NCBI GenBank assembly: GCA_963971285.1
Contig: OZ020253.1
Location: 4,154,001-4,218,000 of the forward strand
Direction: 5' to 3'
Source: Astropecten irregularis
Taxonomy: Eukaryota > Echinodermata > Asteroidea > Paxillosida > Astropectinidae
DNA length: 64,000 nucleotides
Numbering within the stretch: the stretch's first letter is position 1; each line of letters starts with the position of its first letter. This document shows positions 1 to 64,000 of this stretch, in pieces. The position numbers and the translations under genes were made by a program. The notes beneath the pieces are model-generated. The model saw only the letters and a list, made by a program, of their open reading frames with translations. It made no database searches and was not told the origin of the DNA.

Positions 1-190
1 ACAGCGCCATTATGATTTGAGTCATTTGGGTTCATAAGACAATGCTGGCATTGGAAATGTCTTAATTTTACCTGAGTCACAGAAGGAAAATGAACAGATG
101 ACCATATATGCACATTCAATTCATACTCAATCACACTCACTTTATACAATATACTATCATTGGGTGCGTTCAGACAACCTTTAGGCCTAT

Positions 191-553
191 TTAAAGGTAG
201 TACATACTTTGGTAAGAACAAAAACAGAAACGTTCACAGAGTTACGTATAACTTACATGGTACATGTATGAAGATGGTGGTGGTAGAAACATACCGTTAA
301 CATTTTTCCACCTGAAATGGTGTATTTATCCAGAAATGAGTAAAACAACGACCGGAAATCTTTTTCATCTTATAAAAGATCAAAAATAAAGAGAAAACAC
401 AGTTTAAGAAATACTGTGGCTGTTTTTCACTGTTTTCTCACAAAGTGGGCACCATATGGGACTGAAATTTTCAGATGACTGTTTTTTTTTTGTTATTTGT
501 GCCCATGAATCTGTATTTCTTTGATAAAATCCAAAGTATGATATTACCTTTAA
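191..553 (+). mobile_element. M1 MITE (TTAA type)
   Basis: Full copy of the main family M1: about 360 bp, ends AGGTAGTATCATACTTTGGT and its complement next to TTAA, a conserved GGTATGAAGATGGT block, and a central GATCTTTTAAAAGATC palindrome (variant here). It has no coding capacity; the TTAA site suggests piggyBac-type mobilisation. Confidence 0.8.
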
Positions 554-841
554 CATTGGAACATGTTTTCTACATATGTACATGTACACAAATGTAAATT
601 GTAACTGAAATTTGGCATATTTTGAGGAAACTATTTACAATGTACACTAACAAGGATGTGCGTCTGGTATTAATACATTACATCAAAAGTGTGATGACAC
701 TTGAACACTAACAGGCTGAGAACACTCTGAAATAGCCCCAATGGGATATAATGTTTGCAGTCAGGCTTATCTTGTGTAAACTGTTATGTACATAGTGCTA
801 CAGTTATATGGTAAATCATGCTACACTGTGCAGATCTTTCT

Positions 842-1275
842 GTTAAAGGTAACATGCAAGAAATGCAGATTCATGGGCATAGATATCAAGAAAGATACAG
901 TAACAGTCATCTCTGCTTTTGAATGGTATTGTCCAGATACTGTGCGTATTATAAATCCTCTATTATTATTATTATTCTGTGTGAAATTTCCAGTCCCATA
1001 TGGTGACCACTTTTTGAGAAAACAGTGACAAACGCCTGCGATATTTTCAAATTATCACAGGAGTTTTGAGTCACCCAAAGATACATGTAATAAAGTTAAA
1101 TTTGGTCTTTGGTTGTACTCTTTTCTGGGTAAATACAGCATTTCAGGCAAAAATATCTTAAGACCGTATGTTTCTAGCATCACCATCTTTATACTCTGTA
1201 AGTTATAGGTAAATCTGTAAAGGTTTCTGTTATGGTATGCTACCCAAATTTGATAAGTTGTTAGTACCTTTAAAG
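842..1275 (-). mobile_element. M1 MITE, diverged
   Basis: Reverse copy with inserted TTATTATTATTA sequence and a lost central palindrome; both TTAA-proximal ends are still readable. Confidence 0.65.
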
Positions 1276-1393
1276 CTTTGTTCACAGATATGCCAGATCT
1301 CAAACCTTTGTTCGTGAAGTATCCTTCTTGGCCTAATACTTATTTAGGGGGTTAAAAAATTACATTTTGATCTTCCAATAGAACTTTAAAAAC

Positions 1394-1650
1394 CCAAGGA
1401 AAGAGTTCCACTGATGGATATCACTTTGACACCCTGTTCACAAACCCTACATGGGACAGAACTGGTGACCAACAGAGGGCGTTTTGAGAAAAAAAAATAA
1501 TTGAAAAAAATGGCTGCCACTTCATTTAAAGTGTCATTGTATGTCAAAAACACGCTGTAAAACTCACTTTTCAGATATGCTACCCAAGTTTTACACTTGG
1601 AGATTTGAAGTTCGATCATAACTTGTATCCAGTATTGAGTCAACTCTTAG
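1394..1650 (-). mobile_element. hAT-type MITE M3, truncated
   Basis: Matches the M3 element at 10269-10522 (GGAAAGA.TTCCACTGATG end, AGAGGGCGTTTTGAG block) but lacks one terminus. Confidence 0.6.
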
Positions 1651-1878
1651 AAAGTTTATTTATACATGTATAAATGATATTTCTAAAGACTTTTTCGGAA
1701 ATGACAGTGAAATTCTTCCCAAAACCCAAACCTATAGCAAAACACAGTACACCTCAATAAAGGACTTCAACAAACTTTGCTTCCGAGAAATGTGTACAGT
1801 TTAGTGACAGAGGCAATAATTTCTCCATGGTTATAATCATAACAAACAACAACAAAAGCACTCCACCCCCACTCCGAG

Positions 1879-2041
1879 CTATTCTCGATGAAAACTGGGC
1901 GGCCCGTTGGCCATCAATAGATATTCACGCTGATTACACATACAGTATTGACACTGAGTATGTACTGTGTGCAATGCCCCCACACACAACTCACAGAATT
2001 GCACATTGTTGGCGCTAGAACATTCTATACAACGCTGGAGT
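1879..2041 (-). CDS. Weak candidate Cys/His-rich segment
   Basis: A frame after GGACTCCAG reads CIECSSANNVQFCELC, then HTVHTQCQYCMC, and ends in TAG. The spacing C-x2-C-x8-C-x2-C-x5-H-x2-H resembles a zinc module. The acceptor is weak and the piece is short, so chance is likely. Confidence 0.15.
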
Positions 2042-2353
2042 CCATGGTTCACTTGGTACAGTAGGTAACCAATGTTCAACCACAAAGTTCAATAAAAACT
2101 GTATCACAACAACGATTTCTAGGTACATGTACAGTACTTGAACCACTCTATAGTCTTTTCAAAATAACATCACACAAGTGCCAAATGTAAAGCAAACGTG
2201 GGGACCATACAATCTAAATATAAAGTACAGCGTTTAGGGCCACTGATTTTCCGTTTCAGAAAAGTGCAAATTCCATTTCCAAAACCCTTGGACTCCATTT
2301 ACGGCTGACAAATTCGGTTTCAGACTGAACAAATCTGTTTTATGCTATTCAGT

Positions 2354-3417
2354 TTAAGGTTGTCGTCGACAGGGCTTCTGTCGACAGCTCTGTCGACAAA
2401 GTGAATTTCTCAGCCTGTCGCGTTTGTCGACATAGCTGCCGTCATGGCGACAGAAATGAGAAAAAAAAAATACGAAGCAGAAAAAAGGCACAGCAGCCCC
2501 TTCAAAAGCCTACAAAAGCTTACCAGTTATAACGATATACAGTTCCCCATGCGGTTTTATGGCCGTAATATATATTCCAGAAAGTAGTCCTTATGTGTTT
2601 GAAAACAATATAAGCATATAAATCCAGCGGGAAGTCCCGCAGTCAAGTGGTTTACATACATTGTATCGAAGTTTTGACATTTGTACACGTGAAATGCCAG
2701 TTCGCAACAACATTGCAACAACAAGCCGTACCGGCCGTGCGTGACCCGTGTTGCGCTATGTCCACATGTACGTGCCTGGGTTGATATGCTGCACACTCAC
2801 CGCATGGCGATGATGTCATCAACAACCAATGAAAAAGCTTGCGTGCGTGCGTGAAAATAATATTACAAATACTTAGTAAAGCAAAGAGTAAACTTGAAAA
2901 AAAGTTAATATAAATATAATAATATCGGAAATAAGTTAACCCGGTTACCCGAAGCAAAAATAATGAGTATTAATGACCAATCTTTGCGGAATTCCCCGGC
3001 TTCAAAATCGGGAAACCCCGAACCCGGAAGTGATCGCACTATGGCGGCCGCAGTCACGCAGATAAACAAGTTATAACAACAAATGGCAATATGGCGTCGG
3101 CGGTTGAAAGTGCCGTGCCATGGAAGTTGTTGAAATGACAATGACATTGAACACAGTGACACTATAGCTCCATTTTGGATAATAAGATTTATTAGAAATA
3201 TCAATAAACGCACTCTCTGTTACTTGATGCATAACGTAAGTTGGATGTGTGTTTTTATATTAAGAGTTTAATCAGTTTTATATAAGCTTATTTTCCGTTT
3301 TGGACGAACATTTTCGGACCCAATTTTCATACAGCTTTCTGTCGACACATGTCGACGTCGGTAACTCCAATGTACCGACCTGTCGACAGGAAAAAATCGT
3401 GCCGACGACAACCTTAA
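2354..3417. mobile_element. TTAA-flanked 1.06-kb element
   Basis: Ends GGTTGTCGTCGACAGG and GTGCCGACGACAACC are inverted and directly flanked by TTAA on both sides; GTCGAC repeats cluster near both ends. Internal sequence around 3015-3125 is CpG-rich and looks like a promoter (CCGGAAGTG, ATGGCGGCC). No transposase is visible. Confidence 0.7.
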
Positions 3418-5350
3418 TTCAGTTCCAAAATGTTGTATGACATGATAGCATACTGACTTTCACAGACTGCTTGGGCACTGTCACTGGAAAAGTATCGTAA
3501 CTTTTGCACAGTGAAGACTAACTTGTCAGACTCTGTTTTGTCACCAAAAAACCGGCAACTATTGCAAGACCAAACCATGATTCAGTTAGCCTAGGAAATG
3601 TATAGCAATCAGTTCACATAAATGATGCATTTTGTGAATTTAATTAGTGTTTGGGGTTAATTTGTGTGTCCATAGCAATAGCATAAAGGTTACGTCCTAT
3701 AAATTTACCAATTCAGTAAATTTCCATTGTTGGTGCCACCTATAGGCCTAGTATACAACTATACAATCATTTCATTCCCATTCAACCACACACGTGTACA
3801 GTGTATGTAATGTTGAACTTGGGCCGCTGGGTCACCAATAAGTTAAATTTTATCTCAATCAAACCACTCCATCTGCATACTTGTGTTGCTCTAGTTACTA
3901 ACGGGCAACATATAGTTAACAAAAGGGTGAACAGACCTTTTTTGATCCTAGCAGGATTTTGGTTGAATGCTTTACCTTCGATAAAGATCCTGCTAGGATC
4001 GAAATGCATCAGGCCCTCCTACATGTATTTCCCAGCATTTTATAAATTTCAGGTCATTATTTTGGTTGATGAGCAGCTTGCAGCTCAATTTATTACTTGT
4101 ACTGGGTTTATCACTTGTATAGGCCTAGACCTACATGTATTTTATTAGTTAGTTTTCCACAAACTGTGTCAATCTGCTGTGCATAAGATTTGCGTAGTAC
4201 ATAAGTACACACGTACACACGTACATGTACACTGTCATTGTCAATGCACTACACCATGTACAGTACATGTGAACACTATACGTTGTGGAGACCGAGAACA
4301 ATAGGTTGAATATATCTAGCTCCACATACAGGGAAATTCTAAATGTGTGTAGTAGGTCTCCAAACGGTTTTCATGAAACTCACTGATATTTGGAATTAAG
4401 TAAAAAAGGAGGCATTTCAAGGGAAGACTACATGTACATGTACACGTACTTACATACATGTACATATGTATGTAATCTGTCGTAAAGAGGACAATTTTAT
4501 AAAATCTACCAGTACATGTTATTGTAAAAGAGACATTCACAAGAAATTCCACCCAGAAAAGTGAATCTGGCTCAAATAGGAGTGATTTCAATTCTGCTCT
4601 TTGGAGAGTGTTCATTAGTAAATAGTACACAAGAACAAAGCCATGTCTCCACAAGGATACAAATTCCGGTATTTGTACTGTACATTCATGTACAGTATGT
4701 ATTATACATGTACAGGTTGTACACTGTAGTATTAACATTATGAACCTAATATCTGGTACTGTTCCTGTTTAAGTGTGGTAGGCTACATTGTACACTACTG
4801 CTGTTAAGATTAATATTTTATCATTTTATACAACATGTACTGTACATGCAGTGAAATTCATTGTACAGTACTCAGTCACTTCATACAATCGAATAGTTGT
4901 GTATTGTACCATTGAGCACACATACACATTACATGTACATGTAATTATCTGTTACGGTACATGAGCAGCATTATACATGTAGTTTTATACATATTCTTCA
5001 TGCAAAATTGTCCTCCAGACACAATACAATATCTTAATTACTCTCAGCCTAATACAATGTACATAGGTTACACTACAGTGATATGGCCTTGAACATGTAT
5101 TAAGGTTAGTGGAGAAGCATGACTTGGAGTGTACTGTGCATATAGACAGTGAGGTCATGTGCGGTGTAAATGACCTTGTCTGTCATAGTACACAATGGAA
5201 ATAATACAACAGGATTTAGTACATACACATGTACATGCACACGTACACGTACACATATTACATGTACTTATTAGGAGGTCTGAATATCAGCATAATACAT
5301 ATCGTGTACATTCACACATATTTACATGTCATATAAACATGTACCAGTAC
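3418..5350. other. Gene-free stretch rich in TACATGTA words
   Basis: No coding signal. From about 4190 to 5340 the words TACATGTA, GTACATGTAC and TGTACA recur at high density. At 3938-3998 GATCCTAGCAGGAT and GATCCTGCTAGGATC form a short inverted pair, recurring near 24535. Confidence 0.5.
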
Positions 5351-5352
5351 TA

Positions 5353-5847
5353 GACCGACAGCAGGGGATGCAACCACGTAATTTTGGAAACGGACGCCAT
5401 CTTAAAAAAAATATGGGCAAACTTGTGATGACCACTGGCGAGAGGCGCTCGCTGTGCACATAAACAATGATTTTATTTCAAAATCTCGCAAAGATTTTTA
5501 AAGAGGCCAATTGCACACGTAATCCCGTGAGCTACATGTAGTTCCTTCTCATAAAATCAAGATGAAATTTCAAACATGAAAGTTTTTCTTCAATCTTTCC
5601 ATAGTTTGAGAAACATACATTACATGTATTTTACTGTGCAATGGTACGTGTATGTGAGGTAAACCTAATGCTCCAATGGGTTTAAAGTGGAAATCAATTA
5701 GTTTTCATCTAGAATTTCCCTTTTTGAATAAATCCTCTCTATTCAATTGTGCGTAAAAGTAACATTTTTTTCCCATAGTTTGGCAATAGTTGGGTGCCGT
5801 CAAAATTACGGTACCCGCCATACATTTGGATCAGGGCGCTGTCGGTC
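5353..5847. mobile_element. TA-flanked MITE
   Basis: Inverted ends GACCGACAGC and GCTGTCGGTC flanked by TA on both sides, with a second inner pair (GTAATTTTG and CAAAATTAC). 495 bp, non-coding; Tc1/mariner-like target. Confidence 0.65.
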
Positions 5848-5967
5848 TATAGGTTATTTATGTCTGTGATCAGTTAGGAGCAAACTGATATTGAGAATAC
5901 AAAAATTACATTACTTTTGAGAACATGAAACACTACGTCTTTAACTGTCCAATTATACATGATACCT

Positions 5968-6232
5968 GGGGCCAATTTCACGCCCCTGCTTAGCACAAAA
6001 AAAGTCGCTAACCATAAACCATGAAACTTCTGTCAAAGCAGGATTAACAACCAAATGTCCATGTGTTGTGTATTGCTTGTGATTGTTCTTTGGCTGTTGT
6101 TTGCTGACCATGAATATCAAATAGAATCTTTAATTAATGGTGGTTTATTTTATTAGGCAAGACATTTTTGTGCTAAACATTTTTTTGGTGCTTACATGTA
6201 CATGTACTTAGCAGCTCCATGAAATTTACCCC
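5968..6232 (+). mobile_element. MITE family M4
   Basis: Ends GGGGCCAATTTCACGCC and the complement-like CCATGAAATTTACCCC; internal GCAGGATTAACAACCAAAT and GTTCTTTGGCTGTTG recur in other copies. Confidence 0.65.
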
Positions 6233-6679
6233 TGCATTTGTGGTGTGATATCCTCATTTCAAAACGTACATAATTTTTGGAATCCAAAAGGGAATTATTA
6301 CCGGATTGTATCATTTTTTTTTCTTTTATAATGTCAGTCCGGATTCAGGAAGGGACAAGGAAGGAATTGAAGGGCATATCAATACTCAGGATTCTAACCA
6401 CACTAATGAGTCTCAGTTCCAATGTGCAGTACATGTGCAGTGTACATCATACAAAGTCATGATTCAGTAAGATACAGTACAGTATGTATTGTAAATCCAT
6501 GGACTCAAAACACTAGCAGCTTCCATTGTTTGCACGCACATTTTTTACCCAATAGGGATAATAGTAATATTGTAAGTACTGTGATTAACTTTACTGAAAA
6601 GAGCATTTCAAATGTTGGTTATTATAAAAATTATCATTATTACACATCATAGTGTGGTTTGTGTGGTAGTGCATGGTTT

Positions 6680-6935
6680 GTGATCCAGTCCCCCTGTGGA
6701 GACTGTGGTAATGTGTGGTAAGCAGCTCTTGTCTTGTGTGGTAGGTGCAGAGGGATAAGGTTAATATCCAGTCCCCCTGTGGAGACTGTGGTAATGTATG
6801 GTAAACAGCTCTTGTCTTGTGTGGTAGGTGCAGAGGAGGTTAGGGTTAATATCCAGTCCCCCTGTGGAGACTGTGGTAATGTGTGGTAAGCAGCTCTTGT
6901 CTTGTGTGGTGGAAAGTGGGTACAGACTACAGAGG
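6680..6935 (+). repeat. Tandem repeat, about 97 bp, 3 copies
   Basis: Three near-identical units beginning ATCCAGTCCCCCTGTGGAGA and ending with GTCTTGTGTGGT. Confidence 0.85.
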
Positions 6936-7036
6936 GTTAGGGTAGAACTAACAAAAGTTTTGCTGATACACCATAGTGCCTATTTATAATTAAATTCCAA
7001 TTTATTAGAGTGGTTTACATCGATTCTCCACAATGC

Positions 7037-7159
7037 CAAACTTCAAATCATAATATCTGAAGTATCCACATGGAAAATGTTCTGAGCAAAGCTTGGGGAC
7101 TCCGTTCTCGTCTCTGAAGCATTCTATTTCTTGGGCAACAACCATTTTGTAGGTCAGGG
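7037..7159 (-). CDS. Weak candidate coding segment
   Basis: A frame reading KMVVAQEIECFRDENGVPKL, then CSEHFPCGYFRYYDL, and a stop followed at once by AATAAA. It begins after a GTGTTTAG acceptor-like site. Cysteine spacing looks protein-like, but no relative is recognised. Confidence 0.2.
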
Positions 7160-8226
7160 TGACATTCTAAACACCTCCGCCTGTAAGATCAAGGTCAGAA
7201 CACTTGAAACAATCACTCAACAACCTTCCAAGATTTCATCGTCTGAATCCAGCGACTCTAAAAGAGATGCATACAACGTATGTCACGTTCTGACACAGTT
7301 TCGCCGATGTACGCCATTACACATCTTGATGGACATCACTGTGATGCATGTAGCGTGTAAGTTTCTCGGCCGAGTTAAAAATAACCGCCCTCCCCCCTCT
7401 TTCGAGTCCCGAACTTTCGGGTCCCACCTTGAGGGCTCTTGGAAGCTGCCAGCGAATATTGTGCTGCCTCACTGTGATTCAGAGCTGTGCTTGGTGGGCT
7501 GACTCCCTCAGGCCCCCTGCCATTCCGCAAAAGATAAACCTAAGGGGAAGGGGGTATTACTAAGAGGGAGTTCCTGGTCATTAGTCTAGGAATCCTGAAC
7601 CGACACATCATGGTTGTGGTTAAAAGAAAAAAAACACATAACGTGCAATACACTTTACATGTAACTTGTGCAACTGCTACATGTATAGTAATAGTACCAC
7701 TGTTATAGCTAGCCCATTTTGAGTGCCGGCTAAATTTACTTATTGTGAAGCTTAGCAAGCGGAGCTCTTGCCCCTCACGGCCGGGGTCAAGGAGATAATG
7801 CATGGCAGCTAAATGCAAGTCCGTACGTACGTGAGCGTGTTAGCAATATTCTGTTTTGTTTGTCGGGGATCTGGTCAATTTATCTTGTCTCCAAATCAAA
7901 ACCTTACTGTTCTATCAGTGAAAAACTTGTAAATTTTCTGTGATTTTCAAGATTTTTTGTGCCCGTCGCCAACATGATTTTTCATCTCGAGTGCCGGTTG
8001 GAAAGGCTGAGTGCCGGCTGTCCCCAACTGGTACCGACCGGCGACCGGTGTGGCTAGAACACTGAGTAGTAGGCCCTACACATGGAAGACGAACAGTATC
8101 CCCCCAATGAGGTAGATTTAAATGGCTCATACAATGAACTAGAGTTGTAGTCTAATAATACGTTACTTTACATACCGGTGAATAATATCCCTCCAACGAG
8201 GTAGATTACATACATGCCTCAGAGTT

Positions 8227-8463
8227 GGGCCCTTTTCCAAACCTTGGCTTCGGCTCCAGCTCTGTCACCCATATGCTGAAAATAGAGGTTGTGGGTTTTC
8301 ATTGAAGCTGAAGCTCTGTTTTCCCTTTCAAACCAGAGAATCTACTTCCGAACCACAGCCAAAAGTCTCTATTTTGATACCCGTTATTTTAAAATTGACT
8401 CAAGAAATGGAGATGGAGCCGGAGCCGGAAACTGAGCTGGAGCCGAGGTTTGGAAAAGGGCCC
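8227..8463 (+). mobile_element. MITE family M5, variant a
   Basis: Ends GGGCCCTTTTCCAAACCT and AGGTTTGGAAAAGGGCCC are exact inverts; the core (GAAGCTGAAGCTCTGTTTTC) is shared with copies at 26199 and 52144 whose ends differ. Confidence 0.7.
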
Positions 8464-9918
8464 TGACATTGCTGACAAATCCATACCTCCAACGAGGTAT
8501 ATTGTCTGGGATGATTAATAATGAAACAGAATGTACATGTATTGTGTGCAAAGATAATACAACTTAACTGTGTACAGGGAAAAGGGGAGATCCCAACAAT
8601 AGGATACAGGTGTAACAATGACTTTATGTTAATTAGAATAATATATTGTTAAACCGCAGATTAACCACAGATTAACATTTCAACATATTTCACATCAGGT
8701 AACGACATTAGTTTGAACTTTTTACCAGATTCTACACTGTAGTCTGTATGGTACACATGTACATGTGTAACGGTGTAAGTACAGTGTATGGTATACGCAC
8801 TTCTTTCATACTTATTTGATAAAATTATGCAAAAAGCAAAGCTATGGGAATGTACGAGGATTGTGTGACAGTGATAATGACATTGACAATGACATGTGAC
8901 GTTGACAACTTGTCACAGCAGAAGCTGGCCCTATTCATGCCTCTGGCTTCCTTAAACAGTCCGCCTAAACAATTTTGAACATCGTCACTAGTAGTAGTAC
9001 TACACACGTAATAATAACATACAGCCACAGCCAGGTGGTTTGTTTCCTCATACGCAATCACATGTGTACATCATATTGTACGAAGTTTAACCTACATGAC
9101 TAACTAGCCCACTACCATGTAGTCATATTAAAACATCACTGCCTTTACTAAAAGTTATGTATACAATAAACACGTACATTTAAATTTACAAATGGCCTAA
9201 GATTTATCATTGAACATGGCGTCCCAAGCAGTCGACACAAGAACTTTTGTTTTTGGGACAATTATTTTGAAATCATGACCTTCACTTTTTGGAGAGGACT
9301 TTACAGAAAATTAATGATTACAATGACAGAAGATGTGAACAGAATGATTATGAAACGTCTTAATTTCTTAATATGACGTTAATTTGAATAAAAGTATGAT
9401 TATTATTTCGGCCAGGACTGGAAGAGAAAGAATTTAAAAATCAGGGAAGGAATTTTATTCACTGTAAAGTGCGAAGTAATTCTATGAGTATGACTAAAAC
9501 AGGGGTGTTTTTTTCAGGCAAATTCACGACACGATGACGGTTAACACTGTTGACATGAATAATGAATTGATAATTGTTGATAATGAATTTCAAGAAATTA
9601 ACCTTAACTGCCCATGGGTTACTGGACCAAGTTACTCAAAATAAACAATTTAGAAACTGTTTACGGAAGTGGGTGCCAAGGCAATCATGTTACACAAAAG
9701 TCAAGCTAACTTTGCTAAATTATAGGCCTACCATCATTTGATGCCCGCAAAACGGAAACGAAGGGATTTGGCCACATGTCAAGCCGAAAAAATGCTCCAG
9801 CTTCGCCATGTATCTCAACAGACTCAAGCCCTTCATTTCATTTAAGGACACAAAATGGAGGTAGCAAAATCATTTCCAAGCCAACCAAGCCTCATATTGT
9901 AAAGGTCTAACGTTAGGA
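8464..9918. other. Gene-free stretch
   Basis: I see no coding signal, tRNA, or clear repeat ends in this AT-rich stretch. Confidence 0.4.
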
Positions 9919-9919
9919 C

Positions 9920-10219
9920 CAGGGCCCAATTTCATGGAATCCGTTACAGCCTATTTTTGTGCTTACAGGCACTGCTACGCGTGAAATCTATTTCATGGAA
10001 TCCGTAAGCAAGACTTTTCGGTTAGCGAACAAATTCTAGGGTAACCGTGATCATTTTCTGCTAATGCGCTTCGTATGCATTCTGCACAAATTCCTTGCTA
10101 GGCCTAACCGTTACCAACTCTTCCGTGAAATACGCTAACCGTATCCAAAAAATTCTGCTAGGCTACCGTAAGCGAAGAATCTTTGTTAACGGTAAAGGAT
10201 TCCATGAAATTGGGCCCTG
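9920..10219. mobile_element. MITE with GGGCCCAATTTCATGG ends
   Basis: The first and last 23 bases are exact inverted repeats starting CAGGGCCCAATTTCATGGAA; 300 bp, non-coding, with GCTAACCGT-type inner repeats. Confidence 0.7.
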
Positions 10220-10268
10220 TGCCAAGTTACACTGTACAAATTACAATATTGGAAATTTTACACTTGAC

Positions 10269-10522
10269 GGAAAGAATTCCACTGATGACCATTACGGAAA
10301 AAGGATTATATCCTCCAAGAGTTAACTTGTTGGATACAAATTATGATGAACTTCAATCTTAGGTGTGGAAAACTTGGGTAGCATATCTGAAAAGTGAGTT
10401 TTACAGGGTTTTGTACCTACAAATTGTACACTTCCAATACAGCGGTGCCATTTTGCTCAAAACGCCCTCTGTTGGTTCCATAGAGTTGTGCACAAATAAT
10501 GGTCATCAGTGGAATTCTTTCC
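10269..10522 (+). mobile_element. hAT-type MITE M3, complete
   Basis: Inverted ends GGAAAGAATTCCACTGATGA (22 bp exact) with an 8-bp direct duplication CACTTGAC on both sides (10261-10268 and 10523-10530), the hallmark of hAT insertion. Confidence 0.85.
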
Positions 10523-10879
10523 CACTTGACTCACATGAGCACATTTAGGGGGCCTAACCAGTAGGCCTAACTGATTAAATTAATGTCTCATTTTTGACAT
10601 TTGCTGACAGTTAACGATGAAAATGGTGAACCAACCTACTTTTGTGTCCAAGCAGATAAATGACAGATACCTAGGCAAGGGCCTACCTACAGTTCAGTCA
10701 ATGACACATCATAAATAAGGTGGTGTAGACCTCTAAATTCATGGGGTCAAATTTGACAATTTCGAATTGTCAAAACACATGAGTCATTGCACGATAAATG
10801 TACGCTACCACAACACAACACAACACACATTGTCATTAATTATTACGTTAAGATCTAAACGAAAATTAACATTTCTTAC

Positions 10880-10947
10880 CCAGAAAAATGACATAGTCGG
10901 CATGGATTGTAATAGATCCTGAAAAGCTCGATTCCATAACCATCTCA
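10880..10947 (-). CDS. Weak candidate first exon
   Basis: MVMESSFSGSITIHADYVIF followed by a strong donor GTAAGA at 10879. The same frame is open upstream for about 24 codons. No following exon could be assigned, so this is only a possibility. Confidence 0.2.
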
Positions 10948-12070
10948 GACGGTAAATTTTCATCAAATATTGGCCAAGCAATGGTCGTTAGTTTGTAACA
11001 TTTTTCTTTCCGTTTAGTTCAATGTGTTGGGATTTCCGCCATATGCACCTACGACGTGTGTGTACAAAAACCGCAGGAACCGTGTCAACAACGGCTTACT
11101 AACAATGAATTCCATTGGTCAATTTGTGGAATATTTTAAAGTGATCAAAGACAAAATGGATCAATAGGAAACGGCGACAGTGGAGCTGTTGGGATTTGAG
11201 GGTAGCGACCGACGACACGGGATTATCAAGGACATGCACACATGAATCAGCAGAAATATTAGGCTGCGTTCGCTTTGTATACTCGAGTCGACTTTAGTCA
11301 AACTCTCTCGCATGTTTGTGCCGCATTCTTGCCCATTCACAGTACAGGGCTGCTCCATGGTAACTAAACGAACGCACCAATAAATGGTCATATGACGTCA
11401 CACGCGCAACTGGCCAATGTGTTTGTTTGATTGATTGGTATATTAAACTAGTTTACCAGTCCCCAATTATTATTAATTCGCAAAGCCTGGGCCATAAAAA
11501 GAAATGACCAACTCTCAGTCAGTTTCCCCTTGTGGTTATTTGACGATTAAGTATATTTTTTGAGAATAATTAGTTAAAAATCGATCCAAAAGCTGCTAGG
11601 GAACAAAACCAGCAACAAATACTTTTTTCTTTGTAGTAAAAATAATTTATTTGATAAGTAGGTTCGGCCGCAGCCGACCCTAGGGTCACGTGATCAAACA
11701 TTATAGGTAAACAAACAAAAATGAAACACACCCACCTTTGCTCGCGGTAGAATAAAGTCCATTGTTTCCTGTAGATGTGATTCAAGCCTGGATGATACAA
11801 ATTGTCTGAATTTATTTGACACATGCAGAATCAATTAGCCTATTAAAAGTAGGCAATGGTACTTTGAAGTTTGACTATAATTGTGTGAAATTCCATACAA
11901 TTTACAAAATTAAAACAGGATAACAGACAAAATTGTATTAATAACATTTGCTATTATTATTATTGTCATAAACATGCTGCCGACATCTTTATTTTTGTGC
12001 ATGCCATTCATAATCTGCAAAGTTACTCCCCTTTTTTTCCCGCGTGCGACAAGCAGGATGAGTAAATCTT

Positions 12071-12086
12071 GCCGCTAGAGGGCGCT
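12071..12086 (+). promoter_or_regulatory. CTCF-like motif
   Basis: GCCGCTAGAGGGCGCT fits the CC(A/G)C.AG.GGGCGC core of CTCF sites. A single motif match; occupancy unknown. Confidence 0.35.
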
Positions 12087-12372
12087 ATTGCGGACAAGCT
12101 GAAAATTCCACAAAATTTATCATCTGCCGAAAATCGTTCATTATTGTAAATAGCGCCATCTTTATAGCACAACAGGTCGAGAACTTGAACTTGAAGCGAT
12201 GTTGTGTTAAGTCTGGATTCCCATGGTCATTAAAATCGCTTAAAGTAAAAGTTGTCCCCCAAAACGTTTTTAAACAAGAAAGTAGCCCAGTTATGGCCTT
12301 GAAAATGATGGGCCAGGTTTAACTTTACAAACATTTTATATATCGGCATAAAAGTTGGCAAGAATGTTTTCC

Positions 12373-12762
12373 CTTTAAATGTACAGTGCAGGATTGGTAA
12401 CATGGCCAAACAGAAGTGTTCACAGATTTATATGTTTAACTTTCAGGTATGAAGAATGAAGATGGTGCTGCTACAAAAATATAAAATATTTCCGCCTGAA
12501 ATGCTGTATTTATCAAGAAATTATGATATAACAAAGACCGAAAACAGTTATGATCTCGGGGTAAGATTAAAATCATTCTTTATGTTAATTTTCTGTAAGA
12601 AAAAAATGAGTCAGGTTTTCGCTATTTTCTCGTGACTCAGATGTCCAATTGAGCTCACATTTTCCCACAGGTTTACCATTTCATATAAGGCCACCATGCT
12701 GGATCAGACAAAGTGTGAATGCTGTTCTGTGACCTTTATCAATCATGTATCACACCTTTAAT
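12373..12762 (+). mobile_element. M2 MITE (TTAA type)
   Basis: Second TTAA family, related to M1 in its GGTATGAAGATGGT block but with ends GTACAGTACAGGATTGGTAA and a distinct right half (CAGACAAAGTGTGA, GTGCTGTTCTG). Confidence 0.7.
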
Positions 12763-13027
12763 AATAATTCCCGGGTTATTTCATTTTTTTTTTATAAATT
12801 ATAATCTATCTTCATTATCGGTAAACAAGAACACTATTTACTTAAATCCATAGTAAATGACATCATTTGTGGCGTCATTGATTTTGTCTTAATACTTTAT
12901 TAAATTTCTTCGTCATTTCTTAGGTGTATTGACAAGTTGCAAAAGTTTCTATCGAATATCATCAGAATGCAAAGTCACAACAAAAAACTACGTGATTATG
13001 TAATTGACAGATGTCATCAAATAAAAT

Positions 13028-13160
13028 TCGCAAAAATTCGCCATGAGTTTGCAACGCGTTGGCCAATCACACACATTGCGCGGAATTAATGTTGTCAAAC
13101 AAAATTTATGAATTGTGATTGGCCAACGCGTTGCAAAATCATGGTGGCGCACTTTTGTGA
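13028..13160. repeat. Inverted repeat, about 43-bp arms
   Basis: TTGCAACGCGTTGGCCAATC at 13048-13068 is mirrored as TGTGATTGGCCAACGCGTTG near 13114-13134, with outer arms also pairing. Likely a small fold-back element. Confidence 0.7.
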
Positions 13161-13743
13161 ATCGCCCGAATTGTCACTCGTCCACTTAAAGTTTTCCTTG
13201 CCAATCATAAGCCAATTTGCAAGCCTCAATTAAGTTCCTTTATAATCGGGTAGCTATGGCTCAATTGGCTTGCAGTTTCCCATAGACTTATTGGCCTAGC
13301 CCTTGCCCTATAGTCCAAGCCCAGTGAAATCCGTCTATCATACATCCAACCATGGACTTGACCTAGCCTCTAACAATTTCCCCCATGAAAGATGAAAACG
13401 ATTGGGACCTCATTTACACATCTTCAAAATCGTCTCAAAAATTGAAACTTTTTCATACAATTTTCAACCGTGATAAAAGAATTAATTTATTTGTTTTTTG
13501 TCCATCTATTTCTCTATTATGTCTTCTTTTCAAGAGCCATCTCTTCTAATATCTAGCTTTCAAAAAGGCATATCGTAAGATCTAACAATTATGAATAAGA
13601 CTAACTCTGTGTGCCTAAAAATCCTCAAAGTGTTGGCTTGCACGTTTTAAACAACAGTTTCTGTACTGAGTCTTTTTGTGTGTGAGAGTTTCACACTATT
13701 CGTAAAGTGCATGTTTCGTTTCGGTCCCGACGGTTCAAGTTGC

Positions 13744-14094
13744 TTAAAGGTAGTATACTTTGGTAAGAAGCCAAAACAGAAATGTTCACAGATTTACAGA
13801 TAACTTACAGGGTATGAAGATGGTGCTGGTAGAAACATACCGTTAAAATGCTGTATTTATCCAGAAAATAGTAAAGCAACGACCGAAAATCTTTTATATC
13901 TTTTAAAAGATCAAAAATAAAAGAGAAAAGACTTAAGATATACCGTGGCCGTTTTTCACTGTTTTACTAAAACCGTTGTGAGCACCGTATGGGACTGAAA
14001 TTTTCACAGATGACTGTTACCGTATCTGTCTTGATATTTTTGCCCATGAATCTGCATTTCTTTGACAAAAACCAGAGTACGATATTACCTTTAA
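13744..14094 (+). mobile_element. M1 MITE
   Basis: Nearly complete copy, both ends next to TTAA. Confidence 0.75.
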
Positions 14095-14104
14095 CTCGAA
14101 ATTA

Positions 14105-14468
14105 CCTGGGGCCAATTTCATACAGCTGCTTAAGCACAAATATTATTTTCTTAAAGGTACTATCATACTAGCATACCAAAACAAAAATCTTCACAGATTA
14201 TATAACTTATATATACAAGGTATAAAGGTGGTGATGGTAGAAACATACCATTAAGTACATGCCTGAAATGCTGTATTTCAATCCGGAAAATAATTAAACC
14301 AATGACCAAATACAATTTTGATCTTTTAAAGATAAAGAATAACTGTGACTGATTTAAATAATACTGTTATGGGCATTTTTCACCGTTTTCTCAAAAAGTG
14401 GCCACCGTATGGGACTGAAATTTTCACAGACTGTATCGTCCTTGATATTTTTAGCCATGAATCTGAAA
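14105..14468 (+). mobile_element. M1 MITE inserted in an M4 start
   Basis: GGGGCCAATTTCATACAGC is an M4 start; at the TTAA at 14151 an M1 copy begins. The M1 right end is lost after CCATGAATCTG. Confidence 0.6.
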
Positions 14469-14602
14469 AACCTCTTTAGGGTAAATGTTTACTTGTATTA
14501 AGTATTTCAGAGGGAAGTATAAACATTGAATGTACGTTTTCAGACAAAATAATCAAAATTAATCATTGATGCTTATGATAATATAGCTACACGAAGTTAC
14601 TG

Positions 14603-15320
14603 TTAAAGGTAAGATCATACCATGCATACAACAGAGAAATATCAAAGAATTGTCTCCAACTTACACGGTATACAGATGGTGATGGTAGAAACATACAGTT
14701 ACTGCCTGACATGCTGTATTTTGTTCAGGAAAGAGTACAACCAAAGACCCCAAAACGGTTTTTATCTCGGGGTGAGATCAAAACTCCTGTGAATAGATTT
14801 GAAATTACCGTGATTGTTTTTCACCGTTTTCTCAAAAATTGGGCACCGTGGAACTGGAAATGATTATAAGTGTATCTTTTTTTATATTTTTGCCCAAAAA
14901 TCTGTGTTCCTTTAGCAAAAACAACTAATATGAAGTTACCTTTAAAGGTAATATCATACTTTGGTTTTTATCAAAGAAATACAGATTCATGGGCACACAT
15001 ATCAAGACAGATACAGTAACAGTCATCTGTGAAAATTTCAGTCCCATATTGCCCACTTTTTTTAGAAAACAGTGAAAAACAGCCACAGTATTTCTTAAGT
15101 CTTTTCTCTTTTATTTTTGATCTTTTAAAAGATCAAAACGATTTTCAGTTGTTGTTTTACTAATTTCTGGATAAATACTCCATTTCAGGCGGAAAAATGT
15201 TAACAGTTGGTTTCTACTAGCATCATCTTCAATTCTTCATACCCTGAAAGTTATATGTAAATCTGTGAACATTTCTGTTTTGGTCTCTTACCAAAGTATG
15301 ATACTACAATGTACCTTTAA
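14603..15320. mobile_element. Two abutting M1 MITEs, tail to tail
   Basis: A plus-orientation copy (14603-14945) and a minus-orientation copy (14942-15320) share one TTTAAA junction, so the second used or recreated the TTAA of the first. Confidence 0.7.
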
Positions 15321-15529
15321 AGTTTACGTGTAGGCATATGACCTCCCACTCAAAAAGATACTCGGTAGCCTATACGAACGCTCTTTAATACTAAATATAG
15401 TTTCAGGGATCCATTAGAGTCACCACTGATTTACATCAAGAAATCTTGAAAACCTCTTCAGGGTAAGTCACTGAATAGAATCGTCTTCCTTCGCATCGGC
15501 AGTTTGGCTGGCTGAGTGTTTCTCCTTAC

Positions 15530-15690
15530 CAAGTTCATCTTAAATTCAAGACGATGGAACAAAAATAGAAACGACTCTTGTCCCAGAAAGTCTGCTTGTA
15601 GCAAGAAAGAGGCAAGTATTTGTTCGAACAAGACTGTTAGCCACTCTTTAACTGCCTTTCTGTACCGAACACGTCCATTTTGGAGCGTCA
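15530..15690 (-). CDS. Candidate orphan exon, second frame
   Basis: Open frame reading YRKAVKEWLTVLFEQILASF then FLGQESFLFLFHRLEFKMNL, ending at a good donor GTAAGG. It lies just downstream of the 57-codon candidate but in a different frame, with no acceptor I can see that joins the two. Unrecognised; possibly a frame-shifted remnant. Confidence 0.3.
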
Positions 15691-15710
15691 CTGTTATTCA
15701 TGGCGCGTAC

Positions 15711-15881
15711 CGTCGCCAAAGGCCTTCCCTTAGCGGCCGGTGTCTTCTCTAGTACCGTCGAGTCAGTCCAATCTCGGCCGTGCTGGCTCGCTAAATCGTG
15801 GGCTTCCTTCAGCACGGTGATGGTATCCAGTAAATCCGTGGACATCCTAAACAGGGCCCTGTCTTGTCGATCTAAGTCCTC
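15711..15881 (-). CDS. Candidate orphan exon, 57 codons
   Basis: An open stretch between acceptor TCATTGCCCAACAG and donor GTACGC, exactly 57 codons, phase 0 at both ends. It reads EDLDRQDRALFRMSTDLL, then TVLKEAHDLASQHGRDW, helical and charged, with coding-like codon choice; the other two frames have stops. I do not recognise the protein. A second open stretch follows in another frame (next entry), so the locus may be part of a gene or a decayed copy. Confidence 0.45.
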
Positions 15882-16185
15882 CTGTTGGGCAATGACACAC
15901 AATGAGGGAAAGAGAATGATAAATCGATGCGGCAGATGCAAGTGAAATCAGGCAAGATGGCCGGCGAAATAGTCCATGAATTACTGTTATAGCTATGGGC
16001 AGGCCAATTCAAGCACAAGGCTTTTCACAAGTGATGCAGTTGGGCGCTTAATATGCATGCTTCAAGCTTTTCGTGATGTACCTATGGTCTATCCTCAAAG
16101 AGAAAGTTCAAGTGTGTGAGCGTGCGTGCTTTTACGAGGTGCGACCACGGTTTAAAATTGGCAACAATGTTCATTGAACACGGCA

Positions 16186-16552
16186 TTAAAGGTAATACCA
16201 TACTTTAGTTTTTGTTCAAGAAATACAGATTCATGTGCAAAAATATCAAGGAATATACAGTAACAGTCATCAGTGAAAATTTCAGTCCCATACGGTGGCC
16301 ACTTTTTGAGAAAACAGTGAAAAACAGCCACAGTATTTTTTTAAGTCTTTTCTCTTTTATTTTTGATCTTTTAAAAGATCAACAAGATTTTCGGTCGTTG
16401 TTTTACAAATTTCTGGATAGATACACCATTTCAGGCGGAAAAAATTCAACGGTGGGTTTCTACTAGCATCATCTTCATACCCTGAAAGGTATATGTAAAT
16501 CTGTGAACATTTCTATTTTGGTTTCTTACCAAAGTATGATACTACCTTTAAG
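16186..16552 (-). mobile_element. M1 MITE
   Basis: Complete reverse copy with both TTAA sites and a central GATCTTTTAAAAGATC. Confidence 0.8.
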
Positions 16553-16705
16553 CATGACAAGTCTTCCTTTATATGATTACCAACCTAATTTTAATGTGAT
16601 GTTTACTGCTTTTGACATTTATCTGGCCATTGTTTGCTGAGCATAACATTCACAAGGAGTTTTGGCTATTGCATACTGATTTTATAAACCAAGGGTTTTT
16701 TATGC

Positions 16706-17045
16706 TTAAAGGTACAGTACAGGATTGGTAACATACCAAACAGAAATGTTCACAGATTTACGTATAACTTGCAGGGTATGGAGATGGTGGTGGTAGAAAC
16801 ATATACCATCAAAATATGTCCGCCTGAAATGGTGTATTTATCAAGAAATTAGTAAAACAAAGACTGAAAACAGTTTTGATCCCGGGGTAAGATCAAAACC
16901 ATTCTTTATTGGTCGGGTTTTTCGCTATTTTCTTTGGTCTCAGATGTCAGGTTGAGCTCAACTCAAATTGTTACAGATTTATCATTTCATGTACATACTG
17001 GATCAGACAAAGTGTGAGTGTGTATTATACTTACAGCAAATTTTG
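16706..17045 (+). mobile_element. M2 MITE inside an M4 copy
   Basis: Starts TTAAAGGTACAGTACAGGAT. M4 fragments lie on both sides (up to 16705, and GTGCTTAAAAGCAGCTC near 17049). Confidence 0.65.
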
Positions 17046-17503
17046 GTGCTTAAAAGCAGCTCTATGAAATTGGCCCCATCACAGAAGATATAAATATCAC
17101 CGAATGGAGCTTCAAGGAGGAAAAGATTGAACTAAAGCAGATGCTGTTTCCTTTGAGTACTTTTTATTTAACCCGTTCTTTCCATTATTCCTACTACAAA
17201 TTCATTTGACCCCATGTTAATTACGGTCTTCAGCTTTCAGGTTATGTAGGCCTATGCAAGCATCTTGTTTACTATAGAATCCCCATGGACTATAGTCTTA
17301 CTCTTAGGTTTCAACAAACAAGAAAATAGCACCCAAGTGCCGTGCGGGAGGCCTTAATTTCTACACACTCCACAATGGTAATGAAATTAAAACAGATGTC
17401 TATTTTTGGACTGTTGATTCGGTTTGGAGGTGGCAATTTGCAATTACGTGTTGTTGTTTATACACGCACTGAGCAGGGCACGATCACTTCAGCTATACAG
17501 AAT

Positions 17504-17650
17504 TCATTTAGAAGACAAAATTATAGGCCCGTCTGCGTTTTGTCGGATATTTGTTCCAAAATCAGTTTCCCGCTTTGAGATCCTACACATTTCTCTTAGG
17601 CCTGTATACAAAATGTCAGCAGCTAGAATTTCGTTCAAAGAATCTCGACT
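17504..17650 (-). CDS. Weak candidate terminal exon
   Basis: After acceptor CCTGTTGTCAG a 48-codon frame reads SRDSLNEILAADILYTGL and then REMCRISKRETDFG before TGA. The polypyrimidine tract is poor and an M1 MITE starts immediately upstream. It could be chance. Confidence 0.2.
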   Translation of the reverse strand, partial: SRDSLNEILAADILYTGLREMCRISKRETDFGTNIRQNADGPIILSSK

Positions 17651-17666
17651 CTGACAACAGGTAATG

Positions 17667-18026
17667 TTGTTTTTCTTTTTACAAAGAAATGCAGATTCAT
17701 GTGCACACATATCAAGAAAGATACAGTAATAATCATCTGTGAAAATTTCAGTCCACGGTGTCCACTTCTTGAGAAAACAGTGAAAAACGCCCACGATATT
17801 TTTAAAAACGTGTCGCCGTTATTTGTGATCTTTTAAAGATCAGAATTGTTTTTGGTCATTGGTTTTACTCTTTTTTTTCTGGATAAATAGGCCTACAGCA
17901 TTTCAGGCAGAAACATTTTAACATGTTTCTACCATCACCATCTTTATACCCTGTATAAGTTATAGGTAAAATTATTATGTGAAGATTTCTGTTCGGTATG
18001 CTACCAAAGTATGATAGTGCCTTTAA
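17667..18026 (-). mobile_element. M1 MITE, left end lost
   Basis: Reverse copy ending CCAAAGTATGATAGTGCC then TTAA. Confidence 0.65.
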
Positions 18027-18405
18027 GAAATCCTATATACCGGATATAATTCTCAACATTGGCTCTACTAAGTTTTTCAATGTTCCTCGGAATCGCTTTC
18101 CAGGGCTAGTATCGATCAAATTTGGTCGATTAATTTAAAGTCGTCTGCCCATACAGTGTATGTACTTAAAACTCTCAAAATGTATAGTCCTAATCTGAAA
18201 CCTTCCCCTTAAATAATTTATTATCTCTCAAAATAGGCTAATTGCAAAAATATTTTTTCAACGACTTTTCGTCGATTTATTTTTGCACTTGTGCAGAAAC
18301 GTTCTCTGAAATTTGGAAGTAGGTCAAAGACTAGAAACTGCGTAATGTGTTCTGACGTTGTGCTTGCAAACGGGTATACCCAGTCTGCAAGCTGTCCATT
18401 GAATA

Positions 18406-18517
18406 GTAAAGGTAGTACATGTATTATACAAATGACTGTTGCTGTATCTGTCTTGATATTTTTGCCCATGAATCTGGTTTTCTTTGATAAAAAACCAAAG
18501 TATGATATTACCTTTAA
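18406..18517 (+). mobile_element. M1 MITE, internally deleted
   Basis: Only about 110 bp: the left end is joined directly to the GACTGTTGCTGTATCTG right part. An M4 end (GCTTAATGGAATTTGCCCC) follows at once. Confidence 0.6.
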
Positions 18518-18552
18518 GCAAATTTTATGCTTAATGGAATTTGCCCCTGGTC

Positions 18553-19090
18553 GTGTTTAGCAACTCTCAGATTTCAAGTTCGAGAACGCAGGAGTACAAG
18601 ACTATAATATACGGACCGGTTGAGTAAATTTAATCCCATGCACCAAATCTTGGGTATATTGGATTTTCTTGTCAACTGCAAACTTGTCAGTTTTGTTTTA
18701 TCTAAGTTAATTATATGTGGCTGTACGTGTCCTCCACATTTTGAAATATCATGATTTTAAAAGTGATAATTGAAGCCAATCATCTATTTGTCAAAATGCA
18801 TTTCATGAAACTAACATCAATTTCATCAAAATCGGTGTTGTTCAAATAGGCCTAACCAATAATACCTATTTCTGTTCAAGTTAGTATAAGTCAATTTGGC
18901 ACGTTTGATTCTATTTTGTTTAATTTCAGACTTTCAGTTGTTAACACTCATGTAGGCCTATATACTTCGAGTTTTCAGTGAGGATTTCAAATGCAGTTTT
19001 CTCGAATGTGACTTTTCAGTCGGAAATAATTTCATTGCATTATGTATAAGTAATGAGCTTTCAGACCCAAACTATTTGCTCATTTTATCT
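18553..19090. other. Gene-free stretch
   Basis: No coding signal or recognised repeat. Confidence 0.4.
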
Positions 19091-19309
19091 TTAAAGGTTA
19101 CTTTGGTATAGCATACCAAAACGGAAATCTTTTAAAAGATTTATCTATGACTTACGGGGCATTAAGATGGTAGAAACATATCGTTAACATTATTCTGCCT
19201 GAAATGCTGTGTATTCCAACAAAAAAGTAAAACCAAAGACCAAAAACATTTTTTTAATTTTTTTTTATTTTTTTTTTTTACAAAACCCAAAGTATGAAGT
19301 TACCTTTAA
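19091..19309 (+). mobile_element. M1 MITE, internally deleted
   Basis: Both TTAA-linked ends are present; the right half is replaced by a T-rich run. Confidence 0.6.
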
Positions 19310-19639
19310 GTCTCACTATATACTTTAGACGGTTATAGCGTACATGGCTATATACAAGTAAATGAACACGTGTTACGTTGCCCGACTATGTTGGCGCAAT
19401 TAATTTAATTACACATTATATACGGTTGCCCTCGTTCTAGATGGATTTTTCAATTGCAGAGCCCGTTGCCATGGCAACAAGGGTAAAACAGAAATTTAAT
19501 TGCGATCAATTCGGTAGGAGCAACGATAAACAAATCGCTGAGTAATAATTTCGTCGTACGCTGTATAATATTAATAGCACGGGTTAAAATAAAATTAAAA
19601 ATTCATAAAGTGGATCGGGCATCTATTTAAAAATAAAAA

Positions 19640-20016
19640 AAATAATGGTATAATACATTTTATGATTGGTAAACTTGTCACAGAACAGCACTCATACTTT
19701 GTCGAATCCAGCATGTACATGATATTATAAACCTGTGAAAATTTGAGGTCAATCAGACATAGTCACGAGAAAATAGCGATAAAAAAACCGACTCAAGCTT
19801 TCATATAAAACATGAAGAATGGTTTTGATCTTACCTCGAGATCAAAACTGTTTTCGGTCTTTGTTTGAATTATTTCTGGATAAATACACCATTTCAGGCG
19901 GAAATATTTTAACGGTATGTTTCTACCATCACCATCTTCATACCCTGAAAGTGATACGTAAATGTGAACATTTATAATTTGGTATGTTACCAATCCTGTA
20001 CTGTACTTTTAAAAAG
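19640..20016 (-). mobile_element. M2 MITE
   Basis: Reverse copy ending CCAATCCTGTACTGTAC; includes GATCTTACCTCGAGATC in place of the M1 palindrome. Confidence 0.65.
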
Positions 20017-20457
20017 TAGAAATCAGTACATTTGTCTTTTTTTTTTTTTAGAGAGAGCACTTGTTTCAATAACCTTGTTTTCCAAATGCATGTCATAAAA
20101 CTTGATGAAATTTTGATCAAAATCGGTGAACTCTTTTTTTGAGATAACAAGGAATAACGATCTGTGTTTTGTACGAAGATTTTTTTGTTAAATTTCGATT
20201 ACTGTAATCGAAAACGGCTGATGTGACTGTTTAAAGTTTTGAAATACAGTTCTCGAATCTGAAAGCATTTCAGTGAGGAAGTGTTAGTATTTCCTGGAAA
20301 ATATTGGACCTCGTTTGAACCTGTGTAGCACTGCAAATCGAAACTTAATAATGAGGGTTGATCCGTAGTTATAATTATTGTTATCATTCATGGGCCGATT
20401 TCACAAAGCACTAAGACCAGGGCAGCTTTGATAGTTACTAGAATGGAAGAATTATAC

Positions 20458-20806
20458 TTAAAGATAGTATCATACTTTGGCAGCATACTAAACAGAAATC
20501 TTCACAGATTTACCTATAACTTCCAGGGTATAAAGATGGTGGTAGTAGAAATAAACCGTGAAAATTATTCCACCTGAAATGGTGTATTTATCCAAAAATA
20601 GTAAACCTACGACCGAAAATCTTTTTGATCTTTTAAAAGAAAAAAAAAGAAGAGAAAACACTTAAGAAATACTGAGGCTGTTTTCCACTGTTTTCACAAA
20701 AAGTGGACACCGTATGGGACAGACATTTTCACAGATGACTGTTTGTGCCCATGAATCTGCATTTCCGCTCGACAAAAACCAAGTAATGGAGTTATATTAC
20801 CTTTAA
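20458..20806 (+). mobile_element. M1 MITE
   Basis: Both TTAA-linked ends readable; slight decay of the right end. Confidence 0.7.
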
Positions 20807-20975
20807 ATAGGAATTACGCATGTTATCCTGACTGAATGAATACAATGATATTTCGTCGTAGTTAATAAAATGTCATCTTGGTCCGCGTGAACTTTCCCAG
20901 TTATTCAGGAAATGCAACTCTGATGACCTTTGGGATGTTAACTCGGTCATGCCAAATGTTAAATGTCTGTGTCGC

Positions 20976-21750
20976 TTAAAGGTAGTATCATACTTCCATA
21001 GGTGTCGATTTCTTTTCATGATTGGGGGGATGATTTGTGATTTGGTGTCCTATGCGAGGGAGCGAAGCGACCGAGCGGGGGAGGCTGTGGGAGGTGGGAT
21101 ATCCCCTCCCAAACCAGGGACTTTTTAATAAAAACAGAGTGGAAAAGTCGCATTTTAGAACATTTAAAAACGATATGCCGAAGAATAAAACAGTATAAAT
21201 TTACTGCGAAGACTAAAAAAAAAACCCAAGTATCATGTAATATTTCTATACAATCATCTTGAATGATATTCAACCTCGAAATATTGGGGGGGGGATGATA
21301 ATACACGCCATCCCCCTCACCTCAAATATTGGGGGGATATATCCCCCATCGCCGCCCCCCCCCCCCCCCCCCCGGGATCGACACCCATGCATACTTCGGT
21401 TCATGTCAAAGAAATACAGATTCATGGGCACAAATATCAAGGAAGATACAGCAACAGTCATCTGTGAAATGTCCAGTCCCCAACGGTGCCCACTTTTTGA
21501 GAAAACAGTGAAAAACGCTCACGGTATTTTCAAATCTTTTCACAGGAGTTTTGATCTCCCCGACATTCTCAACTGTTTTTGGTCTTTGGTTGTACTCTTT
21601 TCTGGATAAATACAGCATTTCAGGTAGAAAGATGTTAACGGTATGTTTCTACCATCACCATCTTTATACCCTGTAAGTTACCGGTATACGTAAATCTGTG
21701 GAGATTTCTGTCAAGTTGGCAGTGCTATCAAAGTATGAAGTTACCTTTAA
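20976..21750 (-). mobile_element. M1 MITE split by a hAT-type MITE
   Basis: TTAA, then the M1 end to CATACTTC, a 393-bp insertion, CATACTTC again, and the rest of M1 to the final TTAA. Confidence 0.8.
20997..21389. mobile_element. hAT-type MITE nested in M1
   Basis: Inverted ends CATAGGTGTCGATTTC and GATCGACACCCATG, flanked by the 8-bp duplication CATACTTC (20989-20996 and 21390-21397). Contains GGGGGGATGAT repeats and a poly-C run at 21355-21373. Confidence 0.85.
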
Positions 21751-21931
21751 AGGAAATAAGACTCGGATCAGAATTATTGTAATGGTAACCGGATAACGCA
21801 CATAGACAAGTGTGCATGCATGAAATTAATATAATATGGAAAGAAATATACACTGCATAAAATGCTACCGGTGCTTTAGGTTAGCATAAGGTTGGTGGTG
21901 GATGATTGTTTATGTATAGGATTACTGTGCA

Positions 21932-22190
21932 GGGGCCAATTTCACGTCCCTGCTTAGCCCCAAAATTTGCTAACCATGACATTTCTGTCTTCATAAAAGC
22001 AGGATTAACAACCAAATTTCCACGTGTTCGGTGTATCACTTGTGATTGTTCTTTGGCTGTTGTTCACTGACCATGAATATCACTGCACATTGAATATATC
22101 TAATGGTGGTTTGTTTTATTGGGCAAGACAGTTACAATGCATGTTCTAAGCAACTTTTTGTGCTAAGCATCTGCATGAAATTGGCCGCAG
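21932..22190 (+). mobile_element. MITE family M4
   Basis: GGGGCCAATTTCACGTCC start, GCAGGATTAACAACC core, end GCATGAAATTGGCC. Confidence 0.65.
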
Positions 22191-22256
22191 GATGAAAGGT
22201 TTAAAGCAAAGGTGATACATGTGATCGCTTATAATAGTTAAAGGGTATACACCAAG

Positions 22257-22497
22257 GGGTCGATAACACGAAGCCCTACGATCGATCGTAACTCGAGTTA
22301 CGAAGGATAACCCATCGTAACCAACATAGGGCTGCAATGCATCATAAGTCCTACGATTTCACCAAACTCATCGTAACTTACTATCAGTCGTAACACTTTT
22401 GATGTATCGCAGCCCTAGATGAGGTAGGCCCCATACGATGGGTTATCCTTCGTAACTGAAGTTACGATCGATCGTAAGGGCTTATTGAAATCGACCC
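22257..22497. mobile_element. Inverted-repeat element, GGGTCGAT ends
   Basis: Arms of about 70 bp: GCCCTACGATCGATCGTAAC pairs with the complement near 22463-22482, and GGATAACCCATCGTA is mirrored inside. A related copy is at 56752. Confidence 0.75.
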
Positions 22498-22515
22498 ACA
22501 AGTAAATATACTCAC

Positions 22516-22630
22516 TAGTATAGCCCTGAGCTGGCGTTTAGCAACTTCCCGACAACTGCCATCACACGTGTCACGTCTAGTCTCTTGATCCATGCTGCTA
22601 AGTCGTAGATGATACCATCAAGATCCGGAG
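22516..22630 (-). CDS. Candidate orphan exon, 37 codons
   Basis: Between acceptor CCTCTAACCAG and a strong donor GTGAGTAT the only open frame reads PDLDGIIYDLAAWIKRL then VMAVVGKLLNASSGLY, an amphipathic, protein-like sequence. Entry is phase 1 and exit phase 2. Neighbouring DNA is non-repetitive. The protein is not recognised and no adjoining exon with matching phase was found. Confidence 0.4.
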
Positions 22631-23465
22631 CTGGTTAGAGGTCTAAATCATTCGTAAAACTTCACCTAGAATGCACTTTGCTTCCATCATTTTAATACAT
22701 CTCCCAAATCCCTTTGCTGAGTCTCCAAAGTCCTGTGTATAATGTAGTCCTATACGGTTGCAATCTTGAGCTGTCATCGGAGATGGTTTGCACTTGAGTG
22801 GCCTGACCATGCCGTCGGCAAGACAAATTCAACGGCAGGGCGCACCGTCTAGCGCCCGGTCCGACTGATCGGCTCAACACGGTGACCGCAATACCGTGAC
22901 TATAGGGTACCGACCGGAATCCAGCACTTATCCGGTATGCATTTATGGTAATTAAAACCCAGGATGTGGCGATGTATACATCAAAGCTTGACTTGCAAGT
23001 ATTTGATCATGAAATTAAACCGCTAGCAGCAAAGCAGCGTAAAAAAAAAAGAATATTTAATTGAAGCCAAAAACAATATACCACACGAACCGATGCAATC
23101 GTGTACATACGATACACGATACAGCATCCCTATGGAATTATGCAGCGTTGTCAAACGCACTGCTTAGATATATGAGGTGATGAGTTGTGGCATTTGTAGC
23201 GCGCGCAATTCATTACAAGCAAAATGTCATGTTTTTTTCCCCGCGCAAAACACAGAATGCATGCCGTGACTACAAGTAGCAGACGATCGAATCCAGCCTT
23301 CTTTTTTTACTCATACGCTTCAGATCACACGTACAAATCAGCCACGAGGTTTTATATTATTATCACAAAGAGCACGGTGACCATGAATGGGAATTCTCCA
23401 AGGTACGTCAGTCAGGCGTTTTACCTTCATCTGTTACCATGACAACGAAGTGATAACCTCGAGGA

Positions 23466-23492
23466 AGGGGGGGGGGGGGGGGGGGGCGGGGG
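23466..23492 (+). repeat. Poly-G run
   Basis: An almost pure G run with one C. The length may be unreliable in the assembly. Confidence 0.8.
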
Positions 23493-23686
23493 TTGGGTTG
23501 AAAAATTACATCGCTGCCGAGTATCACCTAACTCAGTCTTGTATACATGTATACAAAATGCATGTAATATTATGTGTGTGTCATGTTAGTTCCTTCTATC
23601 GCAATTGTCTTTCCTTTACATGTACATAATTTCCTTCCTCCTAGACCTAGTTATTCTTCTTAAATATGTGTTTTTCAGTCGACGAT

Positions 23687-24051
23687 TTAAAGGTACTATC
23701 ATACTTTGGTAGCATACCGAAACAGAAATCTTCACAGATTTACCTATAATTTACAGGGTATGAAGATGGTGATGGTAGAAACATACCGTTCAAATTATTC
23801 TGCCTGAAATGCTGTATTTATCCAGAAAAGAGTAAAACCAATGACCAAAAACAATTTTGATCTTTGGAAGATAAAAAAAAACTGTGAAAAGATTTAAAAA
23901 ATACAGTGGGCATTTGTAACTGTTTTCTCAAGAGGTGGGCACCGTATTGGACTGGGAATTTCACAGAGGACTGTTACTGTATCTTCTTTGATATTTCTGC
24001 TCATGAATCTGTATTTCTTTGACAAAAACCAAAGTATGATATTACCTTTAT
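23687..24051 (+). mobile_element. M1 MITE
   Basis: Nearly complete copy starting at TTAA and ending CCAAAGTATGATATTACC. Confidence 0.75.
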
Positions 24052-24607
24052 AATGATAATTAATAAACATTTTTTCCATTTGATTTCAGATAACATTCTC
24101 AGGGTCGCAGCCAAAAAAAAAAAAAAATTGGGTCGATCAAGAAATTACCTTTAAAGGGGCTTTTCACCAAACTCAGTTTGAAGCTAAACCTACAAGTAAT
24201 GTTCTCAGGTAAATTTCATTTCAGGGCCACTATATACATGTAGATAAGGTATTTCATTGTCTGTGATATGTCAAAAATATCCAGCATCACCGAAATGGAA
24301 AGGGAAACTCATTTTCTAATAGTTTCTAATATTGCTTAGAGTTAGGAGGGCCTGACACGTTTTGGTCTTAGAAGGACCTTTATCAAAGGCTAAATGACAA
24401 TAGGACAAGAAGTAAAGATACACATTAATTTCTAATATCAATACAAGTAATAAATGCTGCAAACTGCTCATCAACCAAAATAATGACCTGAAATATATCA
24501 AATGCACGGAGTGTGGAGACGTTGACGTTTTGATCCTAGCAGGATCTTTCTCAAAGGCCAAGTTTGTAATAATCATCATTGAATCCTTTTATAGTTCCCA
24601 TTTGATA

Positions 24608-24978
24608 TTAAAGGTAATATCATATTTTGGTTTTTGTCAAAGAAATACAGATTCACAGGCAAAAATGTCAAGGAAGATACAGAAACAGTAATCTGTGAAA
24701 TTCCCAGTCCCATACGGTGCCCACTTTTTGCGAAAACAGTGAAAAATGCCTCAGTATTTTTTAAGTCTTTTCACTGTTATTTTTTATCTTTAAAAGATCA
24801 AAATTGTTTTATTCATTGGTTTTACTCTTTTCTCAATAAATACATCATTTCAGGCAGAACAATTTTAACGGTATGTTTCTACTTTTCTACCTTCACTATC
24901 TTCATACCCTGCAAATTAGAGGTAAATCTGTGCAGATTTCTGTCTCGGTATGCTACCAAAGTATGATAGTACCTCTAA
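24608..24978 (-). mobile_element. M1 MITE
   Basis: Complete reverse copy. Its last bases supply the stop codon of the candidate exon at 24975-25146. Confidence 0.75.
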
Positions 24979-25146
24979 AAAGATAATTCAAGCAAATGTG
25001 TCTGCGAATCGGAACACGAGTCTAGTTTTTCTGTGGTTCCAATGCAATGAGCCTCCTTGTACAATTCCTTGAACGAGACTTGAAGCATCTCTATGATAAA
25101 TTGAATGGAACTAATACGACTAGATTCAATGGAATATTCACATAGT
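24975..25146 (-). CDS. Candidate terminal exon ending inside a MITE
   Basis: After an excellent acceptor (TTTTTTTCTCCTGGGTTGCCAG) an open frame reads LCEYSIESSRISSIQF then MLQVSFKELYKEAHCIG and SCSDSQTHLLELSF before TAG. The stop lies in the first bases of an M1 MITE. The 275 bp between two M1 copies is the only unique DNA here. It looks helical and coding, but no family is recognised. Confidence 0.35.
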
Positions 25147-25253
25147 CTGGCAACCCAGGAGAAAAAAACAACATCATGTTCAAATGTTATTTTACAACCT
25201 ATCAAATTATGTATGTCTGTGCAGCACAGCTCATATGGATTAGAAGTGTTGAC

Positions 25254-25602
25254 ATGTACTGGTAACATTATACTTTGGTAGGAAACCAAAACCGAAATCT
25301 TCACAGATTTACCTATAACTTGCAGGGTATAAAGATGGTGATGGTAGAAACATACCATTAAAACCTTTCTGCCTGGAATGCTGTATTTATCCAGAAAAGA
25401 GTAAAACCAATGACTAAAAACGGACTTGATCTCAAGAAAATTTAAACTCCTGTGAAAAGATTTGGAAATACATGTACCTTTAGCGTGGGCACCGTATGGG
25501 ACTGGGAATTTCACAGATGACAGTTACTGTATCTTTCTTGATATCTTTGGCCATGAATCTGCATTTCTTTGACAAAAACCAAAGTATGAAATTACCTTTA
25601 AG
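25254..25602 (+). mobile_element. M1 MITE
   Basis: Copy with a degraded left end and a complete right end. Confidence 0.7.
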
Positions 25603-26135
25603 AGTGTAGTAAATTTGCTTCAATTTGTATGAGCATTAGGATGGACATTGGAAAAATAACATAATTACAGAATTCATAACGATCACATTTTTGATACAGA
25701 AATTTTTCAAATGCTTAAAAAATGAAAAACGTGAAATATGTCTTGTTTCATTATAAAGCAGTGAGAGGACGGATCCATTTATTTGAAAGAAAATATGATA
25801 TAAAATTTTTTACAAAACTTTCAAGACACATAAAACTGGCAATATCCACACAGCCATAACTTATAAGAATATCTAAGCATTGCCATTCTGTTGTATCACA
25901 CACACTGGACACTTATAAACTCTTGGTGGCACACACAATAGACACTTATAAACTCTTGGTGGCAGCAAACACATCAGTCCACTCCTTTTTTAGCATGCCG
26001 ATATCGTATCACGTACACAACAATCGGCTGCAATGTAGTAAACCAAATTTCACAGTGGATGATTTTTACTTAATTTACATACTAGTTTCTGGCCACTGAC
26101 ATAAAAATATGTTTCCTGTAATTGAAGTGGATATT

Positions 26136-26195
26136 GGGCCTTTCTCAAAGCTCGGCTCCGGCTCAGACTCCGGAGCCGAGCTTTGAGAAAGGCCC
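26136..26195. repeat. Perfect hairpin, 26-bp arms
   Basis: GGGCCTTTCTCAAAGCTCGG continues to CTCCGG and is mirrored exactly after 8 bases. It abuts the M5 copy at 26199, whose ends it resembles only in the GGCTC part. Confidence 0.85.
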
Positions 26196-26198
26196 ATA

Positions 26199-26400
26199 GG
26201 GCGTTTACGAAACGGAGGCTCAGGCTCAGGCACCATTTCGTAAATTCATTCTAAAATGACGGGTATCAACATAGAGGATTTTGGCTGCGGTTCTGAAGTA
26301 GATTCTCTGGTTTGAAAAAGGAAATCAGAGCTTCAGCTTCAATGGAAGCATAGGGATGACAGAGACAAAGCCGGAGCCCGAGCCTCTGTTTTGTAAACCC
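26199..26400 (-). mobile_element. MITE family M5, variant b
   Basis: Ends GGGCGTTTACGAAACGGAGG and CTCTGTTTTGTAAACCC; same core as at 8227 in reverse orientation. Confidence 0.65.
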
Positions 26401-26408
26401 TCTACGTG

Positions 26409-26899
26409 ACTAAGGGTGCACCCAAGTAAATAGGGCCAAAATCTGTCCGCCGAGCTCATTAATAAAAGTTAAGCACTCAATATATTTTAAATAAGAGAGT
26501 TGTGAGAGGTATGAAATGAAGGATTGAAGAAATATGGCACTGGACCTCCTGCCTGGACTCTGGGCTTCCATTTCTGACCATTTTTGATGCAATTGGGTGA
26601 GAAAGTGGGTCTATTTCAGCCGCTTTGCAGAGGGATTTTTTTTTTAAAATGGCTTCTTTGACTGGAGTGATCCATACCTTGTTTTAGGGGTGATCAGCTG
26701 AGAATGAGTATATCTCAAAAATTCAATGGTCAACCCACCATAAAATGAAAAGAAAATGAAAGGTGACATGTTCATCATCATTTTTCTGTGCAACTTGAAC
26801 AGCTGTGAGAGTTCTGTATATTTTTAAAAGATTTTTGAAGTTTGAGGATTTATCACTGTATTGTCTATGGGAGTTTATTTACCTGGGTGCAACCCTAAG
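26409..26899. mobile_element. MITE with CTAAGGGT ends
   Basis: CTAAGGGTGCACCCAAGTAA is mirrored by TTACCTGGGTGCAACCCTAA; about 490 bp without coding capacity. Confidence 0.55.
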
Positions 26900-27826
26900 C
26901 CATGAAAACAAATCTGTTTGGCGCCACCAAGTGTCCACTAAAGTATTCAAAAACATCAAAACGTGCATAAGCATTCGGATTCAATGAACACTAAACAATG
27001 CAGTAACACACTTGTTCCTCTTTGGTTCATAGAGCCAAAATTTCTTTCGGCAATTTCACAAACTATCTCTGTGACAAACACAATTTTTCAAACGGCTGAA
27101 AATCAAACTCCAATTTAAAAAAAATACAACATGATGCATCTATGTACGCACATTTTGGAATGTATTGAATAAATTAGTTATTTACAAAAAGTAAAAATTG
27201 GTGGCATTGTTTTGAAGATAAGGAATAAACTTTCTAATGCGTTTTATGGAAATAAAATATATTTTTGTGGTTATGTTTAGTTTAGATTAGGTGAAAAGTC
27301 GCCAGGTATCATCAGCCTACCCAGCTATTCAAAGGCAACATTCTGTTCACTTATCTCATTCAAAACCCTTAAAAAAGGCTTTCGCGGGTTAAAATTGAAC
27401 AATATCTGGACAACTTGTTATTGTCATTCAAGTCAACATAAAAACCTGGGGTGCGTTCCGCTTGCGCGAAGATATGTGAAAATGTTCGCGCCGTTTGCAT
27501 TACACTTGGATTTTGAAGTGGATCGCACACGCAACATATGGCGAACATGTGTTGCGTATTGCGTCGATCTTTTATTCAATGTAGTTAGCCAACTTCAGCA
27601 AACACCTCCTCTACACCGTTATGTTAAGCGAACATTGTGAGAACTCGGAGAAAAACCCTAGTAGCATAGGAGAGAACCAACGCACAACTCTACTCACATA
27701 TGACCCAAGCCCACCTATGCCCCCCCCCCCCCCCCACGATATCAAGCCACAAAGGAGAGTGACTTCGTTGTGGCCAGGCCAACCTCAGAATTCATATGCT
27801 TTGAAAACAATGATGGATTCAAATCG
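26900..27826. other. Gene-free stretch
   Basis: No coding signal. A poly-C run lies at 27720-27735. The last part is probably 3' flank of the GNAT-PARP gene. Confidence 0.4.
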
Positions 27827-27832
27827 TTTATT
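27827..27832 (-). terminator. Poly(A) signal of GNAT-PARP gene (candidate)
   Basis: AATAAA on the minus strand, about 157 bases past the stop codon. It is the only canonical hexamer I noticed close downstream. Confidence 0.45.
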
Positions 27833-27988
27833 GAGGGAGCGCTAACGCGGCCAAAAGGCGTGTCTACTGGCTGAATCCAGTTGAGTTCAAAGACGCAGCC
27901 AGACAATTGGGACCGGGCTTCATTTTGTTTCACTCACTCTTTCAGTATGCGATGAACGGAGGGTGCCCTCTGTAGCCAGCCTGCGGTA

Positions 27989-28111
27989 TCATTCTAGTTT
28001 GTATTCTATGAGATACAAAGGAAGTGCTTGGCAAGGATCAAAGATGACGTATTCCTGACATCCACTTATCATTCCATCACCTCCGCTAAGCAAGGATAAT
28101 CTGCCAGGAGT
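27989..28111 (-). CDS. GNAT-PARP gene exon 14, terminal
   Basis: It encodes residues 661-700 and the TGA stop. CQEYVIFDPCQALPLYLIEY is the C-terminal PARP strand pair; Glu680 occupies the catalytic glutamate position (E-Y-V-I-Y in canonical members), so the transferase glutamate is kept although the triad histidine is not. Confidence 0.9.
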   Translation of the reverse strand, partial: TPGRLSLLSGGDGMISGCQEYVIFDPCQALPLYLIEYKLE

Positions 28112-31100
28112 CTGTCAAAAACAACCCAAAATACAAGTAATAAACTGCTGCAAACTGTGACTGTGACAAATTTGCTAAGCATGATATTTCTGTCTTCATA
28201 AAAACAGGATTAACAACCAAATTTCAATGTGTTGTGTGTCACTTGTGATTGTTCTTTGGCTGTTGTTCTAAGATCAAAACCATAACCATTCTTTATGTTT
28301 TATAAGTAAAATTAAGCTGGGTTTACGTTATTTTCTCGTGACTCAAATTTTCACGTTTATTATTTCATGTACATGTTTGATCAGACAAAGTGTGAGTGCT
28401 GTTCTGTGACCTTTACCATTCATATTTATATACCTTTATTGGAGGTTAGTTTTGAGAAAGACAATTTGTGCTAAGCAATTTTCTGTGCTTAGCAATTCCA
28501 TGAAATTGGCCCCTGGTTGGCAGAGCAAGACTGGTTTACCATATTTACAGGCCTTACTTCTGTTAATAATGATAATAAATGAATACTTGTATAGCGCTAT
28601 ATCTAATTACAAACTACTCAAAGCGCTTATTATCATTATCCCTGGTCATCTGTTACATTCCTGAAACCATCTCAACTCCCTGGGAAGTATAAAGCCACCC
28701 CAGCTGCCCGCAAAGCACACTGGAGCTAATCAAACCACAAAGCCATCTCTACCCTCACAGGTACCCATTTACACATAGGTGAAGAGGAGCAATCCTTTTC
28801 CAAGGACGCAAGCACCACTAGCCCATGGCTGGATTCGAACCCACAATCTGTAGATTGACCACAAGACCTTGAGTACGACACGCCAGACCACTAGGCCAAG
28901 GTACCCCACATAAACAACTGTAATGATTGGCGATGATGGCCATACTTTTGGAAATCATCATGATATAAAGTTGAAGCAAACGTCTTGACTTACCACGATT
29001 GTGTCATATCCCTCCGGGGGAATAGTTCTGGTGTTATCAGTCTTTACGATGGAATCAGTCTTACCCAGACCAACATCGGCAAGAATGATCTTACCAAGCT
29101 GCCAATATACAACACAAGACAACAGAAACATTTATTTAAATGCCATGCAAGAATCGGGTGGGGACCGGTGACAAACAATATATGTTACATGGAATTTCAG
29201 GTGGTAACCGGTATTCGCTTAGCAAACCTATTCGTTCTGTCCTAAGCGGACTTGTATACTTAGTATGAATATTCATAGATCATTTAAAAGTAAACAAAGA
29301 AAAGTTGACGAGCGGGATTCGAACCAGCGATCTCCAGAATACTGTACCGCTGGTTCGAATCCCGCTCCAGTAAACTTTTCTTTGTTCACTTTTCAATGAT
29401 TTAAAATTCAGTCAGTTTCCCTTGTAGTTATTTGATAAAATACTAAAGATGTCAGTGTGAGTACATAAGGAAGCTACGAAATGTTGACACAGGGTCAACT
29501 GAGGTAGCCTTGAACAGGCTGCTGTGGTGGGATTAGAACCCGCAACCATCTCTAGTGTAGACGTATTGGTTTATACATACAGCTAGGCCTACTTGATGTA
29601 TGATATCCGTTCGAAGGTCACCTGATGCTGCTGTGGTGGGATATGAACCCGCAACCATCTCTAGTGTAGACGCATTGATAAATACATATATCTACTTGAT
29701 GTATGATGTACGTTCAAAGGTCAACTGAGGTAGCACAGGCTTCTGTGGTGGGATTAGAACCCGCAACCATCTCTAGTGTAGACGCATTGATAAATACATG
29801 TAGCTAGGCCTACTTGATGTATGATGTACGTTCAAAGGTCAACTGAGGCTGCTGTGGTGGGATTAGAACCCGCAACCATCTCTATTGTAGACGCATTGAT
29901 AAATACATGTAGCTACTTGATGTATGATGTATGTTCACACGTCAACTGAGGTAGCCTTGAACAGGCTACTGTGGTGGGATATGAACCCGCAACAATCTCT
30001 AGCGTAGACGCATTGATAAATACATGCAGCTACTTGATGTATGATGTACGTTCAAACGTCAACTGAGGTAGCACAGGCTGCTGTGGTGGGATTAGAACCC
30101 GCAACCATCTCTAGTGTAAACGCTTTGATAAATACATGTAGCTGTTGCAACAAATCTAAAAATTTGACAAAACTATATCATAAACGCCCTCTATCATCCA
30201 ATCCCTACTTTTGGTACCGAATTTGCAAATTTGATAAGTAGATTCGTTGCCAGTCCCCAAATTGTCAATGTTAAGTATGAAAACTATGGCCAGCAGCTTC
30301 AGCGGCAGTGAGAAGTTAAGTCCAATGCTGCATGCAATTCGTATCGTACCGTTGCCACCAAACCCTACAGTTTGACTGGGAACCAGTCTATTAAAGATGG
30401 AACTAGCTGAATGAACGTGAACGCAATGGTAACTTGTTCTTACATAGCCTCGCTATCCACCTTCAATGATGTTTTTTGCCACAAATCTGACAAACAACAA
30501 CCAAATAAACCGATACACTGGAAATACTGCCTTTTTAACGTGACCACTAACATCTCTGAACGCAAAATTGGATTTGAAAATCCGTCAACAAAACTGTGAT
30601 TCCTAGTTTTGTCGTACCGGATTTGTAAATCCAAGGATTCAAAGATTTGTTGCAACATTGATACTTGGTGTATGATGTACTTACTGCAGAGAAGTGAGCA
30701 GCTTTTGATGCATGCTGGCTGAAGTATAACCCAACACCAAACTCCCCATGATTGAAATCTGCAATGAACATCAGGTACCAACAGATAGAATTTAAAGATA
30801 TAATACATGATTGGTAAAGGACACAGAACAACACTCACACTTTAGTGATGTTATTTGTGGACTTTGGAGGGCACAGGACGCAATATACATACCAGAAACT
30901 GTAGCTTTAGCTTTATACAGTTTTTTTTTTTTTTAACTTGGTTTAAGTCCTAGAAATGTGCTATTGACAAAATCCACGGTGTTGAATTTTGAAACGTGAA
31001 CAAAGAAAAATTTACTGGAGCGGGATTTGAACCAGCAACCTCCAGAATACTGTACTAGCACTCTTACCAGCTGAGCTATCCATGTTGGTGGTGTCCTTTT

Positions 31101-34100
31101 AATAAACATAGATAATTGACTATTAGGGACACCACCAACATAGGGCTGGATAGATCAGTTGGTAAGAGCGCCGGTACGGTATTCTGGAGGTTGCTGGTTC
31201 GATAGAGGATATTATCTTACCTTGTTCACTGAAGCCATTGGATAATATCTTAGTGATTCTCTCGGGATGTTGTAAGGTGCCACACAGGTACATCTTAGTG
31301 CGGATGCTGGGATCTCGTAGATGACTGCATCTTGTGTTGAACATCTCAGTGGCAGAGGCAGAACAGTTGGCCTGAAATCAAAACCAATGAGTGGACAACA
31401 CATATCAATCCATCAATCAGTGGGAGCATGCGCCGCGGCAGCGCGTTGCCACATCTACCTTCGAGCGGTACTCCTTCAGTCTTCTCATAGCCATCCCCCA
31501 GGCAGCCACGCGACCCATCCCAATCCCATCAAAATAACGATCCATCTGACGCAACCACGTGTCGTGTGGACGCCCTACCGGGCGAGTCCTACCAGTAGGT
31601 TCTCTCATAGAGAGAATTCGTCTGGCAGGATCGCTCCCAGGGAATCTAGCCACATGACCATACAGTTGGATATGGCGCTCATGTATCATATATGCAGGTA
31701 ATAGGTTTCATCTGACTCTCCCTGAGTAACCTCTCGTTAGACACAAGGTCTGACCAGCATGTAACACATAACAGTTGGATAACTAACTAAACTAACTGGA
31801 GAACTTTATAGATGCATTATCTGCACTGCTGCTTGAATTGAGGAAAAACCTTCCAAATTGACCGGTCTTGAGCTGCCACTTCTGCTTCTTCAACTGGGCA
31901 CCCAGTGTCCTGGAGCCTTTCTCAAAGCTTGACTCAGGCTCCGGCTTCATGTCTGTCGACCGGTGGCCGATGATGAGACAGTGCGGCCAAGCCTAAAGAC
32001 CCTGGACAGGCATTCATCTGCCGTCACTGCAGCCGAGTCTGCCGTACCAGTATTTGTCTTGTTTCATGTAGGGACTGAGTTTCAATCTGGGTTGGAAAAT
32101 CTCAACCCTGCTCCACAGTAGGGTTGGGATTGGAAAGAATTCCACTGATGACCATCATTTGTGCACAACTCTATGCCACCAACAAAGGGCGTTTTGAGCA
32201 AAATGGCTGCTGCTGTTGGAAGTGTACAATTTTTAGGAAAAAAACCCTGTAAAAACTCACTTTTCAGACATGCTACCCCAGTTTTACACACCTGAGATTG
32301 AAGTGCATCATAATTTGTATCCAATAAGTTAACTCTTGGAGGATGTAATCTTTGTTGGTAATGGTCATCAGTGGAATTCTTTCCTTGAGATCAACCCGGG
32401 TTGAAGGCAACCTCAGGGTTGACGCTGGGTTGAACATTTTCCAGTGTGAATTGATGTCGATTTTCAACCCTGCATCAACCCAGAGATTTGTCTAGTATGA
32501 AAATCCGTTGAGATGTTTAATAGTGCAAGAGTTCAAACATACCTTAATTGTTTTGGAGATGACACACATCCCAGCCATAACTGAGTCATCCATGCTCTGT
32601 TTGAATTCCTCTGCAATCTTCCAATTTATGAGGCCATCAGACGGAGACGAGTCTGTGTAGAAAGCATCGATATCAAGGGAAACAAACTTAGTTATAGGTC
32701 ATATGATGAGATGTAATGGTTTGCATGCTGGAGTGACATTGAGAGAAGGTTTGTGGTAACATTGCATATGGAATCTCTTTGAAATCTCAATATTATAAAG
32801 GACTATAAATAAATAAATAAATATAACTTATAGACCGATCCGAGCGCACGACATACCATCCACCATTACTGCGGTGTCCCACGCCCGCCTTTTGTGTGGC
32901 AACAAAAGAATTTACACTCCGCCACCCTGGGGACGTACACCCTGCAGTATAGAGTGCGGCGGATTGTAACTTGTTGCCACACAAAAGGCGGGCGGGGACA
33001 CTGCAGTAATGGCGGATGGTATATCGTGCCGTCGGATCGGACTAAATATTAATCCGAACAACAAATGTTTGAATGGTGCCCTCTTTTAATAACAAAAATA
33101 AACTGCGGTGGTGTTTTTCGGTATACATATGACATCAACTCCGGCTCAGTACGTGCCGCACAACTTATTCTTGAAAGGAATCTACAGCACCATCGACATC
33201 CCTGGGTACTGGCTTCCCACTACCACGTGACTTTGATCGCCCTTTTTCCTTTTTTTCTATAACCATCACGAGAAATAACTCTTTCCCTTTTATAATACAG
33301 TATTCTTAAATGAAATGAAAGGACTATTAACTGAAATGTAACAGATCTGTTCATCTCAGCCAGTTTAAATTCCTTCCTCTTTTTGTTGCAGTTAGTATTA
33401 AAGTAAAAAGGTAAAACACTCAACATTTCACCCTACAGCGCAACTTCGATAAGATTAAGAGAAAAAAATTAGAATATTTTACCTGTTTCTGTCGTTCCAA
33501 GTGTCATAATTTTTTGCTGTAAATCTCTGATTAGTTTGTCAGTCTCTTCATCGTCAGAACTGTCGTCATCTGTAAGAGGACGACAACCTGGTTAGATCAG
33601 TTGGCTTGAGGGGAAAATAACTGGACTGGAACCCGAGACCCCTGGAATACCATATGAGGCCTCCCTATAGTCAACTGTCTTTGGTTGGGGTGCCAGTCAG
33701 AAGCCATATAACCCATTAACTGCCATACCAGTGCTCTACCATCTGAGCTATCAAGCCCTATGATGGGGCCTCCCTATAGTCAACAATCTTTGCTCAGGGT
33801 GGCAGTCAGAAGCCATATAACCCATTAACTGCCATACCAGTGCTCTACCATCTGATATCCAGTCCTATGATGGGGCCTCCCTAATGTCAACTACATTTGC
33901 TCAGGGTGCCAGTCAGAAGTCATATAACCCATTAACTGCCATACCAGTGCTCTACCATCTGAGCTATCCAGTCCTATGATAGGGCCTCCCTATAGTCAAC
34001 TATATCTTTGCTCAGGGTGCCAGTCAGAAGCCATATAACCCATTAACTGCCATACCAGTGCCCTACAATCTGAGCTATCCAGCCCTATGATGGGGCCTCC

Positions 34101-37100
34101 CTATAGTCAACTATCTTTGCTCAGGGTGCCAGTCAGAAGCCATATAACCCATGAACTGCCATACCAGCACTGTACCATCTGAGCTATCCAGCCCTATGAT
34201 GGGCCTCCCTATAGTCAACTATCTTTGCTCAGGGTGCCAGTCAGAAGCCATATAACCCATTAACTGCCATACCAGCACTGTACCATCAGAGCTATCCAGC
34301 CGTATGATGGGCCTCCCAATAGTCAACTATCTTTGCTCAGGGTGCCAGTCAGAAGCCATTATAACCCATTAACTGCCATACCAGTGCCCTACCATCTGAG
34401 CTATCCAGCCGTATGATGGGCCTCCCAATAGTCAACTATCTTTGCTCAGGGTGCCAGTCAGAAGCCATTATAACCCATGAACTGCCACACCAGCACTCTA
34501 CCATCTGAGCTATCCAGCCCTATGATGGGGACTCTCTATAGTCAACTATCTTTGCTCAGGGTGCCAGTCAGAAGCCATACATATAAACCATGACCCGCCA
34601 TACCAGCACTCAACCAACAGAGCTATCCAGCCCTATGATGGGGCCTCCCTATAGTCAAATATCTTTGCTCAGGGTGCCAGTCAGAAGCCATATAACCCAT
34701 CAACTACCATACCAGCACTCTACCAGCTATCCTGTCCTATGATGGGGCCTCCCCATAGTCAACTATCCTTGCTCAGGGTGCCAGTCAGAAGCCATATAAC
34801 CCATGAACTGCCATACCAGCACTCTACCATCTGAGCTATCCTGTCCTATGATGGGGCCTCCCTATAGTCAACTATCTTTGCTCAGGGTGCCAGTCAGAAG
34901 CCATATAACCCATCAACTACCATACCAGCACTCTACCATCTGAGCTATCCTGTCCTAAGATAGGGCCTCCCTATAGTCAACTATCTTTGCTCAGGGTGCC
35001 AGTCAGAAGCCATATAACCCATGAACTGCCATACCAGCACTGTACCATCTGAGCTATCCAGCCCTATGATGGGCCTCCCTATAGTCAACTATCTTTGCTC
35101 AGGGTGCCAGTCAGAAGCCATATAACCCATTAACTGCCATACCAGTGCCCTACCATCTGAGCTATCCAGCCGCATGATGGGCCTCCCAATAGTCAACTAT
35201 CTTTGCTCAGGGTGCCAGTCAGAAGCCATTATAACCCATTAACTGTCATACCAGCACTCTACCATCCGAGCTATCGAGCCCTATGATGGGGCCTCCCTAT
35301 AGTCAACAATCTTTGCTCAGGGTGGCAGTCAGAAGCCATATAACCCATTAACTGCCATACCAGTGCTCTACCATCTGATATCCAGTCCTATGATGGGGCC
35401 TCCCTAATGTCAACTACATTTGCTCAGGGTGCCAGTCAGAAGTCATATAACCCATTAACTGCCATACCAGTGCTCTACCATCTGAGCTATCCAGTCCTAT
35501 GATAGGGCCTCCCTATAGTCAACTATCTTTGCTCAGGGTGCCAGTCAGAAGCCATATAACCCATTAACTGCCATACCAGTGCCCTACAATCTGAGCTATC
35601 CAGCCCTATGATGGGGCCTCCCTATAGTCAACTATCTTTGCTCAGGGTGCCAGTCAGAAGCCATATAACCCATGAACTGCCATACCAGCACTGTACCATC
35701 TGAGCTATCCAGCCCTATGATGGGCCTCCCTATAGTCAACTATCTTTGCTCAGGGTGCCAGTCAGAAGCCATATAACCCATTAACTGCCATACCAGTGCC
35801 CTACCATCTGAGCTATCCAGCCGTATGATGGGCCTCCCAATAGTCAACTATCTTTGCTCAGGGTGCCAGTCAGAAGCCATTATAACCCATTAACTGCCAT
35901 ACCAGTGCCCTACCATCTGAGCTATCCAGCCGTATGATGGGCCTCCCAATAGTCAACTATCTTTGCTCAGGGTGCCAGTCAGAAGCCATTATAACCCATG
36001 AACTGCCACACCAGCACTCTACCATCTGAGCTATCCAGCCCTATGATGGGGACTCTCTATAGTCAACTATCTTTGCTCAGGGTGCCAGTCAGAAGCCATA
36101 CATATAAACCATGACCCGCCATACCAGCACTCAACCAACAGAGCTATCCAGCCCTATGATGGGGCCTCCCTATAGTCAACTATCTTTGCTCAGGGTGCCA
36201 GTCAGAAGCCATATAACCCATCAACTACCATACCAGCACTCTACCATCTGAGCTATCCTGTCCTATGATGGGGCCTCCCCATAGTCAACTATCCTTGCTC
36301 AGGGTGCCAGTCAGAAGCCATATAACCCATGAACTGCCATACCAGCACTCTACCATCTGAGCTATCCTGTCCTATGATGGGGCCTCCCTATAGTCAACTA
36401 TCTTTGCTCAGGGTGCCAGTCAGAAGCCATATAACCCATCAACTACCATACCAGCACTCTACCATCTGAGCTATCCTGTCCTATGATGGGGCCTCCCCAT
36501 AGTCAACTATCCTTGCTCAGGGTGCCAGTCAGAAGCCATATATCCCAGTGCTCTACCATCATATCCTAGTTGGAATGATTCTTACCTAGATTAATGCCGT
36601 TGGACGATCTAACTCTTGAGCCCAGAGCGACATCAATCTTCAGGTCTGCCAACTGCTGCTGTAGAAAATCTTTCTCTGGATACAAAGGAAAATCACACCA
36701 ACACAAAGATCCAAGTTAGTGGAGGCATCCCATGTTAGAGCACGAGTGGACTTTTCAGTAGACCCTCTTCATCCAGATCAGATTTTTCTCTTAAGAAAAC
36801 TACTTTAAAAATCCTGTTTGAAATCAATCAATCAATCAATCAGTGGGAGCATGCGCCGTGGCAGCGCGTTGCTGCATCTACCTTTGAGCGGTACTCCTGC
36901 GGTCTTCTTATGGCCATCCCAAAGGCAGCCACGCAACCCATCCCCATCCCAGCAAAATAACAATCCATCGGACGCAACCACGTGTTATGTGGATGCCCTA
37001 CGCAGCGAGTCCTACCAGTAGGTTCTCTCAATTAGAGAGAATCCGCCCGGTAAGATCACTCGCAGGAAATCTAGCCACATGACCGTACAAAGCGTTTAAA

Positions 37101-40100
37101 GCTTGACAGATCATTTTCATCCCTCAACTCGTCTGGCAAAGAATTCCAGAGATGCGGTGCAAAGCTGGAGTAAGCCCTGTCGCCATAGGTTGCCAGACGA
37201 GTCTTCGAAACAGACAGTATATGAGAAGATGACGATGACGCCGAAACGTTGCTACCAGCAACACGACATCCCGTGACATTGATCACCTTCTTTCCTTAAC
37301 TGAAAAATGAAGAGGTAGGCATAACTGAAAAAGGACTCACCCATGTGAAACTTATCAGCACCTAGCTTCTCCAACTCATGAGTGAGCGATTGAATGAGAT
37401 TCTGTTGTGACGTGACGAGAGCTCTGAGTGATATGACTTCATGTTTGAGCTTCATGGCACATGCCATCTGGGCCTGGTGGGCTTCTCGAGTCTTGATGGA
37501 CCACTTCTGAAGCTCTAACTCCATCAACTTCAGGTCTAGACCGGCATCAGTGTCCATCAGAATTGTCTGACCTAGGATGAATAAACAAGCAATCATTCAA
37601 GCGTCTTTGACCACGTTTACACTCAATCCAGCAAGGAGATTCAATTACTTTTTGGGGGATGCACGTCAGTCAGTCCCCGTGTGTGGTGAGAAAGTGGAAT
37701 TGGTCGATAGGTTCACATATCTCGGCAGTGATACATTTCTCTGCAAGCTGTTATCATGAAGTCAACAAGAGGATTGGTAGGGCTTGTGGAGTGATGGACT
37801 CACTGGACCAGACTGTATGACGTTCGCCTACATCTACGGTACGCAAGAGGACAAAGATTCGGGTCTTCAGGTCCCTGGTCTTGCCTGTCTTACTCTACGG
37901 TTGTGAGACAAGGACCTTGACTGGGGGCCTGGGGAGGCGACTCAATGTCTTCGGTACTGGGTCTCTGAGGAGGATCCTTGGGTACCGCTGGTCGGACCAT
38001 GTGTCTAACTAGAGGTTACTCAGGGTGAGTCAGATGAGACCTATTACCTGCATAATACGTGAGCGCCAGATGCGACTGTATGGGTCATGTGGCTAGATTC
38101 CCAGCGAGTGATCCTGCCAGGCGGATTCTATCTTTGGTAGGACTTGCCCGGTAGGGCGTCCACATAACAAATGGTTGCGTCAGATGGATCTTTATTTTGC
38201 TGATGTGGGGATGGGTAGCGTGGCTGCCTAGGGGATGGCTATCACCTTTGACGGATTGATACGTGTAAATGAGGTAAGTAAGAACTGAATGGGATTGACA
38301 AATCTAGAATCTTGGGACGTTACGGTGGTTTATTATTGAATAATAGTATGAGAGAACTACCTGAGAATGGTGGTAGATAGCACATGAGGGTACAGTTGGT
38401 CCAGTTATCGGCAAGGTCAGAAAACTTGCTGTTCAGTACGATATCATCATCAAAACCATGGCGACCGAAGAAATCCAGAGCGGAGTGATCGGCATATACC
38501 ACTAGTGCATCATAGGCTCCTACTACAGATACATCCTTCAAAGTCTGTAAATCACAACAAATACAATCAATGGAAGACATTTGTCGATAGAGGGCAGCAA
38601 ACTGCTGGTCTCCTGAAAACTACAGCAGTTGTACAAAAACTCTCCAAAAGACACAGGAAAATACTGTGAACATTAAATTCAGGCCATTTACATACCGTTA
38701 AAATGTGTCCACCTGAAATGGTGTATACATCCAGAAATTAGTAAAACAACGACCGAAAATTTTTTGGATCTTTTAAAAGATCAAAAAATAAAAGAGAAAA
38801 GACTTAAAGGTAGTATCATACTTTGGTAAGAGACCAAAACAGTAATGTTCACAGATTTACGTATAACTTTCAGGGTATGGAGATGGTGCTAGTCGAAACC
38901 TACCGTTAAAATTTTTCCGCTTGAAATGGTGTATTTATCCAGAAATTAGTAAAACAACGACCGGAAATCTTTTTGATCTTTTAAAAGATCAAAAATAAAA
39001 TAGGAAAGACTTAAGAAATACTGTGGCCGTTTTTCACTGTTTTCTCAAAAATGTGGGTGCCGTATGGGACTGAAATTTACACAGATGACTGTTATTGTAT
39101 CTTCCTTGATATTTTTGTCCATGAATCTGTATTTCTTTGACAAAAACCAAAGAATGATAGTACCTTTAAGCTTTTGGTAAGGTTATATGATTAGCAACTT
39201 AGTAGAAAGCAAGAATTCTTACCTGAATCAGGTATCTGCCGATGCCCAGCTTACGGTATCTTCTTCTGACAGCTAACAGGTCAATTTGGGTATTCTTTTC
39301 ACCAGGACGGCTAAAAATAACCAAACAAATAATGGTTGGAACGGCAATGATACAACTACTGGAGATGCGCAATGATATGGTTGGCATGGCAATCATACAA
39401 CTACTCCAACTTTCACGCTTGGTATTTTGGTTGATGAGCAGTTCGTAGCAGTTTTAAATTAAACTTGCATTGTTAATATTTTTGGTCACCATACTTTGGC
39501 ATGTAGTTTCATAGATATATAAAAAAACTAGATGACGCACCTGTGCACAAACCAATGGGAGCTATATCCGTCATGCAGGACGTGGCCATTTTAGGGGGGA
39601 AAAAATTAACCTAAACATTCAACCACTTATTATAATGATCGCGCAAGCCGTGCGCGGTCTGCGGTGCTGGCCGTTATGCGTTACGCGATGCACCAGAAAC
39701 ATGATGGAACGCCGCAGCTATATTTGGTGGCTTAGATTGTTTGTCGGTAATTCCATTTTAATTTGCCAATTTCATCATTTTTTTTGCCATTTTGTAATTT
39801 CGGTCGCCAATTCCATCATTCAGTTTGTCATTCTGTAATTCTGTTCGCAAATTTCATCATTCAATTTGGCAAATTGAATGATGGAATTACCAAAGCAAAC
39901 AATCTAAAGAAGAATAGCTACGGCATTCCATTAAAAAGGGATGTAAAATTCCCTTTACAAATGGCGCCGCCGTTAAAGAAGAGTCCACGAACAGGCAATG
40001 CGTCATCTACTTTTTTTTATATATCTATGTGTAGTTTGCTGTAGATTTGATTCCCCTTGTCGTTGTACTTACATGGTTGATTTCTCCCATGTAGCGCATG

Positions 40101-43100
40101 CAATGAGTCTAGACTCAATGCCTATATGAGAGGATGGATCTTTGCCTTGAGACAAGGCTAGCTGTCGCTGTTTTCTCCTCTCACGGACCAACGACAGGAA
40201 AGCATCCTGGCCTACTGTGTAGTCTTCCTCTTCATCGTCGCTGCAATAAACAAAACAGCTTCGTTAATCCAGTCAAATGGTCAAATAAAGAATTTTAAAA
40301 GTCTTTAAAGCTGGCTTTAATTTAACTGGGATGATGGTTCAATTTCAAATGAGTAAGTCTTACCAGGAATATTAATTATTTTTCTTCAGGGAGATAGTAA
40401 TATGAAAATTAGGCTTGCCCTTCACTGACATAAGTGAGCACTGCATGCTTGTTGAGTGCACATAAAAAAAAATCATGCACTGGCTCAGATGGGATTCGAA
40501 CCCACTACCTCCTGCTTTCTAGTGCAGATGCCATACCGCTAGGCCAGCAAGCTAGCTGCGGTCAATTGGGCAAATCAAATCCAATGTCGCATAAATATCA
40601 AAGATTTTCGTTGGAAGAAATCAGTGTTGTAGTACTCGTACTCGGTACTCGCACTTGAGTACTACCTGAGTACCATTTTCAGAGTACTCGTACTTGTACT
40701 CGCACTCGAACGTCCAAATTCTCGCACTCGTCCTTTGGTACTTGTACTCGGGCTACAAAATACTTGGAACTCGACATCCAAAAATTGTACTGAAGCATCT
40801 ATGTACTCGTACTCGAAAAAGAGTACTCGATCAAAACAATTTGTTCAGTTAAAGTTTGTGGATTGAGCATTCTAACAACGAATCGAACGGGGCTTAAGAT
40901 AATTTGAGAGTCAAGTTTGGGCGAGATGTGACATTGCCTCTTGTCATAAACATACATGAGTGACCTTCATAGAATGCAAACAACCTACCTGTCCGATTCC
41001 TTCTCACTATCCGTGTCGCTGAAAACTTCGCCAAACAGCTTTTTCGTTTCTCCCTCCTCTCCACTTTCAGTGACTTTATTATCAGTCTCCTCTTCAGTGG
41101 GTACCTCCTCAGCCACGTTATCTTGCTCAGATCTGGTTGGTGCATGGTCAGGAGCTGGCGTTCCTTCTGTTTCAAGGTCAACTACAGTCAGGTCTGGCGT
41201 GGTACCGGCTGTAGTCTGTGATGCATTTGTGTCGCTGGACGTAAGTGTGTCATCTTCTCCTCGGATGCCAGCCTTTGCTGTTAGTTCACCTGCAACTTCT
41301 GCTTGTTCAAGGATTGAAAAACCAAACAATACGCAACGTCTGAATTTCAATCTTGAGGGGGTAAAGCTATGATAAAGGTACAATAATACCTTTAATACCA
41401 GCAACCGGTGGAGTGCTGTGGCCTAGTTGTCTGGTGTGTCAAACTCAAAGTTTTGTGGTCAATCTACAGATCGTGGGTTCAAAACCAGCCATGGGCTAGT
41501 GGTGCTTGCGTCCATGGGCAAGACGCTTTATCACATATTGCTTCTCTTCACCCAGGTGTAAATGGGTACCTGGGAGGGTAGAGATGGCTTTGTGGTTTGA
41601 TTAGCCTCTGTGCGCTTTAAAGTAGCCGGGGCTGTATACTCCCCAGGGAGTTGAGATGGCCCAATGACAAGGGACAATAGGCCTAATATGTGTGCCACGA
41701 GTGTCTTTGGACAGATGTGTGCGCGGAATAAATTCCAATTTATTATTCTTATTAATACATGATTGGTAATTGTCACAGAATAGCACTCACACTTTGTCTA
41801 ATCCAGCATGTACATAAAATGATAAACCTATGAAAATTTGAACTCAATTGGACATCTGAGTCACGAGAATAACGAAGACCTGACTCAATTTTCTTATAAA
41901 ACATGAAGTCATTGAAAAGTGAACAAAGAAAATTTGACTGGAGCGGGATTTGAACCGGCGACTAGACTTTCCTGATGGAGGTCGCTGGTTCAAATCCCTC
42001 TCAAGTCGATTTTTCTTTGTTCACTTTTCAATGACTTAAAATTCAGTCAGTTCCCCCTCGTGGTTATTTGATGATTATAAAAACATAAAGAATAGTTTTG
42101 ATCAATACCCTGAGATCAAAACTGTTTTCAGTCTTTGTTTGACAAATTTCTGGATAAATACACCATTTGAGGCGGAAATATTTGAACGGTATGTTGCTAC
42201 CACCACCATCTTCATACCCTGAAAGTTATACGTAAATCTGGGAACATTTCTGTTTGGGTGTGTTACCAATCCTGTACTGTACCTTCAATATCTCTGATGA
42301 GTAGAATTGTCTTAGCCCATTTGCCACACACTGTAAAATACAAGACTTCTGGAGTAATATCTGGCAGGCAGACATCGTACAATGCGATGACAGCATGAAG
42401 TAATTCTTGATTGGGGACCTGAGGTAAAATAAACAGGTGTGTAGTTTAGTTTAGGCTGACCGTATTGAAAATAGCGACCGCTGGGAGTTGTGAGATGAAC
42501 AAGGATTGAAAGGGCGCCACCACATGCTTACTTTTGTTCAGTTCTCTTTGTGCACTGTGTTATGTGCGTTACGTATGTTGCGATATATTTTATTGTAGTT
42601 TATGGCACCTATTCATACAAGGAAATAATTGTTAAAAAACCACTTTGCAAAAGTAGCCTAACTCACCTAAATACATTGGTCGTTTGATGTGAACTCTTTA
42701 CTACCTAGCAAGGTTAATTTGTGGAAAGAGGGCAGGGTTTTGAATTTTATGAAAAATACAGGACAAAGACAAAGACGGACATTTCACAGATGAAATGCTT
42801 AATAAAAAATAAATAAAGCAAAAACCAATAAACAAACATGAATCGTCTTTATTTAGTGAAATCTGTGCTAAATATCAAATTGTTGGAAAGTGGGGATATG
42901 CACAACATGCGCAACAGAACATATTCATGTTCGTTCCGGAATCCGGCATGTAGTATTTGACTGACTGAGTAAGATATTAAATTAGGCCTAATCTTAAAGG
43001 AAAATCCCATTTTCCTCTCATGATTTAGCCTAGGCCCTATTGAATATTGATCTGAATATTCTGAATTCACAAAAATTGGGTCAACATCATTTAATTAAGC

Positions 43101-43666
43101 GAACAACCTGAGCGTAGGGGCTGAGGTTTTCCTTTTAGGCTAGGGGCCTAGTAGTTGCGATGATCGTAACCCTAAGGTCCTGTCCCCATGTCAGACCTAG
43201 GGTTACGATCATCGCAACTAGGGGCCTAGGGGCCTACTCTTTTTTTTTGCAGGTCGACCTCTTTCGTACAAATGACAAAAACAGGGGGTCAATTGCAGAA
43301 TACCCCCCTGCCCTCACTCGAAATCCCTGTGCATGAGCGGTCAAGGAGGACATTTGTACACAGGTTCAATGAGGGAGAGTTGGGGGTTCAATCCCCATGG
43401 CCATGACCATGCAGGTCACTTACCCCCGGAATCAAACTGACGGACTTGAATTTGGCGCTTTGAAATAAACGTCGAAACTCAAGCACAACTGGAGTACAAG
43501 TCACTGCCACCTCCTCAGACTGAAACCATCCAACTCTCTTACTCTTTGAGTCTATCAAACCCGAATCAACACCATTTTCTGCTTTCTTAGCACTGGATTT
43601 TTCACCCTTTCGAGCAAAACTGACAGGAGACAGACGCGTTGCTAAGTTGACACAGGAGGCCGCCAT
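27989..43666 (-). CDS. GNAT acetyltransferase / PARP-like fusion protein, 14 exons, 700 aa
   Basis: Exons (high to low): 43666-43424, 42418-42283, 41301-40989, 40240-40073, 39310-39223, 38544-38361, 37571-37341, 36675-36586, 33569-33483, 32652-32543, 31371-31221, 30758-30685, 29098-28994, 28111-27989. All introns are GT-AG and every phase closes, giving 700 residues. Residues about 275-375 form a GNAT fold: motif A with RKLGIG at 306-311 (the acetyl-CoA pyrophosphate loop) and motif B YADHSALDFFGRHGF at 333-347. Residues 378-485 look coiled-coil, 485-500 are acidic. Residues about 551-700 match a PARP catalytic domain: YLCGT at 578-582, GVGLYFSQHASKAAHF at 608-623, KIILADVGLGKT at 628-639, and EYVIF at 680-684. 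The H-Y-E triad reads Cys580-Tyr612-Glu680. Predicted roles are acetyl-CoA-dependent acetylation and NAD-dependent ADP-ribosylation, but target and activity are unknown. I do not recognise a named vertebrate orthologue. Confidence 0.85.
28170..28514 (+). mobile_element. M4 MITE split by an M2 fragment
   Basis: M4 sequence (GGATTAACAACCAAATTTC) runs to 28267, M2 from 28268 to about 28441, then M4 resumes and ends CCATGAAATTGGCCCC. It lies in intron 13 of the GNAT-PARP gene. Confidence 0.6.
28560..28910 (-). mobile_element. tRNA-derived SINE S3
   Basis: Reverse copy: box B as GGATTCGAACCCAC, box A as CCACTAGGCCA, tail toward GCGCTATATCTAATTAC. Plus-strand relative at 41404. Confidence 0.65.
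28994..29098 (-). CDS. GNAT-PARP gene exon 13 (PARP core)
   Basis: It encodes residues 626-660: KIILADVGLGKT followed by TIPPEGYDTIV, matching the PARP strand (M-L-x-x-V-x-L-G) and the loop P-x-G-Y-D-S-V. The acceptor is TATTGGCAG and the donor GTAAGT. Confidence 0.9.
29293..29440. mobile_element. Fold-back SINE S1
   Basis: Two S1 right halves face each other: GAGCGGGATTCGAACCAGCG is followed after 23 bases by CGCTGGTTCGAATCCCGCTC, with flanking AAACAAAGAAAAG also mirrored. It lies in intron 12 of the GNAT-PARP gene. Confidence 0.75.
29505..30150 (+). repeat. Tandem repeat, about 110 bp, 6 copies
   Basis: Units contain GTGGTGGGATTAGAACCCGC (a tRNA box-B-like core), CATCTCTAGTGTAGACGC and CTTGATGTATGATGTACG; a tandemised SINE piece in intron 12. 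Confidence 0.85.
30685..30758 (-). CDS. GNAT-PARP gene exon 12 (PARP Tyr motif)
   Basis: It encodes residues 601-625. FGVGLYFSQHASKAAHFS is the PARP GxGxYF...SK motif; Tyr612 fits the triad tyrosine. The second, nicotinamide-stacking tyrosine is Phe623 here. The donor is GTAAGT. Confidence 0.9.
31000..31205. mobile_element. Head-to-head pair of S1 SINEs
   Basis: A reverse S1 (GAGCGGGATTTGAACC to GAGCTATCCATG) and a forward S1 (GGGCTGGATAGATCAG to GGTTGCTGGTTCGA) form a long hairpin in intron 11. The forward copy stops about 15 bp from the exon 11 donor. Confidence 0.75.
31221..31371 (-). CDS. GNAT-PARP gene exon 11 (PARP NAD-site strand)
   Basis: It encodes residues 551-601. MYLCGTLQHPERITKILSNG aligns with the PARP motif (W/F/L)-H-G-T...I...GF; the catalytic His position is Cys580 (codon TGT). 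A truncated SINE ends about 15 bp beyond its splice donor. Confidence 0.9.
31404..31742 (-). mobile_element. RTE-like non-LTR retrotransposon 3' end
   Basis: The minus strand encodes the usual C-terminal reverse-transcriptase tail (LYGHVARFPGSDPARRIL, then GRPHDTWLRQMDR). The 3' tail is a degenerate ATTG repeat. In intron 10. Confidence 0.8.
32132..32384 (-). mobile_element. hAT-type MITE M3
   Basis: Both ends GGAAAGAATTCCACTGATGA and complement are intact; flanks TTGGGATT and TTGAGATC are a decayed 8-bp duplication. In intron 10. Confidence 0.75.
32543..32652 (-). CDS. GNAT-PARP gene exon 10
   Basis: It encodes residues 514-550 (GLINWKIAEEFKQSMDDSVM), leading into the PARP catalytic region. 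The acceptor is TTTCTACACAG and the donor GTATGT; it ends in phase 0. Confidence 0.85.
32831..33044. mobile_element. Fold-back element, about 90-bp arms
   Basis: GACCGATCCGAGCGCACGAC through CCGCCTTTTGTGTGGCAACA is mirrored with few mismatches ending CGGATCGGAC. GC-rich compared with its surroundings; in intron 9. Confidence 0.75.
33483..33569 (-). CDS. GNAT-PARP gene exon 9 (acidic linker)
   Basis: It encodes residues 485-514: DDDSSDDEETDKL followed by a short helix. The DDSSDDEE run is a likely casein-kinase-2-type phosphorylation stretch, an inference from composition. The acceptor is CCTCTTACAG and the donor GTAAAA. Confidence 0.85.
33650..36562 (-). repeat. SINE-derived satellite, about 109 bp x 27
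   Basis: Each unit (minus strand) holds GGGCTGGATAGCTCAGATGG, a tRNA 5' half with box A, followed by GGTTATATGGCTTCTGACTG and a TAGTTGACTATAGGGAGGC link. The same order occurs in S1 SINEs with their flanking sequence (compare 56470-56550). Distinctive variants recur about 1.52 kb apart (33781/35304 and 34576/36095), so the array contains a large internal duplication. It fills intron 8 of the GNAT-PARP gene. Confidence 0.9.
36586..36675 (-). CDS. GNAT-PARP gene exon 8 (end of coiled coil)
   Basis: It encodes residues 455-485 (KDFLQQQLADLKIDVALGSR), continuing the helix. The acceptor TTCCTTTGTATCCAG keeps the frame; the later CTACAG does not. The following intron holds the large SINE-derived satellite. 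Confidence 0.85.
36824..37085 (-). mobile_element. RTE-like retrotransposon 3' end
   Basis: Same tail peptide as at 31404 (GRTRCVGHPHNTWLRPMD) and an ATCA repeat tail at the same point. In intron 7. Confidence 0.8.
37086..37290 (-). mobile_element. Non-LTR retrotransposon C-terminal fragment
   Basis: The minus strand reads TRLATYGDRAYSSFAPHLWN then SLPDELRDENDLSSFKR, the typical end of CR1/L2-like reverse transcriptases in animals. It directly abuts the RTE fragment. Confidence 0.75.
37341..37571 (-). CDS. GNAT-PARP gene exon 7 (coiled coil)
   Basis: It encodes residues 378-455, a long charged helix (LKLMELELQKWSIKTREAHQ and onward) with heptad-like leucine spacing, probably a dimerising or scaffolding coiled coil between the two enzymatic domains. 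The frame requires the acceptor CCTAG rather than the nearby GTCAG. Confidence 0.85.
37640..38262 (+). pseudogene. Decayed RTE-like reverse transcriptase tail
   Basis: Plus-strand remnants in several frames: VDRFTYLGS, VLPVLLYGCETRTLT, LRRILGYRWSDHVSN and IRERQMRLYG. Frameshifts and stops throughout; dead copy in intron 6. Confidence 0.75.
38361..38544 (-). CDS. GNAT-PARP gene exon 6 (GNAT motif B)
   Basis: It encodes residues 317-378. YDALVVYADHSALDFFGRHG is GNAT motif B, as in GCN5-like enzymes (AD..A..FF...GF), followed by a conserved-looking NWTNCTLMCYLPPF strand that closes the fold. The donor is GTAGTT. Confidence 0.9.
38690..38803 (+). mobile_element. M1 MITE fragment
   Basis: Middle part of M1 up to GAGAAAAGAC, where a second M1 begins at TTAA. 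Confidence 0.6.
38804..39169 (+). mobile_element. M1 MITE inside another M1
   Basis: Complete copy with central GATCTTTTAAAAGATC. It starts at the TTAA of the GACTTAAG word of the fragment to its left, though the host's right half is absent. In intron 5. Confidence 0.75.
39223..39310 (-). CDS. GNAT-PARP gene exon 5 (GNAT motif A)
   Basis: It encodes residues 287-316, TQIDLLAVRRRYRKLGIG, the classic GNAT motif A: a beta strand followed by R/Q-x-x-G-x-G/A that binds the acetyl-CoA pyrophosphate. The acceptor is TTATTTTTAG and the donor GTAAGA. Confidence 0.9.
39510..40030. mobile_element. MITE with CATAGATATATAAAAAAA ends
   Basis: Inverted ends extend about 30 bp into GTAGATGACGCA; GTAGTTT is duplicated on both sides (39503-39509, 40031-40037). 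Inside are repeated AATTCCATCATT-type words. In intron 4. Confidence 0.75.
40073..40240 (-). CDS. GNAT-PARP gene exon 4 (start of GNAT domain)
   Basis: It encodes residues 231-287. An acidic start (SDDEEEDYTVGQDAFL) leads into a basic helix and then IESRLIACATWEKST, which fits the central beta strand before GNAT motif A. The acceptor is TTTATTGCAG and the donor GTAAGT. Confidence 0.85.
40415..40580 (-). mobile_element. tRNA-derived SINE S2
   Basis: Box B as GGGATTCGAACCCAC and box A as CCGCTAGGCCA on the minus strand, tail GTGCACTCAACAAGC. Relative at 51950. In intron 3. Confidence 0.7.
40624..40830 (+). repeat. GTACTC-type degenerate microsatellite
   Basis: Repeated ACTCGTACTCG and ACTTGTACTCG words, starting with GTGTTGTAGTACTCG, which resembles a hAT terminus, but no opposite end was found. 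Confidence 0.6.
40989..41301 (-). CDS. GNAT-PARP gene exon 3 (acidic, low complexity)
   Basis: It encodes residues 127-231, rich in Thr, Ser, Glu and Asp and probably disordered, ending in the acidic run EVFSDTDSEKESD. The acceptor is a tandem NAGNAG (AAGCAG); both choices keep the frame and differ by one residue. The donor is GACAG then GTAGGT. Confidence 0.8.
41404..41750 (+). mobile_element. tRNA-derived SINE S3
   Basis: Box A GTGGCCTAGTTGTCTGG, box B GGGTTCAAAACC, then a 250-bp body ending TTATTATTCTTATTAA. In intron 2. Confidence 0.7.
41750..42288 (-). mobile_element. M2 MITE split by a fold-back SINE
   Basis: Reverse M2 from ACATGATTGGTAA to CCAATCCTGTACTGTACC. An S1 fold-back element (41908-42082) interrupts it, with TATAAAACAT duplicated around the insertion. 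The M2 left end overlaps the exon 2 donor. Confidence 0.8.
41908..42082. mobile_element. Fold-back SINE S1
   Basis: Mirrored arms CATTGAAAAGTGAACAAAGA and TCTTTGTTCACTTTTCAATG enclose two opposed box-B cores; the S1 tail CAGTTCCCCCTCGTGG follows on the right. Confidence 0.75.
42283..42418 (-). CDS. GNAT-PARP gene exon 2
   Basis: It encodes residues 82-127 with a mixed alpha/beta look (ALYDVCLPDITPEVLYF). The acceptor is TTTTACCTCAG. The donor, GAAG then GTACAGTACAGG, is the terminal sequence of an M2 MITE, so the splice site seems to be supplied by the transposon. The phase (one base left over) matches exon 3. Confidence 0.8.
43142..43231. repeat. Long hairpin in intron 1
   Basis: TAGTTGCGATGATCGTAACC and its complement pair as part of a 28- to 37-bp stem with a loop of about 14 bases; one-base bulges only. 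Confidence 0.8.
43424..43666 (-). CDS. GNAT-PARP gene exon 1
   Basis: It encodes residues 1-81 and ends in phase 0 at a GTAAGT donor. The start chosen is the MAAS methionine in an AAAATGGCGGCC context, typical of housekeeping first exons. Two in-frame methionines lie just upstream (43682 and 43699), so the protein could begin up to 11 residues earlier. The segment is basic, with no membrane segment or signal peptide, suggesting a cytoplasmic or nuclear protein. Confidence 0.75.
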
Positions 43667-44079
43667 TTTGTATTTTAGTTGCATGATGGGAAACACCAAA
43701 GTTTTTTAGATTCCTAAACTTGTAACAGTCGTCTATAGTAGGGTTGCTTTTTGCTGTTTTGTGAAAATGGGATCATTCCATTGTTCGGATATAGCCAAGA
43801 CATGGTTGTTTGTATCTATTCTGTATCTGAATCTTGAAGTGATAAACGGATTAAAGGGATGGTACAGAACTTGTTTTTGCGACAAAACCGTTGCTGACAC
43901 TGACAGTGAAAGCACATTATGTAATCCATCATACCTTAACTGACAAACCTGTAGAAGTTTGAGGTCAATCAGCCATCTGGGTCACGAGAAAATAGTGAAA
44001 AACCGTTTACACATTTCAACGATATTATGCGTTCATAATAAAACGCTTCGAAACGATGTACATGATTCCAATCGGTAAA

Positions 44080-44245
44080 TAGTATACAAATAATGAATGT
44101 TTATGAGTGGAATGGTAAAAATAATTTCATGAGGTGACAGATGAACTGTTCCATTTCACGAGGCGAAGCCGAGTGGAATGGAACAGTCCATCTGTCACCG
44201 AATGAAATTATTTTTTCCATTCTACGAATGTGAAACATTCATTAT
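44080..44245. repeat. Inverted repeat inside the nested element
   Basis: AATAATGAATGTT and GAATGGAACAG-type arms of about 70 bp meet around CGAGGCGAAGCCGAG. Confidence 0.7.
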
Positions 44246-44255
44246 TTGTTTTATA

Positions 44256-44612
44256 TAACATCTAAGTAGATCTTTGTCATTTGATTTTGATTGGAGGATA
44301 ACATTTTAAGAGTTAGCGAGACAAAAAAAGCTTAAAATCTTGGCAAACTATATTGCTCTTATTACAGTAACGCGCGTTGCACACCAACGCGTACGCGCGT
44401 ATGCAGTGACAAATAAATGGAACGCCGCTTGACCAATCACGTATTAGAGTCCCTGGCGTGCAATGGTACAAAACGGATGGCACCAAAAATGCACGGTGGA
44501 TGGTACAAATTTCAACGGTTGTGACGTAAGCCATGAATTGGTCTATTTATCAAATATCACGTGACATACAATCCTCCAATCAAATGACAAGGATCTACTA
44601 AGGTGTTATATA
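44256..44612. mobile_element. Inverted-repeat element
   Basis: ACATCTAAGTAGATCTTTGT with CATTTGATT is mirrored by AATCAAATGACAAGGATCTA near 44580-44605. Confidence 0.65.
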
Positions 44613-44826
44613 ATTTCATTTATTTCTCAACGAATATGGCATTTCAGACAAAAACATTTCATGGGATGTTTTCTCCTATCATCACCATTATACTGTGTAA
44701 GTTGTATGTGAATCTATGATCTTGAAGTGTATTTTGTCTTACCAATTCTGTACCATCCCTTTAATTTTCATATAATAGTTCTCGACACAAAGTGTTTTTT
44801 TTTTCTTTTGGGACACTCCGTATATG

Positions 44827-45548
44827 AGAATACGTAAACACTCGAGAAAATTTCCTTTTTTTTTTCAAGGGCATTAGGACCTATTATGAAAAATAGGAAA
44901 TTATGAAAAGTATTACGTGCGGTCACGACACTTATATATCTACCACTTTACCAGTATATACTGGAAGGAACAAGTTTTCATTATCGTGACATTAATAAAA
45001 TCTATACCAATGGATATACATGGACAAAATTCGGCCTCTGATTTTCTCGAATTCTCAAACATCTTACGCGAGTGCCGCGCATCATCCTGCATTTTATCCG
45101 TTGCCAAGAACAATAAAGGGAAGAAGTTGTACACTGTATGCATAAATGGTTGGATAATTGACCTGTTTGTGTAATTCTATGGCGGTACGCCTACAACTTG
45201 TTAAAAATCATTTAGTCATTAATTTTAACGCCAGTACAACGCTAAGTGCCTATCTTATTCAAGGACAGTGAGGAATTTAACGTGCGCTATGCCCATAAAT
45301 TTAGATTAAAAAGAGTGAAAGGGAAAGATGGGACCAAAGCAAAATAATAATAGCCTATAAACGTTGAAATTGCGTTGCTCGTGTAAGCCGATAATGGAGT
45401 TCACTTTGTCTCGTGATTAAAAATCGATGATAGCTAATGGCCTTCAGAATATTCAGTGAATGGCATATAATTTGAACTAAAAGGAGCTAAACTCGGTTTT
45501 CGAGGCCGTTTGCTTCACACGTAGCAATAGGCTCGTGTGCAACTAGCT
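44827..45548. other. Gene-free stretch
   Basis: No convincing coding frame or repeat; a short open frame at 44917-45174 has no support. Confidence 0.4.
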
Positions 45549-45959
45549 TTAAAGGTAGTATCATACATTGGTTTTTGTCAAAGAAATACAGATTCATGGG
45601 CATAAATATCATATCAAGGATGATACATTAAAAGTCATCTGTGAAAATGTCAGTCCCATACGGTGCCCACTTTTTGAGAAAACAGTGGAAAACGGCCACA
45701 GTTTTTCTTAAGACTTTTCTCTTTTATTTTTAATCTTTTAAAAGATCAAAGATCTTTTTTAAAAGATCAAAGATCTTTTAAAAGATCAAAAAGATTTTCG
45801 GTCGTTGTTTTACTAATTTCTGGATAAATACACCATTTCGGGTGGAAGAATTTTAACGGTATAGTCTCTACCAGCACCATCTTCATACCCTGTAAGTTAT
45901 ACGTTAATCTGTGAACATTTCTGTTTTGGTGTCTTACTAAAGTATGATACTACCTTTAA
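45549..45959 (-). mobile_element. M1 MITE with expanded palindrome
   Basis: Complete reverse copy in which the GATCTTTTAAAAGATC centre is repeated about three times (45735-45793). Confidence 0.8.
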
Positions 45960-45961
45960 TA

Positions 45962-46245
45962 GAGGTAATTTGGTGTTTTTTGCAGATTCATGGGCCAAAC
46001 ATATCAAGAAAGATACAGTAACAGTCATCTGTGAAATATCCAGTCCCATATTATGGTGCCCCTTACGCTCACGGTATTTTCAAATAATATTCACAGGCGT
46101 TTTGATCTTCTTAGATCAAACTTTTCGGTCTATAGTTACTAATGTTTGGATAAATACATCATTTCAGACGGAAATAACTTTTTCATGTATGTTTCTACCA
46201 TCAGTACCACCATCTCTATACCCTGCATGTGAGTTATAGGTTAAT
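45962..46245 (-). mobile_element. M1 MITE, truncated
   Basis: Starts two bases after the previous copy and ends at TTAATCT, where a LINE tail begins. Confidence 0.6.
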
Positions 46246-46795
46246 CTAATTAGAATTAGAATTAGAGATTTTATTGTCTGCATAATAATACAATACAGAA
46301 ATTTTGTTTCCATTGGCACATTTAAAATATATATATATATAAATACGTTCAAATATGAAAAACATTCCACAAAAATAAAAAAATTAAAATTACAAAAATT
46401 ACACACTTCAAAAGACGAAATATTCAAAGTATTAAAATCCACAAGAGCGAGCAACAAACACACAAATAATTACCCTATTTACGAACAACAAGAGTGTTGA
46501 ATAAATGAATGGAGTTGGGAACAAAGGATTGCCTATAACGAGTAAGGTTTGTACGAGGAACACAAAGTCTAAAACCAGATCTATTAAAAACAAAACAGTC
46601 AAACAGAGGATGAGTTGGGTCAGACAGAATAAAATGTACTTTAGATATTGCTCGCTCCAGGAAAATTTGGTCATATGTTGGCAGGGCGAGACCTACAGAG
46701 CGCTGGGCCATTTTACAAATGCGCTCAAACCTGTCCCTATTTTTCTGTGAAAGTGAACCATACATACTAACTATGTTTGTTACTTTAAGCATACA
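46246..46795 (-). mobile_element. CR1/L2-like retrotransposon 3' end
   Basis: The minus strand encodes FERICKMAQRSVGLALPTYD, then ILSDPTHPLFDCFVFNRSG and FVPNSIHLFNTL, a typical reverse-transcriptase C-terminus. The 3' tail is an ATTCTA microsatellite at 46246-46268. Confidence 0.85.
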
Positions 46796-47518
46796 TGTAG
46801 TTACCGTGATCCTTTATTACTTTTCCGAGGTAATAATTTTCCATCACTGATAAATATACAATACAACGCATGACATGCGACCACGAACAACGCGATGGTT
46901 TGATAAGTAACACGACATTGAATTTGCCCATTAGTAACAATCATTGCGGACAATAGACAATCATCCTTCTTTGAAGTATTGATTATAGAACAAAACGCAT
47001 GCCATTAATAGTCGGCGTGCCCACCCACGATCTTTACAAGCATTCAATATAAACACAACGGGTGCATTTCTGATATTCTCCTCCCTACTTTTCCAGCTAA
47101 GGGAACGTGGCACTTAAATCGAGACCTCCGTTGGCATCAAACACGCTCGATCAGAGATGATCACTTATACCGACGAAGCAAGCTGTTGATGTTTCAGCGG
47201 CTAAGGCTGTAAATACAACGGGTACTTTTGGACCTTTTTACGGTAGCTTCGAACTCTCCTCACTCAGTGACGGTGTATAGCGAATGCTTGAACAACGATT
47301 TAAGTGCGAAGAGATTGATGAATGATAGTCAAATAATTATTTCGTGGACTCTGATATTAAATTACATCAAGAACTGTAAAATAAGTGCATAGGCCTACCC
47401 AGAGAAAGTTATCATCTGTAGGCCTACCGTTGGCGCCCGTTAATTTTGATCGGCAAAATCGCCAAAATACAAACTCTGATATAAGGAAAGATTACCGTGT
47501 CAAAACTCGAACAGAAAA
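46796..47518. other. Upstream flank of the lectin gene
   Basis: No repeat ends or coding signal; probably holds the lectin promoter. Confidence 0.35.
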
Positions 47519-47992
47519 ATGAAACCAGTTTTGATTTTGATCGTATCTCTCTTGTTTACGAGTGTTCAGGCCGGGCCGTGCAAGCCAGGGCAGACACAGT
47601 TCGGTGATTCTTGCTACGCATTATTACTGAATGGACCGATGACATGGTTTGATGGTAATGAAACCTGCTCTGATATGGGCGGTGGCTTGGTGGTTCCTGA
47701 CTCCCCTAATGAACGTGAGTTCATCTGGAAGATGTTCAATGCTACGGTGCAAGGGTACAGTCTTTGGACCGGCTGTAATGATATAGAGGATGAAGGCTTG
47801 TATGTTGCAGCGGGTAAGGGAGACACCATGTGCAGTTACCTACCCTGGGTACCGGGGGAGCCAGTTTTGGATCAACAGCAAGAGGCTGATTGCTTGATGA
47901 TGTGGAGCATGCATGAAGGTCTTCTGAATGATGTACCGTGTGGCCAACTTCACTATACGTCATGTGCGAATCTACAGCCATCCCATCCATGA
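47519..47992 (+). CDS. Secreted C-type lectin domain protein, intronless
   Basis: A 157-residue frame. Residues 1-18 are a signal peptide (MKPVLILIVSLLFTSVQA). A C-type lectin fold follows: CKPGQTQFGDSCY, WFDGNETCSDMGGGLVVP, then a WTGCND strand, and LPWVPGEPV with CGQLHYTSC holding the last disulfide cysteine (residue 149). The calcium/sugar motif reads EPV rather than EPN or QPD, and the WND motif reads LND, so sugar binding may be altered. Two N-glycosylation sites, NET and NAT, are visible. The frame ends soon after the last cysteine, while a different frame continues with a cysteine-rich domain (next entry). A GATATAAGG lies about 40 bases before the start. Echinoderms and other marine invertebrates have many such secreted lectins in coelomic immunity, which is only an analogy here. 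Confidence 0.8.
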   Translation: MKPVLILIVSLLFTSVQAGPCKPGQTQFGDSCYALLLNGPMTWFDGNETCSDMGGGLVVPDSPNEREFIWKMFNATVQGYSLWTGCNDIEDEGLYVAAGKGDTMCSYLPWVPGEPVLDQQQEADCLMMWSMHEGLLNDVPCGQLHYTSCANLQPSHP

Positions 47993-48216
47993 GCTGCCTG
48001 CTGGAGTCCAGTACCGATGACCACTTCACCGCCACTTGCCTGACCAGTCACTTCATCAAAGATTTCACCGCCAAGAGTGAATCTGCATGGGGTTTGTGCC
48101 GTGATGAGCCTCGATGCCGTGCTATCAGTATCCGTCAAGGCAGTCGTGGAAAAGTCATCTGTACTCCGAACACGGCTAACGCAATGGATCATGCCTGCCA
48201 ATACTTCTATGATTAA
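47955..48216 (+). pseudogene. Cysteine-rich extension of the lectin, out of frame
   Basis: Shifting frame just before the last lectin cysteine gives HYVMCE, the usual lectin-domain ending, and the frame then runs about 85 more residues to TAA at 48214. It has evenly spread cysteines (SMSCLLESS, TATCLTSHF, WGLCRDEPRCRAISI, VICTPNTAN, HACQYFYD), resembling a PAN/apple module. The simplest reading is a two-domain lectin with a 1- or 2-base indel near 47955-47965 (assembly error, null allele or pseudogene). Confidence 0.55.
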
Positions 48217-48441
48217 GTTACATAACTCGACAGATTTCAACAACAAGAAAAATATCACTTCGCCGACACACTAACAGTAAAAAAAAGCTAGCTATAGCTT
48301 TGATGCGTTCAGACGCAAACTATATCAAGAACATTAGAATCTGTGTTCTCAAAACAATTACTTCATTCTGATACAACTTGAGCACATTTTGTCGAACATG
48401 ATAAGAAGTGTTGACAAGAAAACACGATTGAAGCGCCTATA

Positions 48442-48829
48442 CAGGGTGTCCCCAAAACCGCAACACTTTGTGTCGAGAACTATATAGTATAATTATGAAA
48501 ATTAAACTGTTCACCACTTTAAGATTATGTGATACAACCATGTCTTAATTGGCTATATTGGACAGAAATTTAGGGGGAAAACAAGACTGAATTTTCATCT
48601 GTCTTTCAATACAAATAATGTGTGCATTGACCACTTATTCTGGAAAATTGCAAATTTGTTTTTAAAGAGTAATCTTTCAATTGGTCATAATTATTTTCGC
48701 CAATTTAATTCAGCCTGATTTTGCTTAAATTCTATAGCCAAGACATGGTTAAGGTTGTATCATAATAGCTGAATCTTGAAGTGATAAACAGTTTCCAACA
48801 CAGTGTTGCGTTTTTTTCTGGGACACCCT
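48442..48829. mobile_element. TA-flanked fold-back MITE
   Basis: Ends CAGGGTGTCCC and GGGACACCCT with TA on both sides; arms of about 110 bp, including CCGCAACACT and AGTGTTGCG, are complementary. Tc1/mariner-type. Confidence 0.8.
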
Positions 48830-49111
48830 TACAGTGTGTGGACTGCATTAAGGAACGGGCAAGACATTGGAAAGATTCCGAGACTGAACAATTATTCACG
48901 GAACCCAGGGACTGCTATTATGGTGAACCCTGTACTCAATATTGACTCAAACGATTTGCTAGGAAATGGACAGTTTATTTACCCGATGAAACGACTCTTT
49001 TGATCATGCGCTAAAATTGTAGACAATTAAACATGTTATTTGTGTTAATCAAAATGTCAAAACACAAGCGTTTGTCAAATGTATGGTGATAATGTATTTT
49101 TATGTATTATA

Positions 49112-50059
49112 GGTTTTCCCGCAAATTTTAAAACTTTTTTCATTCAATTTCCTAAGAAATTCATTTTAATTTCTTCCCAAGAAGACTGGAATGTGAAAAT
49201 AATACATTCAATTTAGTCATTGGTCATTCGAATTGATCAATGGTCAATCGGTTTCGTAAGTTTTCATTCGTTTTCGTCATATGTCGGTGGAATTCGTCTC
49301 ACTTTATAATCATCTACATAATGAATGATCAAATTCGTCTTTGATTGAGCGATTTCAAGAATTGAAATGACAATATTCATTGAGAAATAAATGAAACTAT
49401 TTTCCGATTGGAATAAATCCCTTCGAAGCGTTTTATTCATTCATTGGAATGTGTAAACGGGTTTTCACTATTTTCTCGTGACCCAGATGGCTGATTGACC
49501 TCAAACTTCTACAGGTTTGTCAGTTAAGATATATGATGGATTACATAATGTGCTTTCACTGTTAGCAACGGTTTTGTCGCAAAAACCAGTTTTGTACCAT
49601 CCCTTTCAATAGGCTAACATTATTCGAATAATAATAAAGCACATGCATCATAGGCCTACATGGTAAATTCTCATTTCGGGTATGCGTCAGACAAAAATAT
49701 CCCTCCGTTACTAAAAAGGTAAGTTATGTTTACAGTGAAAATGAAAAGATGAAATGTAAAAAAAATCAAGGACGGCATATAATCATGTGACGAATTTTAA
49801 TGGAATTGATACGAATTTAATTGCAAAATGACGACATTGCTTCGTCTATTGTTCGTTTGGCAACTGCGGTCGACGAAATTAAAATGCCTTTGATCAAAAT
49901 GTATGGCAAATATATCAAATTGGTTGGTCAAAGTGTCAAATGGGCGACCAAAGACGAAATTAAACATGGGATATGCAAGGTAATGAATCTCCGAGACGAA
50001 ATTGAAGATAATCGCTTTGGAAATTGAATGAAACAATTTTTAAAATGTGCAGGAAAACC
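49112..50059. mobile_element. TA-flanked element with internal word repeats
   Basis: Ends GGTTTTCCCGCAAATTTTAA and TTTAAAATGTGCAGGAAAAC are inverted and flanked by TA. The interior repeats GACGAAATT and AATTCATT words; a fragment of the element seen at 43851 is nested at 49430-49617. Confidence 0.7.
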
Positions 50060-50089
50060 TATATTCATATGTTTTATAATATTATTTAA

Positions 50090-50235
50090 TCGATTGATGA
50101 ATGAAATGATTATATAACTGTATTGATTGATCGGACAATTAATTTATTGGTTGGAAGTTTGGTTGATTGATTGACTGAAAAATTGATCAGACGATCGATT
50201 TATTAATTGATTGATCGATCGATTTATTCGATCGG
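50090..50235 (+). repeat. ATTGATCG-type simple repeat
   Basis: Degenerate GATTGATTGA and GATCGATTTATT repeats. Confidence 0.7.
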
Positions 50236-51040
50236 CTCATTTTAATTTAAAAATGTATATTTTTTGCACGGAAATTTTGTGTAAAATACACATGGTTCCT
50301 GAAGGGAACAATGTTCTTTTTCACATGAAAACTGCTTTTCACTTTGTCCCAAATAGCAAAGAAGATGGAAATGAAGAATTCTAGTTATTTTCATAATGTT
50401 GCAGATAACTAGAATTTCCCATAATTATAAAACATATACATTATTTAAATAATAGTAAAATTATCAATGTCTGTGTAGAATAGCTTTATTTACTTATTTC
50501 GAATTCAAAACATTGAAGTTATCAGCGTACACTAAATAATTAGAATCATACAATTTTGATGATATTTCTCAAATGTTACCAGCTATCAAATGCACACGGA
50601 CAAGCTGTTTTCATTATCATTGTACTAATTAAATAAGTTCAATATAACCCATAATTATTACTAAATATCACTTCAGCAATTTTACATTCGGCACAAATTG
50701 CACTATAGGCCTATATTTAAAATATTTCATGAATTCTTGTTTTAATATAGCTGCAATGAAAAGTATCAAAGAACTTGGATCTAATACCACTGCACATCAA
50801 TCATAGGACAAAGAGCATTGTTGTAATTATCATAAAAATAAGTAAAATATTATAATTGTTAATAAATAAACCAAAAAAATTAAAATAAAATGTAGTTTGG
50901 TGTTTAGCTTGAAATCAAATCGCACATTTGAATTCTTTTATTTATTGTTCGTGTTGTGGTAGCCCGAGAATATGAAGTTTTTTAAAAGAGAATTATCTGG
51001 ACTAGCAAACAATTTGAAAAGAATAAAAATTCACGTTTGA
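50236..51040. other. Gene-free stretch
   Basis: Very AT-rich, with no coding signal or recognised repeat. Confidence 0.4.
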
Positions 51041-51319
51041 GTGGCAGGTGTCACGCAATACGATAATATTAATTACGCGTGGCGAGCGATGCGTGATAGA
51101 GGGCGCTATACTAGCCGAACAAAAGGCCACAAAAAAGACGGCGTCTTATCCCCAGACTTCCAAAGCGGAAAACACCGATCGATTGGGTTTAGTCTGGTGA
51201 AACGCACGGGAATTATTGTTTAATTTAGTTGTTTCCTCGCGAAAGTAAGTGGTGTGGGAATTTCACGCATTTTATTTGTTGCGGTTTCTTCTCAATTTCT
51301 TGTTCCTAGGGGGGTCAAG
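51041..51319 (+). promoter_or_regulatory. HDAC3 upstream region
   Basis: This short stretch before the start codon is free of recognised transposons and richer in CpG than its surroundings. It contains AGAGGGCGCTAT at 51098-51109, a partial match to the CTCF core. No TATA box is evident. The transcription start cannot be placed. Confidence 0.35.
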
Positions 51320-61532
<10,213 letters not shown>

Positions 61533-61835
61533 CATCATCATCACCATGGGAACAAACTCAACAGAAATCCGAGGGCAGTTTTGTAAAACTGCATAAAGAG
61601 ACACTAAAAAACCTACGAAATCAAGCAAATTATCTTGCTTGGCACAATTTGGTAAACACTTTTTGTGTTATCAGTTCCATGCCGAAATAATTCTCAAGAT
61701 TTTGTACACATCGTTAGAAGGCCAGAATCATCACCAAACAGGTGATGTTAAACAACCGCTGGTTACCGGCCAAAATTGTGTGCAGTGTACATTATCCATG
61801 ACTGGTACTCGGCTAATTTGAGCTCAGCTTTGAAA

Positions 61836-61841
61836 AATAAA
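61836..61841 (+). terminator. HDAC3: Poly(A) signal of HDAC3 (candidate)
   Basis: AATAAA about 300 bases past the stop; a further AATAAA lies near 61961. Which is used cannot be seen. Confidence 0.45.
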
Positions 61842-62510
61842 TAGCCATTTAAAGCAGTTTTTCATGCTTATAGCTTTGTACAAATTTGGCTCAACCCGGC
61901 TGGAATTTTTGCTCCGACCTTCCTCGATTGTAAAGTTCTTCCAAAAAATTGTATTTAAAAATAAATGCGAGGACGAACAAAGAGGGCGCTATTACTAGTA
62001 ATATGCATGATTTGTGGCTGTGAAAGCGTTGTGTACTAAATTATATTTCAATACTTTGTAATGAAAGAATAAGGATATTGTTTTGGCAGTAGATACCATG
62101 TGTAGTCGACCATTATGGCTTTGCTCTTAAGCCCCGCCCATGTGTGTGTTACATACTGCATGTGACTCAGTTTGATCGAGGATTTCGTGGTCACCTGATT
62201 AAATGGCGTCCTCCAATTGGTCAATGCATAGTTTGATTGACAGTCTGGAAGGGTCCATTGTTTTGGGGGGTGAAAAGTTCACCAACGGCTATTCGCAGAA
62301 TCATAAGAGCTCCACAAATTTACTTCTGTCCACCCTAAAAACCTTGTTTTGCACCAGGGAAAGAAATTATTTATGTCCTATTTCTCAGGTTGCAGTATTG
62401 CTAATGCTGCGCATATCTTAAATGATCCTTGGGATATAGGGGTATGCAAGTGGTTTCATGGTTTCTGACTGCCTAACGCACAAAGATAATTGAGTACGGT
62501 ATTAGGGACG
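61842..62510. other. Gene-free stretch after HDAC3
   Basis: HDAC3 3' flank; AGAGGGCGCTATTACTAG at 61979-61996 resembles the element before HDAC3 exon 1. No coding signal. Confidence 0.4.
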
Positions 62511-62514
62511 CCAC

Positions 62515-62655
62515 CAATATAGGGCTGGATAGCTCAGTTGGTAAGAGCGCCGGTGGTCACAGATTCGAATCCCGCTCCAGAAATGTTTTCTTTGTTCACT
62601 TTTCAATGACTTAAAATTAATCCAGTCAGTTTCTCTTGTGGTTATTTGATGATTT
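62515..62655 (+). mobile_element. tRNA-derived SINE S1
   Basis: Clean copy: GGGCTGGATAGCTCAGTTGG (box A), GATTCGAATCCCGC (box B), tail CAGTCAGTTTCTCTTGTGG. Confidence 0.8.
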
Positions 62656-63002
62656 CCTATTTATGTTTGAAATGTGGTTTGCACTTGTATTCCAAGACCA
62701 AATTTCATGGATTTTAATGCGAGGATTCCCGCTTAGCATGGAAACAACTCTTCGCTTACCTTTAAGCTTCACATCTTGGATCTTGGAGAACTTGAAGGAA
62801 CATGCTATCTGGTGCCCTGATAAAAAGTACATTTGTAATATCGCATGAAATATGGAAAACCAAAAACTTTTGGGTGTCATCTTCTACCTTCAGTATTTTC
62901 TTCTACACGATTTCTTATCATTGCATGGACTTCAAATACAGTTTCAAGAATGAGAATAAATAATAAACAAAAATGTTCTGAAAATGATATAAGCTCCATC
63001 TG

Positions 63003-63200
63003 AAATTGTTAATTTCTTAATTTTGATTAAAGTTCCAATTATCTCAAAATGAAATTGTCAATTTCTTAAATTTGATTGAAGTTCAAATTATCTCAAAATG
63101 AAATTGTCAATTTCTTAAATTTGATTGAAGTTAAAATTATCTCAAAATGAAATTGTCAATTTCTTAATTTTGATTGAAGTTCAAATTATCTACAAAATGC
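63003..63200 (+). repeat. Tandem repeat, about 50 bp, 4 copies
   Basis: Units AAATTGTCAATTTCTTAA followed by TTTGATTGAAGTTCAAATTA. Confidence 0.85.
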
Positions 63201-63289
63201 ATCCGCTTCAGTCAAATTTGTTAGTGGTTGGAAAAGTAGGAGCCCAGACAATCTGTTAAAATACAGAGGCTTAAAGTGACCATCCAAGT

Positions 63290-63540
63290 TTGTGAGATAA
63301 TCATCTCAGAAAGATGTCTTTCCCTGATTTTCTATCTCGGAAAGATGTCCTTTCGTGATATGTTAACTCTGAAAGACGTCTTTCTGCGATATCATGAACC
63401 GGAAGTTTCCATAGTCTACAGCAACGTGCGTGATTGAACGTCAGCGTATTTTGGGAGATATATCACGGAAAGATGTTTTTCTGAGATACGATATCGCAGA
63501 AAGACATCATTCCGAGATAAGATATCACAGAAGCTCTAAA
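63290..63540 (+). repeat. Degenerate AGAAAGATGTCTTTC repeats
   Basis: Six or so loosely spaced GAAAGATGTCTTT words in both orientations, often next to GATATC or GAGATA. Confidence 0.6.
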
Positions 63541-63810
63541 ACTTTTATTGTCACTTTAAGCTTCCGTAGTTAAAAAAGTTTTGTTTTTTAAATGACTGAA
63601 TTATTTTGAAATCAGATCCCTAAAATTTTCGGGGACATGTTTTGCTTTTAGAATGGCAAATAAATTATTTGTTGATTTTGTTTTGGTGAAGAAACTTGCC
63701 AAGATTTTGTTGAAATGTAAATAAGCAACCTTGGGCATTTACATAATTTGTTTACAGTACGGTTAATACACTAAACATGAAAACTGGTGATGTCCATAAG
63801 TTGTGAGCAA

Positions 63811-64000
63811 TTAAAGGTAGTATCATACTTTGGTAGGAAACCAAAACAGAAATGTTCATAGATTTACCTGTAACTCACTGGGTATGAAGATGGTGCTGGT
63901 AGAAACATACCGTTAAACTTTTTCCGTCTGAAATGCTGTTATTTATCTAGAAATTAGTAAAAGCAAGAACTGAAAATATTTTTGATCTTTAAAAGATCAA
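63811..64000 (+). mobile_element. M1 MITE, cut by window end
   Basis: Starts TTAAAGGTAGTATCATACTT; the window ends within the GATCTTTAAAAGATC centre. Confidence 0.8.

Follow-up and report, generated by a model that had tools for sequence, protein, structure and literature searches.

A predicted protein of Astropecten irregularis joining a GCN5-like acetyltransferase domain to a PARP-type domain with a probable cysteine at the triad histidine

The window, i.e., the whole stretch of 64,000 nucleotides of Astropecten irregularis DNA that was analyzed (contig OZ020253.1, positions 4,154,001 to 4,218,000), contains on its minus strand, from 43666 to 27989, a predicted gene of 14 exons with 2103 nt of coding sequence, which encodes 700 amino acids and has one terminal stop. 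Exon 1 (43424..43666, aa 1-81) opens with the start ATG and ends at the donor GTAAGT. Exon 2 (42283..42418, aa 82-126) would encode the N-terminal part of a GNAT acetyltransferase domain, exon 3 (40989..41301) an acidic insertion in that domain, exon 4 (40073..40240) the end of this insertion and the next GNAT strand (aa 274-282), exon 5 (39223..39310) GNAT motif A and exon 6 (38361..38544) motif B through the end of the domain (aa 327-375). A linker is formed by exon 7 (37341..37571), which is proline-free, exon 8 (36586..36675) and the acidic exon 9 (33483..33569), while exon 10 (32543..32652) perhaps contains, as judged by eye only, the N-terminal part of the ADP-ribosyltransferase (ART) region. 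The PARP motifs follow in exon 11 (31221..31371, motif I), exon 12 (30685..30758, motif II), exon 13 (28994..29098, core strand with the GYD motif) and exon 14 (27989..28111, motif III and the stop codon). Approximately 157 bases past the stop lies an AATAAA on the minus strand (27827..27832), a possible poly(A) signal, although the window is rich in hexamers of this kind (129 vs. 97 expected).

The model was constructed by listing open frames, scoring donors and acceptors with generic animal matrices and joining the exons. All introns are GT-AG, which is partly so by construction, as sites were picked among GT and AG. With exon 13 outside the scored set, the site used is the best or only one of its region for 10 of the 12 donors and 8 of the 12 acceptors. 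The exon 2 donor and the exon 3 acceptor are weak, below the listing threshold of the splice scoring. For the acceptor, any of four in-phase positions (41301, 41298, 41295 and 41289) would do, which puts the protein at 696-700 aa. The stretch 30140-30480 was rejected as exon 13, the PARP strand with GYD being located at 29098-28994. In terms of codon usage, the reading frame outscores the other five frames in 11 of the 14 exons, ties in one and is beaten in two, in a weak test that was trained on 4341 nt of PARP exons from the same genome and penalizes stop-containing frames. The model draws its support from the closing phases at 13 of 13 introns, from scored sites that mostly have no better competitor in their region, and from the two domain matches of the product. 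The rebuilt gene thus has the 14 exons, closing phases and 700 residues that had been claimed in an earlier note on this DNA.

Several other elements lie in or near the gene. Intron 8 contains a tandem array with a 109-base unit (33654-36547; 26.6 copies, 91% matches), the reverse complement of which includes the stretch TAGCTCAGATGGTAGAG, and a second 109-base tandem array of 5.6 copies is present in intron 12 (29518-30137), with GGTTCTAATCC in its reverse complement. These stretches are presumed to be like a tRNA A-box and B-box, respectively; ARAGORN found no tRNA in the intron 8 array. The two arrays look as if two parts of a tRNA-derived element had expanded in introns of one gene. In intron 6, stretches on the plus strand (37611-38154) resemble reverse-transcriptase remnants by eye, and the two pieces tried gave no Pfam match. 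Also on the plus strand, an open frame at 47519-47989 encodes a C-type lectin domain (38.5 bits vs. a cut-off of 22.6) and begins, as judged by eye, like a signal sequence.

The presence of GNAT and PARP-like folds in one gene model had been claimed before, together with a proposal to search profiles. In Pfam, the spliced protein scores above the cut-off for both and neither domain fails: PARP (PF00644) reaches 37.1 bits vs. 26.7 (E 3e-9, aa 587-698), Acetyltransf_1 27.4 bits vs. 20.7 (E 4.3e-6, aa 271-347) and Acetyltransf_10 26.1 bits vs. 23.6 (E 8.9e-6), while Acetyltransf_7, with 23.5 bits, stays under its cut-off of 27. Compared to a rough partial join with a wrong exon in the PARP piece, the scores rose for PARP (from 30.2) and Acetyltransf_1 (from 21.3), and fell slightly for Acetyltransf_10 and Acetyltransf_7 (from 27.2 and 24.6). 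Neither the bromodomain and PCAF N-terminal domain of KAT2, among matches at E up to 1, nor the accessory domains of PARP3, the tankyrases and PARP4 were found in the Pfam scan of the spliced protein.

Among solved structures, the top match of the GNAT part is KAT2A (E 0.0014). Once aa 126-272 (147 residues) are omitted from the query, aa 82 to approximately 375 align with KAT2B, covering chain residues 16-162 of the 168 in structure 1cm0; the E-value is 6.5e-5 for this insert-free query from exon 1 vs. 0.0028 for a shorter query, a gain that comes partly from the added exon 1-2 sequence. As this alignment starts at aa 82, the GNAT domain begins in exon 2 and is split by the acidic insertion, which has 35 D/E in 113 residues over aa 128-240 and, by analogy with the GCN5 fold, would lie between strands 2 and 3. 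Judged from these alignments, the GNAT half is of the GCN5/PCAF kind, sharing with KAT2A and KAT2B a near-whole catalytic domain alignment, the CoA loop and motif B. In general, the acetyl-CoA loop of GNATs has the pattern R/Q-x-x-G-x-G/A, and the loop present here is R306-K-L-G309-I-G311. The protein differs from KAT2A and KAT2B by the insertion of about 147 residues, by having, on the Pfam scan, neither a bromodomain nor the N-terminal domain of PCAF, and by the catalytic residues. In the KAT2 structure alignments, Gln295 stands opposite the catalytic Glu of TEIVF, the stretch here being TQIDL, so that the motif A strand lacks the Glu that marks GCN5/PCAF members, and the Val two residues on is replaced by Asp297. 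The Glu replaced by Gln295 is presumably E173 of yeast Gcn5. The E173Q mutant of this enzyme is described as catalytically dead in the available part of one paper (PMC4398931). In an excerpt of another, the base of GCN5 is Glu80, beside Ile81 and Val82 (PMC3344931), which is equated here with the Glu of TEIVF. Asp297 is expected to point in the same direction from the strand as Gln295 and could stand in as base. The GCN5-like character of the GNAT half, its large acidic insertion and the Gln at the catalytic Glu are, on the sequence, additions to the earlier note.

A search of the own genome (475.7 Mb, 168 contigs, with the window on C17) with the GNAT part returned just its own exons 5 and 6 and no close second copy; such a search detects close copies, and KAT2 itself escaped it. 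Viral contigs gave 22 pattern matches, none of which was confirmed as a relative of the GNAT part. The mitochondrial COX1 contains the conserved STNHKDIG when AAA is read as Asn, AGA as Ser and ATA as Ile, which translation tables 9 and 14 produced and tables 2, 5 and 13 did not; table 9 applies to echinoderms and flatworms, and the COX1 looks like that of an echinoderm. Elsewhere in the assembly, contig C131, perhaps bacterial, has a COX1 match (32162-33484) that stays open over 552 aa, unlike the copy on C168 with its 10 TGA. A further COX1 fragment on C25 (9951047-9952018), with seven in-frame TGA, is likely mitochondrial DNA inserted in the nucleus.

The PARP part resembles PARP3 (E 0.0024), the tankyrases and PARP4 among solved structures, with weak E-values ranging from 0.0024 to 0.012 (0.0038 for a longer query). 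Tyr612 and Glu680, in exons 12 and 14, and the motifs around them align well with solved PARPs, with GYD and QALPxYLIEY among the motifs retained. From the triad that marks PF00644 members, the Tyr of motif II and the Glu of motif III are hence present in these two residues. The position of the stacking tyrosine, 11 residues after Tyr612, is occupied by Phe623; in the same genome, 8 of 8 PARPs, in rows cut at that residue, have Tyr, seven at this spacing and one shifted two residues downstream. The H-Y-E PARPs (PARP3, tankyrase and PARP4) are, with weak E-values, the best solved relatives and have the motif III Glu in common with the protein, whereas Cys for His and Phe for the stacking Tyr set it apart. 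By motif reading, the same genome has exons resembling the PARP1, PARP3, PARP4, tankyrase, PARP14, PARP16 and TIPARP types, and the GNAT-PARP gene is therefore an addition to them. Among exons of this genome named by motif, the motif III Glu is present in 5 of 5 read for tankyrase/PARP1-4-like genes and in 0 of 4 of TIPARP/PARP14-like ones.

The motif I His of the triad is probably missing, and the residue at its position is the least certain alignment of the three. Cys580 in exon 11 is placed there by motif score: it is part of KMYLCGT, a stretch that corresponds in PARPs to a hydrophobic strand followed by HG[ST]. The score was derived from nine PARPs of the same genome, those with the motif readable in one exon. 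Without the His column, Cys580 scores 4.0 (Leu579 -1.8, His585 -8.1), which exceeds every other position of the domain and ranks third among the 692 of the whole protein; among the positions scanned, only Leu508, too far upstream, beats it. With the His column, it scores 1.6 and is fourth behind Leu508, His604 and Asn595. Gapped alignments waver. MAFFT puts the triad His opposite Leu579, one residue off Cys580, in all nine rows having His, and the nine optimal pairwise alignments choose His585 three times, Asn595 twice, Cys580 once and no residue in the remaining three, a scatter that arises because the loop before the next helix exceeds its usual length by about two residues. In ungapped 12-residue scoring, Cys580 is preferred over His585 in six of nine cases. 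The Pfam match starts at 587, so the triad His position falls outside it. Quite probably, Cys580 is the residue at the triad His position, and C-Y-E the best reading of the triad; the residues Cys580-Tyr612-Glu680 and Phe623 that had been claimed earlier are reproduced. His585 would be an improbable triad His: the preceding TLQ is not a hydrophobic strand, a Pro takes the place of the Gly and the motif score is far lower than that of Cys580. In PARPs, the Gly after the motif I His holds nicotinamide through its backbone (Gly contacts, PMC7955679, in part). Were Leu579 the aligned residue, His would be lost all the same.

ART domains without the triad His are known. According to the available part of the same paper, the motif I His binds the ribose of adenosine as well as the amide of nicotinamide (PMC7955679). 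PARP9 and PARP13, which lack it, are described as inactive in an excerpt of another, which nevertheless connects PARP9, together with DTX3L, to the ADP-ribosylation of ubiquitin (PMC9189837). A precedent is land-plant PARP3 (clade 1D), which has Cys at the triad His (PMC2964712, in part). In the same excerpt, moss PARP3 keeps the Glu and lacks the Val that replaces Tyr elsewhere in the clade (PMC2964712), and by implication is C-Y-E. For Arabidopsis PARP3 (C-V-E), the accessible text reports an inactive protein that does not bind NAD, in which restoration to H-Y-E brings back NAD binding and still no activity, while AtPARP1 mutated to C-V-E still binds NAD and loses activity (PMC6701155). The inactivity of AtPARP3 must therefore have other causes too, and these mutants speak to C-V-E and not to C-Y-E itself, because the Tyr was changed along with the His. 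Although land-plant PARP3 and the protein share the Cys, AtPARP3 carries Val in place of Tyr along with BRCT, WGR and PRD domains, and the available sources do not mention a GNAT for land-plant PARP3. PARP9, PARP13 and TASOR have ART folds described, in the excerpts at hand, as inactive, and PARP9 and PARP13 lack the His like the gene here; unlike it, with Glu680, PARP9 (Q-Y-T) and PARP13 (Y-Y-V) have lost the Glu too, and all three have other domain partners.

From the genomic sequence, we infer one transcript and the fold and function of a GNAT-PARP protein. The preferred reading, with a probability of roughly one half, is a fusion of a GCN5-type GNAT and an ART domain that acts as an adaptor or reader and in which the PARP half has little or no enzymatic activity. 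The chain would start with a GCN5-type GNAT interrupted by the acidic insertion, continue with a linker and end in a PARP-type ART domain. The ART half would have lost the NAD-holding His and kept Tyr and Glu, so that ADP-ribose transfer would be weak or nil and the domain would serve as a binding module. The GNAT half, with Gln at the GCN5 base and an intact acetyl-CoA loop, would bind acyl-CoA, and acetylation would either be lost or use another base such as Asp297. The protein may thus act on chromatin or on ADP-ribosylated partners, as is thought for PARP9, PARP13 and TASOR, none of them a standard PARP enzyme. The partly available results on PARP9, PARP13, AtPARP3 and AtPARP1 C-V-E suggest that the transferase is weak or dead and that its pocket perhaps still binds, and the scaffold or reader role leads because Gln occupies the GNAT base besides the change in the ART triad. 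Out of the three fates considered in the earlier note (a reader, a new acceptor chemistry or inactivity), an inactive or weak domain is hence favored over new chemistry, as far as the plant PARP3 precedent is documented in the sources available. Against a dead enzyme speak the retention of Glu680, unlike in PARP13, the NAD binding of AtPARP1 C-V-E and the link of PARP9 with DTX3L to ubiquitin modification, the uncertain assignment of Cys580 and the fact that GNATs vary in their base, so that Gln295 is no proof of a dead enzyme.

Some of the same features would suit a working two-headed enzyme, in which a C-Y-E mono-ADP-ribosyltransferase and an active GNAT share partners. Tyr612, the aromatic Phe623, Glu680, the GYD and QALPxYLIEY motifs and the RxxGxG loop are all kept, and AtPARP1 C-V-E, in the available text, retains NAD binding. 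However, loss of the His accompanies inactivity in AtPARP3, PARP9 and PARP13 in the sources at hand, and the GCN5 Glu is replaced by Gln, which leaves this possibility a doubtful second to the adaptor.

A somewhat less likely alternative is that two adjacent genes lie on the same strand, in which case the GNAT gene would end near 38320 and the PARP gene would begin upstream of exon 7. Homology supports the joins 4/5 and 5/6 in the GNAT half and 11/12, 12/13 and 13/14 in the PARP half, while joins 6/7 to 10/11 are supported by splice sites, phase and colinearity, with no homology across them. Read-through past exon 6 hits a stop after 13 codons, with an AATAAA just before this intron 6 stop (38329-38334) and another after it (38191-38196), so a GNAT gene ending within intron 6 is possible; moreover, exon 7 contains an ATG. 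In codon usage, none of the four linker exons exceeds the 95% quantile of open segments, for a null with lengths of 90 and 231 only and an exon mask fitted to one strand. On the other hand, the exon 7 acceptor is good (5.6) and has a pyrimidine tract, like that of an internal exon, the phases close over the 13 introns, introns 6-10 measure 0.7-3.0 kb and the in-frame codon score beats those of the five other frames in all four linker exons, a weak indication given the penalty on stop-containing frames. The GNAT and PARP exons quite probably form a single gene. The coiled coil that had been proposed to join the two folds was not borne out: its periodicity is matched by 392 of 2000 shuffles and goes no further than composition.

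Improbable as well is one polypeptide that senses or writes with two metabolites, acetyl-CoA and NAD, and in which Cys would take over from His in NAD handling, bringing new ADP-ribosylation chemistry or a dual-cofactor chromatin sensor peculiar to the animal lineage. A decaying gene or pseudogene, which the replacement of key residues in both domains might suggest, is very improbable, as the reading frame stays open in all 14 exons and both domains retain conserved cores.

The claim that no characterized protein has this architecture agrees with the literature covered: no GNAT-PARP protein is named or described among the literature matches listed or in the available text of two PARP surveys, and no paper in the open-license literature searched contains both 'GNAT domain' and 'PARP domain'. 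The word acetyltransferase is absent from the main text of the eukaryote PARP survey (PMC2964712), and in the accessible part of a domain re-annotation of the 17 human PARPs it occurs once, for a tag. For the Cys at the triad His, land-plant PARP3 provides a precedent. Unannotated orthologues may exist in animal protein databases.

To our knowledge, acetylation and ADP-ribosylation have separate writers in the animals described. Both are metabolite-linked marks, and a natural fusion would connect them in one molecule. The paired catalytic changes would test whether both kinds of pseudo-enzyme can persist together purely for binding, and C-Y-E would be a natural test of the need for the PARP His while Tyr and Glu remain.
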